Positions 1 through 64,000 of a stretch of DNA of 64,000 nt are shown here, in pieces. The translations under genes and the position numbers were made by a program. Source of the stretch: Alphaproteobacteria bacterium (lineage in GTDB: Bacteria > Pseudomonadota > Alphaproteobacteria > Rhizobiales > GCA-2746425); the NCBI GenBank assembly GCA_024743215.1, contig JANSWZ010000012.1, positions 1 through 64,000 on the forward strand, given 5' to 3'. The notes beneath the pieces are model-generated. The model was given only the letters and a program-made list of their open reading frames with translations, was not told the origin of the DNA and ran no database searches. Each line of letters begins with the position of its first letter. Position 1 is the first letter of the stretch.

Positions 1-360
1 ACCAACCTGAACACCGGCTGCGATGTTGCCATTGCCGTCCTGTGTCAGGACTGAATTGTGGTTGGTACCAAACTGGCCAACACCGGCCTGATTGCCATTG
101 CCATTTTGAACGGTGTCGGCTGCATTGTTGATGCCGCTCTGACCGGTTGCTGCAACATTACCATTGCCGAACTGTTCGGTGATGGAGTTGTTGAACAGAC
201 CGTCCTGGAAAACACCGATCTGGTTTCCAACACCAATCTGACCACCACCGGCTGCATTGCCAAAGCCAAATTGTTCAATGTTGATACCATTGGCCAGTGC
301 TGGGGCCGAAAAGCTGGTGACGAGTGCGACTGCTGTTGCGATAAGGGTAAGGCGTTTCAT
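1..360 (-). CDS. Curlin-repeat (CsgA/CsgB-like) amyloid protein, 3' end outside the window
   Basis: The reverse strand reads 120 uninterrupted codons from ATG at 360 to the window edge, so the C-terminus is missing. Residues 1-23 form a signal peptide (MKRLTLIATAVAL core, cleavage after an ALA). The rest is Gly/Asn/Gln-rich, with a Q-x-G-x-x-N unit recurring about every 11 residues (QFGFGN, QIGVGN, QFGNGN, QSGINN, QNGNGN, QDGNGN). That is the half-repeat pattern of curlin subunits, which are secreted and self-assemble into surface amyloid fibres. AGGAGAG at 369-375 is a good ribosome binding site. Other csg genes would have to lie outside the window. Whether it is a major subunit or nucleator cannot be told. 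The family assignment is firm; fibre formation is inferred. Confidence 0.85.
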   Translation of the reverse strand, partial: MKRLTLIATAVALVTSFSAPALANGINIEQFGFGNAAGGGQIGVGNQIGVFQDGLFNNSITEQFGNGNVAATGQSGINNAADTVQNGNGNQAGVGQFGTNHNSVLTQDGNGNIAAGVQVG

Positions 361-623
361 GGTTTCTCTCCTAGAGTTAAAGTTGTTATTAACGTCGGCT
401 ACTTGACGTTGAACAAGGTTTAGGAGAGTGCACCCGAACCATCCCTGAACCGTCCGTTCAGAAATCGTTCATCTGAGAAAAAACTGATCTCTGGAGGGCG
501 AAAAGACCCAAAAAACAGCGAAAATATAGGCTTTTACGGATATATATTTTTGCGCCTTTAAGGTGAATGAATCTGTCCGAAACCTTTGGGACCCGGACAG
601 ATTATCATTGGATTGGCAGATTT
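361..623 (-). promoter_or_regulatory. Intergenic leader/promoter region of the curlin-like gene
   Basis: This gap between the guanidine operon end and the curlin-like gene holds no convincing gene. It contains an inverted repeat AACGTC (391-396)/GACGTT (405-410) close to the start codon, a second inverted repeat CTGAAC (445-450)/GTTCAG (456-461), and an AT-rich stretch around 525-560 that could hold the promoter. The repeats could be regulator sites or 5'-UTR hairpins. No regulator can be named. Confidence 0.4.
570..603 (-). terminator. Hairpin at the end of the guanidine operon
   Basis: A perfect 10-bp stem, AATCTGTCCG (570-579) with CGGACAGATT (594-603), encloses a 14-nt loop just downstream of the last gene of the operon. 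No T-run follows on either strand, so it may be a processing or Rho-assisted 3' end rather than a classical intrinsic terminator. Confidence 0.5.
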
Positions 624-872
624 CTAACGCTTGTTCTGCGGCAGATGTGCTGTGTCTTTCCGGCGGGAGTGACGAACAATTTGCAACAGCACCAGCGCAA
701 AACCAACCGCAAGACCGGCCAGAAGCAGATGAAACGGCGACTGGGCAATATGCTGCAGGGCCGACAGCACACCGAACTCGCCATGATGGCCGCTATGAGC
801 CATAGCTGGTTGCGCAATAACAATTGCTGCTGTGGACAGGGAAGTGGCGGAAAAAATTCTTTTAGTGGTCAT
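624..872 (-). CDS. Small His-containing membrane protein of the guanidine operon
   Basis: About 82 residues starting at ATG 872, chosen because AAAGGA lies about 10 nt upstream; a TTG further upstream is less likely. It overlaps the preceding His-rich gene by about 11 nt, so translation is probably coupled. An N-terminal signal/anchor (TTKRIFSATSLSTAAIVIAQ) ends near an AMA site and is followed by the cluster HSGHHGEFG. A single transmembrane segment (LLLAGLAVGFALVLLQIV) follows, then a basic tail. The layout recalls small membrane proteins near Ni/Co transporters, but I do not recognise the family. Position suggests a role in metal supply to the guanidine hydrolase. This is inference. Confidence 0.6.
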   Translation of the reverse strand: MTTKRIFSATSLSTAAIVIAQPAMAHSGHHGEFGVLSALQHIAQSPFHLLLAGLAVGFALVLLQIVRHSRRKDTAHLPQNKR

Positions 873-1353
873 GATGGTGATGTCCTTTTTCAATAATGTC
901 GGTTCGCTCGGAGAGCAGAGTTAAAAGATCGACGTCAGCCCGTTCGGTCAAAGACACATAGACAAAATTCATGGTCTCCCGTGCATCAACCATGGGACCG
1001 GGAAAGGGCAGATAAGCCAGTTCCCGCGAACCAAAGGCCGGTGAGGCTGTGCCAATCTGCCAGTTGGAAATGATCGTCGCATCCACCAGATTGAGCGTCA
1101 GCCCATCTGCGCCAGAACGCTGAAACGGAATTCCGGACAGGCGCAGATAGCTTGTCTTGTCTTCGGCCGTACGAAAGCCCTCCACAAAACTGCTCGACAG
1201 AACTTTTAACTGATCTGCATGAGCCGCATCGCTTTGGCCATGCACATGGGAATGCAGATGGTCTGCTTGGGCATGATTGTGCCCGACCCCGCCCATATCC
1301 TGAGCGTGATCGTGATGGTGGGTGTGGTCCGTATGTGAATGATGTTTGCTCAT
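862..1353 (-). CDS. Protein with histidine-rich ends, candidate nickel-handling protein
   Basis: 163 residues from ATG 1353, one base after the stop codon of the hydrolase gene (TAATATG). Residues 4-37 contain 14 histidines in HxH and HHH runs, and the last residues are GHHHHDH. Such tails bind Ni(II), Co(II) or Zn(II) in metallochaperones such as HypB, UreE and SlyD. The central ~100 residues (LKVLSSSF to LSERTDII) match no family I can name. In characterised guanidine hydrolase systems the HypA/HypB-like proteins GhaA and GhaB deliver nickel; neither is visible here. I infer that this protein may store or deliver nickel for the hydrolase. The coding call is strong; the role is a hypothesis. 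Confidence 0.72.
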   Translation of the reverse strand: MSKHHSHTDHTHHHDHAQDMGGVGHNHAQADHLHSHVHGQSDAAHADQLKVLSSSFVEGFRTAEDKTSYLRLSGIPFQRSGADGLTLNLVDATIISNWQIGTASPAFGSRELAYLPFPGPMVDARETMNFVYVSLTERADVDLLTLLSERTDIIEKGHHHHDH

Positions 1354-1354
1354 A

Positions 1355-2593
1355 TTACACCACATCAGGTCCGGCAGGAATGCTGACAGGCTTGTCGATG
1401 ATATGCTTATGCGACCCCATTTTGCCGTGAGAGACAAGCGTGCCCAGCACATCCACAATCACACGCGTTGCCAGCAGTGCCGTGATGTCAGAGCAATCAT
1501 AGGGCGGAGACACCTCAACCACTTCCAGACCGCAAATGCCTTCTTTCGCTACCAGCGAGACCAATTCAAGCGCTTCGCGGGGCAGAAAGCCGCCGGGTTC
1601 CGGCCAGCCTGTGCCGGGCACAAAGCCGCAATCCACACTGTCGATATCGAACGAGATATAGACAGCATCCGCGTCTTTCCACGCCAGTTCCAATGCCCGT
1701 GCTGCGGTTTCGGCCAAGCCCATTTCTTCCACATCGCGCATGGTGAAAATATTGGTGTTGCGCTTGCGTGCTTCCGTGACGCCTTCACGCGGCACCTGCC
1801 AACCACCGATACCAACCTGCACCAGATTGACCGCAGGCACATTCACCAGATCCGTTGCATGGAACCACGGTGTTGTGTGCATCCGTTCATCCAGATCCTT
1901 TTCCTGAATATCAATATGGCGATCAAAATGGACAATGCCGATGCGCTTGGAGGTACATTGCGCAATGCCGCGTACACAGGGAAAGCCAATGGAATGATCG
2001 CCACCGATCATGATCGGCAGCGCGCCAGACGATGCCACATGGCTGACAGCACGCGTAACCTGATCGAATGTCTTTTCAATATTGGCCGGAATGGTGAACA
2101 CGTCACCCACATCGCACAATGTCATCTGTTCACGCAGATCAACGCCCATCTCGTAATTGTAGGGTGTATAGAGCGCCGAAATTTTGCGAAGGGCCTGCGG
2201 ACCAAACCGTGTGCCGGGCCGATAGGTGGTGCCACCATCAAATGGAACACCAATGACAGCCGCGTCATAAGCGCCGACTGCCGTGACATCTTCAATGTAA
2301 GGTGCCTTCAGGAAGGTGTTGATGCCTGCATAATGTGGCAACTCACCGCGCGCAAAGGTGGGAATGGATTTATCTTCCAGGCAATCCGAACCGGTCAGTC
2401 CCATACGCAGGGCCCATTGTTTCTCTTTCTCCCAGGCCGCCGAAGGCAATTCAGCTTCCTTTTCCGCAGCTTTCCAGCCACGCATTTGCAGCTTGTCAAA
2501 ATCCGGATGGTGCTGATGGCGCGGCTTCGCCCTGCCGACATGGCCTCCCACCCGGCTGGCTCGTGATGGGCCTGTAGAGAATAGATCGAACAT
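1355..2593 (-). CDS. gdmH: Ureohydrolase-family guanidine hydrolase (GdmH-like)
   Basis: 412 residues from ATG 2593, with AGGAG about 7 nt upstream; the longer open frame runs back into the ATPase gene. Binuclear metal motifs of the arginase/agmatinase fold are present: GGDHS (197-201), HFDRHID (222-228, Arg replacing the usual Ala) and SFDIDSVD (314-321). A ~100-residue N-terminal extension, the HFDRHID variant, DLDERMHT and PEPGG resemble, from memory, the cyanobacterial Ni-dependent guanidine hydrolase Sll1077/GdmH rather than agmatinase. The reaction would be guanidine + water to urea + ammonia in the cytoplasm. The guanidine-I riboswitch heading the operon is independent support. Agmatinase or another guanidino hydrolase remains the alternative. 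No urease or urea amidolyase is seen in this window. Confidence 0.85.
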   Translation of the reverse strand: MFDLFSTGPSRASRVGGHVGRAKPRHQHHPDFDKLQMRGWKAAEKEAELPSAAWEKEKQWALRMGLTGSDCLEDKSIPTFARGELPHYAGINTFLKAPYIEDVTAVGAYDAAVIGVPFDGGTTYRPGTRFGPQALRKISALYTPYNYEMGVDLREQMTLCDVGDVFTIPANIEKTFDQVTRAVSHVASSGALPIMIGGDHSIGFPCVRGIAQCTSKRIGIVHFDRHIDIQEKDLDERMHTTPWFHATDLVNVPAVNLVQVGIGGWQVPREGVTEARKRNTNIFTMRDVEEMGLAETAARALELAWKDADAVYISFDIDSVDCGFVPGTGWPEPGGFLPREALELVSLVAKEGICGLEVVEVSPPYDCSDITALLATRVIVDVLGTLVSHGKMGSHKHIIDKPVSIPAGPDVV

Positions 2594-2606
2594 GGGTAGT
2601 CTCCTC

Positions 2607-3437
2607 TTAATTACGCAATTGCGACGCAAAGAGCTCACTTGGCTCCGGCGCTTTGTCTGTCGTGTTTTTGTTGAGTGGCAGATCGTAGGTAATCGTGGCC
2701 CCATAGGCCTCCGGATTATCCGGATCGTGGCGCACCTTGTCGAACACCAGCATGCGGGTGCCCAGTTTGAAGGCCTCTGAGATATCGTGCGTGACCATGA
2801 AAATGGTCATCGACATTTCTTCCCAAAGTCCGAGAAGCAAATCATGCATATCCACACGAATGCCCGGATCAAGCGCGCCAAAAGGCTCGTCCAGCAACAG
2901 AATTTTTGGGCGCTTTAACAAGGCCTGCGCAATAGCTAAACGTTGTTGCATTCCTCCCGAGAGCTGTGTGGGGAACCGGTCCTTTGCAGCAGCCAGACCG
3001 ATCTTTTCAAGTGTCTGGGCCACTGCATCGCGCGCGTCCAACCTGGATTGTCCAAACAAACGTCCGGTAAAGCCACCCGTTTCAAACTCGCTCGCCAGAA
3101 TGAGATTTTCTTCCACAGTGAGATGTGGAAACACGGAATAGCGCTGAAACACGATGCCGCGATCTGGCGTCGGTTCTGGCGGCAACGGCTCGCCATCCAG
3201 CAAAATGCGCCCATGGGTCGGCACTTCCTGACTGAGCAACAACCGCAAAAACGTAGACTTGCCACAGCCAGATGCACCAACAATGGTGCAGAATGATCCG
3301 GCATCAACGCTAAGGCTCAGTCGTTCCAGAACCCGGTTGTCATCATAATCCATCATGATGCCGCGTAACTCGATTTTCGGGATAACTGTCTCAGCCTCGG
3401 AAGTGTCGGGCGTGGAAGTGTCAAAAACGATGCTCAC
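2607..3437 (-). CDS. NitT/TauT-type ABC transporter ATPase of the guanidine operon
   Basis: 276 residues. Walker A GASGCGKS (54-61), signature LSGGM (159-163), Walker B ILLLDEPF (179-186) and an H-loop His near 217 place it with SsuB/TauB/NrtD ATPases. It powers import of the solute captured by the binding protein encoded two genes upstream. Its start overlaps the permease stop by 4 nt (ATGA), and the hydrolase gene follows after 13 nt. Homologous NitT-like transporters are commonly found under guanidine riboswitches. Substrate guanidine is inferred from context; carboxyguanidine or another guanidino compound is possible. Confidence 0.88.
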   Translation of the reverse strand: MSIVFDTSTPDTSEAETVIPKIELRGIMMDYDDNRVLERLSLSVDAGSFCTIVGASGCGKSTFLRLLLSQEVPTHGRILLDGEPLPPEPTPDRGIVFQRYSVFPHLTVEENLILASEFETGGFTGRLFGQSRLDARDAVAQTLEKIGLAAAKDRFPTQLSGGMQQRLAIAQALLKRPKILLLDEPFGALDPGIRVDMHDLLLGLWEEMSMTIFMVTHDISEAFKLGTRMLVFDKVRHDPDNPEAYGATITYDLPLNKNTTDKAPEPSELFASQLRN

Positions 3438-4255
3438 AGGCTTTCACCTCCCAAATGATGCCAGGGGAAGGCCCGTTTTGAGAGCAGCAGCAACAGCCGG
3501 TCAATTATGAAGGCCAGCAGCGTAATCCAGAACACGTAGGGCAGGATCACATCCATGGCCAGATAGCGCCGCACCAGAAAAATGCGGTAGCCAAGCCCGC
3601 CGGTGGAAGCTATCGCCTCGGCTGAAATCAAAAAGATCCACCCCGGCACAAGGCCAAGGCGGAGAGCGGTGATCAGGCGCGGCAGGGTCTGTGGCAGCAC
3701 CAGCCGCCAGATCATCTGCCAAACACTGGCCCCCAGCGTTTCCGCCTTGATGATCATTTCCCTTGGTATATCCATCACCACTTGTGCAATGGAGCGCACC
3801 ATCACAGGTGCAGTGCCAAGAACAATCAACATGATTTTCGAGGCTTCACCCAACCCGAAAACAATAAACAATATGGGCAGAATCGTAATGGGCGGGATCA
3901 GCGAAATGGTAGCCACAAAAGGTGCCAGACTGCTTCTGGCATGCGGAATAAAGCCAATGGCGATGCCGACAACCAGCGCAATGGTGGTCGCAATCCCCAT
4001 GCCGACACCAAGCCGCATCAGACTGTCAAACGTATCGGTCCAAAGCAGCAGATCACCAGAACGCTTGTCAGCAACAAATGCCATGCGCCAGAAGCTGGCA
4101 CCCATCGTTTCCAGCGACGGTAAAAGCTTGTCAGCAGGATTGTCCAGACGCCTGATATGACTGGCAACAACATACAGGAGCAGCACCGCTATAAAGGGCG
4201 TTGCCCCCATAAACAGCTTTTCCCGTCGTTGCAGTTTTCGGTTGATAATGCGCAT
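3434..4255 (-). CDS. NitT/TauT-type ABC transporter permease of the guanidine operon
   Basis: 273 residues with about six hydrophobic segments, the first at roughly residues 16-33 (FMGATPFIAVLLLYVVA). The motif ETLGASVWQMIWRLVLPQTLP is the EAA-type loop that docks onto the ATPase. It forms the inner-membrane channel with the ATPase encoded next (4-nt overlap). A 56-nt gap with a strong hairpin separates it from the binding-protein gene upstream. Substrate is inferred as for the rest of the operon. Confidence 0.87.
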   Translation of the reverse strand: MRIINRKLQRREKLFMGATPFIAVLLLYVVASHIRRLDNPADKLLPSLETMGASFWRMAFVADKRSGDLLLWTDTFDSLMRLGVGMGIATTIALVVGIAIGFIPHARSSLAPFVATISLIPPITILPILFIVFGLGEASKIMLIVLGTAPVMVRSIAQVVMDIPREMIIKAETLGASVWQMIWRLVLPQTLPRLITALRLGLVPGWIFLISAEAIASTGGLGYRIFLVRRYLAMDVILPYVFWITLLAFIIDRLLLLLSKRAFPWHHLGGESL

Positions 4256-4270
4256 GACAAATCCGCGTTG

Positions 4271-4295
4271 GTCCTGCCCCGAAACAGGGCAGGAC
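4271..4295 (-). other. Stem-loop between binding-protein and permease genes
   Basis: GTCCTGCCC (4271-4279) pairs perfectly with GGGCAGGAC (4287-4295) around a 7-nt loop. No T-run follows. Such intercistronic hairpins typically protect the upstream mRNA from 3' exonucleases and so raise binding-protein levels relative to the permease; partial termination is the alternative. Confidence 0.65.
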
Positions 4296-4311
4296 TTGTT
4301 GCGATCAGAGT

Positions 4312-5388
4312 TTACAGCGCGCCATCGGCGGCCATTTGCATGTAGCTGGTGTCAAAGCGCAGCTTCACATTGTCCGCATCACCGAAGACCGATCCATCGG
4401 GAAAGGCCACACCAACAAACTCAGCACTCGGCGCGCCTTCACCAAGAATGCCCTTGTCGAACAGGAACTCGGCCACGAATTTCATGGTGTTTGGCAATTC
4501 GGCAGATTGGGTAAAAGTCACCGCATCTGCAGGCGCATAGAACATTTCGGTGGTTGCCAATTGTGCGTCATATCCGGCCAGATCGGTTCCGGAGGCCACA
4601 GCCATGCTTTCGCGAGCAGCTTTGCCTTCGTCACTGTCGGAGGCAATCAAGGCCATGACTTCATACCACGCACCCGTTAATGCCTTGCCGAATGCGGGAT
4701 TGTCGGCCAGCGTTTCGGTGTTCACCATCATGACATCGATAATTTCGCCGGGAATTCCGGCACTGTCGAAAACCTTGGTGGCATTGGCCTGCGCTTCAAT
4801 TTCAGACAGAAGCGGGTTCCATGTCACCACAGCTGTCACATCATCCGTGGCGTAGGCGGCAATCATATCGGCATCTGAAGTGTTGACCACTGTCAGGTCC
4901 CGTTCTGAAAGACCCACTGTATCGAGCGCACGGGCCAGCAGATAATGTGACACCGACAGTTCCACCAGATTGACACTTTGGCCCTTGATGGCAGCAAGTT
5001 CGGTGGCATCCTTCAAGACAATGCCGTCATTGCCATTGGAAAAGTCGCCCACGATCAACGCCGTAGTGTCCACACCGCCACCAGCAGGAATGGAAAGCGC
5101 GTCCATATTTGTCATGGAACAGCCGTCAAATTGTCCCGCAGTATACTGGTTGATGGATTCCACATAATCGTTGATCTGAACGATATCGACGCTGATTTCG
5201 TATTTGTCAGCCCACTTTTTCATGATGCCGGAATCCGCCAGATAGCCCCATGGCATCCAGCCGACATAGATGGACCAGCAAACGCTGAATTCGGATTTCT
5301 CTTCTGCTACAGCATTGGTCATGCCGGTTGGCACCGCCAAAAGGCCAGCCACACACAATGCTTTGGCAAATGTCTTCAAGTTGGTCAT
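4312..5388 (-). CDS. NitT/TauT-type periplasmic binding protein of the guanidine operon
   Basis: About 358 residues. The start at ATG 5388 is set by AGGAG six bases upstream; another ATG at 5394 overlaps the ribosome binding site itself. A signal peptide (KTFAKALCVAGLLAVPTGM, cleavage near NAVA) directs it to the periplasm. The mature part (FSVCWSIYVGWMPWGYL, DGCSMTNMDAL, VVTWNPLLSEI) fits the nitrate/taurine/thiamine-precursor binding family. It is the first gene after the guanidine-I riboswitch, so it probably captures guanidine or a derivative. The several Trp and acidic residues near the N-terminus would suit a cationic ligand, but this is speculative. Confidence 0.88.
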   Translation of the reverse strand: MTNLKTFAKALCVAGLLAVPTGMTNAVAEEKSEFSVCWSIYVGWMPWGYLADSGIMKKWADKYEISVDIVQINDYVESINQYTAGQFDGCSMTNMDALSIPAGGGVDTTALIVGDFSNGNDGIVLKDATELAAIKGQSVNLVELSVSHYLLARALDTVGLSERDLTVVNTSDADMIAAYATDDVTAVVTWNPLLSEIEAQANATKVFDSAGIPGEIIDVMMVNTETLADNPAFGKALTGAWYEVMALIASDSDEGKAARESMAVASGTDLAGYDAQLATTEMFYAPADAVTFTQSAELPNTMKFVAEFLFDKGILGEGAPSAEFVGVAFPDGSVFGDADNVKLRFDTSYMQMAADGAL

Positions 5389-5439
5389 GCGCATCTCCTG
5401 TTTCGTGTTCGACCATCAGGCCGATTTGTAAGGAGTTTG

Positions 5440-5600
5440 GGCGCACAGACCGGGAGGAAGTTTGCGCGCGCAAACCTGTGCAGTATTCTCCCGGGTTTTT
5501 GTCCCGCCGTGTTACCGGGCTGTCTTGCCCGGCTTGCATCTCTCGGACCTGCGTCCGGCTGAATCGATCAACCGCACCGGAACCCTAGACGCGCTGCACA
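5440..5600 (-). promoter_or_regulatory. Guanidine-I (ykkC class) riboswitch and expression platform
   Basis: Read on the minus strand from about 5590, the leader contains the guanidine-I hallmarks in order: TCTAGGGTTCCG, then GGTCCGAGAGA, then ACACGGCGGGACAAAAACCC followed by GGGAGA, ending near 5487. These match the ykkC consensus from memory almost base for base. Downstream lie a perfect palindrome GTTTGCGCGCGCAAAC (5460-5475) and two overlapping pairing options: CTCCCGG (5488-5494, aptamer 3' end) with CCGGGAG (5450-5456), or GCACAG (5443-5448) with CTGTGC (5476-5481). The two would cross, so they could act as a switch. It controls the importer-hydrolase operon and should turn it on when guanidine binds. 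Confidence 0.93.
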
Positions 5601-5610
5601 TATCTGGTTT

Positions 5611-5626
5611 TGCAGGAACTATGCCA
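5611..5626 (-). promoter_or_regulatory. Candidate sigma-54 (RpoN) promoter of the guanidine operon
   Basis: The minus strand reads TGGCATAGTTCCTGCA, with GG and GC elements 12 bases apart as in -24/-12 promoters (consensus TGGCAC-N5-TTGCA). The predicted transcript would start near 5600, about 10 nt before the riboswitch core, which is a good fit. An inverted repeat TTCTCT (5645-5650)/AGAGAA (5660-5665) lies upstream and could bind an activator. This suggests nitrogen control in addition to guanidine sensing; a sigma-70 promoter is not excluded. Confidence 0.55.
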
Positions 5627-5743
5627 TTTTAAGAAAATTGATATTTCTCTATATATCTCAGAGAATTAGAGAATCTTGCGCGAATCAGACAAGCGCGAAC
5701 CGCATCTGTTTTGCCCATGATTTAGGCAGTATTTGACAGTTGG

Positions 5744-6955
5744 TTATTTTTCAGGCGATTCGCAGGCCGCCATGATACCGCGCAATTCAGCCAAACCACG
5801 CATCCGCCCCAGCAGCGGATAGCCCGGCATTCCACCTGCACCAATATCATGCAGAATCTCCTGCCCATGGTCCGGCCGCATCGGAATTTGCCAGTCGGCA
5901 CGGCCCGCCGCCTTGCGGGCCACCTGCTCACGCATCAACGCTTTCACTACGGAAACCATATCTGTATTGCCTTCAAGATGAGCGGCTTCGTAGAAGCTGC
6001 TGCGTCCTGTAACACTCGGGCCAGTCCGTCTTGTATTGCGCAAATGGACAAAATGAATGTGGCTGCCAAGCCGCTCAATAAACCCGGCACCATCAAAATC
6101 CTCAGCCACACCCAGCGACCCGGTACAAAAGGTAATACCGTTGGCCGGGCTGTCCACGGTCGACATCACATGGGCATAATCTGCCTCGGTTGACATGATG
6201 CGTGGAAGGCCCAGCAAAGAAAATGGCGGATCATCAGCATGGCAACAAAGACGCAAGCCAAGCTCTTCGGCCAACGGCACCACCTCGGCCAGAAAGTCTG
6301 TCAGATTTTTGCGCAATTGATCCGCTGAAATCCCGTGATAGGTTTGCAGCAATCCGCGAATATCTTCCAAAGTCCAATTATCATTAGCCCCAGGCAAACC
6401 GGCGACGATATTATTCTGCAAAGCGATTTTCTGGTCATCATCCATGGTTTGGAACAATTGGGCGGCGCGCGCCACAAATTCTGTGGGATAGCCTTCAGCA
6501 GCGCCATCACGCTCCAGAATGAACAACTCGAATGCCGCAAATTCATGAAGGTCGAAGCGCATTGCCGTACCGCCATGAGGCATTGGTGCACGCAAATCAG
6601 TACGGGTCCAATCAAGGATTGGCATGAAATTATAACAGATCGTCTGCAATCCACATGCGGCCAAATTGCGCATCGACTGGCGGTAGTTTTCAATATGGTT
6701 TTTGTAGTCGCCGGTTTGTGTCTTGATGGATTCAGATACAGGCAGGCTCTCCACCACGTCCCACAGCAAGCCGGAAGCATCCCCGTTGCGCCGCGTCGCA
6801 ATGGCAGTTTGCCGTTTCTCGATCTCGGCAATCGGCCAGACCATTCCTGGTGTCAGATGATAGAGAGCGGTTACAACGCCTTCCACCCCAACCTGCAGCA
6901 GATCATCAATGGTAATTGGGTCCACAGGACCAAACCAGCGCCAGGTTTGCAGCAT
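5744..6955 (-). CDS. uxuA: Mannonate dehydratase
   Basis: 403 residues from ATG 6955 with AAGG upstream; E. coli UxuA is of similar length. It dehydrates D-mannonate to 2-keto-3-deoxy-D-gluconate in hexuronate breakdown. Family signatures: YNFMPILDWTRTDL (108-121), CCHADDPP (237-244), FCTGSLG (276-282), HFVHLRN (301-307) and MRPDHGQEI (359-367), which supply the metal ligands of this TIM-barrel enzyme. It follows two oxidoreductase genes on the same strand after a 16-nt gap. A divergent GntR regulator, uxaC and uxuB complete the D-glucuronate branch; no KDG kinase or aldolase is seen in the window. Confidence 0.93.
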   Translation of the reverse strand: MLQTWRWFGPVDPITIDDLLQVGVEGVVTALYHLTPGMVWPIAEIEKRQTAIATRRNGDASGLLWDVVESLPVSESIKTQTGDYKNHIENYRQSMRNLAACGLQTICYNFMPILDWTRTDLRAPMPHGGTAMRFDLHEFAAFELFILERDGAAEGYPTEFVARAAQLFQTMDDDQKIALQNNIVAGLPGANDNWTLEDIRGLLQTYHGISADQLRKNLTDFLAEVVPLAEELGLRLCCHADDPPFSLLGLPRIMSTEADYAHVMSTVDSPANGITFCTGSLGVAEDFDGAGFIERLGSHIHFVHLRNTRRTGPSVTGRSSFYEAAHLEGNTDMVSVVKALMREQVARKAAGRADWQIPMRPDHGQEILHDIGAGGMPGYPLLGRMRGLAELRGIMAACESPEK

Positions 6956-6971
6956 AGTCTTGCCTTCTCTC

Positions 6972-8012
6972 TTATTTTCGGGAATCTGATGCTGCAAAGG
7001 GCAGCGCGGTATCAGCCATCAATTGAGCCTTCAAAGCCAGCTCCATAACCTTGAAGGCATGAGCCTGTGGCATGGCGGTTTCTGTTCGGTCACGAATGTC
7101 ATTGGCAAGGTTCTGGAAATAGGGATATCCCGCATCGGAACAGTCGATTTTCTCGCATCGGCTTCCATTCACCAGATAGAGGTGATCAATCCCGTCATCG
7201 CGCGCAACATCGACATATTTGCGCAATTCAATATAGCCCTCGGTACCCAGCAGGGTCAGCCGCCCATCACCCCAATTAGGCAGCGCATCGGGCGTGTACC
7301 AATCCACGCGAATATAACCATGAGCATTGGCACTGCGCAGTGCAATCTCGCCAAAGTCCTGAAGACCCGGATCATCCGGATTTGCATAATTGGCCGCAGA
7401 AGCAAGCGTCACTTCGGCATCGTCCGAGCCGGTAAAATATAAAAACTGGTCAATCTGATGCGAAGCAATGTCGCACAAAATGCCGCCATATTTCTCACGC
7501 TGAAAAAACCACTCTGGCCGTGTCGGCCGGTTGAGCCTGTGCGGCCCCAGCCCGACCGTCTGCACAACCCTGCCAATGGCTCCAGCCTGCACCAGTTCTG
7601 CAGCCTTGGTGACGCTGGCAACCTCGAACCGTTCTGAAAAATCCACCGACCAGATACGCCCTGTCTCAGCCACAGCAGCTTTGATATCAGCAAGTTGATC
7701 CAGACTGGTGCAGCCTGGTTTGTCGAGCATCACATCCTTGCCATGGCGCATTGCCTCAACAGCCAGTGCCGCGCGATCTGCCGGAACCGCCGCAATCAGG
7801 AACAGGTCAATCGATGGATCATCCAACAACCCAGAACGGTCCGAAAAACGTTTTGCATCTGGAAAGCGCTTGGTGAAACCTTGCAGAGTCGGTGGTTCGC
7901 CATCGGTCCACCAGCCAGCAAACTCACAGCCAATATCCAGCATGTTCTGCACCATGCCGTAAATGTGCCGGTGATCCAGCCCGATGGCCGCAAATCGAAT
8001 GGGATCAGTCAT
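6972..8012 (-). CDS. Gfo/Idh/MocA-family NAD(P)-dependent oxidoreductase
   Basis: 346 residues. The N-terminal Rossmann half begins FAAIGLDHRHIYGM and has the conserved Lys in LDKPG (the EKP motif of the family, here DKP). The C-terminal half has GGILCDIASHQID, whose His is typically catalytic. Its start overlaps the upstream oxidoreductase stop by 8 nt and the gene leads into uxuA. Such enzymes oxidise or epimerise sugars, cyclitols or uronate derivatives. The exact substrate is unknown; the operon suggests a uronate-containing sugar. Confidence 0.82.
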   Translation of the reverse strand: MTDPIRFAAIGLDHRHIYGMVQNMLDIGCEFAGWWTDGEPPTLQGFTKRFPDAKRFSDRSGLLDDPSIDLFLIAAVPADRAALAVEAMRHGKDVMLDKPGCTSLDQLADIKAAVAETGRIWSVDFSERFEVASVTKAAELVQAGAIGRVVQTVGLGPHRLNRPTRPEWFFQREKYGGILCDIASHQIDQFLYFTGSDDAEVTLASAANYANPDDPGLQDFGEIALRSANAHGYIRVDWYTPDALPNWGDGRLTLLGTEGYIELRKYVDVARDDGIDHLYLVNGSRCEKIDCSDAGYPYFQNLANDIRDRTETAMPQAHAFKVMELALKAQLMADTALPFAASDSRK

Positions 8013-9057
8013 GGGTTTTATCCAGTTCGGAAAGAGTTACAGCCCGCTCTGCGCGCGATGACAGCGCAAGCGCATCAATGAGGCGATGAACCGCAAGCGC
8101 CTCGCGTCCAGGCGCTATTGGCGGTCTGCCAGAGCGGATCGCGTCCGCAAAGTCTTCAATCACGGCCTGATGCCATTCATGCGTAAACGCCATTGGGTCC
8201 GCACCACCGCCACTGGCCATATCTTCGCCAATGGTCTCTGTGCGGCCATCCTGCCAATGCAATTCCAATTTTCCAGATTTCAGGCAAACAGACACATGTT
8301 CGCAATGCAGCGTGATGGATTCAGCCGCTCCGGGATAAGACGCTGTGCTCGCGGTCAATGATCCGATAGCCCCGCTTTCAAAGTCCAGCCCGGCGGTGAC
8401 AAAATCCTCCGCCTCCATACTATGCAACGCGCTGGTGCGTGCCATCGCCTGAACTTTTTTCACGGCACCCGTGAAGGACAGAGCCAAATCCATCGTGTGG
8501 ATAGCCTGTGAAATCAGAACGCCGCCGCCATCGCGCCCATAGGTCCCTCGCCCCGGCTCATCATAATAGGATTGCGCACGCCACCAGGGCACTGCAATTT
8601 CGGCAACCCGGATCGGTCCGGTATCACCTGAACCAAGAAGCGCCCGCAATTTCTGCGACACCTCACGCGCCCGGTGCTGAAACACAATGCCAAGGGTGAC
8701 ACCGGCAGCTTCACACTGTTCGACAATCGCACTGGCAGCTTTCCAGTCCCGCTCGATCGGCTTTTCCAGCAGGATATGTTTGCCGGCAGCAACCAGCTTG
8801 CCAATGATATCCGCCCTTGCATTGGGCGGTGTCGCCACAATCACAAAATCAATCGCAGCATCCCCGGCGATCTCGTCGACAGAATTGTAAATGCGCACAG
8901 AATCAACGGCGTCTGGCATATGTGCTTTAATGAAGGCTGCGGCTTTTCCAGCATCGCGGCTGCAAACACCGCGCAGGGTCAGACCCTTGGTATTTGCTTT
9001 GATCGCATTCAGATGCGTCGCGGCCACCATGCCCAGACCTATCATGGCCAAATTCAT
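8005..9057 (-). CDS. Gfo/Idh/MocA-family NAD(P)-dependent oxidoreductase
   Basis: 350 residues from ATG 9057 with GGGAGGG upstream. It has the classic dinucleotide site GLGMVAATH near residue 7, the LEKPI motif around residue 95 and GGGVLISQAIHTMD in the second domain. It is the first gene of the minus-strand uronate operon and is only distantly related to the next gene, so the two probably catalyse successive or different steps, such as oxidation and reduction at different carbons. The operator-like palindrome at 9148-9161 lies in its promoter region. Substrate unknown. Confidence 0.84.
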   Translation of the reverse strand: MNLAMIGLGMVAATHLNAIKANTKGLTLRGVCSRDAGKAAAFIKAHMPDAVDSVRIYNSVDEIAGDAAIDFVIVATPPNARADIIGKLVAAGKHILLEKPIERDWKAASAIVEQCEAAGVTLGIVFQHRAREVSQKLRALLGSGDTGPIRVAEIAVPWWRAQSYYDEPGRGTYGRDGGGVLISQAIHTMDLALSFTGAVKKVQAMARTSALHSMEAEDFVTAGLDFESGAIGSLTASTASYPGAAESITLHCEHVSVCLKSGKLELHWQDGRTETIGEDMASGGGADPMAFTHEWHQAVIEDFADAIRSGRPPIAPGREALAVHRLIDALALSSRAERAVTLSELDKTHD

Positions 9058-9134
9058 CGCAAACCCTCCCTCAAGAATAGTACGTCACCAGAAAACTCGC
9101 CGTTTCAGTGCAGAGCAGGTGACCCGCAGACCGG

Positions 9135-9161
9135 TTGTACAATCTTTGTATACCGGTATAC
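9135..9161. promoter_or_regulatory. Candidate GntR operator between divergent uronate operons
   Basis: A perfect 14-bp palindrome GTATACCGGTATAC (9148-9161) and a shorter TTGTACAA (9135-9142) lie between the divergent starts at 9057 and 9187. FadR-subfamily GntR proteins bind palindromes of this type, so the regulator encoded at 9187 probably represses both directions. No protein-DNA evidence. Confidence 0.6.
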
Positions 9162-9186
9162 TGGTTGAACACAAGAGGAGCCGATC

Positions 9187-9954
9187 ATGGCGCAGCAATC
9201 TGAAGTTACACCGGGTGAACAGGCACTAAACGCGCAGCAACCGGACACTCGCTACCCTGAGATCGATCCGGCGCTGCCTGCCGGAAACCAGATTTTCAAT
9301 GTCCTGCAAGCCATGATCCTGACAATGGAACTGCCGCCGGGACAGGCCCTGTCAGAAGCGGATATAGCGACCAAATTCGGGGCTAGCCGGACACCGGTCC
9401 GCGAAGCATTGCAGAAATTGCGTGAAGCCCAACTGGTGATGACAAAGCCAAGCCGGGGCAACTTTGTAACAAGGCTTAACAAAAGCAAGATACTGGAAGC
9501 GCGTTTTCTACGGGAGGCACTGGAAGTGGCCGTTGTTGACCGACTGTGTGAAACCGGTCTGTCCGACGCATTTACAGCCAGCCTCCACGAAAATCTGAAG
9601 CGCCAGAAAAAGGCAATCAAGCGCCGCGACAATCAGGAATTCCGCCATCTCGATGATGCTTTCCACCTGACCCTTGCACGAGCCACCGATTATCCCCGCG
9701 TCGCCGATGTTCTGAAACGGGAGAAATTTCTGCTCGACCGGCTTCGGGTGCTGGCACAGCGCAGCAAATCCCACCAGAAAAGTCTGCTGCGGGAACATCA
9801 GAATATGCTCACCGCTATTCTTGAACGAGACCGAAAAACGGCAATCAGCTTGACCAGACAGCATTTGAATTCAGTGCTCGACACGCTGTCAGCACTGGGG
9901 CAAACACATGCCGACTATTTTGAACAAGACACCGCAACACGGATCCTTTTATGA
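9187..9954 (+). CDS. GntR/FadR-family transcriptional regulator of uronate genes
   Basis: 255 residues with GAGGAG upstream. The winged helix-turn-helix lies at about residues 55-80 (LSEADIATKFGASRTPVREAL) and an all-helical FCD ligand domain follows (FRHLDDAFHLTLA and REHQNMLTAI carry the expected acidic and His residues). It overlaps uxaC by 4 nt and faces the uxuA operon. By position it is the likely repressor of hexuronate catabolism, comparable in role to E. coli UxuR/ExuR. Inducer not known. Confidence 0.88.
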   Translation: MAQQSEVTPGEQALNAQQPDTRYPEIDPALPAGNQIFNVLQAMILTMELPPGQALSEADIATKFGASRTPVREALQKLREAQLVMTKPSRGNFVTRLNKSKILEARFLREALEVAVVDRLCETGLSDAFTASLHENLKRQKKAIKRRDNQEFRHLDDAFHLTLARATDYPRVADVLKREKFLLDRLRVLAQRSKSHQKSLLREHQNMLTAILERDRKTAISLTRQHLNSVLDTLSALGQTHADYFEQDTATRILL

Positions 9955-11342
9955 CGAACGCACCCATGGGCACGATCCATCTACCAGCTCACGCCGACAC
10001 CATCTACCAACACATTCGTGACATCCCGATTGTGTCCCCCCATGGCCATTGTGACCCGTCCTGGTTTGCCAAAAACACGGCATTCAGGGATCCTGCTGAA
10101 TTGCTGATCATTCCGGATCATTACGTGTTTCGCATGCTTTACAGTCAGGGCGTTCCGCTTGAAAGCCTTGGGTTGGGAACACCTCCAGAAGAGCGCGACC
10201 CAAGGAAGATTTTCAAGATTTTTGCAGAACACTGGAACCGTTTTCTGGGCACGCCCAGCCGACAGTGGCTCGAGCATACCTTTACCAATGTGTTTGGACT
10301 GACAGAACCACTGACGCCCAAAACCGCAGATCACTATTACGATCTGATTGATGCAAAACTGAAAACGCCGGAATTCCGGCCCAGAGCCTTGTTCGAAAGC
10401 TTTGGCCTGGAGGTTCTGGCCACCACCGATGGTGCACTGGATTCGCTTACCCATCACGCGGCCATCCAAAACAGTGACTGGCAGGGCCGCATCATTCCGA
10501 CCTTCCGCCCCGATACAGTTCTCAACCCGGCCTCGCCGGACTTCATCCCCCATATGCACCAATTGGCTGAAATGACGGGTGAAGACACTTCATCTTTCAA
10601 AAACTACCTGAGCGCTTTACGCCAATGCAGAGCAGCCTTCAAAGCAGCCGGCGCAACGGCCACCGATCACGCCATCACTGAAATCTATACAGAACAAATA
10701 TCTGATTCAGACATGCAGGCCTTGCTGCAAAAGGCCCTCAACGCACCTCTGGATCACGCTGAGGCAACGCTGTTTTACGGCCGCATGCTGATCGATATGG
10801 CGCAAATGTCGATTGATGATGGCCTTGTCATGCAGATTCATGCTGGCAGCTACCGTTCGACAAATCGAACCCTGTTCAAGCGCTTCGGAAATGATATGGG
10901 TGCCGATATACCCATCGCCGTCGATTGGGTGCGCGGTCTGGCGCCCCTGCTCAACAAGGTTGGCAACAATCCCGATCTGACCATAATTCTGTTCACGCTG
11001 GACGAGACCACCTATGCGCGCGAACTGGCTCCGATGGCTGGTCACTGGCCATGCCTGCGCCTCGGACCGCCCTGGTGGTTCCATGACAGTCTGAACGGTA
11101 TTGCGCGTTATTTTGATGCGGTGGTCGAGACCGCAGGCTATTGGAATCTGGCCGGGTTCAACGACGACACACGGGCGTTTTTGTCCATTCCGGCACGCCA
11201 TGATTTGTGGCGGCGCGGCGTTGCCACCCATCTGGGCACGCAAATCTCTCGCGGCCTGTTCGGCCAGTCAGACGCTTTGGAAATCGCGCGGCTTCTGACC
11301 CGCGATCTGGCGATCGATGCTTACCGTCTGAGAGGTGTATGA
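9951..11342 (+). CDS. uxaC: Glucuronate (uronate) isomerase
   Basis: 463 residues, close to E. coli UxaC. The amidohydrolase-superfamily metal site HGH occurs at residues 31-33 (IVSPHGHCDP), with HYYDLIDAKL, FRPDTVLNP, IAVDWVRG and WNLAGFNDDTR as further conserved stretches. It interconverts D-glucuronate and D-fructuronate (or galacturonate and tagaturonate). The start ATG overlaps the regulator stop (ATGA), and uxuB begins just after the stop. HGHCDP differs slightly from the HCHL form I associate with E. coli, suggesting a separate subgroup. Confidence 0.92.
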   Translation: MTNAPMGTIHLPAHADTIYQHIRDIPIVSPHGHCDPSWFAKNTAFRDPAELLIIPDHYVFRMLYSQGVPLESLGLGTPPEERDPRKIFKIFAEHWNRFLGTPSRQWLEHTFTNVFGLTEPLTPKTADHYYDLIDAKLKTPEFRPRALFESFGLEVLATTDGALDSLTHHAAIQNSDWQGRIIPTFRPDTVLNPASPDFIPHMHQLAEMTGEDTSSFKNYLSALRQCRAAFKAAGATATDHAITEIYTEQISDSDMQALLQKALNAPLDHAEATLFYGRMLIDMAQMSIDDGLVMQIHAGSYRSTNRTLFKRFGNDMGADIPIAVDWVRGLAPLLNKVGNNPDLTIILFTLDETTYARELAPMAGHWPCLRLGPPWWFHDSLNGIARYFDAVVETAGYWNLAGFNDDTRAFLSIPARHDLWRRGVATHLGTQISRGLFGQSDALEIARLLTRDLAIDAYRLRGV

Positions 11343-11343
11343 C

Positions 11344-12693
11344 ATGAAGCGTATTTTGCATCTTGGCCCCGGTAATTTTTTCCGCGCCCATCAAGCCTGG
11401 TATACGCACCACGCCAACGATTACGGAAATGCGGACTGGCAAATTACGGGTGTTTCGCTGAAAAGTAGCACCGCAAGAGACAGCCTTACGCCGCAGGACT
11501 GTGATTATACGCTGGTCATTAACAGTGTTGCTGACACAGATTATCAACGCATTTCCGTCATCGACAGAATTCTGGTCGGCCCTGAAGACCCGCAAGCTGT
11601 TATTGATTTGATTGCTGATCCCGCAACAGCAATTGTCAGTCTGACAGTGACCGAAAAGGGCTACCACATAGACGCCACAACTGGCCATCTCAACACCAGA
11701 AATCCTGATATTGCGGCTGAACTGTCGGACGGCCAGCCCCGCACGGCGATTGGCTTTCTGACCTTTGGACTACAAAAACGACAGCAGCAAAATGCAGATC
11801 CGATAACAATCATCAGCTGTGATAATCTGTCCGACAATGGCGCGACTTTGAAAAAGCTGGTGCAGGAATTCGATCAGGAAGCCAGTCGTAGCCTTCCCGG
11901 CTGGCTTGGCCTTGCAGATTGGCTGAAAAAATCAGTCACCTTTCCTGGCACCATGGTCGACCGAATTACGCCTGCAACCACGGATGCACTGCGCCAGGAG
12001 GTCCATCAAAAAGCCGGCTGGGCCGATGCATCACCGGTGGCAACCGAGCTGTTTTCAGAATGGATCATTGAAGATAGTTTTGCAGCAGAGCGGCCCGCCT
12101 GGGATCAGGCTGGTGCGCAGTTTGTGGATGATGTTTCCCCTTTCGAACACAGAAAGCTGCGGCTGCTGAACGGAGCCCATTCATTCCTTGCCTATGCCGG
12201 GCTTTACACCGGCCATACCTATGTTCATGAGGCGATTGCCGACACGGTGTTGCGCGCAGCAGTTGGAGAACTGATGCTGGAAGCAACCACCACACTGCCC
12301 GCAACCATGCAATCGGATGCTGCTGACTATTGTACGGAATTGATTGAGCGTTTTGCCAACCCGGCATTGAAGCATGAACTGGCGCAGATCGCCGGCGATG
12401 GCAGTCAGAAACTGCCAGTGCGAGTCCTGTCCACGATTGCCGACCGGCACAACAAAGGCACGGCTTCACCATGTGCTTCAGATACAATCGCCTATTGGCT
12501 GGTTTTCATTTATCAGCGCAGCGCAGCTGGCGCGGATATCAACGATCCGCTGGCAAAGCGCTTTGCTGAAATTCAGCAATCCTCTGATAACAGGCGTGAC
12601 AAGCTCACCGCCATTTTGCAGACATTGTCACCTGATGGCAGCCTTGATCAGAACAGAATTCTGGAGCGGGCAGAGACACTTCTGGACGCCTGA
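11344..12693 (+). CDS. uxuB: Fructuronate reductase (mannitol dehydrogenase family)
   Basis: 449 residues. ATG 11344 is preferred over an upstream GTG because GAGAGG precedes it by about 8 nt. The N-terminal GPGNFFRAHQA (8-18) is the NAD-binding start of long-chain polyol dehydrogenases; SLTVTEKGYH, SCDNLSDNG and KLRLLNGAHS are family stretches. It reduces D-fructuronate to D-mannonate, linking uxaC to uxuA. Tagaturonate reductase (UxaB) is the related alternative, but the presence of uxuA makes UxuB more likely. Confidence 0.9.
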   Translation: MKRILHLGPGNFFRAHQAWYTHHANDYGNADWQITGVSLKSSTARDSLTPQDCDYTLVINSVADTDYQRISVIDRILVGPEDPQAVIDLIADPATAIVSLTVTEKGYHIDATTGHLNTRNPDIAAELSDGQPRTAIGFLTFGLQKRQQQNADPITIISCDNLSDNGATLKKLVQEFDQEASRSLPGWLGLADWLKKSVTFPGTMVDRITPATTDALRQEVHQKAGWADASPVATELFSEWIIEDSFAAERPAWDQAGAQFVDDVSPFEHRKLRLLNGAHSFLAYAGLYTGHTYVHEAIADTVLRAAVGELMLEATTTLPATMQSDAADYCTELIERFANPALKHELAQIAGDGSQKLPVRVLSTIADRHNKGTASPCASDTIAYWLVFIYQRSAAGADINDPLAKRFAEIQQSSDNRRDKLTAILQTLSPDGSLDQNRILERAETLLDA

Positions 12694-12742
12694 CAAAATG
12701 TGAGACATGTTGGGGGCCAGGTGTTCCCGGCGGGAGAATTTT

Positions 12743-13627
12743 GTGACGTATTTTCTGGGAATTGACGGCGGCGGAACCGGATGCCGTGCGCTTGTCTGTG
12801 ACGCGGCTGGCACACCTCTTGGGTCAGGCGCCGCAGGATCAGCCAACATTGCGTCTGACCTTAAAGGCGCGCGCGACAACATCATCCTTGCGACACAGTC
12901 AGCCATGGAAGCCGCGGGCCTTCCAACGGAAACCATACAAGATCTTTCGGCCTATCTTGGTTTGGCCGGGGCCAATATCGATACCGCTGCGGCTCAATTG
13001 TCTGAGTTGCTGCCCTTTGGTGATGTGCGGATCGTCAACGACGCTGCAATCGCGTTGCAAGGTGCTATAGGTTCACAGAACGGCGCAGCGGCCATCATCG
13101 GCACCGGATCCATATTCGTGCAACGCAAGGCTGGAACATTTACACCGCGCGGCGGGTGGGGTTTTACGCTCAGCGATCACGCCAGTGGCGCACAGCTTGG
13201 CCGTGCCCGACTCGAAGCATCATTGCTGGCGCATGATCGCATCAGGACACAAACGCCATTGACGCGCACAACCTTGGCCAATTTCAAAAATAACCCGCAA
13301 AAGCTGGTCACATTTGCTCAATCAGCAAGTCCGGCTGATTTCGGCGCATTTGCGCGCGATATCTTTGAATATGCCGAACAGGGTGATGCCACCGCAACTT
13401 CCATTATTGGTGATGCGGTCCAGATGATTGAAGACATTTTGCAGGCAATGGACCTTCAGACCGGCGAACCTTTTTGCATGCTGGGCGGTCTTGGTCCAAA
13501 ATATGTGCCATATCTGAGCGCAACCAATCGCGAGCGGGTTAAGCCCCCGCTTGCAGATGCGGTCAGTGGCGCGGCAGCATTGGCGGTCCAACACTTTAGC
13601 AACGCGCCAACAAAACATACGACATAA
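12743..13627 (+). CDS. BadF/BadG-type sugar kinase, probably N-acetylglucosamine kinase
   Basis: About 294 residues from GTG 12743, which has GGGAG 6-7 nt upstream; an in-frame ATG at 12707 lacks a ribosome binding site. The ASKHA-fold phosphate motif GIDGGGTGC opens the protein, with VNDAAIAL and IIGTGS later, as in eukaryotic-type NagK and bacterial glucosamine kinases. The neighbour nagA makes N-acetylglucosamine or a related amino sugar the most probable substrate, phosphorylated at position 6. It sits in the same transcript as the uronate genes. Confidence 0.83.
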   Translation: MTYFLGIDGGGTGCRALVCDAAGTPLGSGAAGSANIASDLKGARDNIILATQSAMEAAGLPTETIQDLSAYLGLAGANIDTAAAQLSELLPFGDVRIVNDAAIALQGAIGSQNGAAAIIGTGSIFVQRKAGTFTPRGGWGFTLSDHASGAQLGRARLEASLLAHDRIRTQTPLTRTTLANFKNNPQKLVTFAQSASPADFGAFARDIFEYAEQGDATATSIIGDAVQMIEDILQAMDLQTGEPFCMLGGLGPKYVPYLSATNRERVKPPLADAVSGAAALAVQHFSNAPTKHTT

Positions 13628-13655
13628 CCTCCTGGCCGGAGCAGGAAACAAACCC

Positions 13656-14807
13656 ATGAGCCAGATCGACGCCTATTCAGGAGCCACCATATTTGATGGC
13701 GAACAGCGCCAAGAAAATGCAGTGCTGTTGGTTCAGGCTGGGGTTGTTCTGGGCATTGTATCAGAAGACAATATCCCACCTGATTGCACCCAGCATATTC
13801 TGGCCGGTGGCCTGCTTGCGCCGGGTTTTGTTGATCTACAGGTGAATGGCGGCGGCGGTGTTCTGTTCAATGACCAGCCCGACCTTGACGCCATCAAGAC
13901 CATTTGCGCTGCCCACGCACCTTTTGGCACCACATCCCTTTTACCTACTTTGATCACAGACACACCCGAAATAGGAGACGCCGCCATTGAAGCCGGGATT
14001 GCGGCAACCAATGCAGCCCTGCCCGGGTTTCTGGGGTTACATCTGGAAGGGCCGCATTTATCCGTTGCACGCAAGGGGGCTCACGACCCCAGCCTGATCA
14101 GGCCCATGAGTGAGGATGATCTTGGAAAAATCAAACTGGCCAGACAATCCCTGCCCTTTCTGATGAGCACAATAGCACCAGAATCCGTCACCAATGCACA
14201 AATCGCGACATTGAAAGCCGCCGGTGTTCTTGTCAGCCTTGGCCATTCTGATGTCAGTTTTGAAACCGCCACCGCTGCCGCCATTGCCGGTGCGGGGGCC
14301 GTGACACATCTCTTCAACGCCATGAGCCCGCTCGGCCACCGGGAACCCGGACTGGTGGGCGCGGCGCTTCAAACGGAAAACCTGTTCGCCGGGCTTATTG
14401 CCGATGGCATTCATGTGCATTCTGCAGTCATCGAAACTGCGCTTGCCGCCAAACGCGGACCGGGCCGGATTTTTCTGGTGACCGACGCCATGTCCACCAT
14501 TGGCACCGATCAACAATCCTTCACCCTGAACGGGCGCACAATCCGCCGCGATGGCGGAAAGCTTGTGCTGGAAGACGGCACACTGGCTGGCGCAGATCTG
14601 GATATGATATCCGCCATTCGCTTCATGGTCACAACAGTTGGCGTTACCGTGGATGAGGCGCTGCGTATGGCCTCCCTTTATCCGGCCATGTGTCTGGGCG
14701 TCGATGCCAGCCTTGGACACCTCAAAGCCGGAGCGGCGGCGGATATGGTCCATCTTGACCAAAAGCTTGAAATCAAATCAGTGTGGCGCGGTGGGCAAAG
14801 ATTATAG
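13656..14807 (+). CDS. nagA: N-acetylglucosamine-6-phosphate deacetylase
   Basis: 383 residues from ATG 13656 (AGGAAA upstream). Motifs: GFVDLQVNGGGG (57-68), HLEGPHL (129-135, Glu metal ligand), SLGHSDVSFETA (194-205), THLFNAMSPLGHREPG (217-232) and LVTDAMS (274-280, catalytic Asp). DxQxNG in place of HxH is typical of single-metal NagA enzymes. It removes acetate from GlcNAc-6-phosphate. No nagB is present in the window, so glucosamine-6-phosphate must be processed elsewhere. Confidence 0.92.
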   Translation: MSQIDAYSGATIFDGEQRQENAVLLVQAGVVLGIVSEDNIPPDCTQHILAGGLLAPGFVDLQVNGGGGVLFNDQPDLDAIKTICAAHAPFGTTSLLPTLITDTPEIGDAAIEAGIAATNAALPGFLGLHLEGPHLSVARKGAHDPSLIRPMSEDDLGKIKLARQSLPFLMSTIAPESVTNAQIATLKAAGVLVSLGHSDVSFETATAAAIAGAGAVTHLFNAMSPLGHREPGLVGAALQTENLFAGLIADGIHVHSAVIETALAAKRGPGRIFLVTDAMSTIGTDQQSFTLNGRTIRRDGGKLVLEDGTLAGADLDMISAIRFMVTTVGVTVDEALRMASLYPAMCLGVDASLGHLKAGAAADMVHLDQKLEIKSVWRGGQRL

Positions 14808-14822
14808 AACACTGGATCCATC

Positions 14823-15704
14823 TTGCGGCTTAACTTTGAACAATTGAAAACCTTCCTGATGGTGGTGCGCTTTGGCGGCGTGCGGCGCGCGTCCGAGCAC
14901 ATGCACTTGTCGCAACCCGCTGTCACAGCGCGCGTCCAGAATCTGGAACAATGTCTGGGTGTCGATCTGTTTGACCGCAGCAAGGGCGCCATGACGCTGA
15001 CCAAACGCGGCGAATCTCTTGTTAAATATGCTGAGCAATATGTACAGCTCAGCGATTTGATTGAGCGGGATATTGTCGACCCGGCTGGTATTGATCTGCA
15101 TTTGCGCATTGGCGTTTCAGAAACAATTGTCCAATCCTGGCTCCCTGAATTTGTCTCCAGGCTCCGAAAGGAGTTTCCCAATCTGGCCATTGATATCTCT
15201 GTCGACATCTCCTCCAATCTGCGCGAAGCGCTGCTGACGCGGGCCCTGGACCTTGCCATCCTGCTTGGTCCTGTCTCTGAATTCACGGTTGATAATATAG
15301 ACCTGCCCGACATCACGCTGAACTGGTACTGCGCTGCAGAGGCTGTGCTCGACGATGATCCGGCACAGCTGTTTCTTTCAAATCCGGTCGTAACCTATGC
15401 CCGCAACACCCGCCCGCACCGGGAGTTGAAGTCTGAATTATTCAACCGTTACGGGCCCGGCATTTCCCTCTTTCCATCTTCATCCCTGTCAGCCTGCTTT
15501 CGCATGGTTGCGTCCGGTCTGGGTGTCGCCGCCTTGCCGGAAAGTCTGGCCGCACCCGAACTTGCAGCGGGAAATGTCCGCGAATTCGATCCGGGCTGGA
15601 AACCGAAAGCACTACACTTCACAGCATCTTACCTTGGAGATCCACAGTCGTTTTTGCTGGCGCGCGCGGCGAATATCGCAAAAGAGGTGGCCAATGGGGA
15701 ATGA
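14823..15704 (+). CDS. LysR-family transcriptional regulator
   Basis: 293 residues, beginning at TTG 14823 (RLNFEQLKTFL is the usual LysR start); the ribosome binding site is weak. The helix-turn-helix spans roughly residues 15-45 (GGVRRASEHMHLSQPAVTAR) and the periplasmic-binding-fold effector domain follows. It stands 15 nt after nagA but is followed in the same direction by the 5-oxoproline cluster, so I assign it to that cluster. The 15705-15808 gap would then hold the promoter it controls. The effector could be 5-oxoproline or glutamate (inference). Confidence 0.85.
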   Translation: MRLNFEQLKTFLMVVRFGGVRRASEHMHLSQPAVTARVQNLEQCLGVDLFDRSKGAMTLTKRGESLVKYAEQYVQLSDLIERDIVDPAGIDLHLRIGVSETIVQSWLPEFVSRLRKEFPNLAIDISVDISSNLREALLTRALDLAILLGPVSEFTVDNIDLPDITLNWYCAAEAVLDDDPAQLFLSNPVVTYARNTRPHRELKSELFNRYGPGISLFPSSSLSACFRMVASGLGVAALPESLAAPELAAGNVREFDPGWKPKALHFTASYLGDPQSFLLARAANIAKEVANGE

Positions 15705-15808
15705 TAGATGATCAAAAAAGCTGATCAATTCCGCAAAGAAAACACGATTTGACCTGATCAAATAATTGACCCAGCCTAACCAGCACAAGACATGCAAGGT
15801 TGGGAACT

Positions 15809-16627
15809 ATGGTCAACGCGACGGCATCAAACTACACGGAACTGCGCTCTCACAGTGTTGAGGCAGTCCGTGAAGCTATTCGCGCCAATCAATATACTGG
15901 CCATACTGCGGGCCTTGCGCCCGGCAAACTGCAGGCCAATCTCGCCATACTGCCACAGGAATATGCGCTCGACTTCATGCGCTTCTGTCAGCGCAACCCA
16001 AAGCCCTGCCCGCTGGTCGGTGTCTCTGAAACCGGCGATCCAATGTTGCACACATTGGGACGGGCGATTGATGTGCGCACCGATGTGCCGGGCTACAATA
16101 TTTATCGCAATGGCGAAATGACAGGTTCACAATCCAGCATCAACGATCTGTGGAACGATGATCTGGTCGCTTTTGCACTGGGCTGCTCCTTCACATTTGA
16201 AAACGCCCTTCTGAATGCAGGCATTGCCCTTTGGCATATCGAGGACAACAAAACCGTGCCCATGTACCGGACGTCATTGCAAACGGTTGATGCGGGCGCA
16301 TTCGGTGGTGGCACAGTTGTTTCCATGCGCGCCATGCCAGCCAACCGTGTCGAAGAAGCGATTGAGATTTCATCCCGCTATCCCTGGGCGCATGGCAGCC
16401 CGGTTCATATCGGTGATCCGGCAGAGATCGGCATTGCCGATTTGAACCAGCCCGATTGGGGTGATCAACCGCCTGCCCTTGACGACACAGTGCCCGTGTT
16501 CTGGGCCTGTGGCGTGACCCCGCAAAACGCAATCATGCGCGCCAAACTACCGCTTTGCATAACCCACACCCCCGGCAAGATGCTCATCACAGATATCGAT
16601 GAGGCGGCCGAAACACCAATCATCTGA
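15809..16627 (+). CDS. D-glutamate cyclase-like protein (DUF1445/YcsI family)
   Basis: 272 residues from ATG 15809 (AAGG upstream). The sequence belongs to the family once called DUF1445 or putative hydro-lyase (YcsI). Conserved pieces include LAPGKLQANLAIL, FLRFCQ-type FMRFCQRN, FALGCSFTFENAL and FWACGVTPQNA. A mammalian relative, DGLUCY, carries this domain and converts D-glutamate to 5-oxo-D-proline. Here the gene precedes a TRAP transporter and a 5-oxoprolinase, which supports a role in 5-oxoproline/D-glutamate interconversion. The bacterial reaction and direction are inferred. Confidence 0.82.
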   Translation: MVNATASNYTELRSHSVEAVREAIRANQYTGHTAGLAPGKLQANLAILPQEYALDFMRFCQRNPKPCPLVGVSETGDPMLHTLGRAIDVRTDVPGYNIYRNGEMTGSQSSINDLWNDDLVAFALGCSFTFENALLNAGIALWHIEDNKTVPMYRTSLQTVDAGAFGGGTVVSMRAMPANRVEEAIEISSRYPWAHGSPVHIGDPAEIGIADLNQPDWGDQPPALDDTVPVFWACGVTPQNAIMRAKLPLCITHTPGKMLITDIDEAAETPII

Positions 16628-16652
16628 ACCTTTTCACACCATGGAGAAATAA

Positions 16653-17699
16653 ATGAAACGCACATTGATAAGTCTGACAACCGCCCTGCTTATGGCAGCA
16701 ACCGGCCAGGCAATGGCAGCTGACAAGCCAGCGACCATCAAAGCTGTTGGCACCTGGGGCAATCTCACCAATTATGTCAAACATGAAGGCCCGTTCTGGA
16801 ATGACCGGATTGCCGAAGCAACCGGTGGGCAGATTCTTGGAGACATCAAGCCACAGACCGAGCTGGGCCTGAAAGGCTTTGAAATCATGCGTCTGGTCAA
16901 AAATGGTGTGTTCGATTTTGCTTTTGGCCTGCCAGGTTATGTGGCTGCTGAAAACCCGATTTTTGAAGGCGCTGATCTGTCAACTCTGACGCAGGACATC
17001 GACACCGAGCGCAAAGTGGCAGAAGCCTATTTCCCTGTTCTGGAAAAGTCCTTTGCAGACATCTACAACGCCAAGCTGATGATGCTCTATCCATTCCCGA
17101 GCCAGACCTTGTGGTGCAATGCCGAAGTTAACGGCATGGCTGATCTGAAGGGTAAGAAAATTCGCGTTTACGCAACAACATTGGGTGACTTTGTCGAAGG
17201 CGTTGGCGGCACGTCTGTAACTGTATCTTTCGCAGAAGTTATTCCAGCCTTGGAAAAGGGCGTCGTTGATTGTGCCATCACAGGCACCATGTCGGCTTAC
17301 AAGGCCAACTGGCATCAGGTCGCAACACATGCTTACACATTGCGGGTTGGCTGGGGCCTAGCTTTTGGTGCCATGAACATGGACAAATGGAACAGCATGA
17401 CACCAGCGCAGCAGGACATGCTGTCCGCTGAAATGACCAAGCTCAATGATGAAATGTGGGCCGAAACCGCCACGGAAGACGAAATCGCGATTTCCTGCAT
17501 CACCGGTGGCGCATGCGACATTGGCGAGCCGGGTTCCATGAAGCTGGTAGAACCTTCAGAAGCTGACCTGGCCATGCGTGACACCATTGCAACAGATGTT
17601 GTGCTTGCACGATGGGCTGAGCGTTGTGGCGCAGAATGTGCGGCGACCTGGAATGAAACTGTTGGTCCGATCCTCGGCCTGACAGCAACGGCCAAATAA
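16653..17699 (+). CDS. TRAP transporter substrate-binding protein (DctP type)
   Basis: 348 residues with a signal peptide cleaved near QAMA-AD (about residue 23). The DctP signature is visible: LKGKKIRVYATT provides the conserved Arg that binds the ligand carboxylate, followed by VIPALEKGVVDCAI. It collects a carboxylated solute for the QM permease encoded next. A hairpin at 17715-17755 separates it from the permease genes. Neighbouring cyclase and 5-oxoprolinase make 5-oxoproline a good candidate; hydantoins or D-glutamate are alternatives. Four or more Cys near the C-terminus are unusual for the family. Confidence 0.88.
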   Translation: MKRTLISLTTALLMAATGQAMAADKPATIKAVGTWGNLTNYVKHEGPFWNDRIAEATGGQILGDIKPQTELGLKGFEIMRLVKNGVFDFAFGLPGYVAAENPIFEGADLSTLTQDIDTERKVAEAYFPVLEKSFADIYNAKLMMLYPFPSQTLWCNAEVNGMADLKGKKIRVYATTLGDFVEGVGGTSVTVSFAEVIPALEKGVVDCAITGTMSAYKANWHQVATHAYTLRVGWGLAFGAMNMDKWNSMTPAQQDMLSAEMTKLNDEMWAETATEDEIAISCITGGACDIGEPGSMKLVEPSEADLAMRDTIATDVVLARWAERCGAECAATWNETVGPILGLTATAK

Positions 17700-17714
17700 G
17701 CCTCTCTAAAATCA

Positions 17715-17755
17715 GCCGCCGGATAGAAAGTGACGAAAACTGACTGTCCGGCGGT
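17715..17755 (+). other. Stem-loop between TRAP binding-protein and permease genes
   Basis: GCCGCCGGATAG (17715-17726) pairs with CTGTCCGGCGGT (17744-17755), about 11-12 bp including G-T pairs. No long T-run follows, so a mRNA-stabilising role that uncouples binding-protein from permease levels is likely. Confidence 0.6.
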
Positions 17756-17784
17756 TCCTTATATCTACTCCTCAAACTTCCAGA

Positions 17785-18357
17785 ATGATAAAGATCATGG
17801 ATCGACTTCTTCAATCAGCACGCAAAACAAGTCAGGTCCTGGCCTGGATCGGCGGAAGCCTGATCATTCTTTCCGCCCTGCTGGTCACGCTGGAAGTGAT
17901 CCTGCGCAAATGGTTCAACATCAGCCTGGGTGGAGCCGACGAAATATCCGGCTACGCTTTCGGCATCGCCACCAGCCTTGCCCTTGCCTATGCCCTTTTC
18001 GAGCGCGCCCATATTCGCGTTGATGCGCTGTACAATCTTTTCCCCTTTCCCCTGAAAATTGCGGCCAGTCTGATTGGCTTACTGCTGCTGGTCGGCTTTG
18101 GCGCTGTCATTGCCTGGACAAGCTGGGGATTGGTGGCTGATACGCTCACCCACGGCTCGCGCTCCATAACACCGCTGCGCACACCGCTCGCCATTCCGCA
18201 AATTCCGTGGATTTTTGGCTGGCTGTTCTTTGTCTGCTGTGGAGCTCTTTTATTTCTTGCTGCCGTCAAGGCGCTGCTGACCGGCAATGCAGACCAGACC
18301 GACCAGTTGATCGGCATGAAATCCATTGACGAGCAGATTGAAGAGGAGATGAAATAA
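17785..18357 (+). CDS. TRAP transporter small permease subunit (DctQ type)
   Basis: 190 residues with four hydrophobic segments, typical of DctQ, including GGSLIILSALLVTLEVILR near the start and IFGWLFFVCCGALLFLAAV near the end. ATG 17785 is used; ATG 17797 is an equally possible start since neither has a strong ribosome binding site. The stop overlaps the DctM start by 1 nt (TAATG), so the two subunits are translationally coupled. Confidence 0.86.
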   Translation: MIKIMDRLLQSARKTSQVLAWIGGSLIILSALLVTLEVILRKWFNISLGGADEISGYAFGIATSLALAYALFERAHIRVDALYNLFPFPLKIAASLIGLLLLVGFGAVIAWTSWGLVADTLTHGSRSITPLRTPLAIPQIPWIFGWLFFVCCGALLFLAAVKALLTGNADQTDQLIGMKSIDEQIEEEMK

Positions 18358-19640
18358 TGCTTCTCAAGACCCTTCTGATACTCGTTGCCCTGATTGCTCT
18401 GGCGGTCCCCATTGCAGCCTCACTTGGCTGGCTCGGCCTGACCCTGCAATATCTGGAAAGCCCCATGCCACTGCACCGCGCATTGGGTGACATGGTGTGG
18501 CAGACCGGAACCGACTTCCTGCTGGTGGCCATTCCCATGTTCGTGCTGCTGGGCGAAATCCTGCTGCGGGCGGGCATCACCGAGCGCATGTATGACGGCA
18601 TGGTCAAATGGCTTGGCTGGTTGCCCGGTGGTCTGATGCATTCCAACATCGGATCCAGCGCCCTCTTTGCAGCAACCTCCGGCTCTTCCGTCGCAACGGC
18701 TGCGACCATAGGCACCATTGCCGTGCCGCAAATTCACGAGCGGAAATACAATGAGCCATTGTTCCTGGGGACGATCGCTGCCGGTGGCACATTGGGTATT
18801 CTCATCCCGCCTTCCATCAACCTCATTCTGTATGGCCTGCTGACAGATACGTCGGTGCCGGAACTTTATCTGGCCGGTTTCATTCCGGGCTTTCTGCTGG
18901 CCGTCCTGTTCATGGTTACAATCGTTATTCTGTGCATCCTGAAGCCCGAATGGGGTGGGACAGCTATCGTCGCCACATGGAAAGAACGCTTTTCTGCATT
19001 GCCCTCATTGATACCGCCCATCGGTATTTTTCTGGTGGTGGTCGGATCGATCTATGCGGGTATCGCAACCCCAACTGAAGCGGCGTCCCTTGGGGTTGTC
19101 GCAGCCATGATCCTGGCGGCTTTCAACCGAAAACTGACCATTGATATGTTGCGTGTGGCCATTGAAGGCACCATGCGCACCACCGCCATGATCATGCTCA
19201 TCATTCTGGCCGCTGTCTTTTTGAATTTTGTGCTGTCGGTGATCGGCTTGACCCAGGCACTGGCAGATTTCATTACAGGTCTTGGCTACACACCATTTCA
19301 GACCATGCTCGTCATTATTGGTGTCCTGATAGTGCTGGGCTGTTTCATGGAAACCCTGTCCATGCTGCTGACAACGGCACCTTTGGTCACACCGATTGTC
19401 ATCGCACTTGGCTATGATCCCGTCTGGTTTGGCATCTTGCTGATGGTGCTGCTGGAAACCGCACTCATAACCCCCCCCATCGGCATCAATCTGTACGTGG
19501 TGCAAGGCATTCGCGGGCGCGGAGAAATGCTGGATGTGATGATCGGGGCGGCGCCCTTCGTGCTTACCATGTTTGCGATGATTGCTTTTCTGTTGGCATT
19601 CCCGCAACTTGCACTGTGGTTGCCCTCACTGGTCTATTGA
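18357..19640 (+). CDS. TRAP transporter large permease subunit (DctM type)
   Basis: 427 residues, about 11-12 membrane segments. IPMFVLLGEILLRAG, SNIGSSALFAATSGSSVATAATIG, GTLGILIPPSINLILYG and ALITPPIGINLYVVQG are hallmark DctM stretches for the Na+-driven transport core. It completes the importer with the two upstream genes and is followed at 75 nt by the 5-oxoprolinase gene, implying one operon. Confidence 0.92.
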   Translation: MLLKTLLILVALIALAVPIAASLGWLGLTLQYLESPMPLHRALGDMVWQTGTDFLLVAIPMFVLLGEILLRAGITERMYDGMVKWLGWLPGGLMHSNIGSSALFAATSGSSVATAATIGTIAVPQIHERKYNEPLFLGTIAAGGTLGILIPPSINLILYGLLTDTSVPELYLAGFIPGFLLAVLFMVTIVILCILKPEWGGTAIVATWKERFSALPSLIPPIGIFLVVVGSIYAGIATPTEAASLGVVAAMILAAFNRKLTIDMLRVAIEGTMRTTAMIMLIILAAVFLNFVLSVIGLTQALADFITGLGYTPFQTMLVIIGVLIVLGCFMETLSMLLTTAPLVTPIVIALGYDPVWFGILLMVLLETALITPPIGINLYVVQGIRGRGEMLDVMIGAAPFVLTMFAMIAFLLAFPQLALWLPSLVY

Positions 19641-19714
19641 CCAAAACCTGAACGCACCGACAAAAGCAATACACCCCGCCGCATGCGCGCGGGCAAACAA
19701 AGGAGATGTGTCTC

Positions 19715-22700
19715 ATGTGGCAATTCTGGGTAGATCGTGGCGGCACTTTCACCGATATCGTTGGACAGCGCCCGGATGGTGCATTGATGTCCCATAAATT
19801 GCTGTCCGAGAACCCGGAGCAATATCCTGATGCAGCCGTGCAGGGCATTCGCGACCTTTTGCAGCTCGACAGCATCCAACCCATTCCAAAGGGCAGCATT
19901 TCCGCTGTCAAAATGGGAACAACCGTTGCCACAAATGCACTTTTGGAGCGCAAGGGGGATCGCACGCTTCTGCTGATCACCGAAGGTTTCAAGGACTTGT
20001 TGCGAATCGGCTATCAGACCCGCCCCAAATTGTTTGATCTTCACATTGTCATGCCGGAACTGCTTTACAGCGATGTTGCAGAAGTACCTGAACGGCTGGA
20101 TGCGGACGGAAAAGTCATTCGCCCGCTTGATCTGGTCACGGCAAAATCCGCGCTGCAGGCCGCCTATGATCGCGGTCTGCGTGGCGTCGCCATTGCCTTC
20201 ATGCATGCCTATCTCAATCCAGATCATGAATTGCAGGTCGCTGAAATCGCCCGGCAGATCGGCTTTACACAAGTGTCCACCAGCCATGAAACCTCCAAGC
20301 TCATCAAGCTTGTGGGTCGTGGCGATACGACAGTGGTCGATGCCTATCTCTCCCCGATTTTACGGCGCTACGTCAATCAGGTCGCTGACGCGCTGGATCT
20401 GGAAGGCGGCGCCTGCGAGCGCTTGTTTTTCATGCAGTCCAACGGCGGCTTGACCGATGCGGGCCTGTTTCAGGGTAAGGATGCCATCTTGTCCGGCCCT
20501 GCAGGCGGTGTCGTTGGCATGGTCAAAACCGCGCATCAAGCCGGGTTTGAAAAACTCATCGGCTTCGATATGGGTGGCACATCCACGGATGTCTGCCATT
20601 ACGCGGGAGATTACGAACGCTCCTTTGAAACCGAGGTGGCTGGCGTACGTATGCGAGCACCCATGATGAACATCCACACGGTGGCCGCAGGCGGTGGCTC
20701 AATCCTGACCTTCCGCAATGGGCGCTATCAGGTAGGACCGGAAAGCGCAGGTGCCAATCCCGGCCCGGCCTGCTATCGCCGTGGCGGCCCGCTCACCGTG
20801 ACCGATTGCAATGTCATGCTCGGCAAGCTCAACCCGGACCATTTCCCACCTGTGTTCGGCCCCAATGCCAACGCGCCATTGGACAAGAATGTCGTGGCGC
20901 AAAAGTTCCAGGAACTGGCGCAGGAAATTGCCAATGCCACCAACGCGGACCCGTTGAACCCGGAAGAAACCGCTGAAGGGTTTTTACGCATTGCTGTTGA
21001 AAACATGGCCAATGCCATCAAGAAAATCTCAGTTCAGCGCGGCTATGATGTCACCCAATATACGCTGAATTGTTTTGGCGGCGCCGGTGGTCAGCACGCC
21101 TGCCTCGTTGCTGATGCATTGGGCATGACAAGCGTATTCCTGCACCCCTTTGCTGGCGTTTTGTCTGCCTATGGGATGGGGCTTGCTGAAATCCGCGCCC
21201 TACGGGAAGTGCAATTTGAACAGCCTGTTGCCAGGCAAGCCGAGGCCGTGTCTGTGCTGTCCAATCTGGCCAAAGAGGCCAGCGATGAAGTGGCAGGTCA
21301 AGGCGTTGCAACCGACAAGATTACCGTCCTGAAACGCGCTCATCTAAGATATGCCGGGTCTCACCAATCGCTTGAAGTTCCCTTCAGCACCGAAGCAGAA
21401 ATGCGCACCAGTTTCGATGCAGCGCATATCACCCGATTTGGTTTTGCCTCTCCCGGCCGCGCACTCAACATTGAAATGCTCAGTGTAGAAGCCATTGGCG
21501 GCGCGGAAGATGTTACAGAGCCGGATAGTGCAGGCCCTGAAGCCGAAGCCAAACCAGCCGACCAGATACCCCTTTACGGCAAAGGGGCATGGCAGAATGT
21601 TCCACTATACAGGCGCGAAGCTCTGGCTGTTGGGCAAGTGGTGACGGGCCCGGCCATCATCACAGAACCCACAGGAACCAACTCTCTGGAACCGGGCTGG
21701 CGCGCCCGTGTCGATACATTTGGCAACCTGATTTTGGAGCGCTTTGAGGCCAATGCACGCGAGGCTGCCATCGGCACAGATGCAGACCCGATCATGCTAG
21801 AAGTCTTCAACAACCTCTTCATGTCAATTGCCGAGCAGATGGGCGCAACCCTCGCCAATACGGCCTATTCGGTCAACATCAAGGAGCGGCTGGACTTTTC
21901 TTGTGCCCTGTTTGATGCCAGTGGCGATCTCGTCGCCAATGCGCCCCATGTGCCGGTGCATCTGGGGTCCATGGCTGACAGCGTGCGGACCGTTGCAAGA
22001 CTGAATGCCGGCACCATGAAACCCGGCGACAGCTTCATGCTCAATGCGCCGTTTAATGGCGGTACTCATCTGCCCGATGTCACCGTGATTACGCCGGTTT
22101 TCGACAGTGTTGGCAGCGACATCTTGTTTTATGTCGGCTCACGCGGTCACCATGCCGATATTGGCGGTCGCACCCCCGGGTCCGCGCCACCCGACAGCAA
22201 GCATATTGATGAAGAAGGCGTGCTGATCGATAATTTCAAACTTGTTGATCAAGGTACTTTGCGAGAAGAAGCCACGCAAGTGCTGCTCGCATCTGGGCGC
22301 TATCCGTGCCGCAACATCGACCACAATATGGCTGATCTGGAAGCGCAGATTGCTGCCAATGCCACAGGCATCCGTGAAGTGCACCGCATGATCAACACCT
22401 TCGGGCTGGATGTGGTGCTGGCCTATATGCGCCATGTGCAGGACAACGCAGAAGCCTCGGTCAAACAGGTTATTGGCCGGTTGAAAGATGGCTCCTACAC
22501 CTATCCGATAGACAGTGGCGCACAGATCAAGGTGACGATCAGCGTCGATCATGACAAACAGGAAGCCGTGCTCGATTTCACCGGCACCTCTGAACAAGAC
22601 ATTTACAATTACAACGCGCCACGATCCATCTGTGGTGCGGCCGTGCTGTATGTCTTCCGAACACTGGTCGGCAGTGACATTCCACTGAATGAAGGTTGCC

Positions 22701-23326
22701 TGAAACCACTGAAAATCATTGCGCCGGAAGGCACCATGATCAATCCGCTTTATCCAGCGGCCGTGATTGCCGGCAATACGGAAGTCAGTCAGGCCATTGC
22801 CAATTGCCTGTATGGCGCACTCGGCGCATTGGCTTGCTCTCAAGCAACAATGAACAATTTTGTCTGGGGCACGGACACTTTCCAGAATTATGAGACCATT
22901 GGCGGCGGCACCGGCGCAGGGCCTGGCTTTGATGGCGCAAGTGCCGTGCAGTCGCATATGACCAATACCCGCATGACAGACCCAGAGGTGCTGGAACAAC
23001 GCTTTCCGGTCCGTGTTGAGGAATTTGCCATTCGCGACGGCTCTGGTGGCCCCGGCAAATGGTCCGGCGGCAATGGCATCAGGCGTCGCCTGCGCTATCT
23101 GGAACCGGTCATCGTCACGGTACTGACCTCACACCGCATCACTCAACCCTTCGGCGTGAATGGCGGCGCACCGGGTGCCTCAGGCGAAAACTGGGTCATT
23201 CGCAAGGACGGCACCAGAGAACGCTTGAAAAGCAACGATGAAGCAGCGCTATTGGCCGGAGATCAGTTCGAAATGCTTACCCCTGGCGGCGGTGGCTGGG
23301 GGAAGAGCATAGGGTCCAGCCATTAG
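19715..23326 (+). CDS. ATP-dependent 5-oxoprolinase (fused HyuA-HyuB type)
   Basis: 1203 residues from ATG 19715, with AGGAG nine bases upstream. The HyuA half shows ASKHA motifs VDRGGTFTD (6-14), GPAGGVVG and [11 protein letters not shown]; the HyuB half has [25 protein letters not shown] and [11 protein letters not shown]. The full-length fusion, rather than separate hyuA and hyuB, is typical of eukaryotic-type 5-oxoprolinase (ATP + 5-oxo-L-proline to L-glutamate). N-methylhydantoinase or acetone-carboxylase-like activity is less likely. With the cyclase-like gene and TRAP transporter it forms a coherent uptake and ring-opening pathway. Confidence 0.87.
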
Positions 23327-23342
23327 CAACGACATTGCGTGA

Positions 23343-23373
23343 GAAAAACCCTGCCGCCTTTCGGCGACAGGGT
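23343..23373 (-). terminator. Intrinsic terminator after the nucleoside-hydrolase-like gene
   Basis: ACCCTGCCGCC pairs with GGCGACAGGGT (23348-23373; 10 of 11 pairs, TTTC loop), and on the minus strand the stem is followed by a run of five or six T. It ends the minus-strand operon that converges on the 5-oxoprolinase gene, and may also slow readthrough from the plus strand. Confidence 0.75.
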
Positions 23374-23404
23374 CATGCGCTCACCCGAATCGAAACCTGC
23401 TGGG

Positions 23405-24883
23405 TCAGGTTACATTGAAGACCAGGCGGCGATAAGACGTCAGCGGCACTTGAAGCCCGCTGCTGGTAACTTCCAGAATGAGGTGAATCTGTTTCCCCGA
23501 GGCATCAGATGGCAATGTGAATCCTGCTATGGGATCTGTTCCAAGAAATTCCTCGGACGGCAATACGCCTTCATAGGTTCCCGATTCAGGATAAAAATAC
23601 CATTTGAAACTCAACGTTCCCTTGTCGGCTGAAGACTTGGAAGCGTCGATAGACACATTCTCACCGGCAGTTGCATCGACATACAAGATATTCCGGTTCG
23701 TATCGCCAGCAATATCGATGACAGGATTATGATCGGTATCCTCGGGCGTACCCACACACCAATCCATGCGCGCCTGGAAATCACGGGTGAGCGCATCCCG
23801 CCAACGCCAGATCGCCGCAAAATCCTCATTGGTATAAACAATGTCGCCGGTTACACCGGAAAATTCGGTCTCATCTATCTCGGTAGGAAATACCCAAGAG
23901 GTATCGCGGGCCTGTGGGTACATTTCAAACGGCTCGTAATCAGCCTCAAGCTTGTCGACCTGATGCTGACCTGCAGACACATGCTCCTTGGTCAGATTGT
24001 AGCGTCCGCCCCAACCGCCATAATTGATATGGGCGGCACTGAACAGACCCTTATTGGCAAATCCAAGCCAGGTTGCTGTTCCTCCACCTTCGGTGAAGTA
24101 GTAACGAATTCTGCTCCGGTCGCTTTCACCAGCCTCCTCATGCGAAGAGTTCCACGGCGGAGAAATCCACATACGTTGTGGATAGAGCGCACCCAATATG
24201 CCGTGGCGTGTACGGATATTGCGTTCAATCCACTCATACTCCGTATCATCACCAAAGACATAGGGTCCCGATTTCATGGTCGGGCCATAAAGACCAAAAA
24301 CCTGAGCACGGCTGCGGGCAAAAAACAGATCGGGAAATGTCTGCGCCATCCAGGCACCGGCATTATCCTGTCCGGAATCATCAAACACACGAATTTTGGA
24401 AACAAATTTTTTCACCTCCGCCTCCGAACGCGTATCGCGAACGACCCAAAGCGCCTCTGCCAACGTATTTGAGCCGGCATTGATGGCCACATTGACCGGC
24501 CGTGGATCGTCCTTATCCACGGCCTCGATGATGATCTCGGCACCTCTGGACGTCTCGCCCTTGCCAACCGCATCCATGCCAAATCCGGCTTGTCCGCCTG
24601 CAGTCACCGCGAGCAGATCATCCACTTCCGGCCAGCCATCGGCATGCTTGGACAGATTGTCCCGTATGAGGCCATAAGCAAGTACACGATCAACGATGGA
24701 TTCCGGAAACACCTCTACTTGCACCCAGCGCGAGGTCACGGCGATCAGGCCATCAATGTCAATCTCATTGGCATACATCAACAGCCGAACCATGGTCTGG
24801 GAATCATCCGGCTCGTTTTCCATGTCTGTCAGAATGATCAGTCTTTCGCGCGTTTCCGGTTCATTCAAATTTGTAAATTGCAT
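23405..24883 (-). CDS. Nucleoside-hydrolase-like protein (DUF1593/Sde182 family)
   Basis: 492 residues from ATG 24883, with an ideal AAGGAGG seven bases upstream. The N-terminal two-thirds has the nucleoside-hydrolase-type acidic cluster LTDMENEPDDSQ (18-29), NVAINAGSNT and RVFDDSGQDNAGAW. The C-terminal ~100 residues resemble the beta-sandwich of Sde182-type proteins (ENVSIDASKSS, GTLSFKWYFYPESGTYEG). No signal peptide is seen, so it acts in the cytoplasm. The role may be hydrolysis of an N- or O-glycosidic bond of a compound brought in by the TRAP system encoded beside it. True substrate unknown. Confidence 0.75.
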   Translation of the reverse strand: MQFTNLNEPETRERLIILTDMENEPDDSQTMVRLLMYANEIDIDGLIAVTSRWVQVEVFPESIVDRVLAYGLIRDNLSKHADGWPEVDDLLAVTAGGQAGFGMDAVGKGETSRGAEIIIEAVDKDDPRPVNVAINAGSNTLAEALWVVRDTRSEAEVKKFVSKIRVFDDSGQDNAGAWMAQTFPDLFFARSRAQVFGLYGPTMKSGPYVFGDDTEYEWIERNIRTRHGILGALYPQRMWISPPWNSSHEEAGESDRSRIRYYFTEGGGTATWLGFANKGLFSAAHINYGGWGGRYNLTKEHVSAGQHQVDKLEADYEPFEMYPQARDTSWVFPTEIDETEFSGVTGDIVYTNEDFAAIWRWRDALTRDFQARMDWCVGTPEDTDHNPVIDIAGDTNRNILYVDATAGENVSIDASKSSADKGTLSFKWYFYPESGTYEGVLPSEEFLGTDPIAGFTLPSDASGKQIHLILEVTSSGLQVPLTSYRRLVFNVT

Positions 24884-24923
24884 CTTCAATCCTCCTTGTA
24901 AGCATGCAACTGCATAGGCTGGC

Positions 24924-26210
24924 TCACCGGCCCATGATCAATTCAGGTACGAATGTTGTCAGTTCGGGAATCAGGACCACAGCTGCCAGCGCGGCCAGAA
25001 TTGGAAGGTAGTAGGGCAGCATGGCCTGAAATATTTTTAGTGCGGGAATACCGGTGATCTGCGATCCCAAAAACAGGCAAACGCCAACCGGCGGGGTATA
25101 GAGCCCCAGGATCAGGGTGAAGCACATGACCACACCAAACTGAACCGGATGAACACCCAGTTCGATCGCAGCAGGCAGCAAAATGGGCGTGAAAATCAGC
25201 AATGCTGCCAGCATGTCCATGACCATGCCCCAGATCAACAGAACCACCACCGCAATCAGCAGCAACACATATTTGTTCTCGGTGAAATCCGTAAGATAGA
25301 GGCGCGCCAGTTCAGCCACCCCCTCAAATGTGATGACCCAGGCAAACAGTGATGCAGACGCAGCTATGAACAGAATTCCACTGGCTGAGGCGACAGCCTC
25401 CCGCACAGTGGCTGCAAAACTTCTCAGTGTCAGATCGCGATACAGGATGGCACTGAGAAAGAAGGCATAGAACACTGTCAGACAGGCGAGCTCAATAGGG
25501 CTGTACCAGCCTGACAGCAGGCCGACGACAAGCAAAAGCGGCATCAGTAATGCAGGAAGTGCACGCCAGAACACACGCCACTTTTCAGCACCAGTCATGT
25601 CATGAACTGTTGTCGGCCAGTTGTTACGGCGCGCAATATAGGCGACCTGGAACATCAGAAACAGAGTGATGAGGATGCCCGGCACAATTCCGGACATCAG
25701 CATTTCCAGCCCGGAAACCTGGGCCACAACTGCATAAAGAAGCAAAGGAATGGAAGGTGGGAAAATCGGTCCGATAATGGACGATGCCATTGTAACGGCA
25801 GTGGCATCTTTGAGCTTGTAGCCAGCCTCATGCATCGCTTTGATTTCGACTTTGCCAAGACCGCCAATATCCGCCAGCGCTGCGCCGCTCATGCCTGAAA
25901 ATATCAGGCTTGCCAGCACATTGACCTGCGCCAACCCGCCGCGCCATGCGCCGATGCGGCTCTTGTTTACAAACTCGAAAATGCGCAGCGTCACCCCGCC
26001 ATGATTCATAAGCGTGCTGGCAAAAATAAAGGCTGGAATAGCCAACAAGGTGGCCGAATTAACGGAGTTCGCGGCGCGCATGACCATGGAACCGATCGGA
26101 ATTCCTGCCAGCATGCCGTAGAGCAAAGATGCACCCAACATGGAGTAGGATACCGGCACACCCAGAACAATCAGCGCCAGAACCAGCAGAACGGTCTCAA
26201 ATCCACTCAT
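24924..26210 (-). CDS. TRAP transporter large permease subunit (DctM type)
   Basis: 428 residues from ATG 26210 (AAGGGA upstream), overlapping the DctQ gene end by 14 nt. About 11-12 membrane segments; SGMSGAALADIGGLG, SSIIGPIFPPSIPLLLY and GLYTPPVGVCLFLG are typical DctM motifs. It is the transport channel of the second TRAP system. The nucleoside-hydrolase-like gene follows after 40 nt on the same strand, so importer and hydrolase are probably co-expressed. Confidence 0.92.
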   Translation of the reverse strand: MSGFETVLLVLALIVLGVPVSYSMLGASLLYGMLAGIPIGSMVMRAANSVNSATLLAIPAFIFASTLMNHGGVTLRIFEFVNKSRIGAWRGGLAQVNVLASLIFSGMSGAALADIGGLGKVEIKAMHEAGYKLKDATAVTMASSIIGPIFPPSIPLLLYAVVAQVSGLEMLMSGIVPGILITLFLMFQVAYIARRNNWPTTVHDMTGAEKWRVFWRALPALLMPLLLVVGLLSGWYSPIELACLTVFYAFFLSAILYRDLTLRSFAATVREAVASASGILFIAASASLFAWVITFEGVAELARLYLTDFTENKYVLLLIAVVVLLIWGMVMDMLAALLIFTPILLPAAIELGVHPVQFGVVMCFTLILGLYTPPVGVCLFLGSQITGIPALKIFQAMLPYYLPILAALAAVVLIPELTTFVPELIMGR

Positions 26211-26685
26211 CTGAAATGTTCCCTTTGAAGAATTCAACAAGTTGCCAAAGGGTCACCACGACCGCGAGAGCAGGCCCGATGCCGACAGCACCATAAAAAA
26301 TGATCTGTGGGATTTTCAGCGTGGGTGATGCCAGACCGCCAAATTTTTCGGCATGACGATAGAAGTAGTAGGTCACAACAATTGATACGAGCAGGACGAT
26401 CAGTTTCTGGAACAACCAAAGCCCGCGCCGGACTTTGGGTCCCATCATCTGGACGAACGTATCAACGCGAATTTCGCCATGGTCGATCAGGTTTCTGGGC
26501 GCTCCAAGAAACACAATCCAGACCATCAGGAAACCGGTCGCTTCAAAAATCCAGACCAGCCCCAGACCGAAAAAATTGCGCATGATGATGGACATTAATA
26601 TGAGCACCACAATGGTAATCAATCCAACACCCTGCAACGATTCAAGCACCACGCGCAGGGCGCGGAACAGACGGGAAATGCTCAT
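26197..26685 (-). CDS. TRAP transporter small permease subunit (DctQ type)
   Basis: 162 residues from ATG 26685, four membrane segments (GLITIVVLILMSIIMR first). The sequence MVWIVFLGAPRNLIDHGEIRVD contains the conserved DctQ loop with an acidic residue after the second helix. Partner of the DctM encoded by the overlapping downstream gene. Confidence 0.86.
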   Translation of the reverse strand: MSISRLFRALRVVLESLQGVGLITIVVLILMSIIMRNFFGLGLVWIFEATGFLMVWIVFLGAPRNLIDHGEIRVDTFVQMMGPKVRRGLWLFQKLIVLLVSIVVTYYFYRHAEKFGGLASPTLKIPQIIFYGAVGIGPALAVVVTLWQLVEFFKGNISDEWI

Positions 26686-26754
26686 TGTGTCCAAATCACC
26701 TTAATTCAAACGGGGGCATCAACAGCAGCCCCTTCACACAGGCGAAGAAATTCG

Positions 26755-26782
26755 CGCCCCACCGCAAAAGGCAGGTGGGGCG
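26755..26782 (-). other. Stem-loop between TRAP binding-protein and permease genes
   Basis: CGCCCCACC (26755-26763) and GGTGGGGCG (26774-26782) form a perfect 9-bp GC-rich stem with a 10-nt loop, 13 nt beyond the binding-protein stop codon. Like the hairpins at 4271, 17715 and 37265 it lies just after a binding-protein gene. Likely transcript stabiliser or partial terminator. Confidence 0.65.
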
Positions 26783-26794
26783 ACATTCCAGGTG

Positions 26795-27808
26795 CTAATT
26801 GAGCAGCGCTTTCTTTTCGTTCTCAATCTGCTCGAACATTGCGTCATAGGTGTCACCAAAAGCTGCCTTCATCTCGACAGCAACGCCCTGTTTGAAGGCC
26901 TCAACATCCAGACCGTCTTCGGTTGTGATGAATATCTTGCCCAGATCTTCCAGCTTGCTGCGCAAGTCACTTTCCGACGTTTCAGCTTCGATCAGGTTTC
27001 TGGCGGCCACACTGACAGCAGCCTCTTCCACCCAGGCCTGTTGCTCGGCTGTCAATCCTTCAAAAAACGCGGCGTTGATGAGCATTGGACCACCAGCCAG
27101 AATGTGGTTGGTCAGCATGATATGGCTTTGAGCCTCATACAGCTTGTCGTTGAGAATGTTGGACAATGGATTTTCCTGGCAGTCTGCAAGACCGGTCGCC
27201 AACGCAGTGGTCAATTCGGAATATTCGATTGGCACCGGAATCCCGCCCATACCCTTTACTGTGGCTATGAAAACCGGAAACGGAATGGCCCGGAATTTGA
27301 CACCTGCCAGATCGCCGGGTGAATAGATCGCACGATTGCATGTCGCCTGTCGGCCCGCACTGTCAATGGGTGCAAGAACCATCAAACCGGAACCGCTTTC
27401 CGCTAGCCGCGCATTCAAACCCTTCAGAATTTCCGAGTTTTCATGCGTAAGAAGTTCATGGCGCTGGCGCGGGTTCTCAAACACATAAGGCGCATCAAGG
27501 GCGCCAGCCTGCTCGTCGAACACGCTGAGCGAACCCCATGTGTTGGCGGTCACCTGAACCGTGCCGGATGCTGCCAATTCGTTCAGTTCCGACAAGCTGC
27601 CCAACTGGCCATCAGGAAAGACCTGCACCCGGATGGCGCCGCCTGACAGGTCTTCCAGGGTTTCCTTGAAATCAGTAGCCATGATACCGCCGGAACTGTT
27701 CGCGGAAGTCGGGTGCGCATATTTGATTGTCACATCCTGCGCTAACGCAGTGCCTCCCAGCAGAGAGGCCACAATGCCCCCCAGAATCATCCCATTCACA
27801 TATCGCAT
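26795..27808 (-). CDS. TRAP transporter substrate-binding protein (DctP type)
   Basis: 337 residues from ATG 27808 with GGAGG seven bases upstream. Signal peptide to about residue 24 (TALA-QD). PGDLAGVKFRAIPFPVF carries the conserved ligand Arg, and YSELTTALATGLADCQENPL matches the family. It delivers an acidic solute to the DctQM permease encoded downstream. A regulator-site-like element lies at 27842-27862 in its promoter, shared with the divergent enzyme operon at 28799. The solute may be a sugar acid or a related carboxylate (inference). Confidence 0.9.
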   Translation of the reverse strand: MRYVNGMILGGIVASLLGGTALAQDVTIKYAHPTSANSSGGIMATDFKETLEDLSGGAIRVQVFPDGQLGSLSELNELAASGTVQVTANTWGSLSVFDEQAGALDAPYVFENPRQRHELLTHENSEILKGLNARLAESGSGLMVLAPIDSAGRQATCNRAIYSPGDLAGVKFRAIPFPVFIATVKGMGGIPVPIEYSELTTALATGLADCQENPLSNILNDKLYEAQSHIMLTNHILAGGPMLINAAFFEGLTAEQQAWVEEAAVSVAARNLIEAETSESDLRSKLEDLGKIFITTEDGLDVEAFKQGVAVEMKAAFGDTYDAMFEQIENEKKALLN

Positions 27809-27841
27809 CACATTTCCTCCAATGATATCTCGAAATTATCT

Positions 27842-27862
27842 GATATTCATACAGATATATCA
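27842..27862. promoter_or_regulatory. Candidate GntR operator, copy 1 (TRAP operon promoter)
   Basis: The 21-nt element begins GATATT and ends TACAGATATATCA, and 19 of 21 bases match the element at 28799-28819. It lies about 35-55 nt upstream of the binding-protein start, where a repressor or activator would act. The most likely binder is the GntR protein encoded next to it. Confidence 0.65.
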
Positions 27863-28005
27863 TGTAGAATACATATTGCAAGCAACACCGAAAAAACCGA
27901 TAAAATGTGATATTTATCAATAGATTAAACGAAAAATTGACACGGTAAAACAATCCACAACAGTAGATTCAACAGGCCTAAAATGTGGAAAAGTGCTAAA
28001 AACGC

Positions 28006-28677
28006 TTAAAGTTGATCAAGTCGGAGGGTGCGCAATGCGGTCACAAGCAGTTCTCCACCCCTATCTCGCTGCGTTCTATGTAGTTCCCTGGCATTAAACG
28101 CATCGCCAGCAGCGATTTTTTTGATCAGATCAGTATGTGCATCAGCCGACCTGGCCTTTTGCGACAGGGGCACGAGACGCAGGGCAACGAAGTGGGCACG
28201 CTGCGCTATATCGCGATAGGTATTCCCCGCTTCTGCAAGATGTGTATTGCCAGAACCACGCAGCAGAGCTCGATGAAAGGACTCATCTGCCAGGTTCCAT
28301 TTCTCGCCATCTTCCTCGGTAATCGCGGAGGCCATCCTGGATGTGGCAGCTTCCAATTCAGCAATGGAATCATCTCTGGTGTCACAGGAAGCCAGAAGAA
28401 AAACTGCCTCCACTTCAATTGCTGTAATTACCTGATAAATAGAGCGTAAATCGTTTACCGACAGGGGCAGAACACGAACGCCGCGCCGAGCATTCACCTC
28501 CAGAACACCTTCGTTGGCCAGACGTAACATGGCTTCACGAACCGGCGTACGGCTGACACCCAAGGCATCGCCGATGGCTTTCGCATCCACCTGGCTGCCC
28601 GCTGGAATACGGCCGGATAAAACCTCCAGCTTGAGATGCTGGTAAGCTTGGCCGGTTAACGATTCTGTATCCTTCAC
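28006..28677 (-). CDS. GntR-family regulator with FCD domain
   Basis: 223 residues from GTG 28677, with AAAAGGA seven bases upstream. Winged helix-turn-helix at about residues 10-70 (VDAKAIGDALGVSRTPVREAML) and a C-terminal FCD domain (NLADESFHRALL, TYRDIAQRAHF). It lies between the TRAP operon and the divergent catabolic operon, and two near-identical sites flank it. It is the probable regulator of both. Ligand likely the TRAP substrate or a metabolite of it. Confidence 0.87.
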   Translation of the reverse strand: MKDTESLTGQAYQHLKLEVLSGRIPAGSQVDAKAIGDALGVSRTPVREAMLRLANEGVLEVNARRGVRVLPLSVNDLRSIYQVITAIEVEAVFLLASCDTRDDSIAELEAATSRMASAITEEDGEKWNLADESFHRALLRGSGNTHLAEAGNTYRDIAQRAHFVALRLVPLSQKARSADAHTDLIKKIAAGDAFNARELHRTQRDRGGELLVTALRTLRLDQL

Positions 28678-28798
28678 ACACGGTTCCTTTTCAAGGGTGA
28701 ACCCAATGCGCCTTGCCGCACAGGCCAGGCTTCAGACTGGATTCCAATTCAATTCAGCCCGCCCTTCTTCTGTTGACATACTCCAACGCTCACGTATA

Positions 28799-28819
28799 GA
28801 TATTTTTACAGATATATCA
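28799..28819. promoter_or_regulatory. Candidate GntR operator, copy 2 (enzyme operon promoter)
   Basis: Second copy of the element at 27842-27862 (19 of 21 bases identical; core TACAGATATATCA). It ends 13 nt before the ATG of the dehydrogenase gene, overlapping the region where transcription would start, which suggests repression. Confidence 0.65.
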
Positions 28820-28832
28820 GTTGGATTTTCGA

Positions 28833-29945
28833 ATGCAAAAATCATTTAATATTGCTGTCGTCGCCGGCGACGGGATTGGCCCTGAAGTATGCGAAAGCGC
28901 CATTCAGGTCCTCAAGGCGTGCAAAAACCCGGATTGCGAGTTGGCATTTCAGTACCACAAAGGCGGCGCCAAGGTTTTCCTGGAGACCGGCACCGCCCTT
29001 CCGGACGCAACGCTTGAGCAATGTCTCGGCTCGGATGCGGTTCTTCATGGCGCGGCAGGTCTACCCGATGTCAACTTTCCTGACGGTACCGAAGCGGGGC
29101 AGGACTTTTCGATGAAAATGCGCTCGACGCTTGATCTTTACGCCAATATCCGCCCCGTCCGCAGCTTTCCAGGCGTTCCCTCTCCGCTACAGAGTCCAAT
29201 GGGCCGCATAATTGATTACATCATCGTGCGCGAGAATACAGAGGGCCTTTATGCAGCACGATCCGGCGGAAACATTATCCGCAATGAAGTCGCGACCGAC
29301 ACTATGATTTTCACCCGATTTGGTATCGAAAGGATCTGCCATAAAGCCGCTGAGCTTGCTCTAAGCCGCAACGGCGCACCTGCCGATGGTGTAAAACGCA
29401 TCACGATTGTCGATAAGGCAAATGTGCTGCGTGGCTACGCCTTCTTCCGTAAAGTTGCACTTGAGGTGTTTGCCGGATACAAGGAACTGGAAGTTGAATG
29501 CATACTGATAGATGCAGTAACAGCGGATATGCTGCAGCGACCAGAGCACTTTGATATCATCGTGACCGAGAATATGTTTGGAGACATCATATCCGATCTG
29601 GCCGCAGCCACCGTCGGCGGACTGGGCATCGCCCCTTCCGCTGAAATCGGTGACCAGCATGGCTATTTCCAGGGCATTCACGGTTCCGCGCCAACATTGA
29701 CCGGAAAAAATCTGGCAAACCCGATTGCAACAATCCTGTCTGCGGCTGAAATGCTTTCATGGCTTGGCGGGAAGCACAATATTCCCTCGCTGCTGGCTGA
29801 CGCCACACGAATTTCAGATTCGGTGGCACAAATTCTTGCCGAGGCGCAGCATGTCACCGCAGACTTGGGTGGCACAGCATCAACAACCGACTGTACAAAT
29901 GCCATTATTCAAAAAATGAACAACACTGTTGTTCAGCCTGCCTGA
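28833..29945 (+). CDS. Isocitrate/isopropylmalate dehydrogenase-family enzyme
   Basis: 370 residues from ATG 28833. Family features in order: VVAGDGIGPEV near the N-terminus, substrate Arg-rich loop SMKMRSTLDLYANIRPVRSF, DYIIVRENTEGLY, DKANVLRG with the catalytic Lys, and VTENMFGDIISDLAAATVGGLG with the metal Asp residues. It oxidatively decarboxylates a (2R,3S)-2-hydroxyacid; homologues act on isopropylmalate, isocitrate, homoisocitrate, D-malate or tartrate. Catabolic context with a TRAP importer argues against leucine synthesis and for a tartrate/malate-like acid. Substrate undetermined. Confidence 0.82.
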   Translation: MQKSFNIAVVAGDGIGPEVCESAIQVLKACKNPDCELAFQYHKGGAKVFLETGTALPDATLEQCLGSDAVLHGAAGLPDVNFPDGTEAGQDFSMKMRSTLDLYANIRPVRSFPGVPSPLQSPMGRIIDYIIVRENTEGLYAARSGGNIIRNEVATDTMIFTRFGIERICHKAAELALSRNGAPADGVKRITIVDKANVLRGYAFFRKVALEVFAGYKELEVECILIDAVTADMLQRPEHFDIIVTENMFGDIISDLAAATVGGLGIAPSAEIGDQHGYFQGIHGSAPTLTGKNLANPIATILSAAEMLSWLGGKHNIPSLLADATRISDSVAQILAEAQHVTADLGGTASTTDCTNAIIQKMNNTVVQPA

Positions 29946-29969
29946 ACCAATTCGCACCGGACCACTTTC

Positions 29970-31001
29970 ATGCCCGACACCCACACCATTTCCCTCAACC
30001 TGCCCAGATTTGGTCTGGGTGGCGGGCCAATTGGAGGTCTGACCAGGGACATGACGAATGAGGACGCACGAAAACTGCTTGAAGCCGCCTGGGACGGCGG
30101 TCTGCGCTATTTCGATACCGCACCCTGGTACGGCAACACCCATAGTGAACACAGGGTCGGTTCATTTCTAAGGGAAAAATCCCGTGACAGCTTCATTCTG
30201 ACAACCAAGGTCGGTCGGCTTTACAGAAAGCCGGACCGGGGCTTTGATTTTGAAAGTTCAAAATGGCGCGCGCGCTGGCCCGGCGGTCTGCCAATGGTTC
30301 CAAATCTTGACTATTCCTATGATGGCATCATGCGTTCCTATGAAGACAGCATTCAGCGAACCGGCATAACCCGGTTTGACGCGCTTGCCATTCACGACCT
30401 TGATATCCGCCATCTCCAGACCGAAGAGCGGGTAAGCGCCGCCATTGGGCAACTGGCCAGCAGCGGCTTCAGGGCGTTATCCGAGCTGAAAGGCGCAAGT
30501 GAGATTCAGGCCATCGGTGCCGGGATCAATTTCTCCGGATATATCGGACGCTTCCTCAAGGAGTTTGATCTCGATTATTTTCTCGTTGCCATGCCCTACA
30601 CACTGGCCGACCAGTCAATTCTGCATACCGAATTACCCCTATGTGAAAAACATGGTGCGCAGGTGATTGTGGGTGCGCCGTTTGCATCCGGAATGCTGGC
30701 CTCCGGCGCAGGGCCTGACGCAAAATTCAACTATGCAGAACCAACGGCTGAAGCCCGTTCCAAGGTCAACGCCATAAGGGCAGTTTGCACGCGACATAGT
30801 GTGTCCATGTCCGCTGCCGCTCTGCAGTTCCCACTTGGGCATTCTGCCGTCACATCTGTCGTATTCGGTGCGGAAACCGATCAACAGGTGGCTGACAACA
30901 TCGCCGCGATCACAGAGCCGATCACTGAGGGTTTCTGGCAGGATTTGCGTGCCGAAAAGCTGATAGCGCCAGATGCGCCCATACCACCCAGCGCAGCATA
31001 A
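29970..31001 (+). CDS. Aldo/keto reductase, aldose 1-dehydrogenase/pyridoxal 4-dehydrogenase-like
   Basis: 343 residues, a TIM-barrel NAD(P) oxidoreductase. Asp and Tyr of the catalytic tetrad appear in GLRYFDTAPWYG (about 45-56), the Lys in LTTKVGRLYR, and the His in DALAIHDLD. The subgroup with LGGGPIGGL and FDFSYDG-type loops includes D-threo-aldose 1-dehydrogenase (L-fucose dehydrogenase) and pyridoxal 4-dehydrogenase, both of which turn a cyclic hemiacetal into a lactone. The next gene encodes a putative lactonase, which fits. Substrate is open: sugar or pyridoxal. Confidence 0.82.
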   Translation: MPDTHTISLNLPRFGLGGGPIGGLTRDMTNEDARKLLEAAWDGGLRYFDTAPWYGNTHSEHRVGSFLREKSRDSFILTTKVGRLYRKPDRGFDFESSKWRARWPGGLPMVPNLDYSYDGIMRSYEDSIQRTGITRFDALAIHDLDIRHLQTEERVSAAIGQLASSGFRALSELKGASEIQAIGAGINFSGYIGRFLKEFDLDYFLVAMPYTLADQSILHTELPLCEKHGAQVIVGAPFASGMLASGAGPDAKFNYAEPTAEARSKVNAIRAVCTRHSVSMSAAALQFPLGHSAVTSVVFGAETDQQVADNIAAITEPITEGFWQDLRAEKLIAPDAPIPPSAA

Positions 31002-31036
31002 TTCAGGAAAACCAGCAGCAGGAATGACAAAGCGCA

Positions 31037-31840
31037 ATGACTAAGATTTGGGAAGTTTACGCACTTAAATATTCTGAACGCAATGATCGGACCCGCGCCG
31101 ATAGTTTCATCTTTGAAGAGAATATCAACCAGCAGCATGACATGGATTATTTCATCTGGTTGCTACGCTGCAAAGATGAGCTGATATTGGTCGATACCGG
31201 CTATGACGCGCGCGACGCGGTGCCAAGACAACGCCCCACCCTGCGCGAGCCAGCGGACGCACTTCGGCAGTTTGGTGTACGGCCGGAAGATATAACAGAT
31301 CTCGTGATCACTCATTTGCACTATGATCATGCCGGTGGATTACCGCAATTTCCCAATGCCACCATTCACATTCAGGCAGCGGAAGTGGCCTATGCCACAG
31401 GCCCCTGCATGTGCCATGACGCCCTGCGCATGCCTTATACGGCCAGCCATCTATGCGATCTGATTCAGCGTATCTATTCAGGTCGGGTAGTGTTTTATGA
31501 GGGCGACGCACAAATTGCCGATGGCGTCATAGCTTACCAGATTGGGGGACACTCCCGCGGATTGCAGGCCTTGGGTGTGCAAACGGAAAGCGGCACACTT
31601 TGTCTGGCGTCAGATGCCTCCCATTACTACGAGAATGTGTTTTTACGAAAACCATTTCCCATTGTGGTGGATGCTCAGGACATGTTGGATGGATTTAACC
31701 GGCTCGAGGAGATTGCAACAGATCGCTCGCTGATCATTCCCGGCCATGATCCTCTGGTCACGAGCTATTTTCCAAACTGGCAGGATTGCGACTTCATTTA
31801 CCGGCTCGACAAGGGCTGCAAAATTCCATTCGACCTATGA
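31037..31840 (+). CDS. Metallo-beta-lactamase-fold lactonase
   Basis: 267 residues. The zinc motif THLHYDHAGG (HxHxDH, about residues 93-102) and later His/Asp residues in GGHSRG, ASDASHYYENV and IPGHDPLV form the binuclear metal site of the quorum-quenching-lactonase/4-pyridoxolactonase group. It probably hydrolyses the lactone made by the aldo/keto reductase encoded 35 nt upstream. In Mesorhizobium loti a similar enzyme opens 4-pyridoxolactone during vitamin B6 breakdown. A sugar lactone is the main alternative. Confidence 0.82.
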   Translation: MTKIWEVYALKYSERNDRTRADSFIFEENINQQHDMDYFIWLLRCKDELILVDTGYDARDAVPRQRPTLREPADALRQFGVRPEDITDLVITHLHYDHAGGLPQFPNATIHIQAAEVAYATGPCMCHDALRMPYTASHLCDLIQRIYSGRVVFYEGDAQIADGVIAYQIGGHSRGLQALGVQTESGTLCLASDASHYYENVFLRKPFPIVVDAQDMLDGFNRLEEIATDRSLIIPGHDPLVTSYFPNWQDCDFIYRLDKGCKIPFDL

Positions 31841-31842
31841 AG

Positions 31843-33027
31843 TCAGGACCGACAAAGAACCCGTAACCGCATCATGGCCACGACACCAAACAACGGCCCC
31901 AGGGCCAGTCCGGCCAGCACTGCCGGCCAGCCAAATGCCGAGGCAATCAGTGGTGTGGTCTGGACCGTGACAATGGTCAGAGCAAAGCCAAGGGCGGTTT
32001 GAAATGTCATCAGGCTTCCGGCCTGATCGGGCGGTGCGAAATCGGCCACCAACGCTGAAAACTGGGCAGAATCGGGAATAATGCTGATACCCCAGATCAC
32101 AACGACAATCAGCGTCAGCCAGGCCGGTCCACCAAAACTCAGCGCCGCGGCAAGCGCCGACAAACCACTGATAATCATGGCAATAATGGCGACCTCTGCC
32201 TTGCCGATCCGGTCGGCGACGAGTCCAGCCAATATGCTGGCAACCGCTCCGGCGGCAATCGCCGCAAAGGCGGTGATGGTTGAGAGCCGAACCGCCTCAT
32301 CCATCGGCATCGTAACTGCGTAGGACGTGGCTGTTGCCAGACCAACCCAGGCCCACATGGCGTAAAGCTCCCACATATGGCCAAGATAGCCTGCATAGGC
32401 TAGCCGTACCCGGCGATTGGTCCACGCAGACGCTATGGTGCGCGGGTTGAAACGCGGTGCAATGGAATGGTGTGGCCCCAGCCCGACAAGCAGGCACAGC
32501 AAGCCACCAGCAGCGGCAGCAACAGACACGACAACAATGATCAGCCGCCAGTTTGCACCGCCTGCAAGGGATAAAAGATGTGGAAAGGCCGACCCAAGTG
32601 TCAGGGCAGCAATCAGTGCACCGACAAGAAACCCGCGGTCCTTCTGCCCCCATCCGACCATGATTTTCATGCCCACCGGGTAAACCCCGGCCAACAATGC
32701 ACCGGTCAGGAACCGCGCTATAATGGCAAGCCCGCTACCCGGTGATGACAAGACAAGCGTGAAATTCACAAGGCCCGCTAATACAGCGGAAAGCGCAAAA
32801 ACCCGCCTTGGATCATACCTGTCAGCCAACCCGAAAAACGCGACAATCAAGGCACCCACAACGAAGCCTGCCTGAACGCTGCTGGACAAAGCCGCCTGAC
32901 GCATTCCGGATATGTCCACTTCCCGGATCATATCCGGCAGGACTGCGGAGGACACAAACCACAGCGACATGCCGGCGACTTCCGCCAGAAGCAGCAGGCT
33001 CAGCGAGCGAAAACGGGAACCGGGCAA
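31843..33027 (-). CDS. Major facilitator superfamily transporter
   Basis: 394 residues and about 12 membrane segments, with the MFS A-loop GLADRYDPRR near residue 66 and its repeat GLVADRIGKAE in the second half. The start is TTG 33027; no ATG is available nearby. It is the last gene behind the ribose-type ABC operon (67 nt after the SGNH esterase gene) and ends almost tail-to-tail with the lactonase gene. Direction of transport and substrate are not evident; export of a sugar or metabolite is as likely as import. Confidence 0.8.
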   Translation of the reverse strand: MPGSRFRSLSLLLLAEVAGMSLWFVSSAVLPDMIREVDISGMRQAALSSSVQAGFVVGALIVAFFGLADRYDPRRVFALSAVLAGLVNFTLVLSSPGSGLAIIARFLTGALLAGVYPVGMKIMVGWGQKDRGFLVGALIAALTLGSAFPHLLSLAGGANWRLIIVVVSVAAAAGGLLCLLVGLGPHHSIAPRFNPRTIASAWTNRRVRLAYAGYLGHMWELYAMWAWVGLATATSYAVTMPMDEAVRLSTITAFAAIAAGAVASILAGLVADRIGKAEVAIIAMIISGLSALAAALSFGGPAWLTLIVVVIWGISIIPDSAQFSALVADFAPPDQAGSLMTFQTALGFALTIVTVQTTPLIASAFGWPAVLAGLALGPLFGVVAMMRLRVLCRS

Positions 33028-33094
33028 TAGATAACTTTCAGAGTCAAACAGAGGTGCGGCTGACCCTATCGGACTCCGTTGAAACCATAAAGCA

Positions 33095-33757
33095 TCAGGC
33101 GTTCAGAATATCGTGAACCTTTTTCGCAATCGCCTTGCCAAGATCCATATTGTTCTGGGCTGTAAAGTGAATGCCATCCACGCCGTCTGTCGTGATGAAA
33201 TCTCCTGCATTGAGGAAATCCACCTTCATGAAATCCGCCATATTCTTGTAGTGCTCGCCAAGCTCTGCAGTTTTTTCATGACCACCGCCAAACATTCCCT
33301 GAAAAAACGGGTGCGGCATCGGGGTGAGCGGTGGCGGCGCGACGACAAGGGTTTTGGGAGCCCGGTAAGGCGTACCTATGCCACCGGCGCTTGCCCCGAT
33401 CTGACCCACCAGTTTCGCCATACCATTGGCAATTTCAAACGGCGTGCGGTGGAAGAAGGATTTTGTGTCATTTGTGCCGAGCATGACAATCACAAGGTCC
33501 AGCGGCAGATGACTGGCAAGGGCTGCCGGCAGGTAATGGCTGCCATTGAGGCGCGGATCATTGGGATCATCAAGACTGGTGGTGCGTGCACTTAATCCCT
33601 CCTCGATGATATGAAAGCCGTCCCCCAATTGAGAGGCCATCACACCGGCCCAGCGTTGTTCGAACGGATAGCGATAGGTGGGCGCGCCTTCAATAACCGG
33701 GATCCAGCCCCAGGTCAGAGAATCGCCGTAACACAAAATGGACTTTTTATCGGACAT
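33095..33757 (-). CDS. SGNH-family esterase (copy 1)
   Basis: 220 residues, no signal peptide, so cytoplasmic. The nucleophile block is CYGDSLTWG (9-17), the Asn block GTND (near 95), and the Asp/His pair is in DGVDGIHF near the C-terminus. It falls in the family of arylesterases and acyltransferases similar to the Mycobacterium smegmatis octameric enzyme, and to carbohydrate acetylesterases. It closes the ribose-type ABC operon, 28 nt after the permease, suggesting removal of acetyl groups from the imported sugar. A related copy lies at 38809. Confidence 0.85.
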   Translation of the reverse strand: MSDKKSILCYGDSLTWGWIPVIEGAPTYRYPFEQRWAGVMASQLGDGFHIIEEGLSARTTSLDDPNDPRLNGSHYLPAALASHLPLDLVIVMLGTNDTKSFFHRTPFEIANGMAKLVGQIGASAGGIGTPYRAPKTLVVAPPPLTPMPHPFFQGMFGGGHEKTAELGEHYKNMADFMKVDFLNAGDFITTDGVDGIHFTAQNNMDLGKAIAKKVHDILNA

Positions 33758-33785
33758 GATGGATTCCTCGGTGCAGGTTGATTGG

Positions 33786-34745
33786 TCAGGATTTGGCGGT
33801 TCGAACGCCGTAGAAGATAGCGGCCAGCAGAATGATCATCCCCTGTGCCATCAGCTTGCCAGGATCATCGATCCCGAAAGTCGTCATCACCACAAACAGC
33901 AGTGCAAAGGACAGAACGCCGAAGAACGGGCCGGAAACACCGCCCTCGCCGCGCCCAAAAACAACACCGCCCAAAATGGTGGCTGCCACCGCTAAAATTG
34001 GCAGATCAAGCCCGACCCGCACACTGCCAACAGCAATGGAGGCGGTTTGCACAAGGGCTGCAATACCGGCAATCAGCCCAGCCAGCGTATGCGCCAAAAT
34101 GACAGTTCTCTCTACGGGTACGCCTGAAAAATGCGCAGCTTGCGCATTCGCGCCCACTGAACTCACATAGCGGCCAAAAACCGTACGCGCCAGAAACAGG
34201 GCCATCAGAACGCTGAGAAACACCCAGAACAGCACCGGGGTCGGAATCGACCAGAATTTTGTGTTGTAAATATCGCTGAAAATGGATGGCACATCGCCCG
34301 GTGGCTTGCCGCTCGACAGAAATTGGACAAGCCCGATCAGAATGATGCTGACAGCCAATGTAACAATCACTGCTGAAACACGGCGCTTGCTGACCATGTA
34401 ACCGTTAAACAGTCCAATTCCCGTTCCAATCATCAGCGCCATGGGCACAAAGAACCAAAGCGGCGCGCCGGGAAACACGCTTGATGAAATCAGATAGTTG
34501 ATCAGAAGGATGACACCACCGCCGGACAGATCGATCGAATTGACCCGCATCACCAATTGCTGGGCAAGAACCAGAATGCCGAGCGGGACCACCTGTCGGA
34601 TAAAGATGCCCATAACATTGACATTCAACATATGCGGACGGGAAATCGATAGAATGATCAGCAGAATGAGAAACACATAGATCGCGGGCGGCACCCGCAA
34701 AAGACGCTGGACAAGCCCAGAATAAATCGCGTTCGCCATAATCAA
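33786..34745 (-). CDS. Ribose-type ABC transporter permease 2
   Basis: 319 residues with about 9-10 membrane segments; DLSGGGVILLINYLI, FNGYMVSKRRVSAVIVTLA and VGANAQAAHFSGVPV match RbsC-like permeases (the last is the ATPase-coupling region). Its start overlaps the previous permease by 4 nt. Two different permeases rather than one RbsC homodimer imply a heterodimeric channel, as in autoinducer-2/rhamnose-type importers. Confidence 0.87.
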   Translation of the reverse strand: MIMANAIYSGLVQRLLRVPPAIYVFLILLIILSISRPHMLNVNVMGIFIRQVVPLGILVLAQQLVMRVNSIDLSGGGVILLINYLISSSVFPGAPLWFFVPMALMIGTGIGLFNGYMVSKRRVSAVIVTLAVSIILIGLVQFLSSGKPPGDVPSIFSDIYNTKFWSIPTPVLFWVFLSVLMALFLARTVFGRYVSSVGANAQAAHFSGVPVERTVILAHTLAGLIAGIAALVQTASIAVGSVRVGLDLPILAVAATILGGVVFGRGEGGVSGPFFGVLSFALLFVVMTTFGIDDPGKLMAQGMIILLAAIFYGVRTAKS

Positions 34746-35743
34746 AGCCCCATCCGTTTGCGGGACTGGAAGGCGACCACGAACACCAGAATTGCACCCT
34801 TGATAGCGGTCTGAATAAAGGGAGAAATGTTGGCCAAATTCATGCCATTGGCCAGCAGCGCCATAACCATGGCGCCAATCACCGTGCCGTGCAGACTTCC
34901 AACACCTCCGGACAATTGAGCGCCGCCAATAGCGACAGCTGTGATCGCGTCAATCTCAAAGCCAAGACCGACATTGGGATCACCGGAGACAATCCGCCCA
35001 GCCAGAAACACGCCAGCCAGCGCGGCGAAACAGGAACAGGCCATATAGGCCAGAATAATGTTGCGCTTGTCGGCAATGCCGAAATTATGCGCCGCGTCCG
35101 TTGTCCCTGCTGCAATTCCGCCGCCAATTGCAAACAGATGCAACCCATAGCGCGAGCCGTGAAGGATCTTCCAGGCGACCAGAATCACAAACAGGCCCCA
35201 GAACACAGGCAAAGGCACCCCAAGAAAACTGCCTGCAACGGCAGAGATGACAATATCCGGAACCGTTCCGCCTGATACAGGGCGCAGCATCCGGGTGATG
35301 CCAAGCAGAATATATTGCATCGACAAGGTGGCAATGATCGGATGGACATTGAACCGGGTGACGACAATCCCGTTTGTAAAGCCGATCAGTCCCGCGAGCA
35401 GGAAAACAGCCGGTATCAGAATAAAACCCGGTCCTTCCAGCGCCAGAATCGCAGTTGTGAAACTGATCACCGACCCAACAGACAAATCCAGGCCACCCAG
35501 CAATATGACGAACATCTGCCCGATTGCAGCAATGATCAGAGGCATGGCCTGAGCCACCAGGTTGAACAGGTTTTCGGCGCTGAAGAACTGTTGCGTCTGA
35601 ACACTGAGAACCACAGCAAGCACGATGAAGCCAAGCAGAGGCAAGAGCCACATTCCCTGTCGGGATTGTTGCCCGGTAAACATGTTTCTCACTTTCGATC
35701 TCACGGTTTTGTCGCTATCAGCAATTTTCTGTCCACTGTTCAT
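34742..35743 (-). CDS. Ribose-type ABC transporter permease 1
   Basis: 333 residues, about 9-10 membrane segments. GGLDLSVGSVISFTTAIL and FTNGIVVTRFNVHPIIATLSM are typical of RbsC-family proteins. Overlaps both the ATPase gene and the second permease by 4 nt, so the three products are made in step. Confidence 0.88.
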   Translation of the reverse strand: MNSGQKIADSDKTVRSKVRNMFTGQQSRQGMWLLPLLGFIVLAVVLSVQTQQFFSAENLFNLVAQAMPLIIAAIGQMFVILLGGLDLSVGSVISFTTAILALEGPGFILIPAVFLLAGLIGFTNGIVVTRFNVHPIIATLSMQYILLGITRMLRPVSGGTVPDIVISAVAGSFLGVPLPVFWGLFVILVAWKILHGSRYGLHLFAIGGGIAAGTTDAAHNFGIADKRNIILAYMACSCFAALAGVFLAGRIVSGDPNVGLGFEIDAITAVAIGGAQLSGGVGSLHGTVIGAMVMALLANGMNLANISPFIQTAIKGAILVFVVAFQSRKRMGL

Positions 35744-37233
35744 GCGCTCAATGCCGCATCTAGAATCTTGTGTTCGGTGGCCTCTTCGGCCCGCATTTCA
35801 CTGACAATTGTGTTGTCATGAACCACATAAATCCGGTCACACAGGCCAATCAGTTCAATTGTCTCGCGGGAAAGAACCAGCACGGCACCACCGCCTTCGG
35901 CAAAACTGCGCAGCAATTTGTAGATTTCTGATTTAGCGCCGATATCCACACCCCGGGTTGGCTCCTCAATGAACAGCACATCCACATCTGCGGCCAGATA
36001 ACGGCCCAACAGAATTTTCTGCTGATTGCCGCCGGACAATGAATGGACGGGCGCCGTGATACCGGCGGCCTTCACATTCATGCTGGCCATCGTATCGGTG
36101 ATATTCTTGAGGTAGTCCTTGGCAAAGGAGAGCGCCGAATGGGCGGAATGCAGGCCAATGGTAATGTTGTGGCTGATCGACAGTCCGAGAAACAGGCCCT
36201 CTTCCTTGCGATCCTCGGGCACATAACCGACCCCCAAAGCCTGCAATTGCCGCACGCCTGCTGATGGCGCAACCGGAAGCTTCAGCGACTGCCCCTTGAT
36301 CAAAGCAACACCGCCAGCGGGCACAAATTGTCCGATCAAGGAACGCAGAAATTTCTGTTGGCCCTGCCCTTCCAGACCGGCCAGCGCCAGGATCTCCCCG
36401 CGGCAAAGCTTGAGTGAAAATGGCTGCGATCCAGCCTCCAGCTTAAAGTCCTTCACATCCAACACGGCTTCGCCGACCTCAGTGCTGCGCTCTGGAAACA
36501 AATGCGCCAGTTCACGTCCAACCATCATCGCAATCAGCGAATCCGGGGTCATGTCCGCCAAGGGTCTGGTGCCAACCAACTGGCCATCTTTCAGAACCGT
36601 AACGGTGTCACAATTTTCAAAAATCTCATCCATGCGATGCGAAATGTAGACAATCGCTTTGCCCGCATCGCGCAGCCGCGCAATATGTTTGTTGAGAACC
36701 GCCACATCGGCTGCATTGAGCGCAGCTGTGGGCTCGTCGAGAATGAAGACCGCCGCATCTGCCTTGATACCATGGGCAATTTCAACAAATTGCCGCTCTG
36801 CAATACTCAGCTGTGAAACCAGTGTGGACGGATCAAGTGTCAGCCCAAGTTCCTGCAATGCTTCAATTGTCTGCTGTTCCATCACAGCATAGTCAATTGT
36901 GCCGAACAGGGTGATCGGTTCCCGGCCCAGAAACATATTTTCCGCGATGGACAGGTTTGAGAGCAGCGACAATTCCTGAAACACAGTGGAAATGCCCAGA
37001 TCCAGTGCATCCTTGGGACGCGGGATGACAAGTTTCTCACCGTTTTTGCGAATTTCGCCGCTGTCCGGCTGGTGAACGCCTGCAAGTATTTTCATCAAGG
37101 TCGATTTGCCAGCGCCATTCTCGCCCATCAGCGCGTGAACGGTTCCCGGTTTCAATTCCAGTGAAACGCTGTCCAGCGCGACGCTGCCGCCAAACGCCTT
37201 GGAGATATTCGACATTTCGATCAGATTTGGCAC
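35740..37233 (-). CDS. Ribose-type ABC transporter ATPase (two fused domains)
   Basis: 497 residues, beginning at GTG 37233 (an in-frame ATG at 37215 is possible). Domain 1 has Walker A GENGAGKST (37-45), Walker B FILDEPTAA and a degenerate signature LSIAERQ. Domain 2 has a degenerate Walker A (GLEGQGQQ) and a proper signature LSGGNQQK near residue 395, as in RbsA/MglA/XylG. Only domain 1 is likely to hydrolyse ATP, normal for this family. It sits between the binding-protein gene and the permeases. Confidence 0.9.
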   Translation of the reverse strand: MPNLIEMSNISKAFGGSVALDSVSLELKPGTVHALMGENGAGKSTLMKILAGVHQPDSGEIRKNGEKLVIPRPKDALDLGISTVFQELSLLSNLSIAENMFLGREPITLFGTIDYAVMEQQTIEALQELGLTLDPSTLVSQLSIAERQFVEIAHGIKADAAVFILDEPTAALNAADVAVLNKHIARLRDAGKAIVYISHRMDEIFENCDTVTVLKDGQLVGTRPLADMTPDSLIAMMVGRELAHLFPERSTEVGEAVLDVKDFKLEAGSQPFSLKLCRGEILALAGLEGQGQQKFLRSLIGQFVPAGGVALIKGQSLKLPVAPSAGVRQLQALGVGYVPEDRKEEGLFLGLSISHNITIGLHSAHSALSFAKDYLKNITDTMASMNVKAAGITAPVHSLSGGNQQKILLGRYLAADVDVLFIEEPTRGVDIGAKSEIYKLLRSFAEGGGAVLVLSRETIELIGLCDRIYVVHDNTIVSEMRAEEATEHKILDAALSA

Positions 37234-37264
37234 GTGATCACCCGAGAAAAACGGAACCAGCAGA

Positions 37265-37293
37265 AACAGAAGGCAGCAGCGCCGCCTTCTGTT
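37265..37293 (-). other. Stem-loop between ribose-type binding-protein and ATPase genes
   Basis: AACAGAAGGC (37265-37274) and GCCTTCTGTT (37284-37293) form a perfect 10-bp stem, 13 nt past the binding-protein stop codon. Likely a stabilising hairpin that keeps the binding-protein mRNA abundant. Confidence 0.65.
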
Positions 37294-37305
37294 GGGTCCT
37301 GGGAG

Positions 37306-38382
37306 TTACTTCTTGCTGTAGAGTTCCTGGAGTTTTTCCTCTGGCAACTCGGTCGGCCACCAGACATTAGCTGACAGATCATCACGATAATAGGTCGCAG
37401 CTTTGTCCACGTCCCACCCTTCCGGATTATAGTCGTAATGCTTCTTCAGCTCTTTGCCTTCCAAAAGGGCAACGGCTGCACGAACGCCTGCCGCGCCCTG
37501 AGCGGGACTGTATTCCGCAGAGACGGATTTGAACCCATCCTTGATCCACTGGCCAAAGAATCCATTATTGCCTTCGCCTGAAATCGGTGGAATTTCAGCG
37601 CCGAATTGTTTGAACACATCCACACAGGCACGGGTCATATCTGCGCCTGATGACCAGATGCCATCAACCTGCGGATTGTTCAGATACAGTGTTTCGCAAA
37701 GCTTCTTGGACTTGTCATATTGCCAGTCACCATGATCTTCAGCGATGATCTCGATGTCCGAACCTTCGAATGCCTGCAACATGCCATTATAGCGATTGGT
37801 GTCTTCGGGATGACCTGCCAGGCCGCGCAAGACCCAGACATTGCCCTTGCCGCCAAGTTCCGCGACCAGAAAATCACCCATGACCTTGCCAAAATGCTCT
37901 GCGCCACCCTGAATTTCGGTGGTGTAAGCATCCGACTCGATGCGACCTGTGTGCAGAACAACAGGAATGCCTGCAGCCACGGCCTTGGCAATACTGGCAT
38001 CCGCTGAAGTGGATGTCACAGGCTGGACGATGATGGCATCCACTTTCTGCGCAATCAGATCTTCAATGTCGGAAACCTGTTTCTTCTGATCAAAGCCCGC
38101 ATCGAGAATAATCATCTTGGAGATACGTTCATCCGCATCAGCAGCGCCCTGTGTTTCATGGGCGACCTGAACGGTCCAGGTGTTGGCATTGACCCCGAAA
38201 TGACTCATGCCGATGACCCATGGGCCATCTTTTTGGAATTTGCCGGCTTCCACGGTGGGGTTATTGTCTGCACGCGCTGTTACACCGTCCATCAGCATCG
38301 CCTCCTGGGCGAGTGACGGGGCGACCAGAATTGTCGATGTCAGCAAGACTGCTGTGGTCAGAGACTTGAGAGTGTATTTCAT
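37306..38382 (-). CDS. Ribose-type ABC transporter sugar-binding protein
   Basis: 358 residues from ATG 38382, with GGAGG about 8 nt upstream; a start at 38397 would lie on top of that site. Signal peptide ends near SLA-QE (about residue 26). DAIIVQPVTSTSADASIAKAVAAGIPVVLH is in the standard position of the type-1 periplasmic binding fold (Peripla_BP_4), cut here into NAD-like halves. It captures a monosaccharide in the periplasm. The two neighbouring SGNH esterases suggest an acetylated sugar or a sugar released from one. Confidence 0.88.
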   Translation of the reverse strand: MKYTLKSLTTAVLLTSTILVAPSLAQEAMLMDGVTARADNNPTVEAGKFQKDGPWVIGMSHFGVNANTWTVQVAHETQGAADADERISKMIILDAGFDQKKQVSDIEDLIAQKVDAIIVQPVTSTSADASIAKAVAAGIPVVLHTGRIESDAYTTEIQGGAEHFGKVMGDFLVAELGGKGNVWVLRGLAGHPEDTNRYNGMLQAFEGSDIEIIAEDHGDWQYDKSKKLCETLYLNNPQVDGIWSSGADMTRACVDVFKQFGAEIPPISGEGNNGFFGQWIKDGFKSVSAEYSPAQGAAGVRAAVALLEGKELKKHYDYNPEGWDVDKAATYYRDDLSANVWWPTELPEEKLQELYSKK

Positions 38383-38808
38383 TGAGCTTTCCTCCATGTT
38401 GGGCTCAGAATTTCAGTTCCCGATACCGGGAGTCACAGGACCCGAACGAGCGAAATCCCCTGCCTACCGAAAGCCGTGCCTCGGTTTCGCCACCCGCGAA
38501 AACGAACAAATCGGCTGAGTTCTGGAAGAATCTGTTCTGAACCCACGCGGCTTGAAAACCGGGTATGCCCGGAGGCGCTAGTTCATCGTGTTATGCCGAT
38601 GTAAAGCGCCTGAATGGTTTTTCAGAACGTCCTCCCTGCATCTAAAAAGCACAGGTATTTTTCGAAAGTCAATAGTTATTCAGGCTGAATGAATATTAAA
38701 GCTGCTTGCCTTTTTTTCAGTGAGGTGCCATGTTTCCGAGATGCTACAGCCCCAATAACTGCAGTTAAAATACTGATTATAAATCGTTATTTTTGACAGG
38801 ACAGATAA
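38383..38808. promoter_or_regulatory. 426-bp divergent regulatory region, no gene seen
   Basis: This gap separates the ribose-type ABC operon (minus) from the second SGNH esterase and ROK regulator genes (plus). Open frames in it are short or antisense and lack ribosome binding sites. The palindrome ATTCAG-G-CTGAAT (38678-38690) and AT-rich DNA around 38690-38790 could be the regulator site and promoters. A ROK protein is the natural candidate to bind. Nothing else is recognised. Confidence 0.45.
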
Positions 38809-39471
38809 ATGCGTTCCGTATTGTGCTTTGGAGATTCCAACACTCATGGTCAGATTCCAGGTGGAACACCACTGGAGCGCTATGGCCCGAAACAAAGATG
38901 GCCAGGCGTGATGGCGCGAGAGCTGGGCGACAATTGGCACATTGTCGAAGAGGGCCTGAGCGGGCGGACCACAGTTCGCGATGATCCCATTGAAGGCCCG
39001 CATAAAAACGGGCGAACCTATCTGTGGCCCTGTATCCAGAGCCATACGATTTTGGACCTGATCATCATCATGCTGGGGACCAATGATCTGAAAGCCCGGT
39101 TCAACCAGCCGGCTTCGGAAGTCGCGATGGGCATTGGCTGTCTGATCTATGACATCAAGGAACTGACACCGGGCCCAGGTGGAACTGTTCCCGAAATCAT
39201 GATTGTCGCACCGCCGCCAATGCGGGACGACATCAAGGAATGGGAACCCATCTTTTCCGGCGCACAGAAGAAATCCCACGAACTGGCCCTGCAATTCGAA
39301 ATTGTGGCCGATTCTCTGGAAGTTCATTTTTTCGATGCCGGTTCCGTGGTCGATTGCGATCCCCAGGATGGATTTCATATCAACCAGCAAGCGCACGAAA
39401 ATCTTGGCGTGGCGCTCGCGCGCGAGGTGGAATCCATCGGGTGGCCACATGAACCGGTTCAAAACACTTAG
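38809..39471 (+). CDS. SGNH-family esterase (copy 2)
   Basis: 220 residues, clearly related to copy 1 at 33095: both have GVMA-x-x-LGD and EEGLS-x-RTT-x-x-DDP blocks. Catalytic blocks: CFGDSNTHG (6-14), GTND and QDGFHI near the C-terminus. The nucleophile-elbow sequence differs (SNTHG against SLTWG), so the substrate may differ. No signal peptide. It is transcribed with the ROK regulator gene that follows after 17 nt. Confidence 0.86.
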   Translation: MRSVLCFGDSNTHGQIPGGTPLERYGPKQRWPGVMARELGDNWHIVEEGLSGRTTVRDDPIEGPHKNGRTYLWPCIQSHTILDLIIIMLGTNDLKARFNQPASEVAMGIGCLIYDIKELTPGPGGTVPEIMIVAPPPMRDDIKEWEPIFSGAQKKSHELALQFEIVADSLEVHFFDAGSVVDCDPQDGFHINQQAHENLGVALAREVESIGWPHEPVQNT

Positions 39472-39488
39472 CGGGAAGGGTCTGCACC

Positions 39489-40598
39489 ATGCCTGACATG
39501 AGATTTGCACCTCCCAATCCATTGCGCATCGCAGACCGGGCCACCGGGCTGAACTCAGTCAGTGTGCGCAGTTATAATGAAAGACTGCTGCTCTCGCTTT
39601 TGCTGCAGAATGACGGCATTACCCGCCTTGAAATCGGCGAGAAAACCGGCCTCTCCGCCCAAACAATTTCTGTTCTGCTGCGGTCTCTGGAACAGGAAGG
39701 GCTGGTCTCGAAAGGCAAAGCCCTGCGCGAGCAGGGCCGTGTCGGTCCGCCAACCATTCCCGTGGCCCTGAACCCGGAAGGGGCTTATTCGGTCGGCATC
39801 TGCATCGGCCATAAAAACACAGAAATCGTGCTGGTGAATTTCGTCGGCGAAGTGGGTTTTCACGCAACCTTGCCCAACCCCTCCCCGAGCCAAAACAGCA
39901 ACCATCCAGAATTTCTGGAAACCATCCAGAAAGCCATCGCCATGTTGCCGAAGGGCACTTATGACCGGCTGGCCGGTGTTGGGCTGGCCCTGCCGGAATC
40001 CGGCTCTCTGGTGGGTGGCGAGGAACAGGCCATCGAGCAGAAATATGCGGCGCTCCAACATGAAATAGAGAGCGAAATCGGCTTCCCGGTTTTCGTCCAG
40101 AATGACATCACCGCAACCGCTGGCGGCGAAAGCATGTTCGGCGTGGCAAAACCTTTGACCGATTATCTGTTTTTCTATCTGGGCGCCGAACTGCACACAC
40201 GGTTAGTGCTTAACCATCAGATCTATAACGGTAATTCTGCATTAAGCTTTGATGTTGGGATTCTGAATCTGGAGCAGGCCCTGCAACAACAGGGAATGCC
40301 CACCGACCCGCTTTGGGATCGTTCCTCCAACTGGCCAGACTATGGCCAAACACAGAAAATCTGGGAACAGGCATTGATTGAACGTTTGACCAATTCCTGT
40401 CTGGCTCTGACCCAATTCGTCGAGGTGGACACAGTTGTTCTGTCGTCCTATGCGCCCCGGGACATCTGCCGAACCGTTTGCAGTATCCTGGAACAATCTG
40501 TGCCGGGCATCACTGCCATTGCAGGCAATCTCAATCCCTCACCAAAAGCAGTTGGAGCAGCCAGCCTGCCCTTCAATTCCAGATTCATGGTCAACTGA
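39489..40598 (+). CDS. ROK-family transcriptional regulator with a degenerate kinase domain
   Basis: 369 residues; AAGGG precedes ATG 39489. The helix-turn-helix is at about 30-70 (YNERLLLSLLLQ, ITRLEIGEKTGLSAQTISVLLR). The ROK domain is eroded: the zinc Cys motif is absent, LPESG replaces the usual PG loop, and only QNDITATAGGE recalls the active site, so it is a sensor and not a kinase. It probably responds to the sugar imported by the ribose-type ABC system and controls both divergent operons. Confidence 0.83.
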   Translation: MPDMRFAPPNPLRIADRATGLNSVSVRSYNERLLLSLLLQNDGITRLEIGEKTGLSAQTISVLLRSLEQEGLVSKGKALREQGRVGPPTIPVALNPEGAYSVGICIGHKNTEIVLVNFVGEVGFHATLPNPSPSQNSNHPEFLETIQKAIAMLPKGTYDRLAGVGLALPESGSLVGGEEQAIEQKYAALQHEIESEIGFPVFVQNDITATAGGESMFGVAKPLTDYLFFYLGAELHTRLVLNHQIYNGNSALSFDVGILNLEQALQQQGMPTDPLWDRSSNWPDYGQTQKIWEQALIERLTNSCLALTQFVEVDTVVLSSYAPRDICRTVCSILEQSVPGITAIAGNLNPSPKAVGAASLPFNSRFMVN

Positions 40599-40653
40599 TA
40601 CCGCTTTCATCGCGTTGTTCAGGCAAGCATCAGACGCAGTGGCAGCTTGCCGG

Positions 40654-41682
40654 CTAAATTGCGAAATCCGATCCATCAAACAAATGCATATTCTCGCTGG
40701 AGAATGACAATCCAATGCGCTCGCCCTTTTCAGCGCCAGCCTGCCCTTCCTGGACAACAAGAAATGTTCCGGCACCCTCAACTTCAATGTGAAGGAGTGA
40801 GCCAGCACCGGTATATTCACTGACAATAACGCGGCCTTGCAACAACCCATCGTCAGGCGGCACAATTTTCAGATGCTCCGGCCTGATGCCGATCTGCGTT
40901 GCTGCCTTCAGATCAAAATCGACCCCCTCCAATTGTGTAGCAAGACTACCGGCAGCGCAGACATTCATCTTCGGGCTGCCAATGAATTGCGCGACAAACA
41001 CATTGGCGGGACGCGCATAAAGCTCCCGGGGTGTTCCGACCTGTTCTATCCGCCCATCGCGCAGGACCACAATGCGGTCTGCCAGCGTCATCGCTTCAAT
41101 CTGGTCGTGCGTCACATAAATCATGGTGTTGCCGAGCCGACCATGCAGTGCTGAAATCTCGGCACGCATGTGCACCCGCAATTCTGCATCCAGATTGGAC
41201 AATGGCTCATCAAACAGAAACACATCGGGATTGCCGACTATGGCCCGCCCAATGGCAACGCGTTGCCGCTGTCCACCGGACAGCTCACGTGGATATCGAT
41301 CCATCAGCGCATCCAGTTTCAACGTCGCAGACGCGTCATCAACACGTTGTTTGATGTCAGTAGCAGGCATCTTCCGGACCTTCAGACCAAAGCCCATATT
41401 CCGTCGCACAGTAAGATGCGGATAAAGCGCATAGGATTGAAACACCATGGCGACACCGCGCTTTGATGCAGACACTTCGTTCATGCGCCGCTCACCAATC
41501 ATCAGATCCCCGGACGTGATGTCCTCAAGACCGGCAATCATGCGCAGCAATGTTGATTTTCCGCAGCCGGACGGCCCCACGAACACAACAAATTCGCCGT
41601 CTTCAATCGTCAGATCAATATCCCGTATGACCTTCACAGGACCAAAGGATTTGGCAAGATTACTCAGGGCAAGGCTCGTCAT
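40654..41682 (-). CDS. Maltose/multiple-sugar-type ABC transporter ATPase (UgpC/MsmK-like)
   Basis: 342 residues, ATG 41682 preferred over 41703. Walker A GPSGCGKST (36-44), signature LSGGQ (134-138), Walker B FLFDEP (155-160), D-loop SNLDAELR, then a C-terminal regulatory OB-like domain (IGIRPEHLKI). Last gene of the minus-strand sugar importer operon, 34 nt behind the MalG-like permease. Substrate probably the sugar or sugar acid degraded by the enolase-family enzyme of this cluster. Confidence 0.9.
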   Translation of the reverse strand: MTSLALSNLAKSFGPVKVIRDIDLTIEDGEFVVFVGPSGCGKSTLLRMIAGLEDITSGDLMIGERRMNEVSASKRGVAMVFQSYALYPHLTVRRNMGFGLKVRKMPATDIKQRVDDASATLKLDALMDRYPRELSGGQRQRVAIGRAIVGNPDVFLFDEPLSNLDAELRVHMRAEISALHGRLGNTMIYVTHDQIEAMTLADRIVVLRDGRIEQVGTPRELYARPANVFVAQFIGSPKMNVCAAGSLATQLEGVDFDLKAATQIGIRPEHLKIVPPDDGLLQGRVIVSEYTGAGSLLHIEVEGAGTFLVVQEGQAGAEKGERIGLSFSSENMHLFDGSDFAI

Positions 41683-41716
41683 GAATGTGTGTCCAATTGG
41701 CAATCAGAAAGTTGGG

Positions 41717-42565
41717 TCATCCCTTCACCCCTGACATTGCAAAACTTTCAATAATCTGGCGCTGGGCAATGAGATAGACGCCCAGGATCGGGATCACAGC
41801 CAGCGTGGTGGCTGCCAGTTGCAGATGCCAGAGCGGCAGGCCATAGGCATCAGTGAAATTCGACAGCGCCAGAGGCAGCGTGAACTTCTCCAGGCTGGAC
41901 AGGAACACCAGCGGTTCCAGAAACAGGTTCCACGAATGCAGGAAGGTAATGATGGCCACCGCTGCCAGCGCGGGGCGTGACATGGGAATAGCAATTTTCC
42001 ACCAGATGCCAACCCGTGACAGCCCATCCATTTTCCCGGCTTCTTCCAGTTCCTTCGGCAGCGCTACAAAATATTGACGCATCAAAAACGTTGCCATCAC
42101 CCCATGCGCCCCGAAAACCGGCAACAGAATCAGCGGCATATGGGTATCCATCAGGCCCATCCAGCGGATGAGAAAGAAGTTGGGAATGATAGTCACCTCT
42201 TCGGGCACCATCAGGGCCGAAATCAGAAACAGCATCAACAGCGCAGAACCGGCAAACCGCAGCCGTGCCAGCGCGTAGCCAGCCAATGAAGAGATCACCA
42301 GAGTAATCACGGTCACAGCCGCCGAAATATACAGCGAATTGAAATATTGCTGCGCAAAGGGCTGGTGGTCGAACACATCGAGAAAATTCTGCCAGCGCCA
42401 TACGGCCGGGAAAAGCGACGGTTGGCCAAAAATCTCTGCCGCGTTTTTAAAGCCCGATGAAACCATCCACAAAAATGGAAAGACAAAGGGCACGGCCACG
42501 ATCAGCAGAGAAACGGTCCACAGAATACGCTTGATCAATTGCAATTGTTTTTGAGAAAGGCTCAT
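41717..42565 (-). CDS. Sugar ABC transporter permease (MalG type)
   Basis: 282 residues, about six membrane segments; EEAGKMDGLSRVGIWWKIAIPMSRPAL is the EAA loop that contacts the ATPase. Starts within the stop codon of the other permease gene (4-nt overlap), so a 1:1 heterodimer is expected. Confidence 0.9.
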   Translation of the reverse strand: MSLSQKQLQLIKRILWTVSLLIVAVPFVFPFLWMVSSGFKNAAEIFGQPSLFPAVWRWQNFLDVFDHQPFAQQYFNSLYISAAVTVITLVISSLAGYALARLRFAGSALLMLFLISALMVPEEVTIIPNFFLIRWMGLMDTHMPLILLPVFGAHGVMATFLMRQYFVALPKELEEAGKMDGLSRVGIWWKIAIPMSRPALAAVAIITFLHSWNLFLEPLVFLSSLEKFTLPLALSNFTDAYGLPLWHLQLAATTLAVIPILGVYLIAQRQIIESFAMSGVKG

Positions 42566-43491
42566 CCTGACCCTTTCTGGCGCAGGATCAACTGCACAAT
42601 CGTCAGCGCCAATACAATCACGAACATGATGATGGCCAGCGCAGAAGCATAGCCGACATTGAAGAATTCAAAGCCCTGCTGGTAGATGTAATAGGCCAGC
42701 ACCAGCGTGCCGTTTTCCGGTCCGCCGCCGGTCATCAGATAGATGTGGTCGAACACCTTGAACGAGCCGATGGTGGTAATTACCATGATGATCAGCGTTG
42801 TGGGGGCCAGCAGCGGCCAGATCACCATGTGAAAGATCTGCCAGCGGGAAGCGCCTTCCAATTGCGCGGCTTGCTCATAATCCCGCGGGATCGCCTGCAG
42901 CGCAGCAATGTAAAGGATCATATTGAGCCCGACCATTTTGATGACGCGGGTCACAATCACGGCGAACATCGCCCAGTCCGGTTCCCGCAGCCAGTTCGGC
43001 CCGTCAATGCCGATGCTTGCAAGCAATTGGTTGACCGCACCTGCTTCACCCTGAAGCAGAAACTTCCAGACGATGGCCCAGGCCACGGCAGAGGTAATAA
43101 CGGGTGCAAAGAAGATGGTTCGAAAGAAAACGACCCCGAAAAAGGGGCGCGACAAAGCAAGTGCCAGCGTCAATGCCAGTGCCATATTCATGGGCACCAA
43201 CCCAAGCGCAAACAGTGCCGAATTGCGCACCACAAGCCAAAAATCAGGATTGACCGTCAGGGCATCGCGGAAATTTTCAACACCAACAAAGGTGGATTCC
43301 TGACTGAGAAGATTCCATTCGGTCAGGCTGTAAAGGCCCACGGCAATCAGTGGACCCAAAAAGAAGATGATAAAGCCGATCAGCGTAGGGCTGACAAACA
43401 ACCACGCTTCAAACGCCTCTTTGCGGCGCAGGGTCAACCATGGCACGCGCGTTGCGTGCGCCATGGTTGCTGTTTTCTCGCTGGGAGTCAT
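42562..43491 (-). CDS. Sugar ABC transporter permease (MalF/UgpA type)
   Basis: 309 residues with about six membrane segments; YEQAAQLEGASRWQIFHMVIWPLLAP is the EAA loop. Pairs with the MalG-type permease encoded downstream. 38 nt separate it from the binding-protein gene, with only a weak hairpin in that gap. Confidence 0.9.
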   Translation of the reverse strand: MTPSEKTATMAHATRVPWLTLRRKEAFEAWLFVSPTLIGFIIFFLGPLIAVGLYSLTEWNLLSQESTFVGVENFRDALTVNPDFWLVVRNSALFALGLVPMNMALALTLALALSRPFFGVVFFRTIFFAPVITSAVAWAIVWKFLLQGEAGAVNQLLASIGIDGPNWLREPDWAMFAVIVTRVIKMVGLNMILYIAALQAIPRDYEQAAQLEGASRWQIFHMVIWPLLAPTTLIIMVITTIGSFKVFDHIYLMTGGGPENGTLVLAYYIYQQGFEFFNVGYASALAIIMFVIVLALTIVQLILRQKGSG

Positions 43492-43529
43492 GCTCCGGTC
43501 CTGTGTAAATGGCTTGCTGGAAATTCAGC

Positions 43530-44780
43530 CTAGAGTTCCGACTGGATGGCGGCGCAAACGGCTTTCAACGCTTCCTCGACATTCGCATCCGCTTTCCACA
43601 GCGCATCAAAGCGCGGCTTCATGGCAGCTTCAATCTGAGGTGTCCGCTCATGGCTGGGCAGCACCTGACCATCTGAAATCGCAGCTTTCACATTTGCCAT
43701 TTGCGCGGCAGGGATGAGCGCATTGGCGTTTGTGAACGCTTCACTGTCCAGAACGGATTTGCGTGCCGGCGGGAAGAACTGGGCCATAACCGCAACATTT
43801 TCCGCATTGGTCATATGGGCGATGAATTCCTTGGCAAGCTCGGGGTTCTTGCTCTTGGAAAACACCACAAGTCCGGCCTGTCCAATGACCGGCGAAGCAC
43901 CTGCTGGACCGGTTGGCAAGGGTGCAATGCCCCAGTTGAATCCGGCATCCGGCATTTTGGAGGCACGGGAAATCTGGTTGATGGTCATTGCTGAGCTACC
44001 GGAAAAGAAGTCGCCCTGTTCACCTGGCGGCACGATGGAGCCATCTTTGAAGATCATCTCATGCAATTGGGTGACAGCAGCAACCGCTTCCGGTTTTTCA
44101 AACCCACATTCACCGCCGGCAAAGGCATTGCCGCCGTAAACACGGATCGGCGGCATGATGGCGTGCATGATGCGGCTGTCATAGCCCTGTCCATCCTTGA
44201 ACTCAAACCCCCATTTCCCCTCATTCGCCGCTGCCAGTGCAGCGGAGACTTCGCGGAATTTCGCCATATCCCATTCGCCCTTGTCAGCAAGGGTCAAGGG
44301 ATCTTCCAACCCAGCGGCATCAAACATGTCCTTGTTGAAGAACATCATGAAGGGAGATGTGGAGAACGGCACGCCGTAGACCGCATCATCTTTGGACCAA
44401 AGCGCCATGGCTGGCTTTGAAAAATCTTCCAAATCATAGCCATCAGTAGCGGCCAGAGTGGGTGTCAACTCGTCCAAAACACCGGCTTTGACAAATGTCG
44501 GCATTGAGTTTTCAAACATCCAGCCAAGGTCGGGGGGCGTACCGCCAGCCAGTTGGAATGTGAGTTTCTGGATGTAATCACCAGCCGGGATGGTTTCAAA
44601 CGTAACCGTCACATCCGGATGCGAGGCTTTGAAACTGTCACCAATACTGTTGAGCATGCTGAGATGGGCATCATTGCCCGTCCACACTGTAAAGCGCAAT
44701 TCCTGCGCAACAGCCGGGGATACCAGAAAACTGGCACCAAGCAGCGCGGCGGCTGTAATTTTGGTTCTGAACATTGTCAT
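43530..44780 (-). CDS. Sugar ABC transporter binding protein (extracellular family 1)
   Basis: 416 residues from ATG 44780 with GGAGGAG close upstream. Signal peptide to about residue 26 (AVA-QE). LRFTVWTGND, YGVPFSTSPFMMFFNKD and the Trp/aromatic-rich C-terminal half match the MalE/UgpB family. It binds an oligosaccharide or sugar acid for the importer. It follows the SDR gene by 57 nt and may belong to the same transcript as the regulator and SDR. Confidence 0.9.
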   Translation of the reverse strand: MTMFRTKITAAALLGASFLVSPAVAQELRFTVWTGNDAHLSMLNSIGDSFKASHPDVTVTFETIPAGDYIQKLTFQLAGGTPPDLGWMFENSMPTFVKAGVLDELTPTLAATDGYDLEDFSKPAMALWSKDDAVYGVPFSTSPFMMFFNKDMFDAAGLEDPLTLADKGEWDMAKFREVSAALAAANEGKWGFEFKDGQGYDSRIMHAIMPPIRVYGGNAFAGGECGFEKPEAVAAVTQLHEMIFKDGSIVPPGEQGDFFSGSSAMTINQISRASKMPDAGFNWGIAPLPTGPAGASPVIGQAGLVVFSKSKNPELAKEFIAHMTNAENVAVMAQFFPPARKSVLDSEAFTNANALIPAAQMANVKAAISDGQVLPSHERTPQIEAAMKPRFDALWKADANVEEALKAVCAAIQSEL

Positions 44781-44836
44781 TTTACTCCTCCGTTAAAACT
44801 TTATCTGTGGTCACAAGGAAGACGGTTTCCAACCCG

Positions 44837-45622
44837 TCATTGACCAAATTCCATGAGGTTTCCGGGTGCATCACCGATGTCCCATCCACCATTGACGGGA
44901 ATATCAACGCCCGTGATGTAGCTTGCGCCATCGCCGCAAAGCATCGTCACAGGTGCCACGCAGTCCTGGGGCGTTCCAGGTCGGGCCATTGGTATTTTGG
45001 CTGTGACCGCGCTGCGAAAATCTGGCTTTGCATACATCTCTGCCATATGGCCGGTCTCAATCGCGCCGGGGGACACCACATTCATGGTGACGCCATTGGG
45101 TGCAACTTCCCGCGCAATGGCGCGCAAGGCCGTCAATTGCGCAGATTTCAGCGCCGCATAAACTGCGGTTTCAGCGCGCGGCCGTGTGGCCATGACACTA
45201 CCAATTGCAACGACCCTGCCCCATTTACTCTGCTCCATCGATGGGACCAGAGCACGGATCAGCATCAGCATTGACGTGAAATTCGCGCTCACATGCGCAT
45301 TGATGAATGCAGGATCAACATCCTGCCAGGATTGGCGTTTTTCCATTGCCGCATTGGCAATGAGAATATCGATCTGGCCAATTTCCAAAGCAGCTTCTGC
45401 CAGCTTTGTTGCCCCGTCACTTTCCAGAAAATCAGCCAGAATAACCGGACAGATTTCAAACAAGGGCCGGTCATCACCAGATGTTTTGGCATCAACCCGC
45501 CGATGCAGGACAAGGTCTGCTCCTTGTGCCGCCAAAGACTGTGCAATCGCGTAGCCAATGTCAGAATTGGCACCGGTAACAAGAGCACGCTTGCCGGAAA
45601 GTGAGCCAGAGCTATCAACCAT
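44837..45622 (-). CDS. Short-chain dehydrogenase/reductase
   Basis: 261 residues from ATG 45622, overlapping the regulator stop by 8 nt. Rossmann motif TGANSDIG (16-23), NAA (90-92) and the catalytic triad Ser142, Tyr155, Lys159 (YAALK) are present. In clusters of this kind such enzymes oxidise a sugar or sugar acid at C2-C5 before or after an enolase-superfamily dehydratase. Exact substrate unknown. Confidence 0.85.
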   Translation of the reverse strand: MVDSSGSLSGKRALVTGANSDIGYAIAQSLAAQGADLVLHRRVDAKTSGDDRPLFEICPVILADFLESDGATKLAEAALEIGQIDILIANAAMEKRQSWQDVDPAFINAHVSANFTSMLMLIRALVPSMEQSKWGRVVAIGSVMATRPRAETAVYAALKSAQLTALRAIAREVAPNGVTMNVVSPGAIETGHMAEMYAKPDFRSAVTAKIPMARPGTPQDCVAPVTMLCGDGASYITGVDIPVNGGWDIGDAPGNLMEFGQ

Positions 45623-46355
45623 TGGCCACCTCGAATGAGGCAATGTCGGCTGCATCATAATGAGCCACCAATGTCGCCTGGGCTCCGGCCTGATATCCCG
45701 CCGCTATCGCATCATAAATGGCTTCGTGCCGCAGAACCGTTGCCTGCCAATCAGCTTTGGAGCGGTTGCTGCGTCGGGAAAACAGTTCTGAGACTTCGCG
45801 CTGAACCGAGCGCATGCCCTCAACCTGCATGCGGATCATCGTATTTCCGGTCGCAAGCGCCATGCCGAGATGAAAATCTATATCTGCCTGGGTAAAATCT
45901 TCAGGCTCCCCGATTGAGGAGTGCATCACCTCCAGGGCCTGCTTCATAACCGTCAGACCCTTTTGGTCTCTGCGGTTGGCTGCCAGTCTGGCAATGCCGG
46001 ATTCCAGCACCAGACGCATCTCATTGGCTTCCTGCAAACGCTTCAGACTTGAGCGTACGGCATAGCCATAAATGCGGTCCAGAGGCTCGCCGGTCATCGC
46101 CTTGGCACGTGCCACTTTGCCCTGTTGAGTGTGGACCAGACCTGCACCCGCCAGAAGCCGCAACGCTTCACGTGCAATAGGTTTGCTGACGTCAAACTGC
46201 CGCGCGATTTCACCTTCCGAGGGCAATGGATCACCCGGCGCAATGCGTCCGTCAAACAAGGCAGCCGCAATCTCATCCGACACCGTATCAGCAAGCCGCA
46301 AGGGCGCTGGCCGCTTCGTGTTGAAGGTCAAACTGTCTGTCGTCGCACTTTCCAT
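45615..46355 (-). CDS. FadR/GntR-family transcriptional regulator
   Basis: 246 residues from ATG 46355 (GGAG upstream). Winged helix-turn-helix at about 25-75 (PLPSEGEIARQFDVSKPIAREALRLL) and an FCD domain (DIDFHLGMALATGN, RHEAIYDAI). It faces the enolase-family gene, and the divergent promoter carries a strong inverted-repeat array at 46399-46433. Probably represses both directions until a sugar acid binds. Confidence 0.87.
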   Translation of the reverse strand: MESATTDSLTFNTKRPAPLRLADTVSDEIAAALFDGRIAPGDPLPSEGEIARQFDVSKPIAREALRLLAGAGLVHTQQGKVARAKAMTGEPLDRIYGYAVRSSLKRLQEANEMRLVLESGIARLAANRRDQKGLTVMKQALEVMHSSIGEPEDFTQADIDFHLGMALATGNTMIRMQVEGMRSVQREVSELFSRRSNRSKADWQATVLRHEAIYDAIAAGYQAGAQATLVAHYDAADIASFEVANG

Positions 46356-46398
46356 ACCCGCTCCTTCATGATTTGGCATGCTCTAACACGCTTGATAG

Positions 46399-46433
46399 CA
46401 ACATAGCAACTATGTTATTTAATTGCTATGTTG
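46399..46433. promoter_or_regulatory. Inverted-repeat operator array between divergent genes
   Basis: CAACATAGCAA (46399-46409) and its exact inverse TTGCTATGTTG (46423-46433) flank a centre that also forms AACATAG-CAA-CTATGTT (46400-46416). The overlapping palindromes suggest cooperative dimer binding by the FadR-type regulator encoded at 45615. Confidence 0.65.
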
Positions 46434-46555
46434 AAGTGTTTACAGTAAGTCTGAGTGCGAAACGGGAGAAAACCGCCAATGACAAATGTGCGTCTGAATA
46501 CGCAAATAGAAAACCACACCGACGCCGATCATCTATTGGCAGTCAGAGTCCGGCC

Positions 46556-47719
46556 ATGAACGCGCCTTCTCAGCACAAAATGGCCTTCGCCACACCCGCA
46601 CCCGACATCAAGATCACGGATGTCATTGCCCATCCGCTGACCCAGAAGCTCCCAAAATCAACGGTCACATCATGGGGAACCTACGAGCATGTCTCGCTGG
46701 TCCTGGTGGAAATTCGCACAGACGCAGGCATCAACGGCGTTGGCGAAACCCTGGCCCGCTTCGCTCCAAAAGCCTATGCGGAACTCATCAACAACACCCT
46801 GCGGCCAAGGTTGATCGGCAAGCCCGTGCACGAGATCAGCGCCCATTGGAACAACATGCGCCGGGCCCTGTCAGGCCGTTGCGGTGGCATGCTGATTGAG
46901 GCCATTGCGGGCGTCGACATCGCTTTGTGGGACATTCTCGGCAAAGCCGCGAATATGCCCTTATGGATGCTTTTGGGTGGCCAGGGTCGTAAATCAATCC
47001 CTGTGTATGCCGCTTCCATCAACTGGGTCGAAGACGCTGAGGCAGATGCAGAACTGGATGCCTATCTGGAGGCCGGTTTTCCCCGCATCAAGATAAAAAC
47101 CGGCAAACAGGTCAAGGAATCCTGCCGCCGTATTGAACGCCTGCGCAAGCGAGCCGGAGATGCTGCAGAATTATGCATCGATTCCAATTGGGCTTACAAT
47201 CTGGACAGCGCCATTGAGGTTGCCAACGCACTGGAAGATAATGGTTATTTCTGGTTTGAAGAACCTTTGAACCCGGAAGACGAAGCCGGTTACGAGGAAT
47301 TGCGCAAGCGCACCAGCGTCCCCTTGGCGGCAGGCGAAAGCAATTATACGGTCGATCAGGCGCAGCGCTTGGTGCAGAACCGGACCCTGTCCGTGCTGCA
47401 ACCAGATATTGCGCGCTCCGGCGGCGTTACAGAAACCCGTCGCATGGCTGAAATGGCCCATGCATGTGGCGTCGGCTACGCCCCCCATATCGGCATGTCA
47501 GGCATAGTGTGTGAAACCGCCAGCATCCATGTAGCGTCAGCGATGCCAAATTTGCGCATGATGGAATGCCACAGCGATATCAGCCCGTTCAAAACCGAAT
47601 TGGCCGACATTGCCTCTGCCAGCCAACGACAAAAAGACGGCGAACTGAGCGTTCCGACTGGACCGGGCCTTGGACTGGACATCAACTGGGACGTTGTTGA
47701 ACGTCTCCGGACATCCTAG
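46556..47719 (+). CDS. Enolase-superfamily sugar acid dehydratase (mandelate racemase subgroup)
   Basis: 387 residues from ATG 46556; the open frame extends 61 codons upstream but runs through the operator region, and the family length fits this start. Active-site layout: KIK (Lys179/Lys181), Asp209-x-Asn211, Glu235, Glu261, and the Asp284/His311 dyad typical of mandelate-racemase-type enzymes. Such proteins dehydrate aldonic or aldaric acids to 2-keto-3-deoxy acids. No subfamily can be fixed by eye; the sugar importer and SDR support a sugar acid substrate. Confidence 0.84.
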   Translation: MNAPSQHKMAFATPAPDIKITDVIAHPLTQKLPKSTVTSWGTYEHVSLVLVEIRTDAGINGVGETLARFAPKAYAELINNTLRPRLIGKPVHEISAHWNNMRRALSGRCGGMLIEAIAGVDIALWDILGKAANMPLWMLLGGQGRKSIPVYAASINWVEDAEADAELDAYLEAGFPRIKIKTGKQVKESCRRIERLRKRAGDAAELCIDSNWAYNLDSAIEVANALEDNGYFWFEEPLNPEDEAGYEELRKRTSVPLAAGESNYTVDQAQRLVQNRTLSVLQPDIARSGGVTETRRMAEMAHACGVGYAPHIGMSGIVCETASIHVASAMPNLRMMECHSDISPFKTELADIASASQRQKDGELSVPTGPGLGLDINWDVVERLRTS

Positions 47720-47721
47720 AA

Positions 47722-48651
47722 ATGCAAGGCATGGAGACAAGCCAAGTGACAGACAAAGCCGCCGATCAGAATATGGAAGAGGCCATGCTGCGCGCACTGC
47801 GCCTCAGCGATCCGGCTCTCAGTCGTTTCGACCCAATGCGGCGCATCATCAGCTTTGACCAGTTTTCCAAAGGCTATGCAGGCTGGTCCCAATTGGTGGG
47901 CAATTACGAGGACTCGCTGGACACCATGTTGCCTGGATATGCGCAACATACCAGCCCCATGTTATCAACGCTCAGTCATTGGGATGCCGGCTCCCACGGC
48001 GGTGCTGGCAGTTCCTATGCGCTGAAAATCGCCACACGCCCACGCATTGGTGCGCAAAACGTGGCGATCAAACGACACACTTTTCGCAAAAGGGGCCCCA
48101 TTCGGTTTGAAACCTATTTTACCTTCAAGCCAGAGGCGTCCGAATTGCAATTGAGCGAAACGGACGTGCGCTCCGTCGGGTTTCTCTTCGATCTGCAGGG
48201 CGGGGACAGCGATCAAGATGCTGAACGTGTCATGCCGCATCTGCGCTTTCTGAACGCCGAAAACGGCGCGCATCTGCAAAAATGGCAATACAAGTCGCAG
48301 ACATCTGATTTTACCGCCGTTGGCGGTAGCGACAAGACTGCCAGCCATTACCATCTGGAACCTTCCGGCTGGCTTGACCTGCCCGGCGGGGCACAGCGGC
48401 TGTGCTACAACGAAATCCCCACAAAGGTGAATTGGAGCTATCTGCGGTTTGACTTTGATCTGGGTGACATGAAGGCCCTTGCCTTTCAGTGCAATGATCG
48501 CGAATTTGATGTGTCAGGGTTTGAATCCATCAAAATCCCGGCCATGAAAAACCTTTGGTGCATGCTGAATTTTGCGTTCTTTGCTGAAACAGATGTAGCC
48601 AAGAGCGCATTCCTCTACGTTGATTCCGTTTGCATTTCGGGAGATTTCTAA
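47722..48651 (+). CDS. Conserved protein of unknown function, cytosolic
   Basis: 309 residues starting 2 nt after the dehydratase stop. No signal peptide or membrane segment. Landmarks: FDPMRRIISFDQFSKGYAGW, QLVGNYEDSLDTMLPG, HWDAGSHGG and PIRFETYFTFKPEASE. High content of aromatic and alternating hydrophobic residues suggests a beta-sandwich (lectin- or discoidin-like). It resembles an uncharacterised family I have seen beside sugar operons but cannot name with certainty. Co-translation with the dehydratase implies a role on the same substrate. Confidence 0.75.
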   Translation: MQGMETSQVTDKAADQNMEEAMLRALRLSDPALSRFDPMRRIISFDQFSKGYAGWSQLVGNYEDSLDTMLPGYAQHTSPMLSTLSHWDAGSHGGAGSSYALKIATRPRIGAQNVAIKRHTFRKRGPIRFETYFTFKPEASELQLSETDVRSVGFLFDLQGGDSDQDAERVMPHLRFLNAENGAHLQKWQYKSQTSDFTAVGGSDKTASHYHLEPSGWLDLPGGAQRLCYNEIPTKVNWSYLRFDFDLGDMKALAFQCNDREFDVSGFESIKIPAMKNLWCMLNFAFFAETDVAKSAFLYVDSVCISGDF

Positions 48652-48986
48652 TGCTACCGGAAAGCCATACAGCCATCGTCGCCCGCAACGAACACTGGAC
48701 AGGCCTTGCCGCCAGCCCACCTTATGAATGTGGTTGGGCTCGCGAAGCCGTCTTCTTCATCCGTGCGCTAAAGGTGCCTGAGGGGAAACAACCCGATGTC
48801 AGTGTCGAAATATCACCAGATGGCATGCACTGGGTGCCGGAAGGTACGCGGATTGCCATGCCGTCTGCGCAGGATGAAATTGCTGTGGGGCGCATCAGCA
48901 ATTTTGGAAATTGGCTCCGCGTCCGCGCCGATTTTGATGATGGCGCATCCAGCACAGTATTGGTGACATTGCATCTGAAAGCCTGA
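48651..48986 (+). CDS. Small conserved protein of unknown function
   Basis: 111 residues from ATG 48651, which shares one base with the stop codon of the preceding gene (TAATG). No signal peptide. Predicted beta-rich (VSVEISPDGMHWVPEG, WLRVRADFDDG, STVLVTLHLKA), reminiscent of a small carbohydrate-recognition or structural sandwich domain. The tight coupling to the 309-residue protein suggests the two form a complex. Function unknown. Confidence 0.7.
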   Translation: MLPESHTAIVARNEHWTGLAASPPYECGWAREAVFFIRALKVPEGKQPDVSVEISPDGMHWVPEGTRIAMPSAQDEIAVGRISNFGNWLRVRADFDDGASSTVLVTLHLKA

Positions 48987-48995
48987 AGAAGACGC

Positions 48996-50846
48996 CTATT
49001 GAGCGGGTTCTTCTTCCTGTGCGGGATCGATCCGTACTTCCCCGCCATGATCATCATCCATCTGCACGATTTCGGGCGCTGCCGGGCATTCGCGGAAAAT
49101 CCGAGTCTGGCAGGTTGCACAGATTGTCTGATCAAGCGTCGGCACAATATCCGCAATCGCATCATTCTTGCTGAGGTGGATGTAGTGCTTGGTCAGGCTT
49201 TTCATCACCTTGAAGCGGCCCAGCTTGCTGATCGTGCGCGGTGTTCGGGTTTGCAGATGGAATGAGCCGCCCATTATCTCACGCCGTTTTGCTTCATCAA
49301 TCAGCAATTCCGCGCCCGGCAGATCTATTTCCCCGACGCCCTTTACAATGAACAGGCAGTGCTTCTGTGACGGCCGCTCAATTTCAAACCGTCGAAACTG
49401 ACGCCGAATAAACTCAACCGATCCAAAATAAAGTGGCCCATCCAGCCGCGCAATCAGCAATTGCGGACATTCTGGCAGATTGTTCGTGGCAGCGTTTTTG
49501 AATGGCCGATTGGGTTCGGACGGATCAGGCGAACCAATGCCGATGAAGGGTCGGGATGTTTTGTTGAGGAACAATGCCAGCGACAGAAGCACGCCTGCAT
49601 AAATTGCAAATTCAAGATCAATCGCCAGAGACGAAACAAACGTCACGCCGGCAATCCAGCTTTCCGTCTTGCTGGTTGTGAAAATATGCGCGATTTCGCG
49701 AAAATCAATCAGCTTCCAGGCCACCAATATGATGACGCCCGCCATGGCCGGTATCGGCACATAGGCGAAATAAGGGGCCACCAGCAGCAAGATCAGAAAC
49801 AGGAATATGGCAGAAAAAATTGCCGACAAAGGTGTCTTGGCACCGGACTCGTAGTTGAGCCCGCTCCGGGTGAAAGAGGCAGAACCTGGATAGCAATGGA
49901 AGAAGCTTCCCACCACATTGGAAACGCCCTGCCCGACAAATTCCCGATTACTGCTGATGTCCTGCCCGGATTTGGAGGCTACGGCTTTTGAAATGGACAT
50001 GGCTTCCAGCAAGCCAACCATAGCAATCGCAAAAGCAGGCGAGGCCAGATCCTGCAAGGCGTCAAACCCCAGGTCCGGCACTTCAAATGCTGGAATGACA
50101 GACGGGATAAGGCCAATGGTGGCGACGTCCAGATTCGCTCCGCCAAGCCCGAGATAAACCAGTGTTCCCACCAGCAACGCCAACAAATAATTCGGCCAAC
50201 GCGGGCGCACACGTTTGACAAAATAACCGGTCGCAAGAGCAGAGAGGGCAATACCGAGCGAGACCGGGTCCACAAGAGAAATATTGGTCCACAACGCAGT
50301 GACGAATTCCGTCAAATGTTCGGGACGCGGCAAATCAAGCCCCAGCGCAGATTTGAGCTGCGTCATTGCAATCAACAATGCAGCACCGGTAATGAACCCG
50401 GTCATAACCGAGTGAGACACAAAATCCACCAACGCGCCCAGCCGTGCCAACCCCAGAACCCATTGATACAGTCCCACCAGCAGGGCAAGAGTGACTGCAG
50501 CTTCAATAAACTGCCCGCTGCCCGGTGTATAAATGCCGGAAAGGGCACCAAAAACCAGCGCGGAAATCGCCGTCGTCGGTCCGGAAACCGTGTGCCAGGA
50601 CGAGCCAAACAAAGCGGCCACCACAGGCGTTATCATGGCGGTATAGAAACCATATTCCGGCGGCAGACCGGCAATGGCGGCAAAGGCGATGCCCTGCGGC
50701 AAAACGATCGTAGCACCGGTGAGACCGGCAAAGGCATCATCCCGTATGGAATGCCGATTGACCAGGCCAAACCAGTCTGGTCGACGGAACAATTGCTGCA
50801 GTGAATGCACGATAAGACTGATAACGGTCGACAGGAACTTGCTCAC
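48996..50846 (-). CDS. SulP-family anion transporter with STAS domain
   Basis: 616 residues. About 12-14 membrane segments with the SulP core (DDAFAGLTGATIVLPQGIAFAAIAGLPPEYGFYTAM near the N-terminus, GQGVSNVVGSFFHCYPGSASFTRSG later), then a cytoplasmic STAS domain (IARLDGPLYFGSVEFIRRQ). Transports sulfate, bicarbonate or an organic dicarboxylate. A C-terminal extension carries Cys576, Cys579 and Cys587 (CATC...C) and an acidic tail, an unusual feature that could bind a metal or respond to redox. It converges with the unknown gene pair. Confidence 0.9.
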   Translation of the reverse strand: MSKFLSTVISLIVHSLQQLFRRPDWFGLVNRHSIRDDAFAGLTGATIVLPQGIAFAAIAGLPPEYGFYTAMITPVVAALFGSSWHTVSGPTTAISALVFGALSGIYTPGSGQFIEAAVTLALLVGLYQWVLGLARLGALVDFVSHSVMTGFITGAALLIAMTQLKSALGLDLPRPEHLTEFVTALWTNISLVDPVSLGIALSALATGYFVKRVRPRWPNYLLALLVGTLVYLGLGGANLDVATIGLIPSVIPAFEVPDLGFDALQDLASPAFAIAMVGLLEAMSISKAVASKSGQDISSNREFVGQGVSNVVGSFFHCYPGSASFTRSGLNYESGAKTPLSAIFSAIFLFLILLLVAPYFAYVPIPAMAGVIILVAWKLIDFREIAHIFTTSKTESWIAGVTFVSSLAIDLEFAIYAGVLLSLALFLNKTSRPFIGIGSPDPSEPNRPFKNAATNNLPECPQLLIARLDGPLYFGSVEFIRRQFRRFEIERPSQKHCLFIVKGVGEIDLPGAELLIDEAKRREIMGGSFHLQTRTPRTISKLGRFKVMKSLTKHYIHLSKNDAIADIVPTLDQTICATCQTRIFRECPAAPEIVQMDDDHGGEVRIDPAQEEEPAQ

Positions 50847-50953
50847 AAGCGTGTCACGCTGTCAGAAACGTTTAATCTCAGTCTTGAGTACGCAGGTCTC
50901 ATTTCGGCCTTTGCTGGATCCGGGAGGAATATCCACAGACCCATAAACCTACT

Positions 50954-52033
50954 TTAGCTTTTTGGCAAAAGCACCGGACCAGATTCTTCAAAACGCATGG
51001 CCACAGACGCGCCGGTGTCAAACACGGAACTCACATTGCCCGACACTGCAAACAAGGTTCCGAACTCGGTTTCAACCGTATATTCCATGTGACTGCCCAC
51101 ATAGGTGGCCTTCACAATTTTTGCATCCATGGTGTCTTCAGAAGCACCAGCTTGCAATTCAACCCGACTTGGCCGCACTGCCAGCGTTGCAGCACCTGGC
51201 GCCATACCTCGTGCAGGCAGTTTATGACTGTATGATCCGATGCTGATGGTCGCCACATCCTTGTCGACGCTGTCGACGGTACAGGGAACAAGATTCGCCT
51301 CACCAATAAAATCGGCGACAAATGCGTCATTGGGCAGTTCATAAAGATCGCGCGGACTGCCCTCCTGTGCAATCTGTGCATTGCGCATCACCACAATACG
51401 ATCAGAAACAGCCAGCGCCTCCTCCTGATCATGGGTCACGTAAACAACCGTGAGACCCAGATTTTGTTGAATGTCCCGAATTTCTTCACGGACCTGCCGC
51501 CGCAATTTCGCATCGAGATTCGACAAAGGCTCATCAAACAAAAGCACTTGTGGTTCAAGCACCAATGCACGTGCCACCGCAACACGCTGTTGTTGTCCGC
51601 CAGACAATTCCGAGGGCAGCCGATCCCCATAACCATTCAGCCCGACAAGATCGAGACCGGCCAGGGCACGCTCCCGCGTTTCACTTTTGTCGAAGCCTGA
51701 GAATTTCAGTCCATAAGACACATTCTCCCGCACATTCATGTGCGGAAACAGCGCATAGGACTGAAACACCATGGACACATCGCGGTCTGTTGCCGGCAGT
51801 TTCGTGACATCCGTGTCACCAATCAGAATCTGACCTTCAGTTGCCATTTCCAGACCGGCAATCATACGCAGGGTGGTTGTCTTGCCACAGCCGGACGGCC
51901 CCAGCAGAGTTACCAGTTGCCCTGGTTCAATGTGCAGCGATATGTCGTCCACGGCCAGAACATCCCGGCCATAGACTTTTTTGACATTTCGGAATGTTAC
52001 CGAAGCCGCCTTGCTGCTGGTAGCCAGTGTCAT
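50954..52033 (-). CDS. ABC transporter ATPase (AfuC/FbpC/PotA type)
   Basis: 359 residues, GAGGA upstream of ATG 52033. Walker A GPSGCGKT (45-52), signature LSGGQ (143-147), Walker B VLLFDEP (163-169), D-loop SNLDAKLR, C-terminal TOBE-like domain (LAVRPSRVEL). Third gene of the binding protein-permease-ATPase operon, 20 nt after the permease. See the binding protein for the likely substrate. Confidence 0.88.
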   Translation of the reverse strand: MTLATSSKAASVTFRNVKKVYGRDVLAVDDISLHIEPGQLVTLLGPSGCGKTTTLRMIAGLEMATEGQILIGDTDVTKLPATDRDVSMVFQSYALFPHMNVRENVSYGLKFSGFDKSETRERALAGLDLVGLNGYGDRLPSELSGGQQQRVAVARALVLEPQVLLFDEPLSNLDAKLRRQVREEIRDIQQNLGLTVVYVTHDQEEALAVSDRIVVMRNAQIAQEGSPRDLYELPNDAFVADFIGEANLVPCTVDSVDKDVATISIGSYSHKLPARGMAPGAATLAVRPSRVELQAGASEDTMDAKIVKATYVGSHMEYTVETEFGTLFAVSGNVSSVFDTGASVAMRFEESGPVLLPKS

Positions 52034-52053
52034 GGGTTATTCCTCGATCCGTC

Positions 52054-54255
52054 TCATTGCTTTGGCGGGCTCATGCGACGCCCTATATTTGTTTTACCGA
52101 CGGCCAGTTGCAAAATGGCAATGGCAAGAAGCATGACGAAAATCAGTGTTGTGGAATAGGCAATCGCCAGGCCATAATCATTATTCTCCACCCGGCCGAT
52201 AATGTAGCTGGTCGCCATGTCATATTCTGCACTGACCAGAAAGATCACTGCCGAAATAGCTGTCATGGCCCGCACAAATGAATAAACCAATGCGGCTAGA
52301 ATAGCCGGTCGCAAAAGGGGCAGAATGACATTGCGGAATGTTTGCGCACTGTTGGCCCCAAGGGTCAGCGAACTTTCATCAAGGCTTTTGTCCAGTTGGC
52401 TCATGGACGCAATGCCAGCACGAACTCCCACCGGCATGTTGCGGAATATAAAGCTGACAATCAGAATCACGCCTGTGCCGGTCAATTCGATCGGCGGCAC
52501 ATTGAAGGCCAGAATATAGCTGACGCCAATCACTGTTCCGGGAATGGCGAAACTCAGCATCGTGCCAAATTCAAAAGCGTTTTTGCCAATGAAACTCTGT
52601 CGTGTCAGCAGATAGGCGGTAATCAGCCCCACACCTGCCGTCAGCGGCGCGGCAATGGCTGCAATCTGCACCGTGGTCCAGAAACTGTTCCAGGCAGAAC
52701 CGGTCCAACGCAGCCCTTCTTCGTCCATCCGCACAGAAAAGGCTGTCACATAATGTTTGAAGGTCAGCGTATTGTTGACGCCCCAAAGTTCGACAAAGGA
52801 GCCATAGACAATCATCACATAGACAACGATCGTGAACAGCGCCCACACACCAGCCGAAATGAAAACCGGAATGGCAAGCCCGTTTGGCATATGCGGATGA
52901 ATGCCTGAATCGCCCTTGCCGGACACGGTTGTGTAAGATTTCTTTCCAAGCCAGAAACGTTGCGCGTAAAACGCGGACAAGGTGAAGGCAAGCAGCACAA
53001 TGGCCAGAACAGCTGCACGGCCCTGATCATATTGCGCCCCGACAATGGCAAAGAAAATTTCCGTTGAAAGCACATCAAAGTTTCCGCCCAGAACCAGCGG
53101 ATTTCCAAAATCAGCCATGCTTTCGATGAAACCAAGCAAAAATGCATTGGCAAGGCCCGGTCGCATCAACGGCAGAGAAACGGTTTTGAACACCTGCCAC
53201 TTGCTGGCCCGCAGGGTTTGCGCCGCTTCTTCCATGGAGGGGCTGACACCTTCCACCACCCCGATCAGCACCAGAAACGCGATGGGCGTAAAGGCCAGCA
53301 ACTGGGCAATCAGGACGCCCGGCATGCCATAGACCCAGCGGGTTGGCTGAACACCAAACAGATCGGATACAAAGACCGTCACCGAGCCGGAAAGGCCGAA
53401 CAGCAGGATCAGCGCCAGACCAATCACGAAGGGCGGTGTGATGATAGGCAAAACGGTAAGCGCGCGGAGCAGTTTTTTGTGACGAAAGCCGGAGCGTGTC
53501 ACCACCAGCGCGAACACAAGCCCCAGAGCTGTTGTCAAAAACCCGACCAGAACCGCCAGAACAAGTGAGTTCCATGCAGCCCCGCATCTGCCACCGGACA
53601 GACAGCCAAGCCCCCACAATCGAGGGCTCAGGAATTTTGAGAAAAACACCGAAACAGAATAGGAGCCTTCTTCGGTAATGAAGGCGGCAATCAGCATGCG
53701 CGCAATCGGGAAAAAGACGAAAACGCCAACAACAGCGACCACAAAGCCAATCGACGACACCACAAAGACATCGCCATTGACGGCGCCCCTTGCAGCGATG
53801 CCTTGGGTCAGCAGAAACAGGAAACAGGCAGAGACCAGCATGGCACCATAGCCCATGCCAAACTGGCGGTCGTCCAATGTTCCGAAAATCGCCTCCAGCC
53901 AACCATAGGACCAGCCGCGCAAACCAATGCCAAACCCCTGGGCAATCAGCCATGCAAAGCCAAAAGCTCCGGCGAGAATCAACGTGTTTGCATAACGCGC
54001 GTCTTCCTTGCCAACCCGATAGGCGAACAATGCCCCGATCAGCGGCAGCAGCAGCGGAGCCAGCCAGAGTTTTTCACCCTGCGTAATGAGAAAGATGCCG
54101 GGTGCGTAGTCACTGTCAAACGGAAAGCCGTCGACCAACCATTCAAAAGTCCAGAAGTCCTCAATCCCATACCATGGCAGGATCAGAAAACCGACCCACC
54201 CGACAATGATCCAGAAGATCAGAACCGGGAAGGTCTTTTTTGTGGGTGATTGCAT
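52054..54255 (-). CDS. ABC transporter permease, two fused permease units (AfuB-like)
   Basis: 733 residues, longer than the ~540 of FbpB-type permeases. After an N-terminal block of about five extra membrane segments (residues 1-190) come two permease units, each with an EAA-like loop (EEAAQTLRASKWQVFKTVSLPLMRPG and DESSLTLGANSAQTFRNVILPLLRPA). This long form is known for AfuB-type importers. The binding-protein gene lies 9 nt upstream. Confidence 0.88.
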   Translation of the reverse strand: MQSPTKKTFPVLIFWIIVGWVGFLILPWYGIEDFWTFEWLVDGFPFDSDYAPGIFLITQGEKLWLAPLLLPLIGALFAYRVGKEDARYANTLILAGAFGFAWLIAQGFGIGLRGWSYGWLEAIFGTLDDRQFGMGYGAMLVSACFLFLLTQGIAARGAVNGDVFVVSSIGFVVAVVGVFVFFPIARMLIAAFITEEGSYSVSVFFSKFLSPRLWGLGCLSGGRCGAAWNSLVLAVLVGFLTTALGLVFALVVTRSGFRHKKLLRALTVLPIITPPFVIGLALILLFGLSGSVTVFVSDLFGVQPTRWVYGMPGVLIAQLLAFTPIAFLVLIGVVEGVSPSMEEAAQTLRASKWQVFKTVSLPLMRPGLANAFLLGFIESMADFGNPLVLGGNFDVLSTEIFFAIVGAQYDQGRAAVLAIVLLAFTLSAFYAQRFWLGKKSYTTVSGKGDSGIHPHMPNGLAIPVFISAGVWALFTIVVYVMIVYGSFVELWGVNNTLTFKHYVTAFSVRMDEEGLRWTGSAWNSFWTTVQIAAIAAPLTAGVGLITAYLLTRQSFIGKNAFEFGTMLSFAIPGTVIGVSYILAFNVPPIELTGTGVILIVSFIFRNMPVGVRAGIASMSQLDKSLDESSLTLGANSAQTFRNVILPLLRPAILAALVYSFVRAMTAISAVIFLVSAEYDMATSYIIGRVENNDYGLAIAYSTTLIFVMLLAIAILQLAVGKTNIGRRMSPPKQ

Positions 54256-54264
54256 GTTTGCTGC

Positions 54265-55290
54265 TTACTGCGGGAGTGTAGACACCTCGTCATCCCACTT
54301 TTTCAGCAGACGCTTGCGCTCGTCACTGGAGCCATATTTGCTGAAGTCGTAGTCAATCAGCTTGATGGATGCCAGATCAGGCGCTTTTTCGGATGTCGGA
54401 GCCATTGTGTTGGATGGCACCTGAAACGCATTCACTTCCAGAGCCAGAGCCTGTGCTTCTTTCGACAAAGCCCAGTCATAGAACTTCTTCGCACTTTCCA
54501 GATTACGAGACCCTTTGACAATTGACATGGAGCCAATCTCATAACCGGTGCCTTCACACGGCGCGACGACTTTAATCGGGAAGCCAGCTGCTGCCTGCTT
54601 CACCGCATCATGCATGAACACAATACCGATTGTGTTTTCGCCGCGTGCGGCAGCTTTGATGGGAGCTGAACCGGATTTTGTGTACTGATTGATGTTCTTG
54701 TGAAGGCCTTTCATGAATTCAAAGCCTTCTTCCTCTCCAAACAGCTGCACGATGGTAGCAAGTGTTGTGTAAGCGGTGCCGGAAGAATTCGGATTCGCCA
54801 TCTGCACATGGCCTTTATATTCAGCCTTCAGCAGATCCTTCCAACAGGCAGGAACTGGCAGATTGTTTTTGGTCAGCAGATCTTCATTGTAGCCATAACC
54901 AAGCGCACCGGAGTAAATCCCGATTGTCTTGTCACCGGCAGAGCTTGCCTGCGAAATTGACCAATCCTGCAATTCCTTGCGCATTGGCGAGACATAGGCT
55001 TCGGTCAAGCCTTCCTCGGCTGCCTGCAAATGTGGATCGCCCGTGCCGCCCCACCAGATGTCGCCCTTTGGATTTGAAGCTTCGGCCTTGATCTGGGCAA
55101 AAGTCTCACCGGAGCTTTTGCGGGTCATATTGACTTTAATTCCGGTCGCATCCTGGAAACCGTTCGCCATCAATTGGCACCAGTCTTCTTGCGCGCTGCA
55201 ATAATAGGTGAGTTTGTCAGCAGCCATGGCGGGTGCCGCCATAAGCGCAGCAAACAGCCCAGCCGATACGACTGTAAATGTATTTTTCAT
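54265..55290 (-). CDS. ABC binding protein, AfuA/FbpA-like, candidate sugar-phosphate binder
   Basis: 341 residues from ATG 55290 (GGGAGGAC upstream). Signal peptide ends near AMA-AD (about 24). It looks like a ferric-binding protein, but instead of the Tyr-Tyr iron ligands it has MHD (His227, Asp228) and a Glu251 in CEGTGYE. From memory, Actinobacillus AfuA uses a His-Asp pair and a Glu 24 residues later to bind hexose phosphate hydroxyls; the spacing here is the same. Sugar phosphate, or a phosphonate given the phn genes nearby, is therefore more likely than iron. Confidence 0.8.
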   Translation of the reverse strand: MKNTFTVVSAGLFAALMAAPAMAADKLTYYCSAQEDWCQLMANGFQDATGIKVNMTRKSSGETFAQIKAEASNPKGDIWWGGTGDPHLQAAEEGLTEAYVSPMRKELQDWSISQASSAGDKTIGIYSGALGYGYNEDLLTKNNLPVPACWKDLLKAEYKGHVQMANPNSSGTAYTTLATIVQLFGEEEGFEFMKGLHKNINQYTKSGSAPIKAAARGENTIGIVFMHDAVKQAAAGFPIKVVAPCEGTGYEIGSMSIVKGSRNLESAKKFYDWALSKEAQALALEVNAFQVPSNTMAPTSEKAPDLASIKLIDYDFSKYGSSDERKRLLKKWDDEVSTLPQ

Positions 55291-55297
55291 AATGTCC

Positions 55298-55323
55298 TCC
55301 CAGAGATCTTGATGTCTCTGGGA
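55298..55323 (-). promoter_or_regulatory. 5'-UTR hairpin abutting the ribosome binding site of the AfuA-like gene
   Basis: TCCCAGAGA (55298-55306) and TCTCTGGGA (55315-55323) form a perfect 9-bp stem with an 8-nt loop. On the minus-strand transcript its 3' arm runs into the GGGAGG ribosome binding site, so it could limit translation or react to temperature or a ligand. Confidence 0.5.
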
Positions 55324-55375
55324 TAGCCTAGGACAAGATTCTAAGCCCGACAATCAATTCTTTATTCGGCTAATT

Positions 55376-55416
55376 AAAAAAACCGCCTGTCAGCGCAGGA
55401 ATTGGCTGGCTGACAG
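55376..55416 (-). terminator. Intrinsic terminator after the IMPase-family gene
   Basis: CTGTCAGC (55387-55394) pairs with GCTGACAG (55409-55416) and is followed on the minus strand by GCGG and seven T. It separates the phosphatase gene from the AfuABC-like operon, which should then have its own promoter in 55324-55375. Confidence 0.75.
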
Positions 55417-55433
55417 ACCGAAATTTTCGACTT

Positions 55434-56228
55434 TTAAACCGGGAAAGTGTTGTCGCTCATGACCAGCAAATCATCAAAAAGCACGGGTGTTGAGGCGATA
55501 ACGCGACCACCGGTCTTGAGCATCTGATCGGCGCTTTGCTGTTCAATAATTCCGCCAGCCTCGGCGATCAGCAATTGACCTGCCAGACAATCCCAGGCGT
55601 TCATATGCGGCTCGGCGTAACCGATCAACCGACCAGCGGCGACATAGGCCAGGCTTAGTCCGCCAGAGGCATTGCGGTAAAACAGGCCACCCTTTTCCAC
55701 CAACACCTTGATGAAGTCGACAACCAGACTGGTTTCGGTACGCCCGTTCATACCAACGCCGAAATTACCATCATGGAATCCTTCGGTCTCTGCCGTTTTC
55801 ATTGCGCGGTCATTGACAAAGGCACCCTTGTCTTTGGCTCCCCAGAACAACTCATCATTCCAGGGCGCATAAATGACACCGATTTTTGTTTTATCGTCAT
55901 GGACACAGGCCAATATGACGCACCAGGCCGGGATGTTATTGACGAAATTGGCTGTGCCATCAATCGGATCAATCACCCAAGTATAGCCGGACGTGCCTTC
56001 TACATTGGCATGCTCTTCTCCAACGATGCCATCATCTGGAAAGTGCTTCGCCAATTCCGTGCGCACAAAGGTTTCCACATCCCGGTCCGCATTGGACACC
56101 ATGTCCTGAACGCCCTTGCTTTCAATAATCAGCTCACCGATATCCTGAAAGAAATTCAGCGCCATGTCTCCGGCACCCTTGGCAATTGTCTTGGCGCTAT
56201 CTAGCCGTGTGTCGAGTTCGGAAGTCAT
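55434..56228 (-). CDS. Inositol monophosphatase-family phosphatase
   Basis: 264 residues from ATG 56228 (AAAGGA upstream). Mg2+ motifs GEEHA (70-74), VIDPIDGTANF (85-95) and AWDCLAGQLLIAEAGG near the C-terminus are the three family signatures. Substrates in the family include inositol-1-phosphate, 3'-phosphoadenosine 5'-phosphate, fructose-1,6-bisphosphate and histidinol phosphate. Because the neighbouring importer resembles a sugar-phosphate transporter, dephosphorylation of the imported compound is plausible, although it would need to act in the cytoplasm (no signal peptide). Confidence 0.88.
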   Translation of the reverse strand: MTSELDTRLDSAKTIAKGAGDMALNFFQDIGELIIESKGVQDMVSNADRDVETFVRTELAKHFPDDGIVGEEHANVEGTSGYTWVIDPIDGTANFVNNIPAWCVILACVHDDKTKIGVIYAPWNDELFWGAKDKGAFVNDRAMKTAETEGFHDGNFGVGMNGRTETSLVVDFIKVLVEKGGLFYRNASGGLSLAYVAAGRLIGYAEPHMNAWDCLAGQLLIAEAGGIIEQQSADQMLKTGGRVIASTPVLFDDLLVMSDNTFPV

Positions 56229-56389
56229 GATATTGTCCTTTGGGAGATATGAAATCGCATGCGGGAACTGCATGGACTCATTGCATGGATTTGTAGCAAG
56301 CGCTCTCCTTTTATCGAAGAGTAAGCAACACTTCCATTTCAATTTTGAAGGCAAGCATTCAAAACATTCATCAAAATATTACGCCGGGT

Positions 56390-56399
56390 CTGTCATAAT
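56390..56399 (+). promoter_or_regulatory. Possible Pho-box half site upstream of the phn genes
   Basis: CTGTCATAAT resembles one half of the PhoB box (CTGTCAT repeats with 4-nt spacing). The second half is poorly matched, so PhoB control of the phn genes is only suggested. Confidence 0.3.
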
Positions 56400-56467
56400 G
56401 AAGGTGCGCTCGAATCCGGCTCCCCCTCAATCGGCGTCAAATTGTTTCATCAACAAGCAGTCAACAC

Positions 56468-57223
56468 ATGCGCTATGCCCTCTTTTACACGCCTCCTGTC
56501 AGTCACAGTCTGACACAAATTGCTGCTGAGTGGCTTGGGCGAGATGCTTATTCAGGTGTGTTCTACAAGCAGCCTGTCCACGGCACACAAAATAGCACCC
56601 ACCCTGGCACCTTGAGCGCAGACCGGCTTGCGGATTTAACAACTGCGCCCCGGCGTTACGGATTTCACGGCACGTTGAAAGCCCCCTTCCCTCTGTCAGA
56701 TGACCAAAGCGAGGACCAGCTTGTCAACGCTATGAAGCGGTTCTGCGAAAGCCGTGATGCCTTTGCGATGCCAAGATTGAAAGTTGGGCGACTGGGCCAC
56801 TTCTTTGCGCTGGTGCCCGATAGCAATGCAAGTGACCTGAATCAGTTTGCCGCTGAAATTGTTCGCTATTTTGACAGTTTTCGCGCGCCCTTGAGCGAAG
56901 CGGACTATGCAAGGCGCCATCCGGACCAGTTGGATGAGCAACAACGCGCCTATCTGCAACAATGGGGCTACCCATATATTTTTGACGCCTTTCGCTTTCA
57001 TATGACATTGACCGGAGCGGTTCCGGACGCGGAGGCGGATCAGATGGAAGAGCTTTTAGAATCGCTGTTTGCCCCGCTTCTGCGCAAGCCGTTGATGTGT
57101 GATCATCTGACATTGTTTTGCGAGGTCGAAAAAGGTGCACCCTTTGTCATTCACACCGCAGTTCCGCTTGGCCCGCTTGGCCAAAGCGCGTCATCAACAA
57201 CCACAAAGGTGCAATCGCTGTGA
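56468..57223 (+). CDS. DUF1045 2H-phosphoesterase-fold protein of phosphonate metabolism
   Basis: 251 residues. Two HxT(L) motifs, HGTL (67-70) and HMTL (178-181), define the 2H phosphoesterase fold (2',3'-cyclic-nucleotide/ligase-like). The family, often annotated as a putative phosphonate metabolism protein, is found next to phnM and phnN. It may act on a cyclic ribosyl phosphate similar to the substrate of PhnP. Its stop overlaps the phnM start by 4 nt (GTGA). Confidence 0.87.
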   Translation: MRYALFYTPPVSHSLTQIAAEWLGRDAYSGVFYKQPVHGTQNSTHPGTLSADRLADLTTAPRRYGFHGTLKAPFPLSDDQSEDQLVNAMKRFCESRDAFAMPRLKVGRLGHFFALVPDSNASDLNQFAAEIVRYFDSFRAPLSEADYARRHPDQLDEQQRAYLQQWGYPYIFDAFRFHMTLTGAVPDAEADQMEELLESLFAPLLRKPLMCDHLTLFCEVEKGAPFVIHTAVPLGPLGQSASSTTTKVQSL

Positions 57224-58362
57224 GTTCCGAAACCGTTTTTCGCAACGCCAACATCATTCTGGAAACCGAGATTATCCAAGGCTCGGTGCAAATACGGGAT
57301 GGCCTGATTGCTGACATCACCCAAGGGTCTTCGACCATCGGTGATGATTTTGAGGGCGACTATCTGTTACCCGGACTGGTGGAACTGCACACCGATCACC
57401 TGGAAGGCCACTATTCGCCGCGCCCCGGCCAGCGCTGGAATGTAACAGCTGCCATCCAGTCCCATGACGCACAGATTTCAGCGGCAGGCATTACCACCGT
57501 CCTGGATTGCCTGCGCATTGGCACAAACAATGAAGGCCATGATTTCGAAGAAGACGAAATGCGTAAAATGGCGGACGCTCTCAAAAAAGCGGGCCAGGAG
57601 GGGCGGTTGCGTGCAGAGCATCTGCTGCATTTAAGGTGCGAAGTATCAGCATCTGATGTGATGGAGCAATTTGCACAATTCGATGGCGTACCGGAAATTC
57701 GGCTCGTCTCGCTCATGGATCACGCGCCGGGACAACGGCAGTTCCAATCCATGGAGCAATACACCCTCTACTACAAAACCATGAAAGGTCTTTCCGACGA
57801 AGCCTTTGATATTTTTGTGAAAAACCGCATCGCCCGATCCGAGCGTTATTCGGACCCACATCGTAAAATGCTGGCCAATATTTGTAACGAACGCGGGATA
57901 CCCATGGCCAGTCATGATGATGCCAGTCTGGATCATGTTGCGGAATCCGTCGGCTTCGGTGTTCGGCTTGCAGAGTTTCCAACCAGTCTGGAAGCTGCCA
58001 AAGCCTCTAACACGGCAGGTTTGAGCGTGCTGATGGGCGCACCAAATGTTGTGCGCGGCGGCTCCCACTCCGGCAATATTGCCGCTGCTGATCTGGCAAA
58101 GGCCGGTGTGCTGGATGTTCTGTCATCTGATTACGTGCCCTTCAGCATCATGCATGCGCCCTTCATGCTGGCAGATGATCCCGACATGTCCTTGCCGGAA
58201 GCCATTGCCATGGTCACCGCCACACCTGCAAAAGCCGTTGGCCTGGACGACCGGGGCCGCATTGCAGCCGGATTACGTGCTGATCTTGTCAGGGTCCGGC
58301 ACAGGAATGACGATGTGCCACTCGTCCGGTCTGTCTGGCGGCAAGGGCAACGGGTAAGCTGA
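57220..58362 (+). CDS. phnM: Alpha-D-ribose 1-methylphosphonate 5-triphosphate diphosphatase
   Basis: 380 residues from GTG 57220; a longer open frame would run through the previous gene. Metal residues in VELHTDHLEGHY (His57, His60), ASHDDASLDHV and LSSDYVPFSIMHAPF fit the amidohydrolase fold of PhnM, which removes pyrophosphate from ribose 1-methylphosphonate triphosphate (or aminoethyl analogues) in the C-P lyase pathway. PhnG-PhnL are not in the window and must be elsewhere for the pathway to work. Confidence 0.92.
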   Translation: MSSETVFRNANIILETEIIQGSVQIRDGLIADITQGSSTIGDDFEGDYLLPGLVELHTDHLEGHYSPRPGQRWNVTAAIQSHDAQISAAGITTVLDCLRIGTNNEGHDFEEDEMRKMADALKKAGQEGRLRAEHLLHLRCEVSASDVMEQFAQFDGVPEIRLVSLMDHAPGQRQFQSMEQYTLYYKTMKGLSDEAFDIFVKNRIARSERYSDPHRKMLANICNERGIPMASHDDASLDHVAESVGFGVRLAEFPTSLEAAKASNTAGLSVLMGAPNVVRGGSHSGNIAAADLAKAGVLDVLSSDYVPFSIMHAPFMLADDPDMSLPEAIAMVTATPAKAVGLDDRGRIAAGLRADLVRVRHRNDDVPLVRSVWRQGQRVS

Positions 58363-58925
58363 TGCCGGATCAAACGACTGGAACTGTTTTTGTAATTGTT
58401 GGCCCAAGTGGCTCCGGAAAAGACACCCTCATAAACTGGTTGCGCGCAGAACTGCAGGACCGCCGTGAAATTCAATTCGTCCGCCGCATTGTGACACGCC
58501 CTTCTGACAAGGGGCACGAGGATCACGACACGATGGAACTTGCGCAATTCCTGTCGGCCAAAGAGGCAGGTGCATTCGCCACAACCTGGCAAGCTCATGA
58601 TTTGCATTACGCCATTCCCATCTCCGCCAAAGATCATGTGGATCAGGGCGGTTTGGCAATTCTGAACGGAGCGCGCCGGGCATTGGGTCAGCTTGAGGCG
58701 GCTTTCGCCCGGTTGCAGATTATCCATCTGGATGTGGACTCCGCCATTCTTGCCGCGCGACTTACCAATCGCGGACGCAACAGCGACACAAACCTGTCTG
58801 CAAGGCTGGCACAGCAGAAGTTCGATTTTCAAGCCAAAACACCCATCATTCATGTGGCAAATGACGGCCCCGTGGAAGAGGCCGGACAGCAGATTGTGAA
58901 GCTGATTGAACAGCATCACCACTGA
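58362..58925 (+). CDS. phnN: Ribose 1,5-bisphosphate phosphokinase
   Basis: 187 residues, start shared with the phnM stop (TGATG-type overlap). Walker A GPSGSGKD (14-21) and a guanylate-kinase-like lid (FVRRIVTRPSDKGHEDHDTM). It phosphorylates ribose 1,5-bisphosphate to PRPP, closing the C-P lyase route. Belongs to the DUF1045-phnM-phnN operon. Confidence 0.92.
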   Translation: MPDQTTGTVFVIVGPSGSGKDTLINWLRAELQDRREIQFVRRIVTRPSDKGHEDHDTMELAQFLSAKEAGAFATTWQAHDLHYAIPISAKDHVDQGGLAILNGARRALGQLEAAFARLQIIHLDVDSAILAARLTNRGRNSDTNLSARLAQQKFDFQAKTPIIHVANDGPVEEAGQQIVKLIEQHHH

Positions 58926-59016
58926 TGATCGGTAAATGAACAGATTCAAAATAACCGTTGAGTTTGCGCTGCAATAGTCTATCGATACCCGCGCAAATGG
59001 TTGGATTTTAGCGATT

Positions 59017-59844
59017 ATGATGTCTTCACTTGATACTGGCACCCTGATTATCATGGTGCTTTCCATGGCAGCAGCCGGCGGTGTAACCGGCATTCTGGCA
59101 GGTCTGTTCGGCATTGGTGGCGGGGCCGTTTTGGTGCCAATTCTCATCGAGTTCCTGAATTTTCAGGGTGTCGCCCCACAAGTACAGGCTCATATTGCTG
59201 TCGGCACGTCCCTTGCCATCATCATTCCGACCTCCATTCGTTCCTTCCGCGCCCATCAAAAGCGCGGTGCGCCAGACGAAGCTCTGCTGCGCAATTGGGT
59301 TTTCATGGTGCCATTGGGCGTGATCATTGCATCCTTCATCGTTGCCTTTGTCTCCGGAGAAGTGCTGAAACTCGTATTTGCCGTAGTTGCGCTCCTGATC
59401 GCTGTCAAAATGCTGTTCAACCGCGCCAAATGGAGCCTTGGCGAAGATCTGCCTGCGCAGCCCGTCAAAGGCGGTATTGGTTTCTTCATCGGGTTCATTT
59501 CCACCTTCATGGGCATTGGCGGCGGCAATCTGAACAATGTTTTCATGACCGCTTATGGTCGTCCCATCCATCAGGCAGTAGCAACCTCTGCCGGACTTGG
59601 TGCGCTGATTGCGATACCAGGTGCCCTCACCTATGTGGTGAATGGCTGGGGCAACCCTGATCTGCCGCCCTTTTCTTTTGGCTACATCAACCTGCTGGCC
59701 TTTATCCTGATCATGCCGATCAGCATGCTGGTAGCGCCGGTTGGTGTAAAACTGGCCCATGGACTTTCCAAACGTCAGATGGAAATCGCCTTCGGTGTGT
59801 TTCTGATTATCGTTTCGGCGCGCTTCTTCTACTCAGTGTTTTGA
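59017..59844 (+). CDS. TSUP-family (TauE/SafE) sulfite/sulfonate exporter-like protein
   Basis: 275 residues with about eight hydrophobic segments and internal repeats GVTGILAGLFGIGGGAVLVPIL and GGIGFFIGFISTFMGIGGGNLNN, each with the glycine-rich loop of TSUP proteins. Members export sulfite, sulfoacetate or related anions, or import them. It ends tail-to-tail (12-nt overlap) with the EamA-family gene. Substrate unknown. Confidence 0.87.
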   Translation: MMSSLDTGTLIIMVLSMAAAGGVTGILAGLFGIGGGAVLVPILIEFLNFQGVAPQVQAHIAVGTSLAIIIPTSIRSFRAHQKRGAPDEALLRNWVFMVPLGVIIASFIVAFVSGEVLKLVFAVVALLIAVKMLFNRAKWSLGEDLPAQPVKGGIGFFIGFISTFMGIGGGNLNNVFMTAYGRPIHQAVATSAGLGALIAIPGALTYVVNGWGNPDLPPFSFGYINLLAFILIMPISMLVAPVGVKLAHGLSKRQMEIAFGVFLIIVSARFFYSVF

Positions 59845-60705
59845 GTGGAACGATAGAAGCCCGGTCGCCAGCACAATGATGGTGGCACCGATGATGGTGT
59901 TCAGCGTTGGCACTTCATTGAAAACCAGAAACCCCACCGCTCCGGAAATTATCAGGCTGGCATAGCCAAGCGGTCCCAGGAACCCCGCATCCCCTTTCCA
60001 ATGCGCCTGCAAGAAACAGAACTGCGCGCATTGCGAAAAAACACCAACGGCCAATAAGAACGGCAAATGACCCGGCTCAATGGACACCCATGTCCGGCTC
60101 GCCGGCAGCGCGGTCAGAACTGCCAAACCAGCTGTGTAGAAGGTCATCATCACAACCGCTGGCGTGCCCTTCAGCTTTCGCGTCACGATGATGGCGGCGG
60201 TTCCGGAAAACACTGTGATTGTGACGGCCAGCAACCCCCAGGACCAAGGCACATTGTCGGGGCTGAGAGCAATCAGAATGCCAACAAGGCCAACAGCGCC
60301 CGCCACCCATCGAACCAGCGGCACCTTTTCGCCCAACACAAAAGCGGCCATGGCAATCAACATCAGGGGCCGGGTAAAATTCATGGTCATGAACAGCGCC
60401 AATGGCAGGCGTGCAACCGCAAAAAAACTGGCTGTCAGAGTCACAGTCGACAAGGCAATGCGCAGAAATTGCAATCCCCAATGCTCAATCGTTGCAAAAG
60501 CCTGCCGCTCCCGCCAGACCCAGGGCAGCAGAAGCACCAGCCCGACCAGCGCGCGCAAGAACACAATCTGCCAGGATGGATAGCCGCCACCCAACGTCTT
60601 GACGATGGATATGGCCCAGATGTTGAGGCTCATATCCGCAATCAGCCAGACACCGGCTTGCAAATTCTCTGACTGCGTTGCGCCGAGCGCTTGTGGCTTA
60701 GGCAT
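59833..60705 (-). CDS. EamA-family (DMT) transporter
   Basis: 290 residues, ten predicted membrane segments in two EamA repeats (about 20-145 and 155-285). Overlaps the PIG-L gene upstream by 8 nt, so they form one operon with the ROK-family gene. Members move amino acids, nucleotides or sugars; here it may export a product of the deacetylase. Substrate unknown. Confidence 0.86.
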   Translation of the reverse strand: MPKPQALGATQSENLQAGVWLIADMSLNIWAISIVKTLGGGYPSWQIVFLRALVGLVLLLPWVWRERQAFATIEHWGLQFLRIALSTVTLTASFFAVARLPLALFMTMNFTRPLMLIAMAAFVLGEKVPLVRWVAGAVGLVGILIALSPDNVPWSWGLLAVTITVFSGTAAIIVTRKLKGTPAVVMMTFYTAGLAVLTALPASRTWVSIEPGHLPFLLAVGVFSQCAQFCFLQAHWKGDAGFLGPLGYASLIISGAVGFLVFNEVPTLNTIIGATIIVLATGLLSFHSKH

Positions 60706-63076
60706 TTGCTACAAGATTTGCCATGAGCCTGAAAGCGCCGGGCGTCAGTTTCTCCATTTGATGATGCAAAATCAGCGAGGTGTGAGTATGGCGACCATAG
60801 CCGATACGGGCAGACAGCAACGCACCCTCATGCGGGTCTTCGCCGGGGTCGGCCATCGAGAACAGCGGCTTGTAGTCACTCGCCCAGGCTTTTGCAAAAT
60901 AAAGCCCGCGCTCCTTGTGCCAGTTTGCCCAGTCTCCTGCATCAATTCGATTCGGACTGTTGAGCAGTTTATGATCTTCGATCAGATGAGTGACCTTTGC
61001 ATTCTCATCTGTCACGCGCCAGCGCAGGGACGGCTTGCCAATCTCCAGATGGCGCGGCGGCACCTCATCTGCATCCCAGGCATCCCATGGTCGATGGTAG
61101 AGCGTCAGCAGATGGCCGCCCAGATCTATCCAGGAATGCACGAGCCCCATGGCAGCCCGCAACGCCGGGCGTGTGCGCAAGGCAAAGATGCCAACAACCA
61201 GTGTATCAAACTGGCTGAGATCAGCTTCCGTCAGTTGATCATCAGCAAGCTCTGTCACGTTCAGACCCAAGGCCCGCAGCCAGTGCGCCACACGATCATT
61301 GCCACCGCCCACATAGGCGATTGAAACATCGGGCAAGGTTACATCAACAACCCGCAATGTCAGGAGTGCTGGCGTTGCGCGCATGCGCTGCGCAATGTGC
61401 GGATAAGAAAATCGGCGCACCATCATGGCGTCCCGCCCGCCCAGCAAGAGTGGAATTTTATAAAGCCCGGGCTCGACATCATCCGGTAGCGTCAGGGTGA
61501 ACCCGGTTTCCGAGGGTGAGGCTTGCCAGGCACCGCTCTGGTCCGGCAAAACAAGCTCGGCTTTGGCATGTTGCGGAAAAACATCGCCAAGCTGAAGAGC
61601 GACAGTTCTGTCAATTGCGGCTCGGTTGATCACCGCGCAATCAGGCATCATGGTGGCACTTCTGGCTGGCAGAACCAGAGGCGGTGTTTCAAACGCCATG
61701 CTGCTGACAGATGTGACGCCATCGTAAGTGACCAGAAAACGCACAGAAGGAGCCGTTGCATGACCGGGAATATAGCGTGCCGGATAGGGGTCAGATACAG
61801 GTGCACGATGTGACACCGACATGACCTCATCCTCAAGCTTCCATCCCTCTGCCAGAACCGGTTCAGCCTTCACGACAACGTCACGAATGGCGGCTTGCTT
61901 GATCTGTAATTCCACGGGCACTGCATCGCCGGGCCGAAGAGCATCCTGGCCAAGTGTGGCCAGAACATCGGCGCCTGCAGCAATGCGGATCACATGGGAC
62001 AATTGCTCTTCTTTCAAAAGCAGACGATGCAACACCTCACCCTGGCTTTCTTCCGGGCAAGCCTGATAGGCAACGCGAATGGCCCTCAGAGCATCCGTTG
62101 CCGCTTTGAGAACCGCGTTGAAATGTGGAAAGCATTCCATCGCCGCGAGACAGGCGTCGTGAGCCTGCTGCAAATCACCGGCAATGACATCCGCATTGGC
62201 AAATTCTGCAAGCGCGCCAAGATTGGCGGGCAGTCCACTGCTCAACGTCTTGTCCGGCCCGTCCAGACGCGATTGTGACAAATGCAGTGGCCATTTGTTA
62301 CTGGCCCCGAACGGGTCCCAGGAACCCATTCCCTGTGTGCGATGAAAAACCCGGGATTGCTGGCCGATCTGCGCCCAGCTCCAGCCGGTCACCGGGTCCT
62401 CGCCATCTGCATCGATCACCAGACTTACGGGCGGTGGCGGCAAATCATCATCATAGGCGTCACCGGCCCCAGACCACGCGGGCAAATAGATTTTCTTCAC
62501 TTCCCAGGGCGCCAAGGCAATCTCGGTATAGGCTGGATCACCTGCTGCCTGGGCTGCCTGAAAAGCCATCTGCGTCATGGCCCGGTGGTGACCATGCTGA
62601 CCGGGGATGTCCAAAAAGGTGGGGCAAATGATGTCTGGCCGTTCTGTCCGAAGAATCTCCACAAACCGCTTCAAAGTGCGCTCTGGGTCCCATTTCTTGA
62701 GGGTTTCCTCGCCGCTTTTGGAAAAGCCAAAATCAAAAACGCTGTCTTCCGGGCTCTCCGAGAGCCAATAAAGACGCAGATTGAGCACATCTGCCGCGCG
62801 TTCCATTTCCGCTGTGCGGACAACGCCCAGATCCGCCGTGGCCTCCGTGCCAAGATCATTCTGTCCGCCCTCGCCCCGATTGGCACAGGCACAGGACAAA
62901 GACAATCCATCCCGAAAGCCGAGCGCCGCCAGCATCTCTGATGTTTCATCATCAGGGTGCGCACCCGTATTCATGAAGGACACAACGCTTTTGAGCGGTT
63001 GCAATGCCCGCCACAGATTGACGATACGGGGCGACTGCATCTGATCGAAAATGCGTTGCGGATCAGTCTTCGGCAT
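60698..63076 (-). CDS. Large PIG-L/LmbE-family N-deacetylase
   Basis: 792 residues, three parts. Residues ~30-240 are the zinc deacetylase: AHPDDE (39-44) with DIPGQHGHHR later giving the third metal His. Residues ~330-560 look like a NEW3-type beta-sandwich. Residues ~570-790 resemble a glutamine-amidotransferase/ThuA-like Rossmann domain (VSIAYVGGGNDRV, HSWIDLGGHLLTLYHRP). The family removes acetyl groups from N-acetylglucosamine-type conjugates. No signal peptide. Standard PIG-L enzymes are ~230 residues, so the extra domains may bind a larger ligand. ROK regulator gene upstream suggests sugar control. Confidence 0.84.
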   Translation of the reverse strand: MPKTDPQRIFDQMQSPRIVNLWRALQPLKSVVSFMNTGAHPDDETSEMLAALGFRDGLSLSCACANRGEGGQNDLGTEATADLGVVRTAEMERAADVLNLRLYWLSESPEDSVFDFGFSKSGEETLKKWDPERTLKRFVEILRTERPDIICPTFLDIPGQHGHHRAMTQMAFQAAQAAGDPAYTEIALAPWEVKKIYLPAWSGAGDAYDDDLPPPPVSLVIDADGEDPVTGWSWAQIGQQSRVFHRTQGMGSWDPFGASNKWPLHLSQSRLDGPDKTLSSGLPANLGALAEFANADVIAGDLQQAHDACLAAMECFPHFNAVLKAATDALRAIRVAYQACPEESQGEVLHRLLLKEEQLSHVIRIAAGADVLATLGQDALRPGDAVPVELQIKQAAIRDVVVKAEPVLAEGWKLEDEVMSVSHRAPVSDPYPARYIPGHATAPSVRFLVTYDGVTSVSSMAFETPPLVLPARSATMMPDCAVINRAAIDRTVALQLGDVFPQHAKAELVLPDQSGAWQASPSETGFTLTLPDDVEPGLYKIPLLLGGRDAMMVRRFSYPHIAQRMRATPALLTLRVVDVTLPDVSIAYVGGGNDRVAHWLRALGLNVTELADDQLTEADLSQFDTLVVGIFALRTRPALRAAMGLVHSWIDLGGHLLTLYHRPWDAWDADEVPPRHLEIGKPSLRWRVTDENAKVTHLIEDHKLLNSPNRIDAGDWANWHKERGLYFAKAWASDYKPLFSMADPGEDPHEGALLSARIGYGRHTHTSLILHHQMEKLTPGAFRLMANLVANA

Positions 63077-63093
63077 TATTCAGCACTTCCAGG

Positions 63094-64000
63094 TCAGCTA
63101 TGCGCAACGATGCGCGGGGTAAGAGCGTCATGAATGACCAGTGCCGCGCCGCCCAAAGCAGCGGTCATACGGCCCGAGGCCCCGCGCATCACACGCGGCA
63201 ATTTTCGATCCTGTCGCCGCGAGACCGAGGCATCAGGCAGTTCAAGTGCGGCAATCAGATCATCCAGCAGCGCATCCGGTAAAGCACCACCCAGAATCAC
63301 AGCCTCTGGATCAAACAGATTTTCCACCATACCGATAGCTTGTGACAAGGGTGGGGCAGCTTTTTGCACCCAGTCCAGCAAATGAGAATTGCCCTCACCG
63401 TGCAACCGGCTCAGATCATCCACGGTTTCAACCATAAGCCCGGCAGCTGCCAGTTGGTCGCGAATGGCAATTCGGCTGGCGAAATTCTCCAATCGGCCAG
63501 TTGCAGCGCCTGACTGAACAATGACATGACCGATTTCACCGGCATTGCCGTAGGCTCCCCGCATCACCTCGCCATCGGCAACAACGCCAAGACCAAGCCC
63601 AGCGCCAAAATAGATAAAGCAATAGGATTTCAGGTTCTGTGCAACACCGCTGATACGCTCAGCAACGGCTGCTCCAGTGGCGTCATTTTCAACAACCACA
63701 TTTGTGCCAAGCACTTCTTCAAACAGGGCTACCGGATCAATCTCATCCCATCCATTCAGTTCAGACCGGCCATCATCATCCAACCCGATCTGACCAAACG
63801 GGCCAGGCATGACAATGCCTGCCCCCAACAATTGCGAAGCGTGCAACCCTGCGTCCTGCAGCGCGTCCAATTTTAGCGCCAATGCATGACCCGAGACGAT
63901 TTCCGGTGTGCTGGACGACAGGCTGATACGCCGCGTGAAACGGGTTTCACCAGCCAGATTCACCAAAGCGGCGAACATCGCATCCGGACGCACTTCGATC
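63094..64000 (-). CDS. ROK-family protein, 5' end outside the window
   Basis: About 302 codons are visible; the frame runs to the last base, so the N-terminus (probably a helix-turn-helix) is missing. ROK features: GPFGQIGL, VVENDATGAAVAE, YFGAGLGLGVVADGEVMRG and NAGEIGHVIV, matching the active-site region. The CxCGxxGC zinc motif that usually follows GH is absent. It lies 17 nt upstream of the PIG-L gene in the same direction, so it is either a sugar-responsive repressor (NagC/XylR-like) or a kinase. The missing zinc motif favours a regulator. Confidence 0.82.
   Translation of the reverse strand, partial: IEVRPDAMFAALVNLAGETRFTRRISLSSSTPEIVSGHALALKLDALQDAGLHASQLLGAGIVMPGPFGQIGLDDDGRSELNGWDEIDPVALFEEVLGTNVVVENDATGAAVAERISGVAQNLKSYCFIYFGAGLGLGVVADGEVMRGAYGNAGEIGHVIVQSGAATGRLENFASRIAIRDQLAAAGLMVETVDDLSRLHGEGNSHLLDWVQKAAPPLSQAIGMVENLFDPEAVILGGALPDALLDDLIAALELPDASVSRRQDRKLPRVMRGASGRMTAALGGAALVIHDALTPRIVAHS

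Follow-up and report, generated by a model that had tools for sequence, protein, structure and literature searches.

HisX, a histidine-rich protein encoded directly behind a GdmH-type guanidine hydrolase, is the constant partner of one mainly alphaproteobacterial GdmH clade, and probably supplies nickel to this enzyme. Its operon lies in a window of 64,000 nucleotides (the whole stretch of DNA analysed, to which all coordinates refer). According to the reading that we favour, and consider reasonably probable, the operon serves guanidine assimilation, HisX delivers nickel to GdmH without HypA and HypB, and mini-HupE, or a HupE, aids nickel entry. The features are listed below, in 5' to 3' order on their strand.

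5486..5599, minus strand: guanidine-I (ykkC) riboswitch aptamer (RF00442)
4312..5388, alternative start 5394, minus strand: importer substrate-binding protein, SBP (TIGR03427, PF09084)
3434..4255, minus strand: ABC permease, NitT/TauT type (PF00528, 70 bits)
2607..3437, minus strand: ABC ATPase, NitT/TauT type, GTG start (PF00005, 116 bits)
1355..2593, minus strand: GdmH-type guanidine hydrolase (PF00491, 260 bits; similarity to 7esr and 9fek)
862..1353, minus strand: HisX (P0002; name coined here), 163 aa, with a His-rich tail and a conserved core of about 110 residues
624..872, minus strand, overlapping the end of HisX: mini-HupE (P0003; name coined here), a small protein with a signal peptide and one helix, both judged by eye

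Riboswitch, importer and GdmH make up an operon of known kind, as the first-pass annotation had proposed. The guanidine-I riboswitch was recovered by a covariance-model search of the whole window (cmscan), where RF00442, at 5599-5486 on the minus strand, is the sole Rfam match above gathering (77.3 bits, gathering 63; E 5e-12). The aptamer is full-length (model positions 1-107 of 107): its place had been given correctly, its extent, 5487-5590, slightly too short. A second riboswitch model was built from the window aptamer and five relatives. A riboswitch is found upstream of GdmH, on the same strand, in 81 of 86 loci, five of the 86 being among the six sequences used to build that model; one further riboswitch fragment is cut at a contig start. 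These 86 loci, used throughout, are the best 80 of 566 relatives from a genome scan plus six from whole genomes; the scan is biased to close relatives.

The NitT/TauT importer announced behind the riboswitch is likewise present, with SBP, permease and ATPase genes on the same strand, all matched by Pfam or NCBIfam models. The SBP scores 563.6 bits with TIGR03427 (cut-off 333.9), a model named "putative urea ABC transporter" SBP, while the best NCBIfam matches of permease and ATPase, the taurine permease TauC and the nitrate ATPase ntrCD respectively, are below cut-off. Six loci consist of riboswitch, GdmH and HisX, with no importer of this kind in the nearby stretch: HisX thus tracks the enzyme, not the transporter.

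The enzyme had been called a GdmH-like ureohydrolase, and its nearest solved structures agree: 7esr/7oi1 (535 bits) and 9fek (522 bits), the third best reaching 175 bits. Identity is 64% to the aligned part of 7esr and 61% to that of 9fek. Guanidine specificity has been assigned to Thr97 and Trp305 of Sll1077 (PMC11410670); the corresponding residues of the window enzyme, and its active-site His, were located by motif (GGTTYRPG, FDRHID, PGTGWPEPGG). PGTGW and FDRHxD are present in 86 of the 86 loci (best 80 of 566, plus 6), TTYR in 85. In a tree of 29 rows (20 of the 86 loci besides the window, two guanidine hydrolases from the PDB, four relatives from actinobacteria and two outgroups; a distant paralogue from the window's own genome was left out), E. 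coli SpeB and 1gq6 split off from the guanidine hydrolases at 100/100, this outgroup consisting of two rows only, on very long branches. The enzyme is thereby placed with Sll1077 and the Nitrospira guanidinase, apart from E. coli agmatinase and proclavaminate amidinohydrolase. Compared with a same-genus relative, its dN/dS is 0.029. The window enzyme would accordingly be expected, from its sequence, to hydrolyse guanidine to urea and ammonia. Riboswitch match, enzyme placement and diagnostic Thr and Trp all support the proposed guanidine sensing, import and hydrolysis. A urease, expected outside the operon, is encoded there: two urease alpha genes lie on other contigs of the same genome.

What did not stand is the description of the unit as complete. 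Known nickel-loading genes are absent, and two 3' genes within the span (1353-862 and 872-624) had gone unmentioned. Since characterised members of the GdmH family use nickel, according to published descriptions, an operon without known loaders, but with an undescribed pair of genes, is not complete in the sense described.

The first gene of the pair, HisX, is the next gene behind GdmH, on the same strand, in all 80 scan loci (best 80 of 566) and in all six whole-genome loci. Its start falls -11 to +14 bases from the GdmH stop in 74 of these 86, the farthest lying at 298, with start codons picked by a rule favouring closeness to that stop. Three genome draws were also examined. Among 61 relatives, seven genomes carry GdmH (E<=1e-100) and these same seven carry HisX; among 398 Pseudomonadota, GdmH (E<=1e-90) and HisX likewise coincide in one set of seven genomes; among 385 genomes of the class, 11 have GdmH and all 11 have HisX. 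GdmH was counted at stringent thresholds only (E 1e-100 or 1e-90); any more distant GdmH gene lacking HisX would have escaped the count. In all 22 genomes with strong GdmH matches, the two genes are side by side. No intact HisX gene was found without GdmH in the three draws, two genomes having HisX only. In G775, the riboswitch is followed by an SBP gene matched only to residue 147, with a HisX frame over its end; GdmH, permease and ATPase were not found, and the contig ends nearby, indicating a deletion or an assembly fault. In G557, HisX is an 81-codon fragment. Both may be interpreted as broken remnants. Plasmid records with GdmH are 11: seven carry HisX, labelled hypothetical protein where annotated, while none was found within 6 kb of the four actinobacterial plasmid relatives, whose GdmH is only 54-60% identical and, in L129, is without the diagnostic Trp.

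HisX is an undescribed protein. Neither Pfam nor NCBIfam nor the PDB sequences contain a match for the window protein. When 23 members were scanned, no Pfam match was better than E 0.097; in NCBIfam, five members matched a nickel/cobalt efflux transporter model, the best value being E 0.055, one member reached E 0.19 with UreE, and no family match emerged with UreE, RcnA or other described His-rich nickel proteins. The literature on guanidine hydrolases, as far as it was consulted, yielded no description of HisX, although it may be mentioned in the original GdmH paper or in supplements. In 73 sequences, histidines average 16.6 per protein outside the core and 1.3 inside it. In the core, all 73 share Asp65, Pro105 and Pro118, and no His or Cys is conserved; the AlphaFold2 model of the core has a pLDDT of about 96, and fold comparison of two models returned COMMD-like, tudor and Pur-alpha matches, all weak. 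The tail varies in length and is placed at the C-terminus in L050. It is nearly absent in G558, and short in L047, L049 and L055 (6-7 His in all): a His tail is therefore not strictly required. HisX has a dN/dS of 0.052 with respect to the same-genus relative.

The second gene resembles the N-terminus of the nickel permease HupE, if faintly. Mini-HupE gives sub-threshold matches to DUF6732 (E 0.0022) and HupE_UreJ (E 0.023), scoring 14.6 bits with PF04955 (gathering 23), and in three other loci a full-length HupE occupies this position (PF04955, 157-190 bits). Behind HisX, 38 of the 86 loci (best 80 of 566, plus 6) have either a small ORF like mini-HupE (31) or a HupE-like gene (7); neither is found in the other 48. 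Automatic labelling first gave 41 loci with neither, 6 with HupE and 39 with a small ORF; eight of the last group were reassigned as distant, unrelated-looking or longer, the gene behind HisX in L074 being a HupE. A fixed pattern test was positive for 37 of the 86 positions behind HisX, versus 10 of 715 behind other genes. Among eight small ORFs scanned (mini-HupE and seven more), only mini-HupE and that of L050 match HupE, both below threshold. The dN/dS of mini-HupE, again versus the same-genus relative, is 0.277.

Known nickel chaperones were searched for in 13 of the 22 GdmH genomes, with positive results in control genomes. HypA is above cut-off in 5 of the 13 and HypB in 4 (Pfam/NCBIfam); both are absent in 8, including the window's genome, which has no HypA (PF01155) match and three hypB-model matches, all below cut-off. 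As five of 13 genomes encode HypA, HypA/HypB could in principle serve GdmH there; in these five, four of which also have HypB, the genes are far from GdmH. A pattern search of the 86 loci (best 80 of 566, plus 6), run with no positive control, found neither, and HisX and mini-HupE match neither family in Pfam or NCBIfam.

Comparison with known systems is based on published descriptions. The Synechocystis operon comprises GdmH (Sll1077), the maturation proteins GhaA and GhaB, dedicated to nickel loading, an ABC importer and a guanidine-I riboswitch. GhaA and GhaB are HypA/HypB-like. Riboswitch class, importer, enzyme family and diagnostic residues are shared with the window operon, which, going by those descriptions, has HisX and mini-HupE in the place of the two maturation genes. 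The Nitrospira inopinata locus also combines a guanidine-I riboswitch with a GdmH-family enzyme and no known nickel chaperones, but has an APC permease instead of the ABC importer; no nickel chaperone at all is reported for it, whereas the window operon has HisX. Metformin/dimethylguanidine hydrolase, from Aminobacter and Pseudomonas, is a nickel ureohydrolase likewise followed by a hupE gene. Unlike GdmH, it is a two-subunit enzyme, more distant (138 bits or less), with hypA and hypB in its operon, and no HisX is mentioned in the accounts available. Histidine-rich nickel proteins include UreE and HypB, through their tails, and Hpn of Helicobacter; HisX shares with them a flexible His-rich tail and a nickel context, but searches of Pfam, NCBIfam and PDB sequences link it to none of them.

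In the favoured reading, guanidine would bind the riboswitch, allowing expression, as in the riboswitch family at large; the ABC importer would take up guanidine, and GdmH, like the characterised enzymes 61-64% identical to it, would convert it to urea and ammonia, the two ureases encoded elsewhere completing the route to ammonia. The HisX core would most likely dock on GdmH, its flexible tail carrying Ni2+ to the active site, so that HisX would act as a dedicated nickel-delivery or maturation factor in place of HypA/HypB, while mini-HupE or HupE may help nickel into the cell. A more specific proposal, that HisX founds a new family of small, single-gene, GTPase-free nickel metallochaperones, with a core that docks specifically on GdmH and a mobile His-rich tail, and that it replaced HypA/HypB once in the ancestor of alphaproteobacterial GdmH and works with mini-HupE, is tentative, and we would put it at somewhat less than an even chance.

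HisX could instead be a structural or regulatory subunit of the GdmH hexamer, or a folding or assembly factor, with the His tail secondary. The universal core, devoid of a conserved metal ligand, and the near-tailless G558 fit such a role, which we nevertheless consider rather unlikely: Synechocystis and Nitrospira GdmH are active, with no HisX-like gene mentioned in the published parts consulted, and the strong His enrichment, together with the HupE genes behind some HisX, points to nickel. That HisX is an Hpn-like buffer or store, protecting the cell or holding nickel in reserve for GdmH and urease but not inserting it into GdmH, would suit a very His-rich tail of variable length and a genome with urease as a further nickel enzyme. 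It is unlikely: a conserved core with three invariant residues would be needless in a store, as would strict pairing with GdmH.

Finally, the operon might be a plain, known one, in which GdmH receives its nickel from urease chaperones (UreE/UreG) or acquires it spontaneously, HisX being an unimportant passenger. Urease alpha is present in 6 of 7 GdmH genomes examined, and sub-threshold hypB-model matches, which look like UreG, lie close to both urease genes of the window's genome. When expressed with no chaperones present, the N. inopinata guanidinase was active despite a low metal occupancy, so that loading may need no helper; that organism is described as lacking known nickel chaperones, its loading mechanism as unclear (PMC11410670). 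We regard a passenger role as very improbable, as HisX is kept in all 86 loci (best 80 of 566, plus 6), under the constraint reported above. G035 keeps HisX with no urease alpha and no HypA or HypB over cut-off, although the GdmH of this genome has a short N-terminus, perhaps a sign of decay.

Microbial guanidine use is a recently opened field, and for nickel loading of alphaproteobacterial GdmH the constantly paired, His-rich gene offers a concrete, easily tested candidate. HisX could help heterologous guanidine hydrolases to reach full activity, and may exemplify GTPase-free maturation of a nickel enzyme.

As for expression signals, the sequence ahead of the riboswitch yielded no sigma-70-like promoter; across the region, sites resembling promoters or terminators are no more numerous than by chance. 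In the predicted fold, the 3' end of the aptamer may form a competing stem with a downstream CTCCCGG, and the AGGAG before the SBP start is predicted to be paired.

The guanidine-I riboswitch proposed in the first-pass annotation was found where it had been placed: its covariance model gives the only Rfam match over the gathering threshold in the whole window, a full-length aptamer (minus strand, 5599-5486) that scores 77.3 bits against a threshold of 63. The claimed NitT/TauT importer and ureohydrolase are also present, as genes for a substrate-binding protein, a permease and an ATPase follow the riboswitch on the same strand, together with the enzyme. At 563.6 bits, the substrate-binding protein exceeds the cut-off (333.9) of TIGR03427, whose family name is 'putative urea' transporter component; the riboswitch context argues for guanidine as the likely substrate. 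In the predicted fold of the leader (MFE -89.5, z -2.81) the aptamer 3' CCGGGAG pairs with a downstream CTCCCGG, and an AGGAG ahead of the start codon is sequestered, which suggests that control may be exerted by competing structures. No terminator-like site was found between aptamer and first gene, nor a sigma-70-like promoter ahead of the riboswitch, searched up to 5800.

When compared with PDB, the ureohydrolase (1355-2593, minus strand) scores 535 bits against 7esr/7oi1 (Synechocystis) and 522 against 9fek (Nitrospira inopinata), the two characterised guanidine hydrolases; the next structure scores 175. It has the motifs holding the Thr, His and Trp indicated as guanidinase-defining in PMC11410670. 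In a tree of 29 rows, it falls within the clade of the 21 HisX-bearing rows (support 100/99; HisX is described below), which branches with Synechocystis Sll1077, not fully supported (91/92), while E. coli SpeB and 1gq6, two outgroup rows with very long branches, stay outside (100/100). At sequence level, scores, motifs and tree position thus support the assignment as a GdmH-like guanidine hydrolase. The urease expected elsewhere is represented by two urease alpha genes over cut-off (979 and 830 bits) on other contigs of the same genome; urease alpha is present in 6 of the 7 GdmH genomes tested.

The last two genes of the operon had been overlooked:

862-1353, minus strand: HisX (P0002), 163 aa, with an N-terminal tail rich in His, plus a conserved core
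624-872, minus strand: P0003, 82 aa, apparently with a signal peptide and a single helix; its matches to DUF6732 and HupE/UreJ are sub-threshold

HisX has no match in Pfam, NCBIfam or PDB sequences: 23 family members gave only chance-level matches in Pfam and NCBIfam, and a search of PDB sequences with a profile of 73 rows gave nothing above chance either (best E 0.33). In the literature searched, outside the original GdmH paper, no HisX-like protein was found. In one locus (L050, 11169-11570) the His-rich tail is C-terminal.

HisX is paired with GdmH. In a scan of genome contigs, the best 80 of at least 566 GdmH relatives were analyzed, which we take, from organism names, to be alphaproteobacterial, except for one MAG named Anaerolineae. 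The HisX core HMM finds the gene behind GdmH, on the same strand, in every one of the 80 and also in 6 of 6 additional loci from whole genomes. Among 61 relatives, and again among 398 evenly drawn Pseudomonadota, both genes are confined to the same 7 genomes; among 385 genomes of the class, 11 carry GdmH and 13 carry HisX, including all 11. The three draws overlap: pooled, they give 22 different genomes with GdmH (counting the window's own), and in every one HisX lies beside it. Six of these already count among the 86 loci, and another two have the same GdmH as L043 and L053, leaving 100 distinct loci, every one with HisX. Among plasmid records, 11 have GdmH relatives; 7 of these feature HisX, and in the other four, all actinobacterial, it was not found within 6 kb. 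The two HisX-only genomes carry remnants. In one (G775; locus L169, 8021-8936), a riboswitch is followed by a substrate-binding gene whose match stops at residue 147 and which continues into a HisX frame; GdmH and the rest of the importer were not found, indicating either an internal deletion or an assembly fault. The other (G557) has an 81-codon HisX fragment.

All 86 loci retain the Trp motif and 85 the Thr motif. Upstream of GdmH, the substrate-binding protein is found in 76, the permease in 77 and the ATPase in 79. When the loci were searched with a model made from six aptamers, 81 gave the riboswitch and another, L080, a cut fragment. The riboswitch was not found in four: L047, L052 and L064, whose contigs start close to GdmH, and L020. 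The latter has a GdmH homologue (6467-7429) without its first ~110 residues, HisX behind, no importer found nearby, and a genome without urease alpha over cut-off. L047, the Anaerolineae-named contig, carries alphaproteobacterial-type GdmH and HisX, by either transfer or mis-binning.

Behind HisX, a recount gives HupE-like genes in 7 loci and P0003-like small ORFs in 31, together 38 of 86; a pattern test at fixed start distance is positive behind HisX in 37 of 86, versus 10 of 715 behind other genes. Three of the seven HupE-like genes, checked by Pfam, score 157-190 bits. Seven small ORFs were scanned: none reaches the Pfam cut-off and only that of L050 has a faint HupE match, so that the name mini-HupE reflects visual judgement. 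The described metformin hydrolase operon has HupE together with hypA and hypB.

Nickel chaperones were searched in 13 GdmH genomes, those preceding the nine added by the class draw. Five have HypA over cut-off, at least one of these matches (G019) being partial, and four have HypB; the genes lie on contigs other than that of GdmH or, in G014, some 256 kb from it. In eight, the window's included, neither is over cut-off. All 13 give weaker hypB-model matches, of the kind that UreG and other GTPases would be expected to produce; those near the urease genes of the window's genome look like UreG. In Synechocystis, GhaA and GhaB fill the chaperone role; such genes often lie in operons with hypA and hypB, according to PMC8390497.

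Six loci (L054, L067, L071, L073, L088, L093) feature riboswitch, GdmH and HisX, with the importer absent within roughly 10 kb on either side: HisX therefore goes with the enzyme. It likely acts on GdmH. It may deliver nickel, as suggested by its His-rich tail, the requirement of this enzyme family for nickel, the lack of HypA/HypB and the HupE genes nearby. Room is left for an assembly or regulatory role instead, since the G558 HisX has next to no tail, some loci are without HupE-like genes, some genomes have HypA/HypB elsewhere, and the Nitrospira enzyme is active without chaperones.

In the rest of the window, a curlin-repeat (CsgA-like) secreted protein gene starts at 1-360 on the minus strand and runs past the left end (PF07012, 35.4 bits). 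Mannonate dehydratase UxuA (5744-6952, minus strand; PF03786, 357 bits) is encoded immediately upstream of the riboswitch, with two ORFs (6972-9057) behind it that by eye resemble oxidoreductases. Together with a GntR/FCD regulator (9187-9951) and, at 11335-12690, a gene of mannitol dehydrogenase type, they look like a hexuronate utilisation region. At 19706-23323, on the plus strand, a fused hydantoinase A/B (oxoprolinase-type) protein of 1206 residues adjoins a DctM-type TRAP transporter gene.
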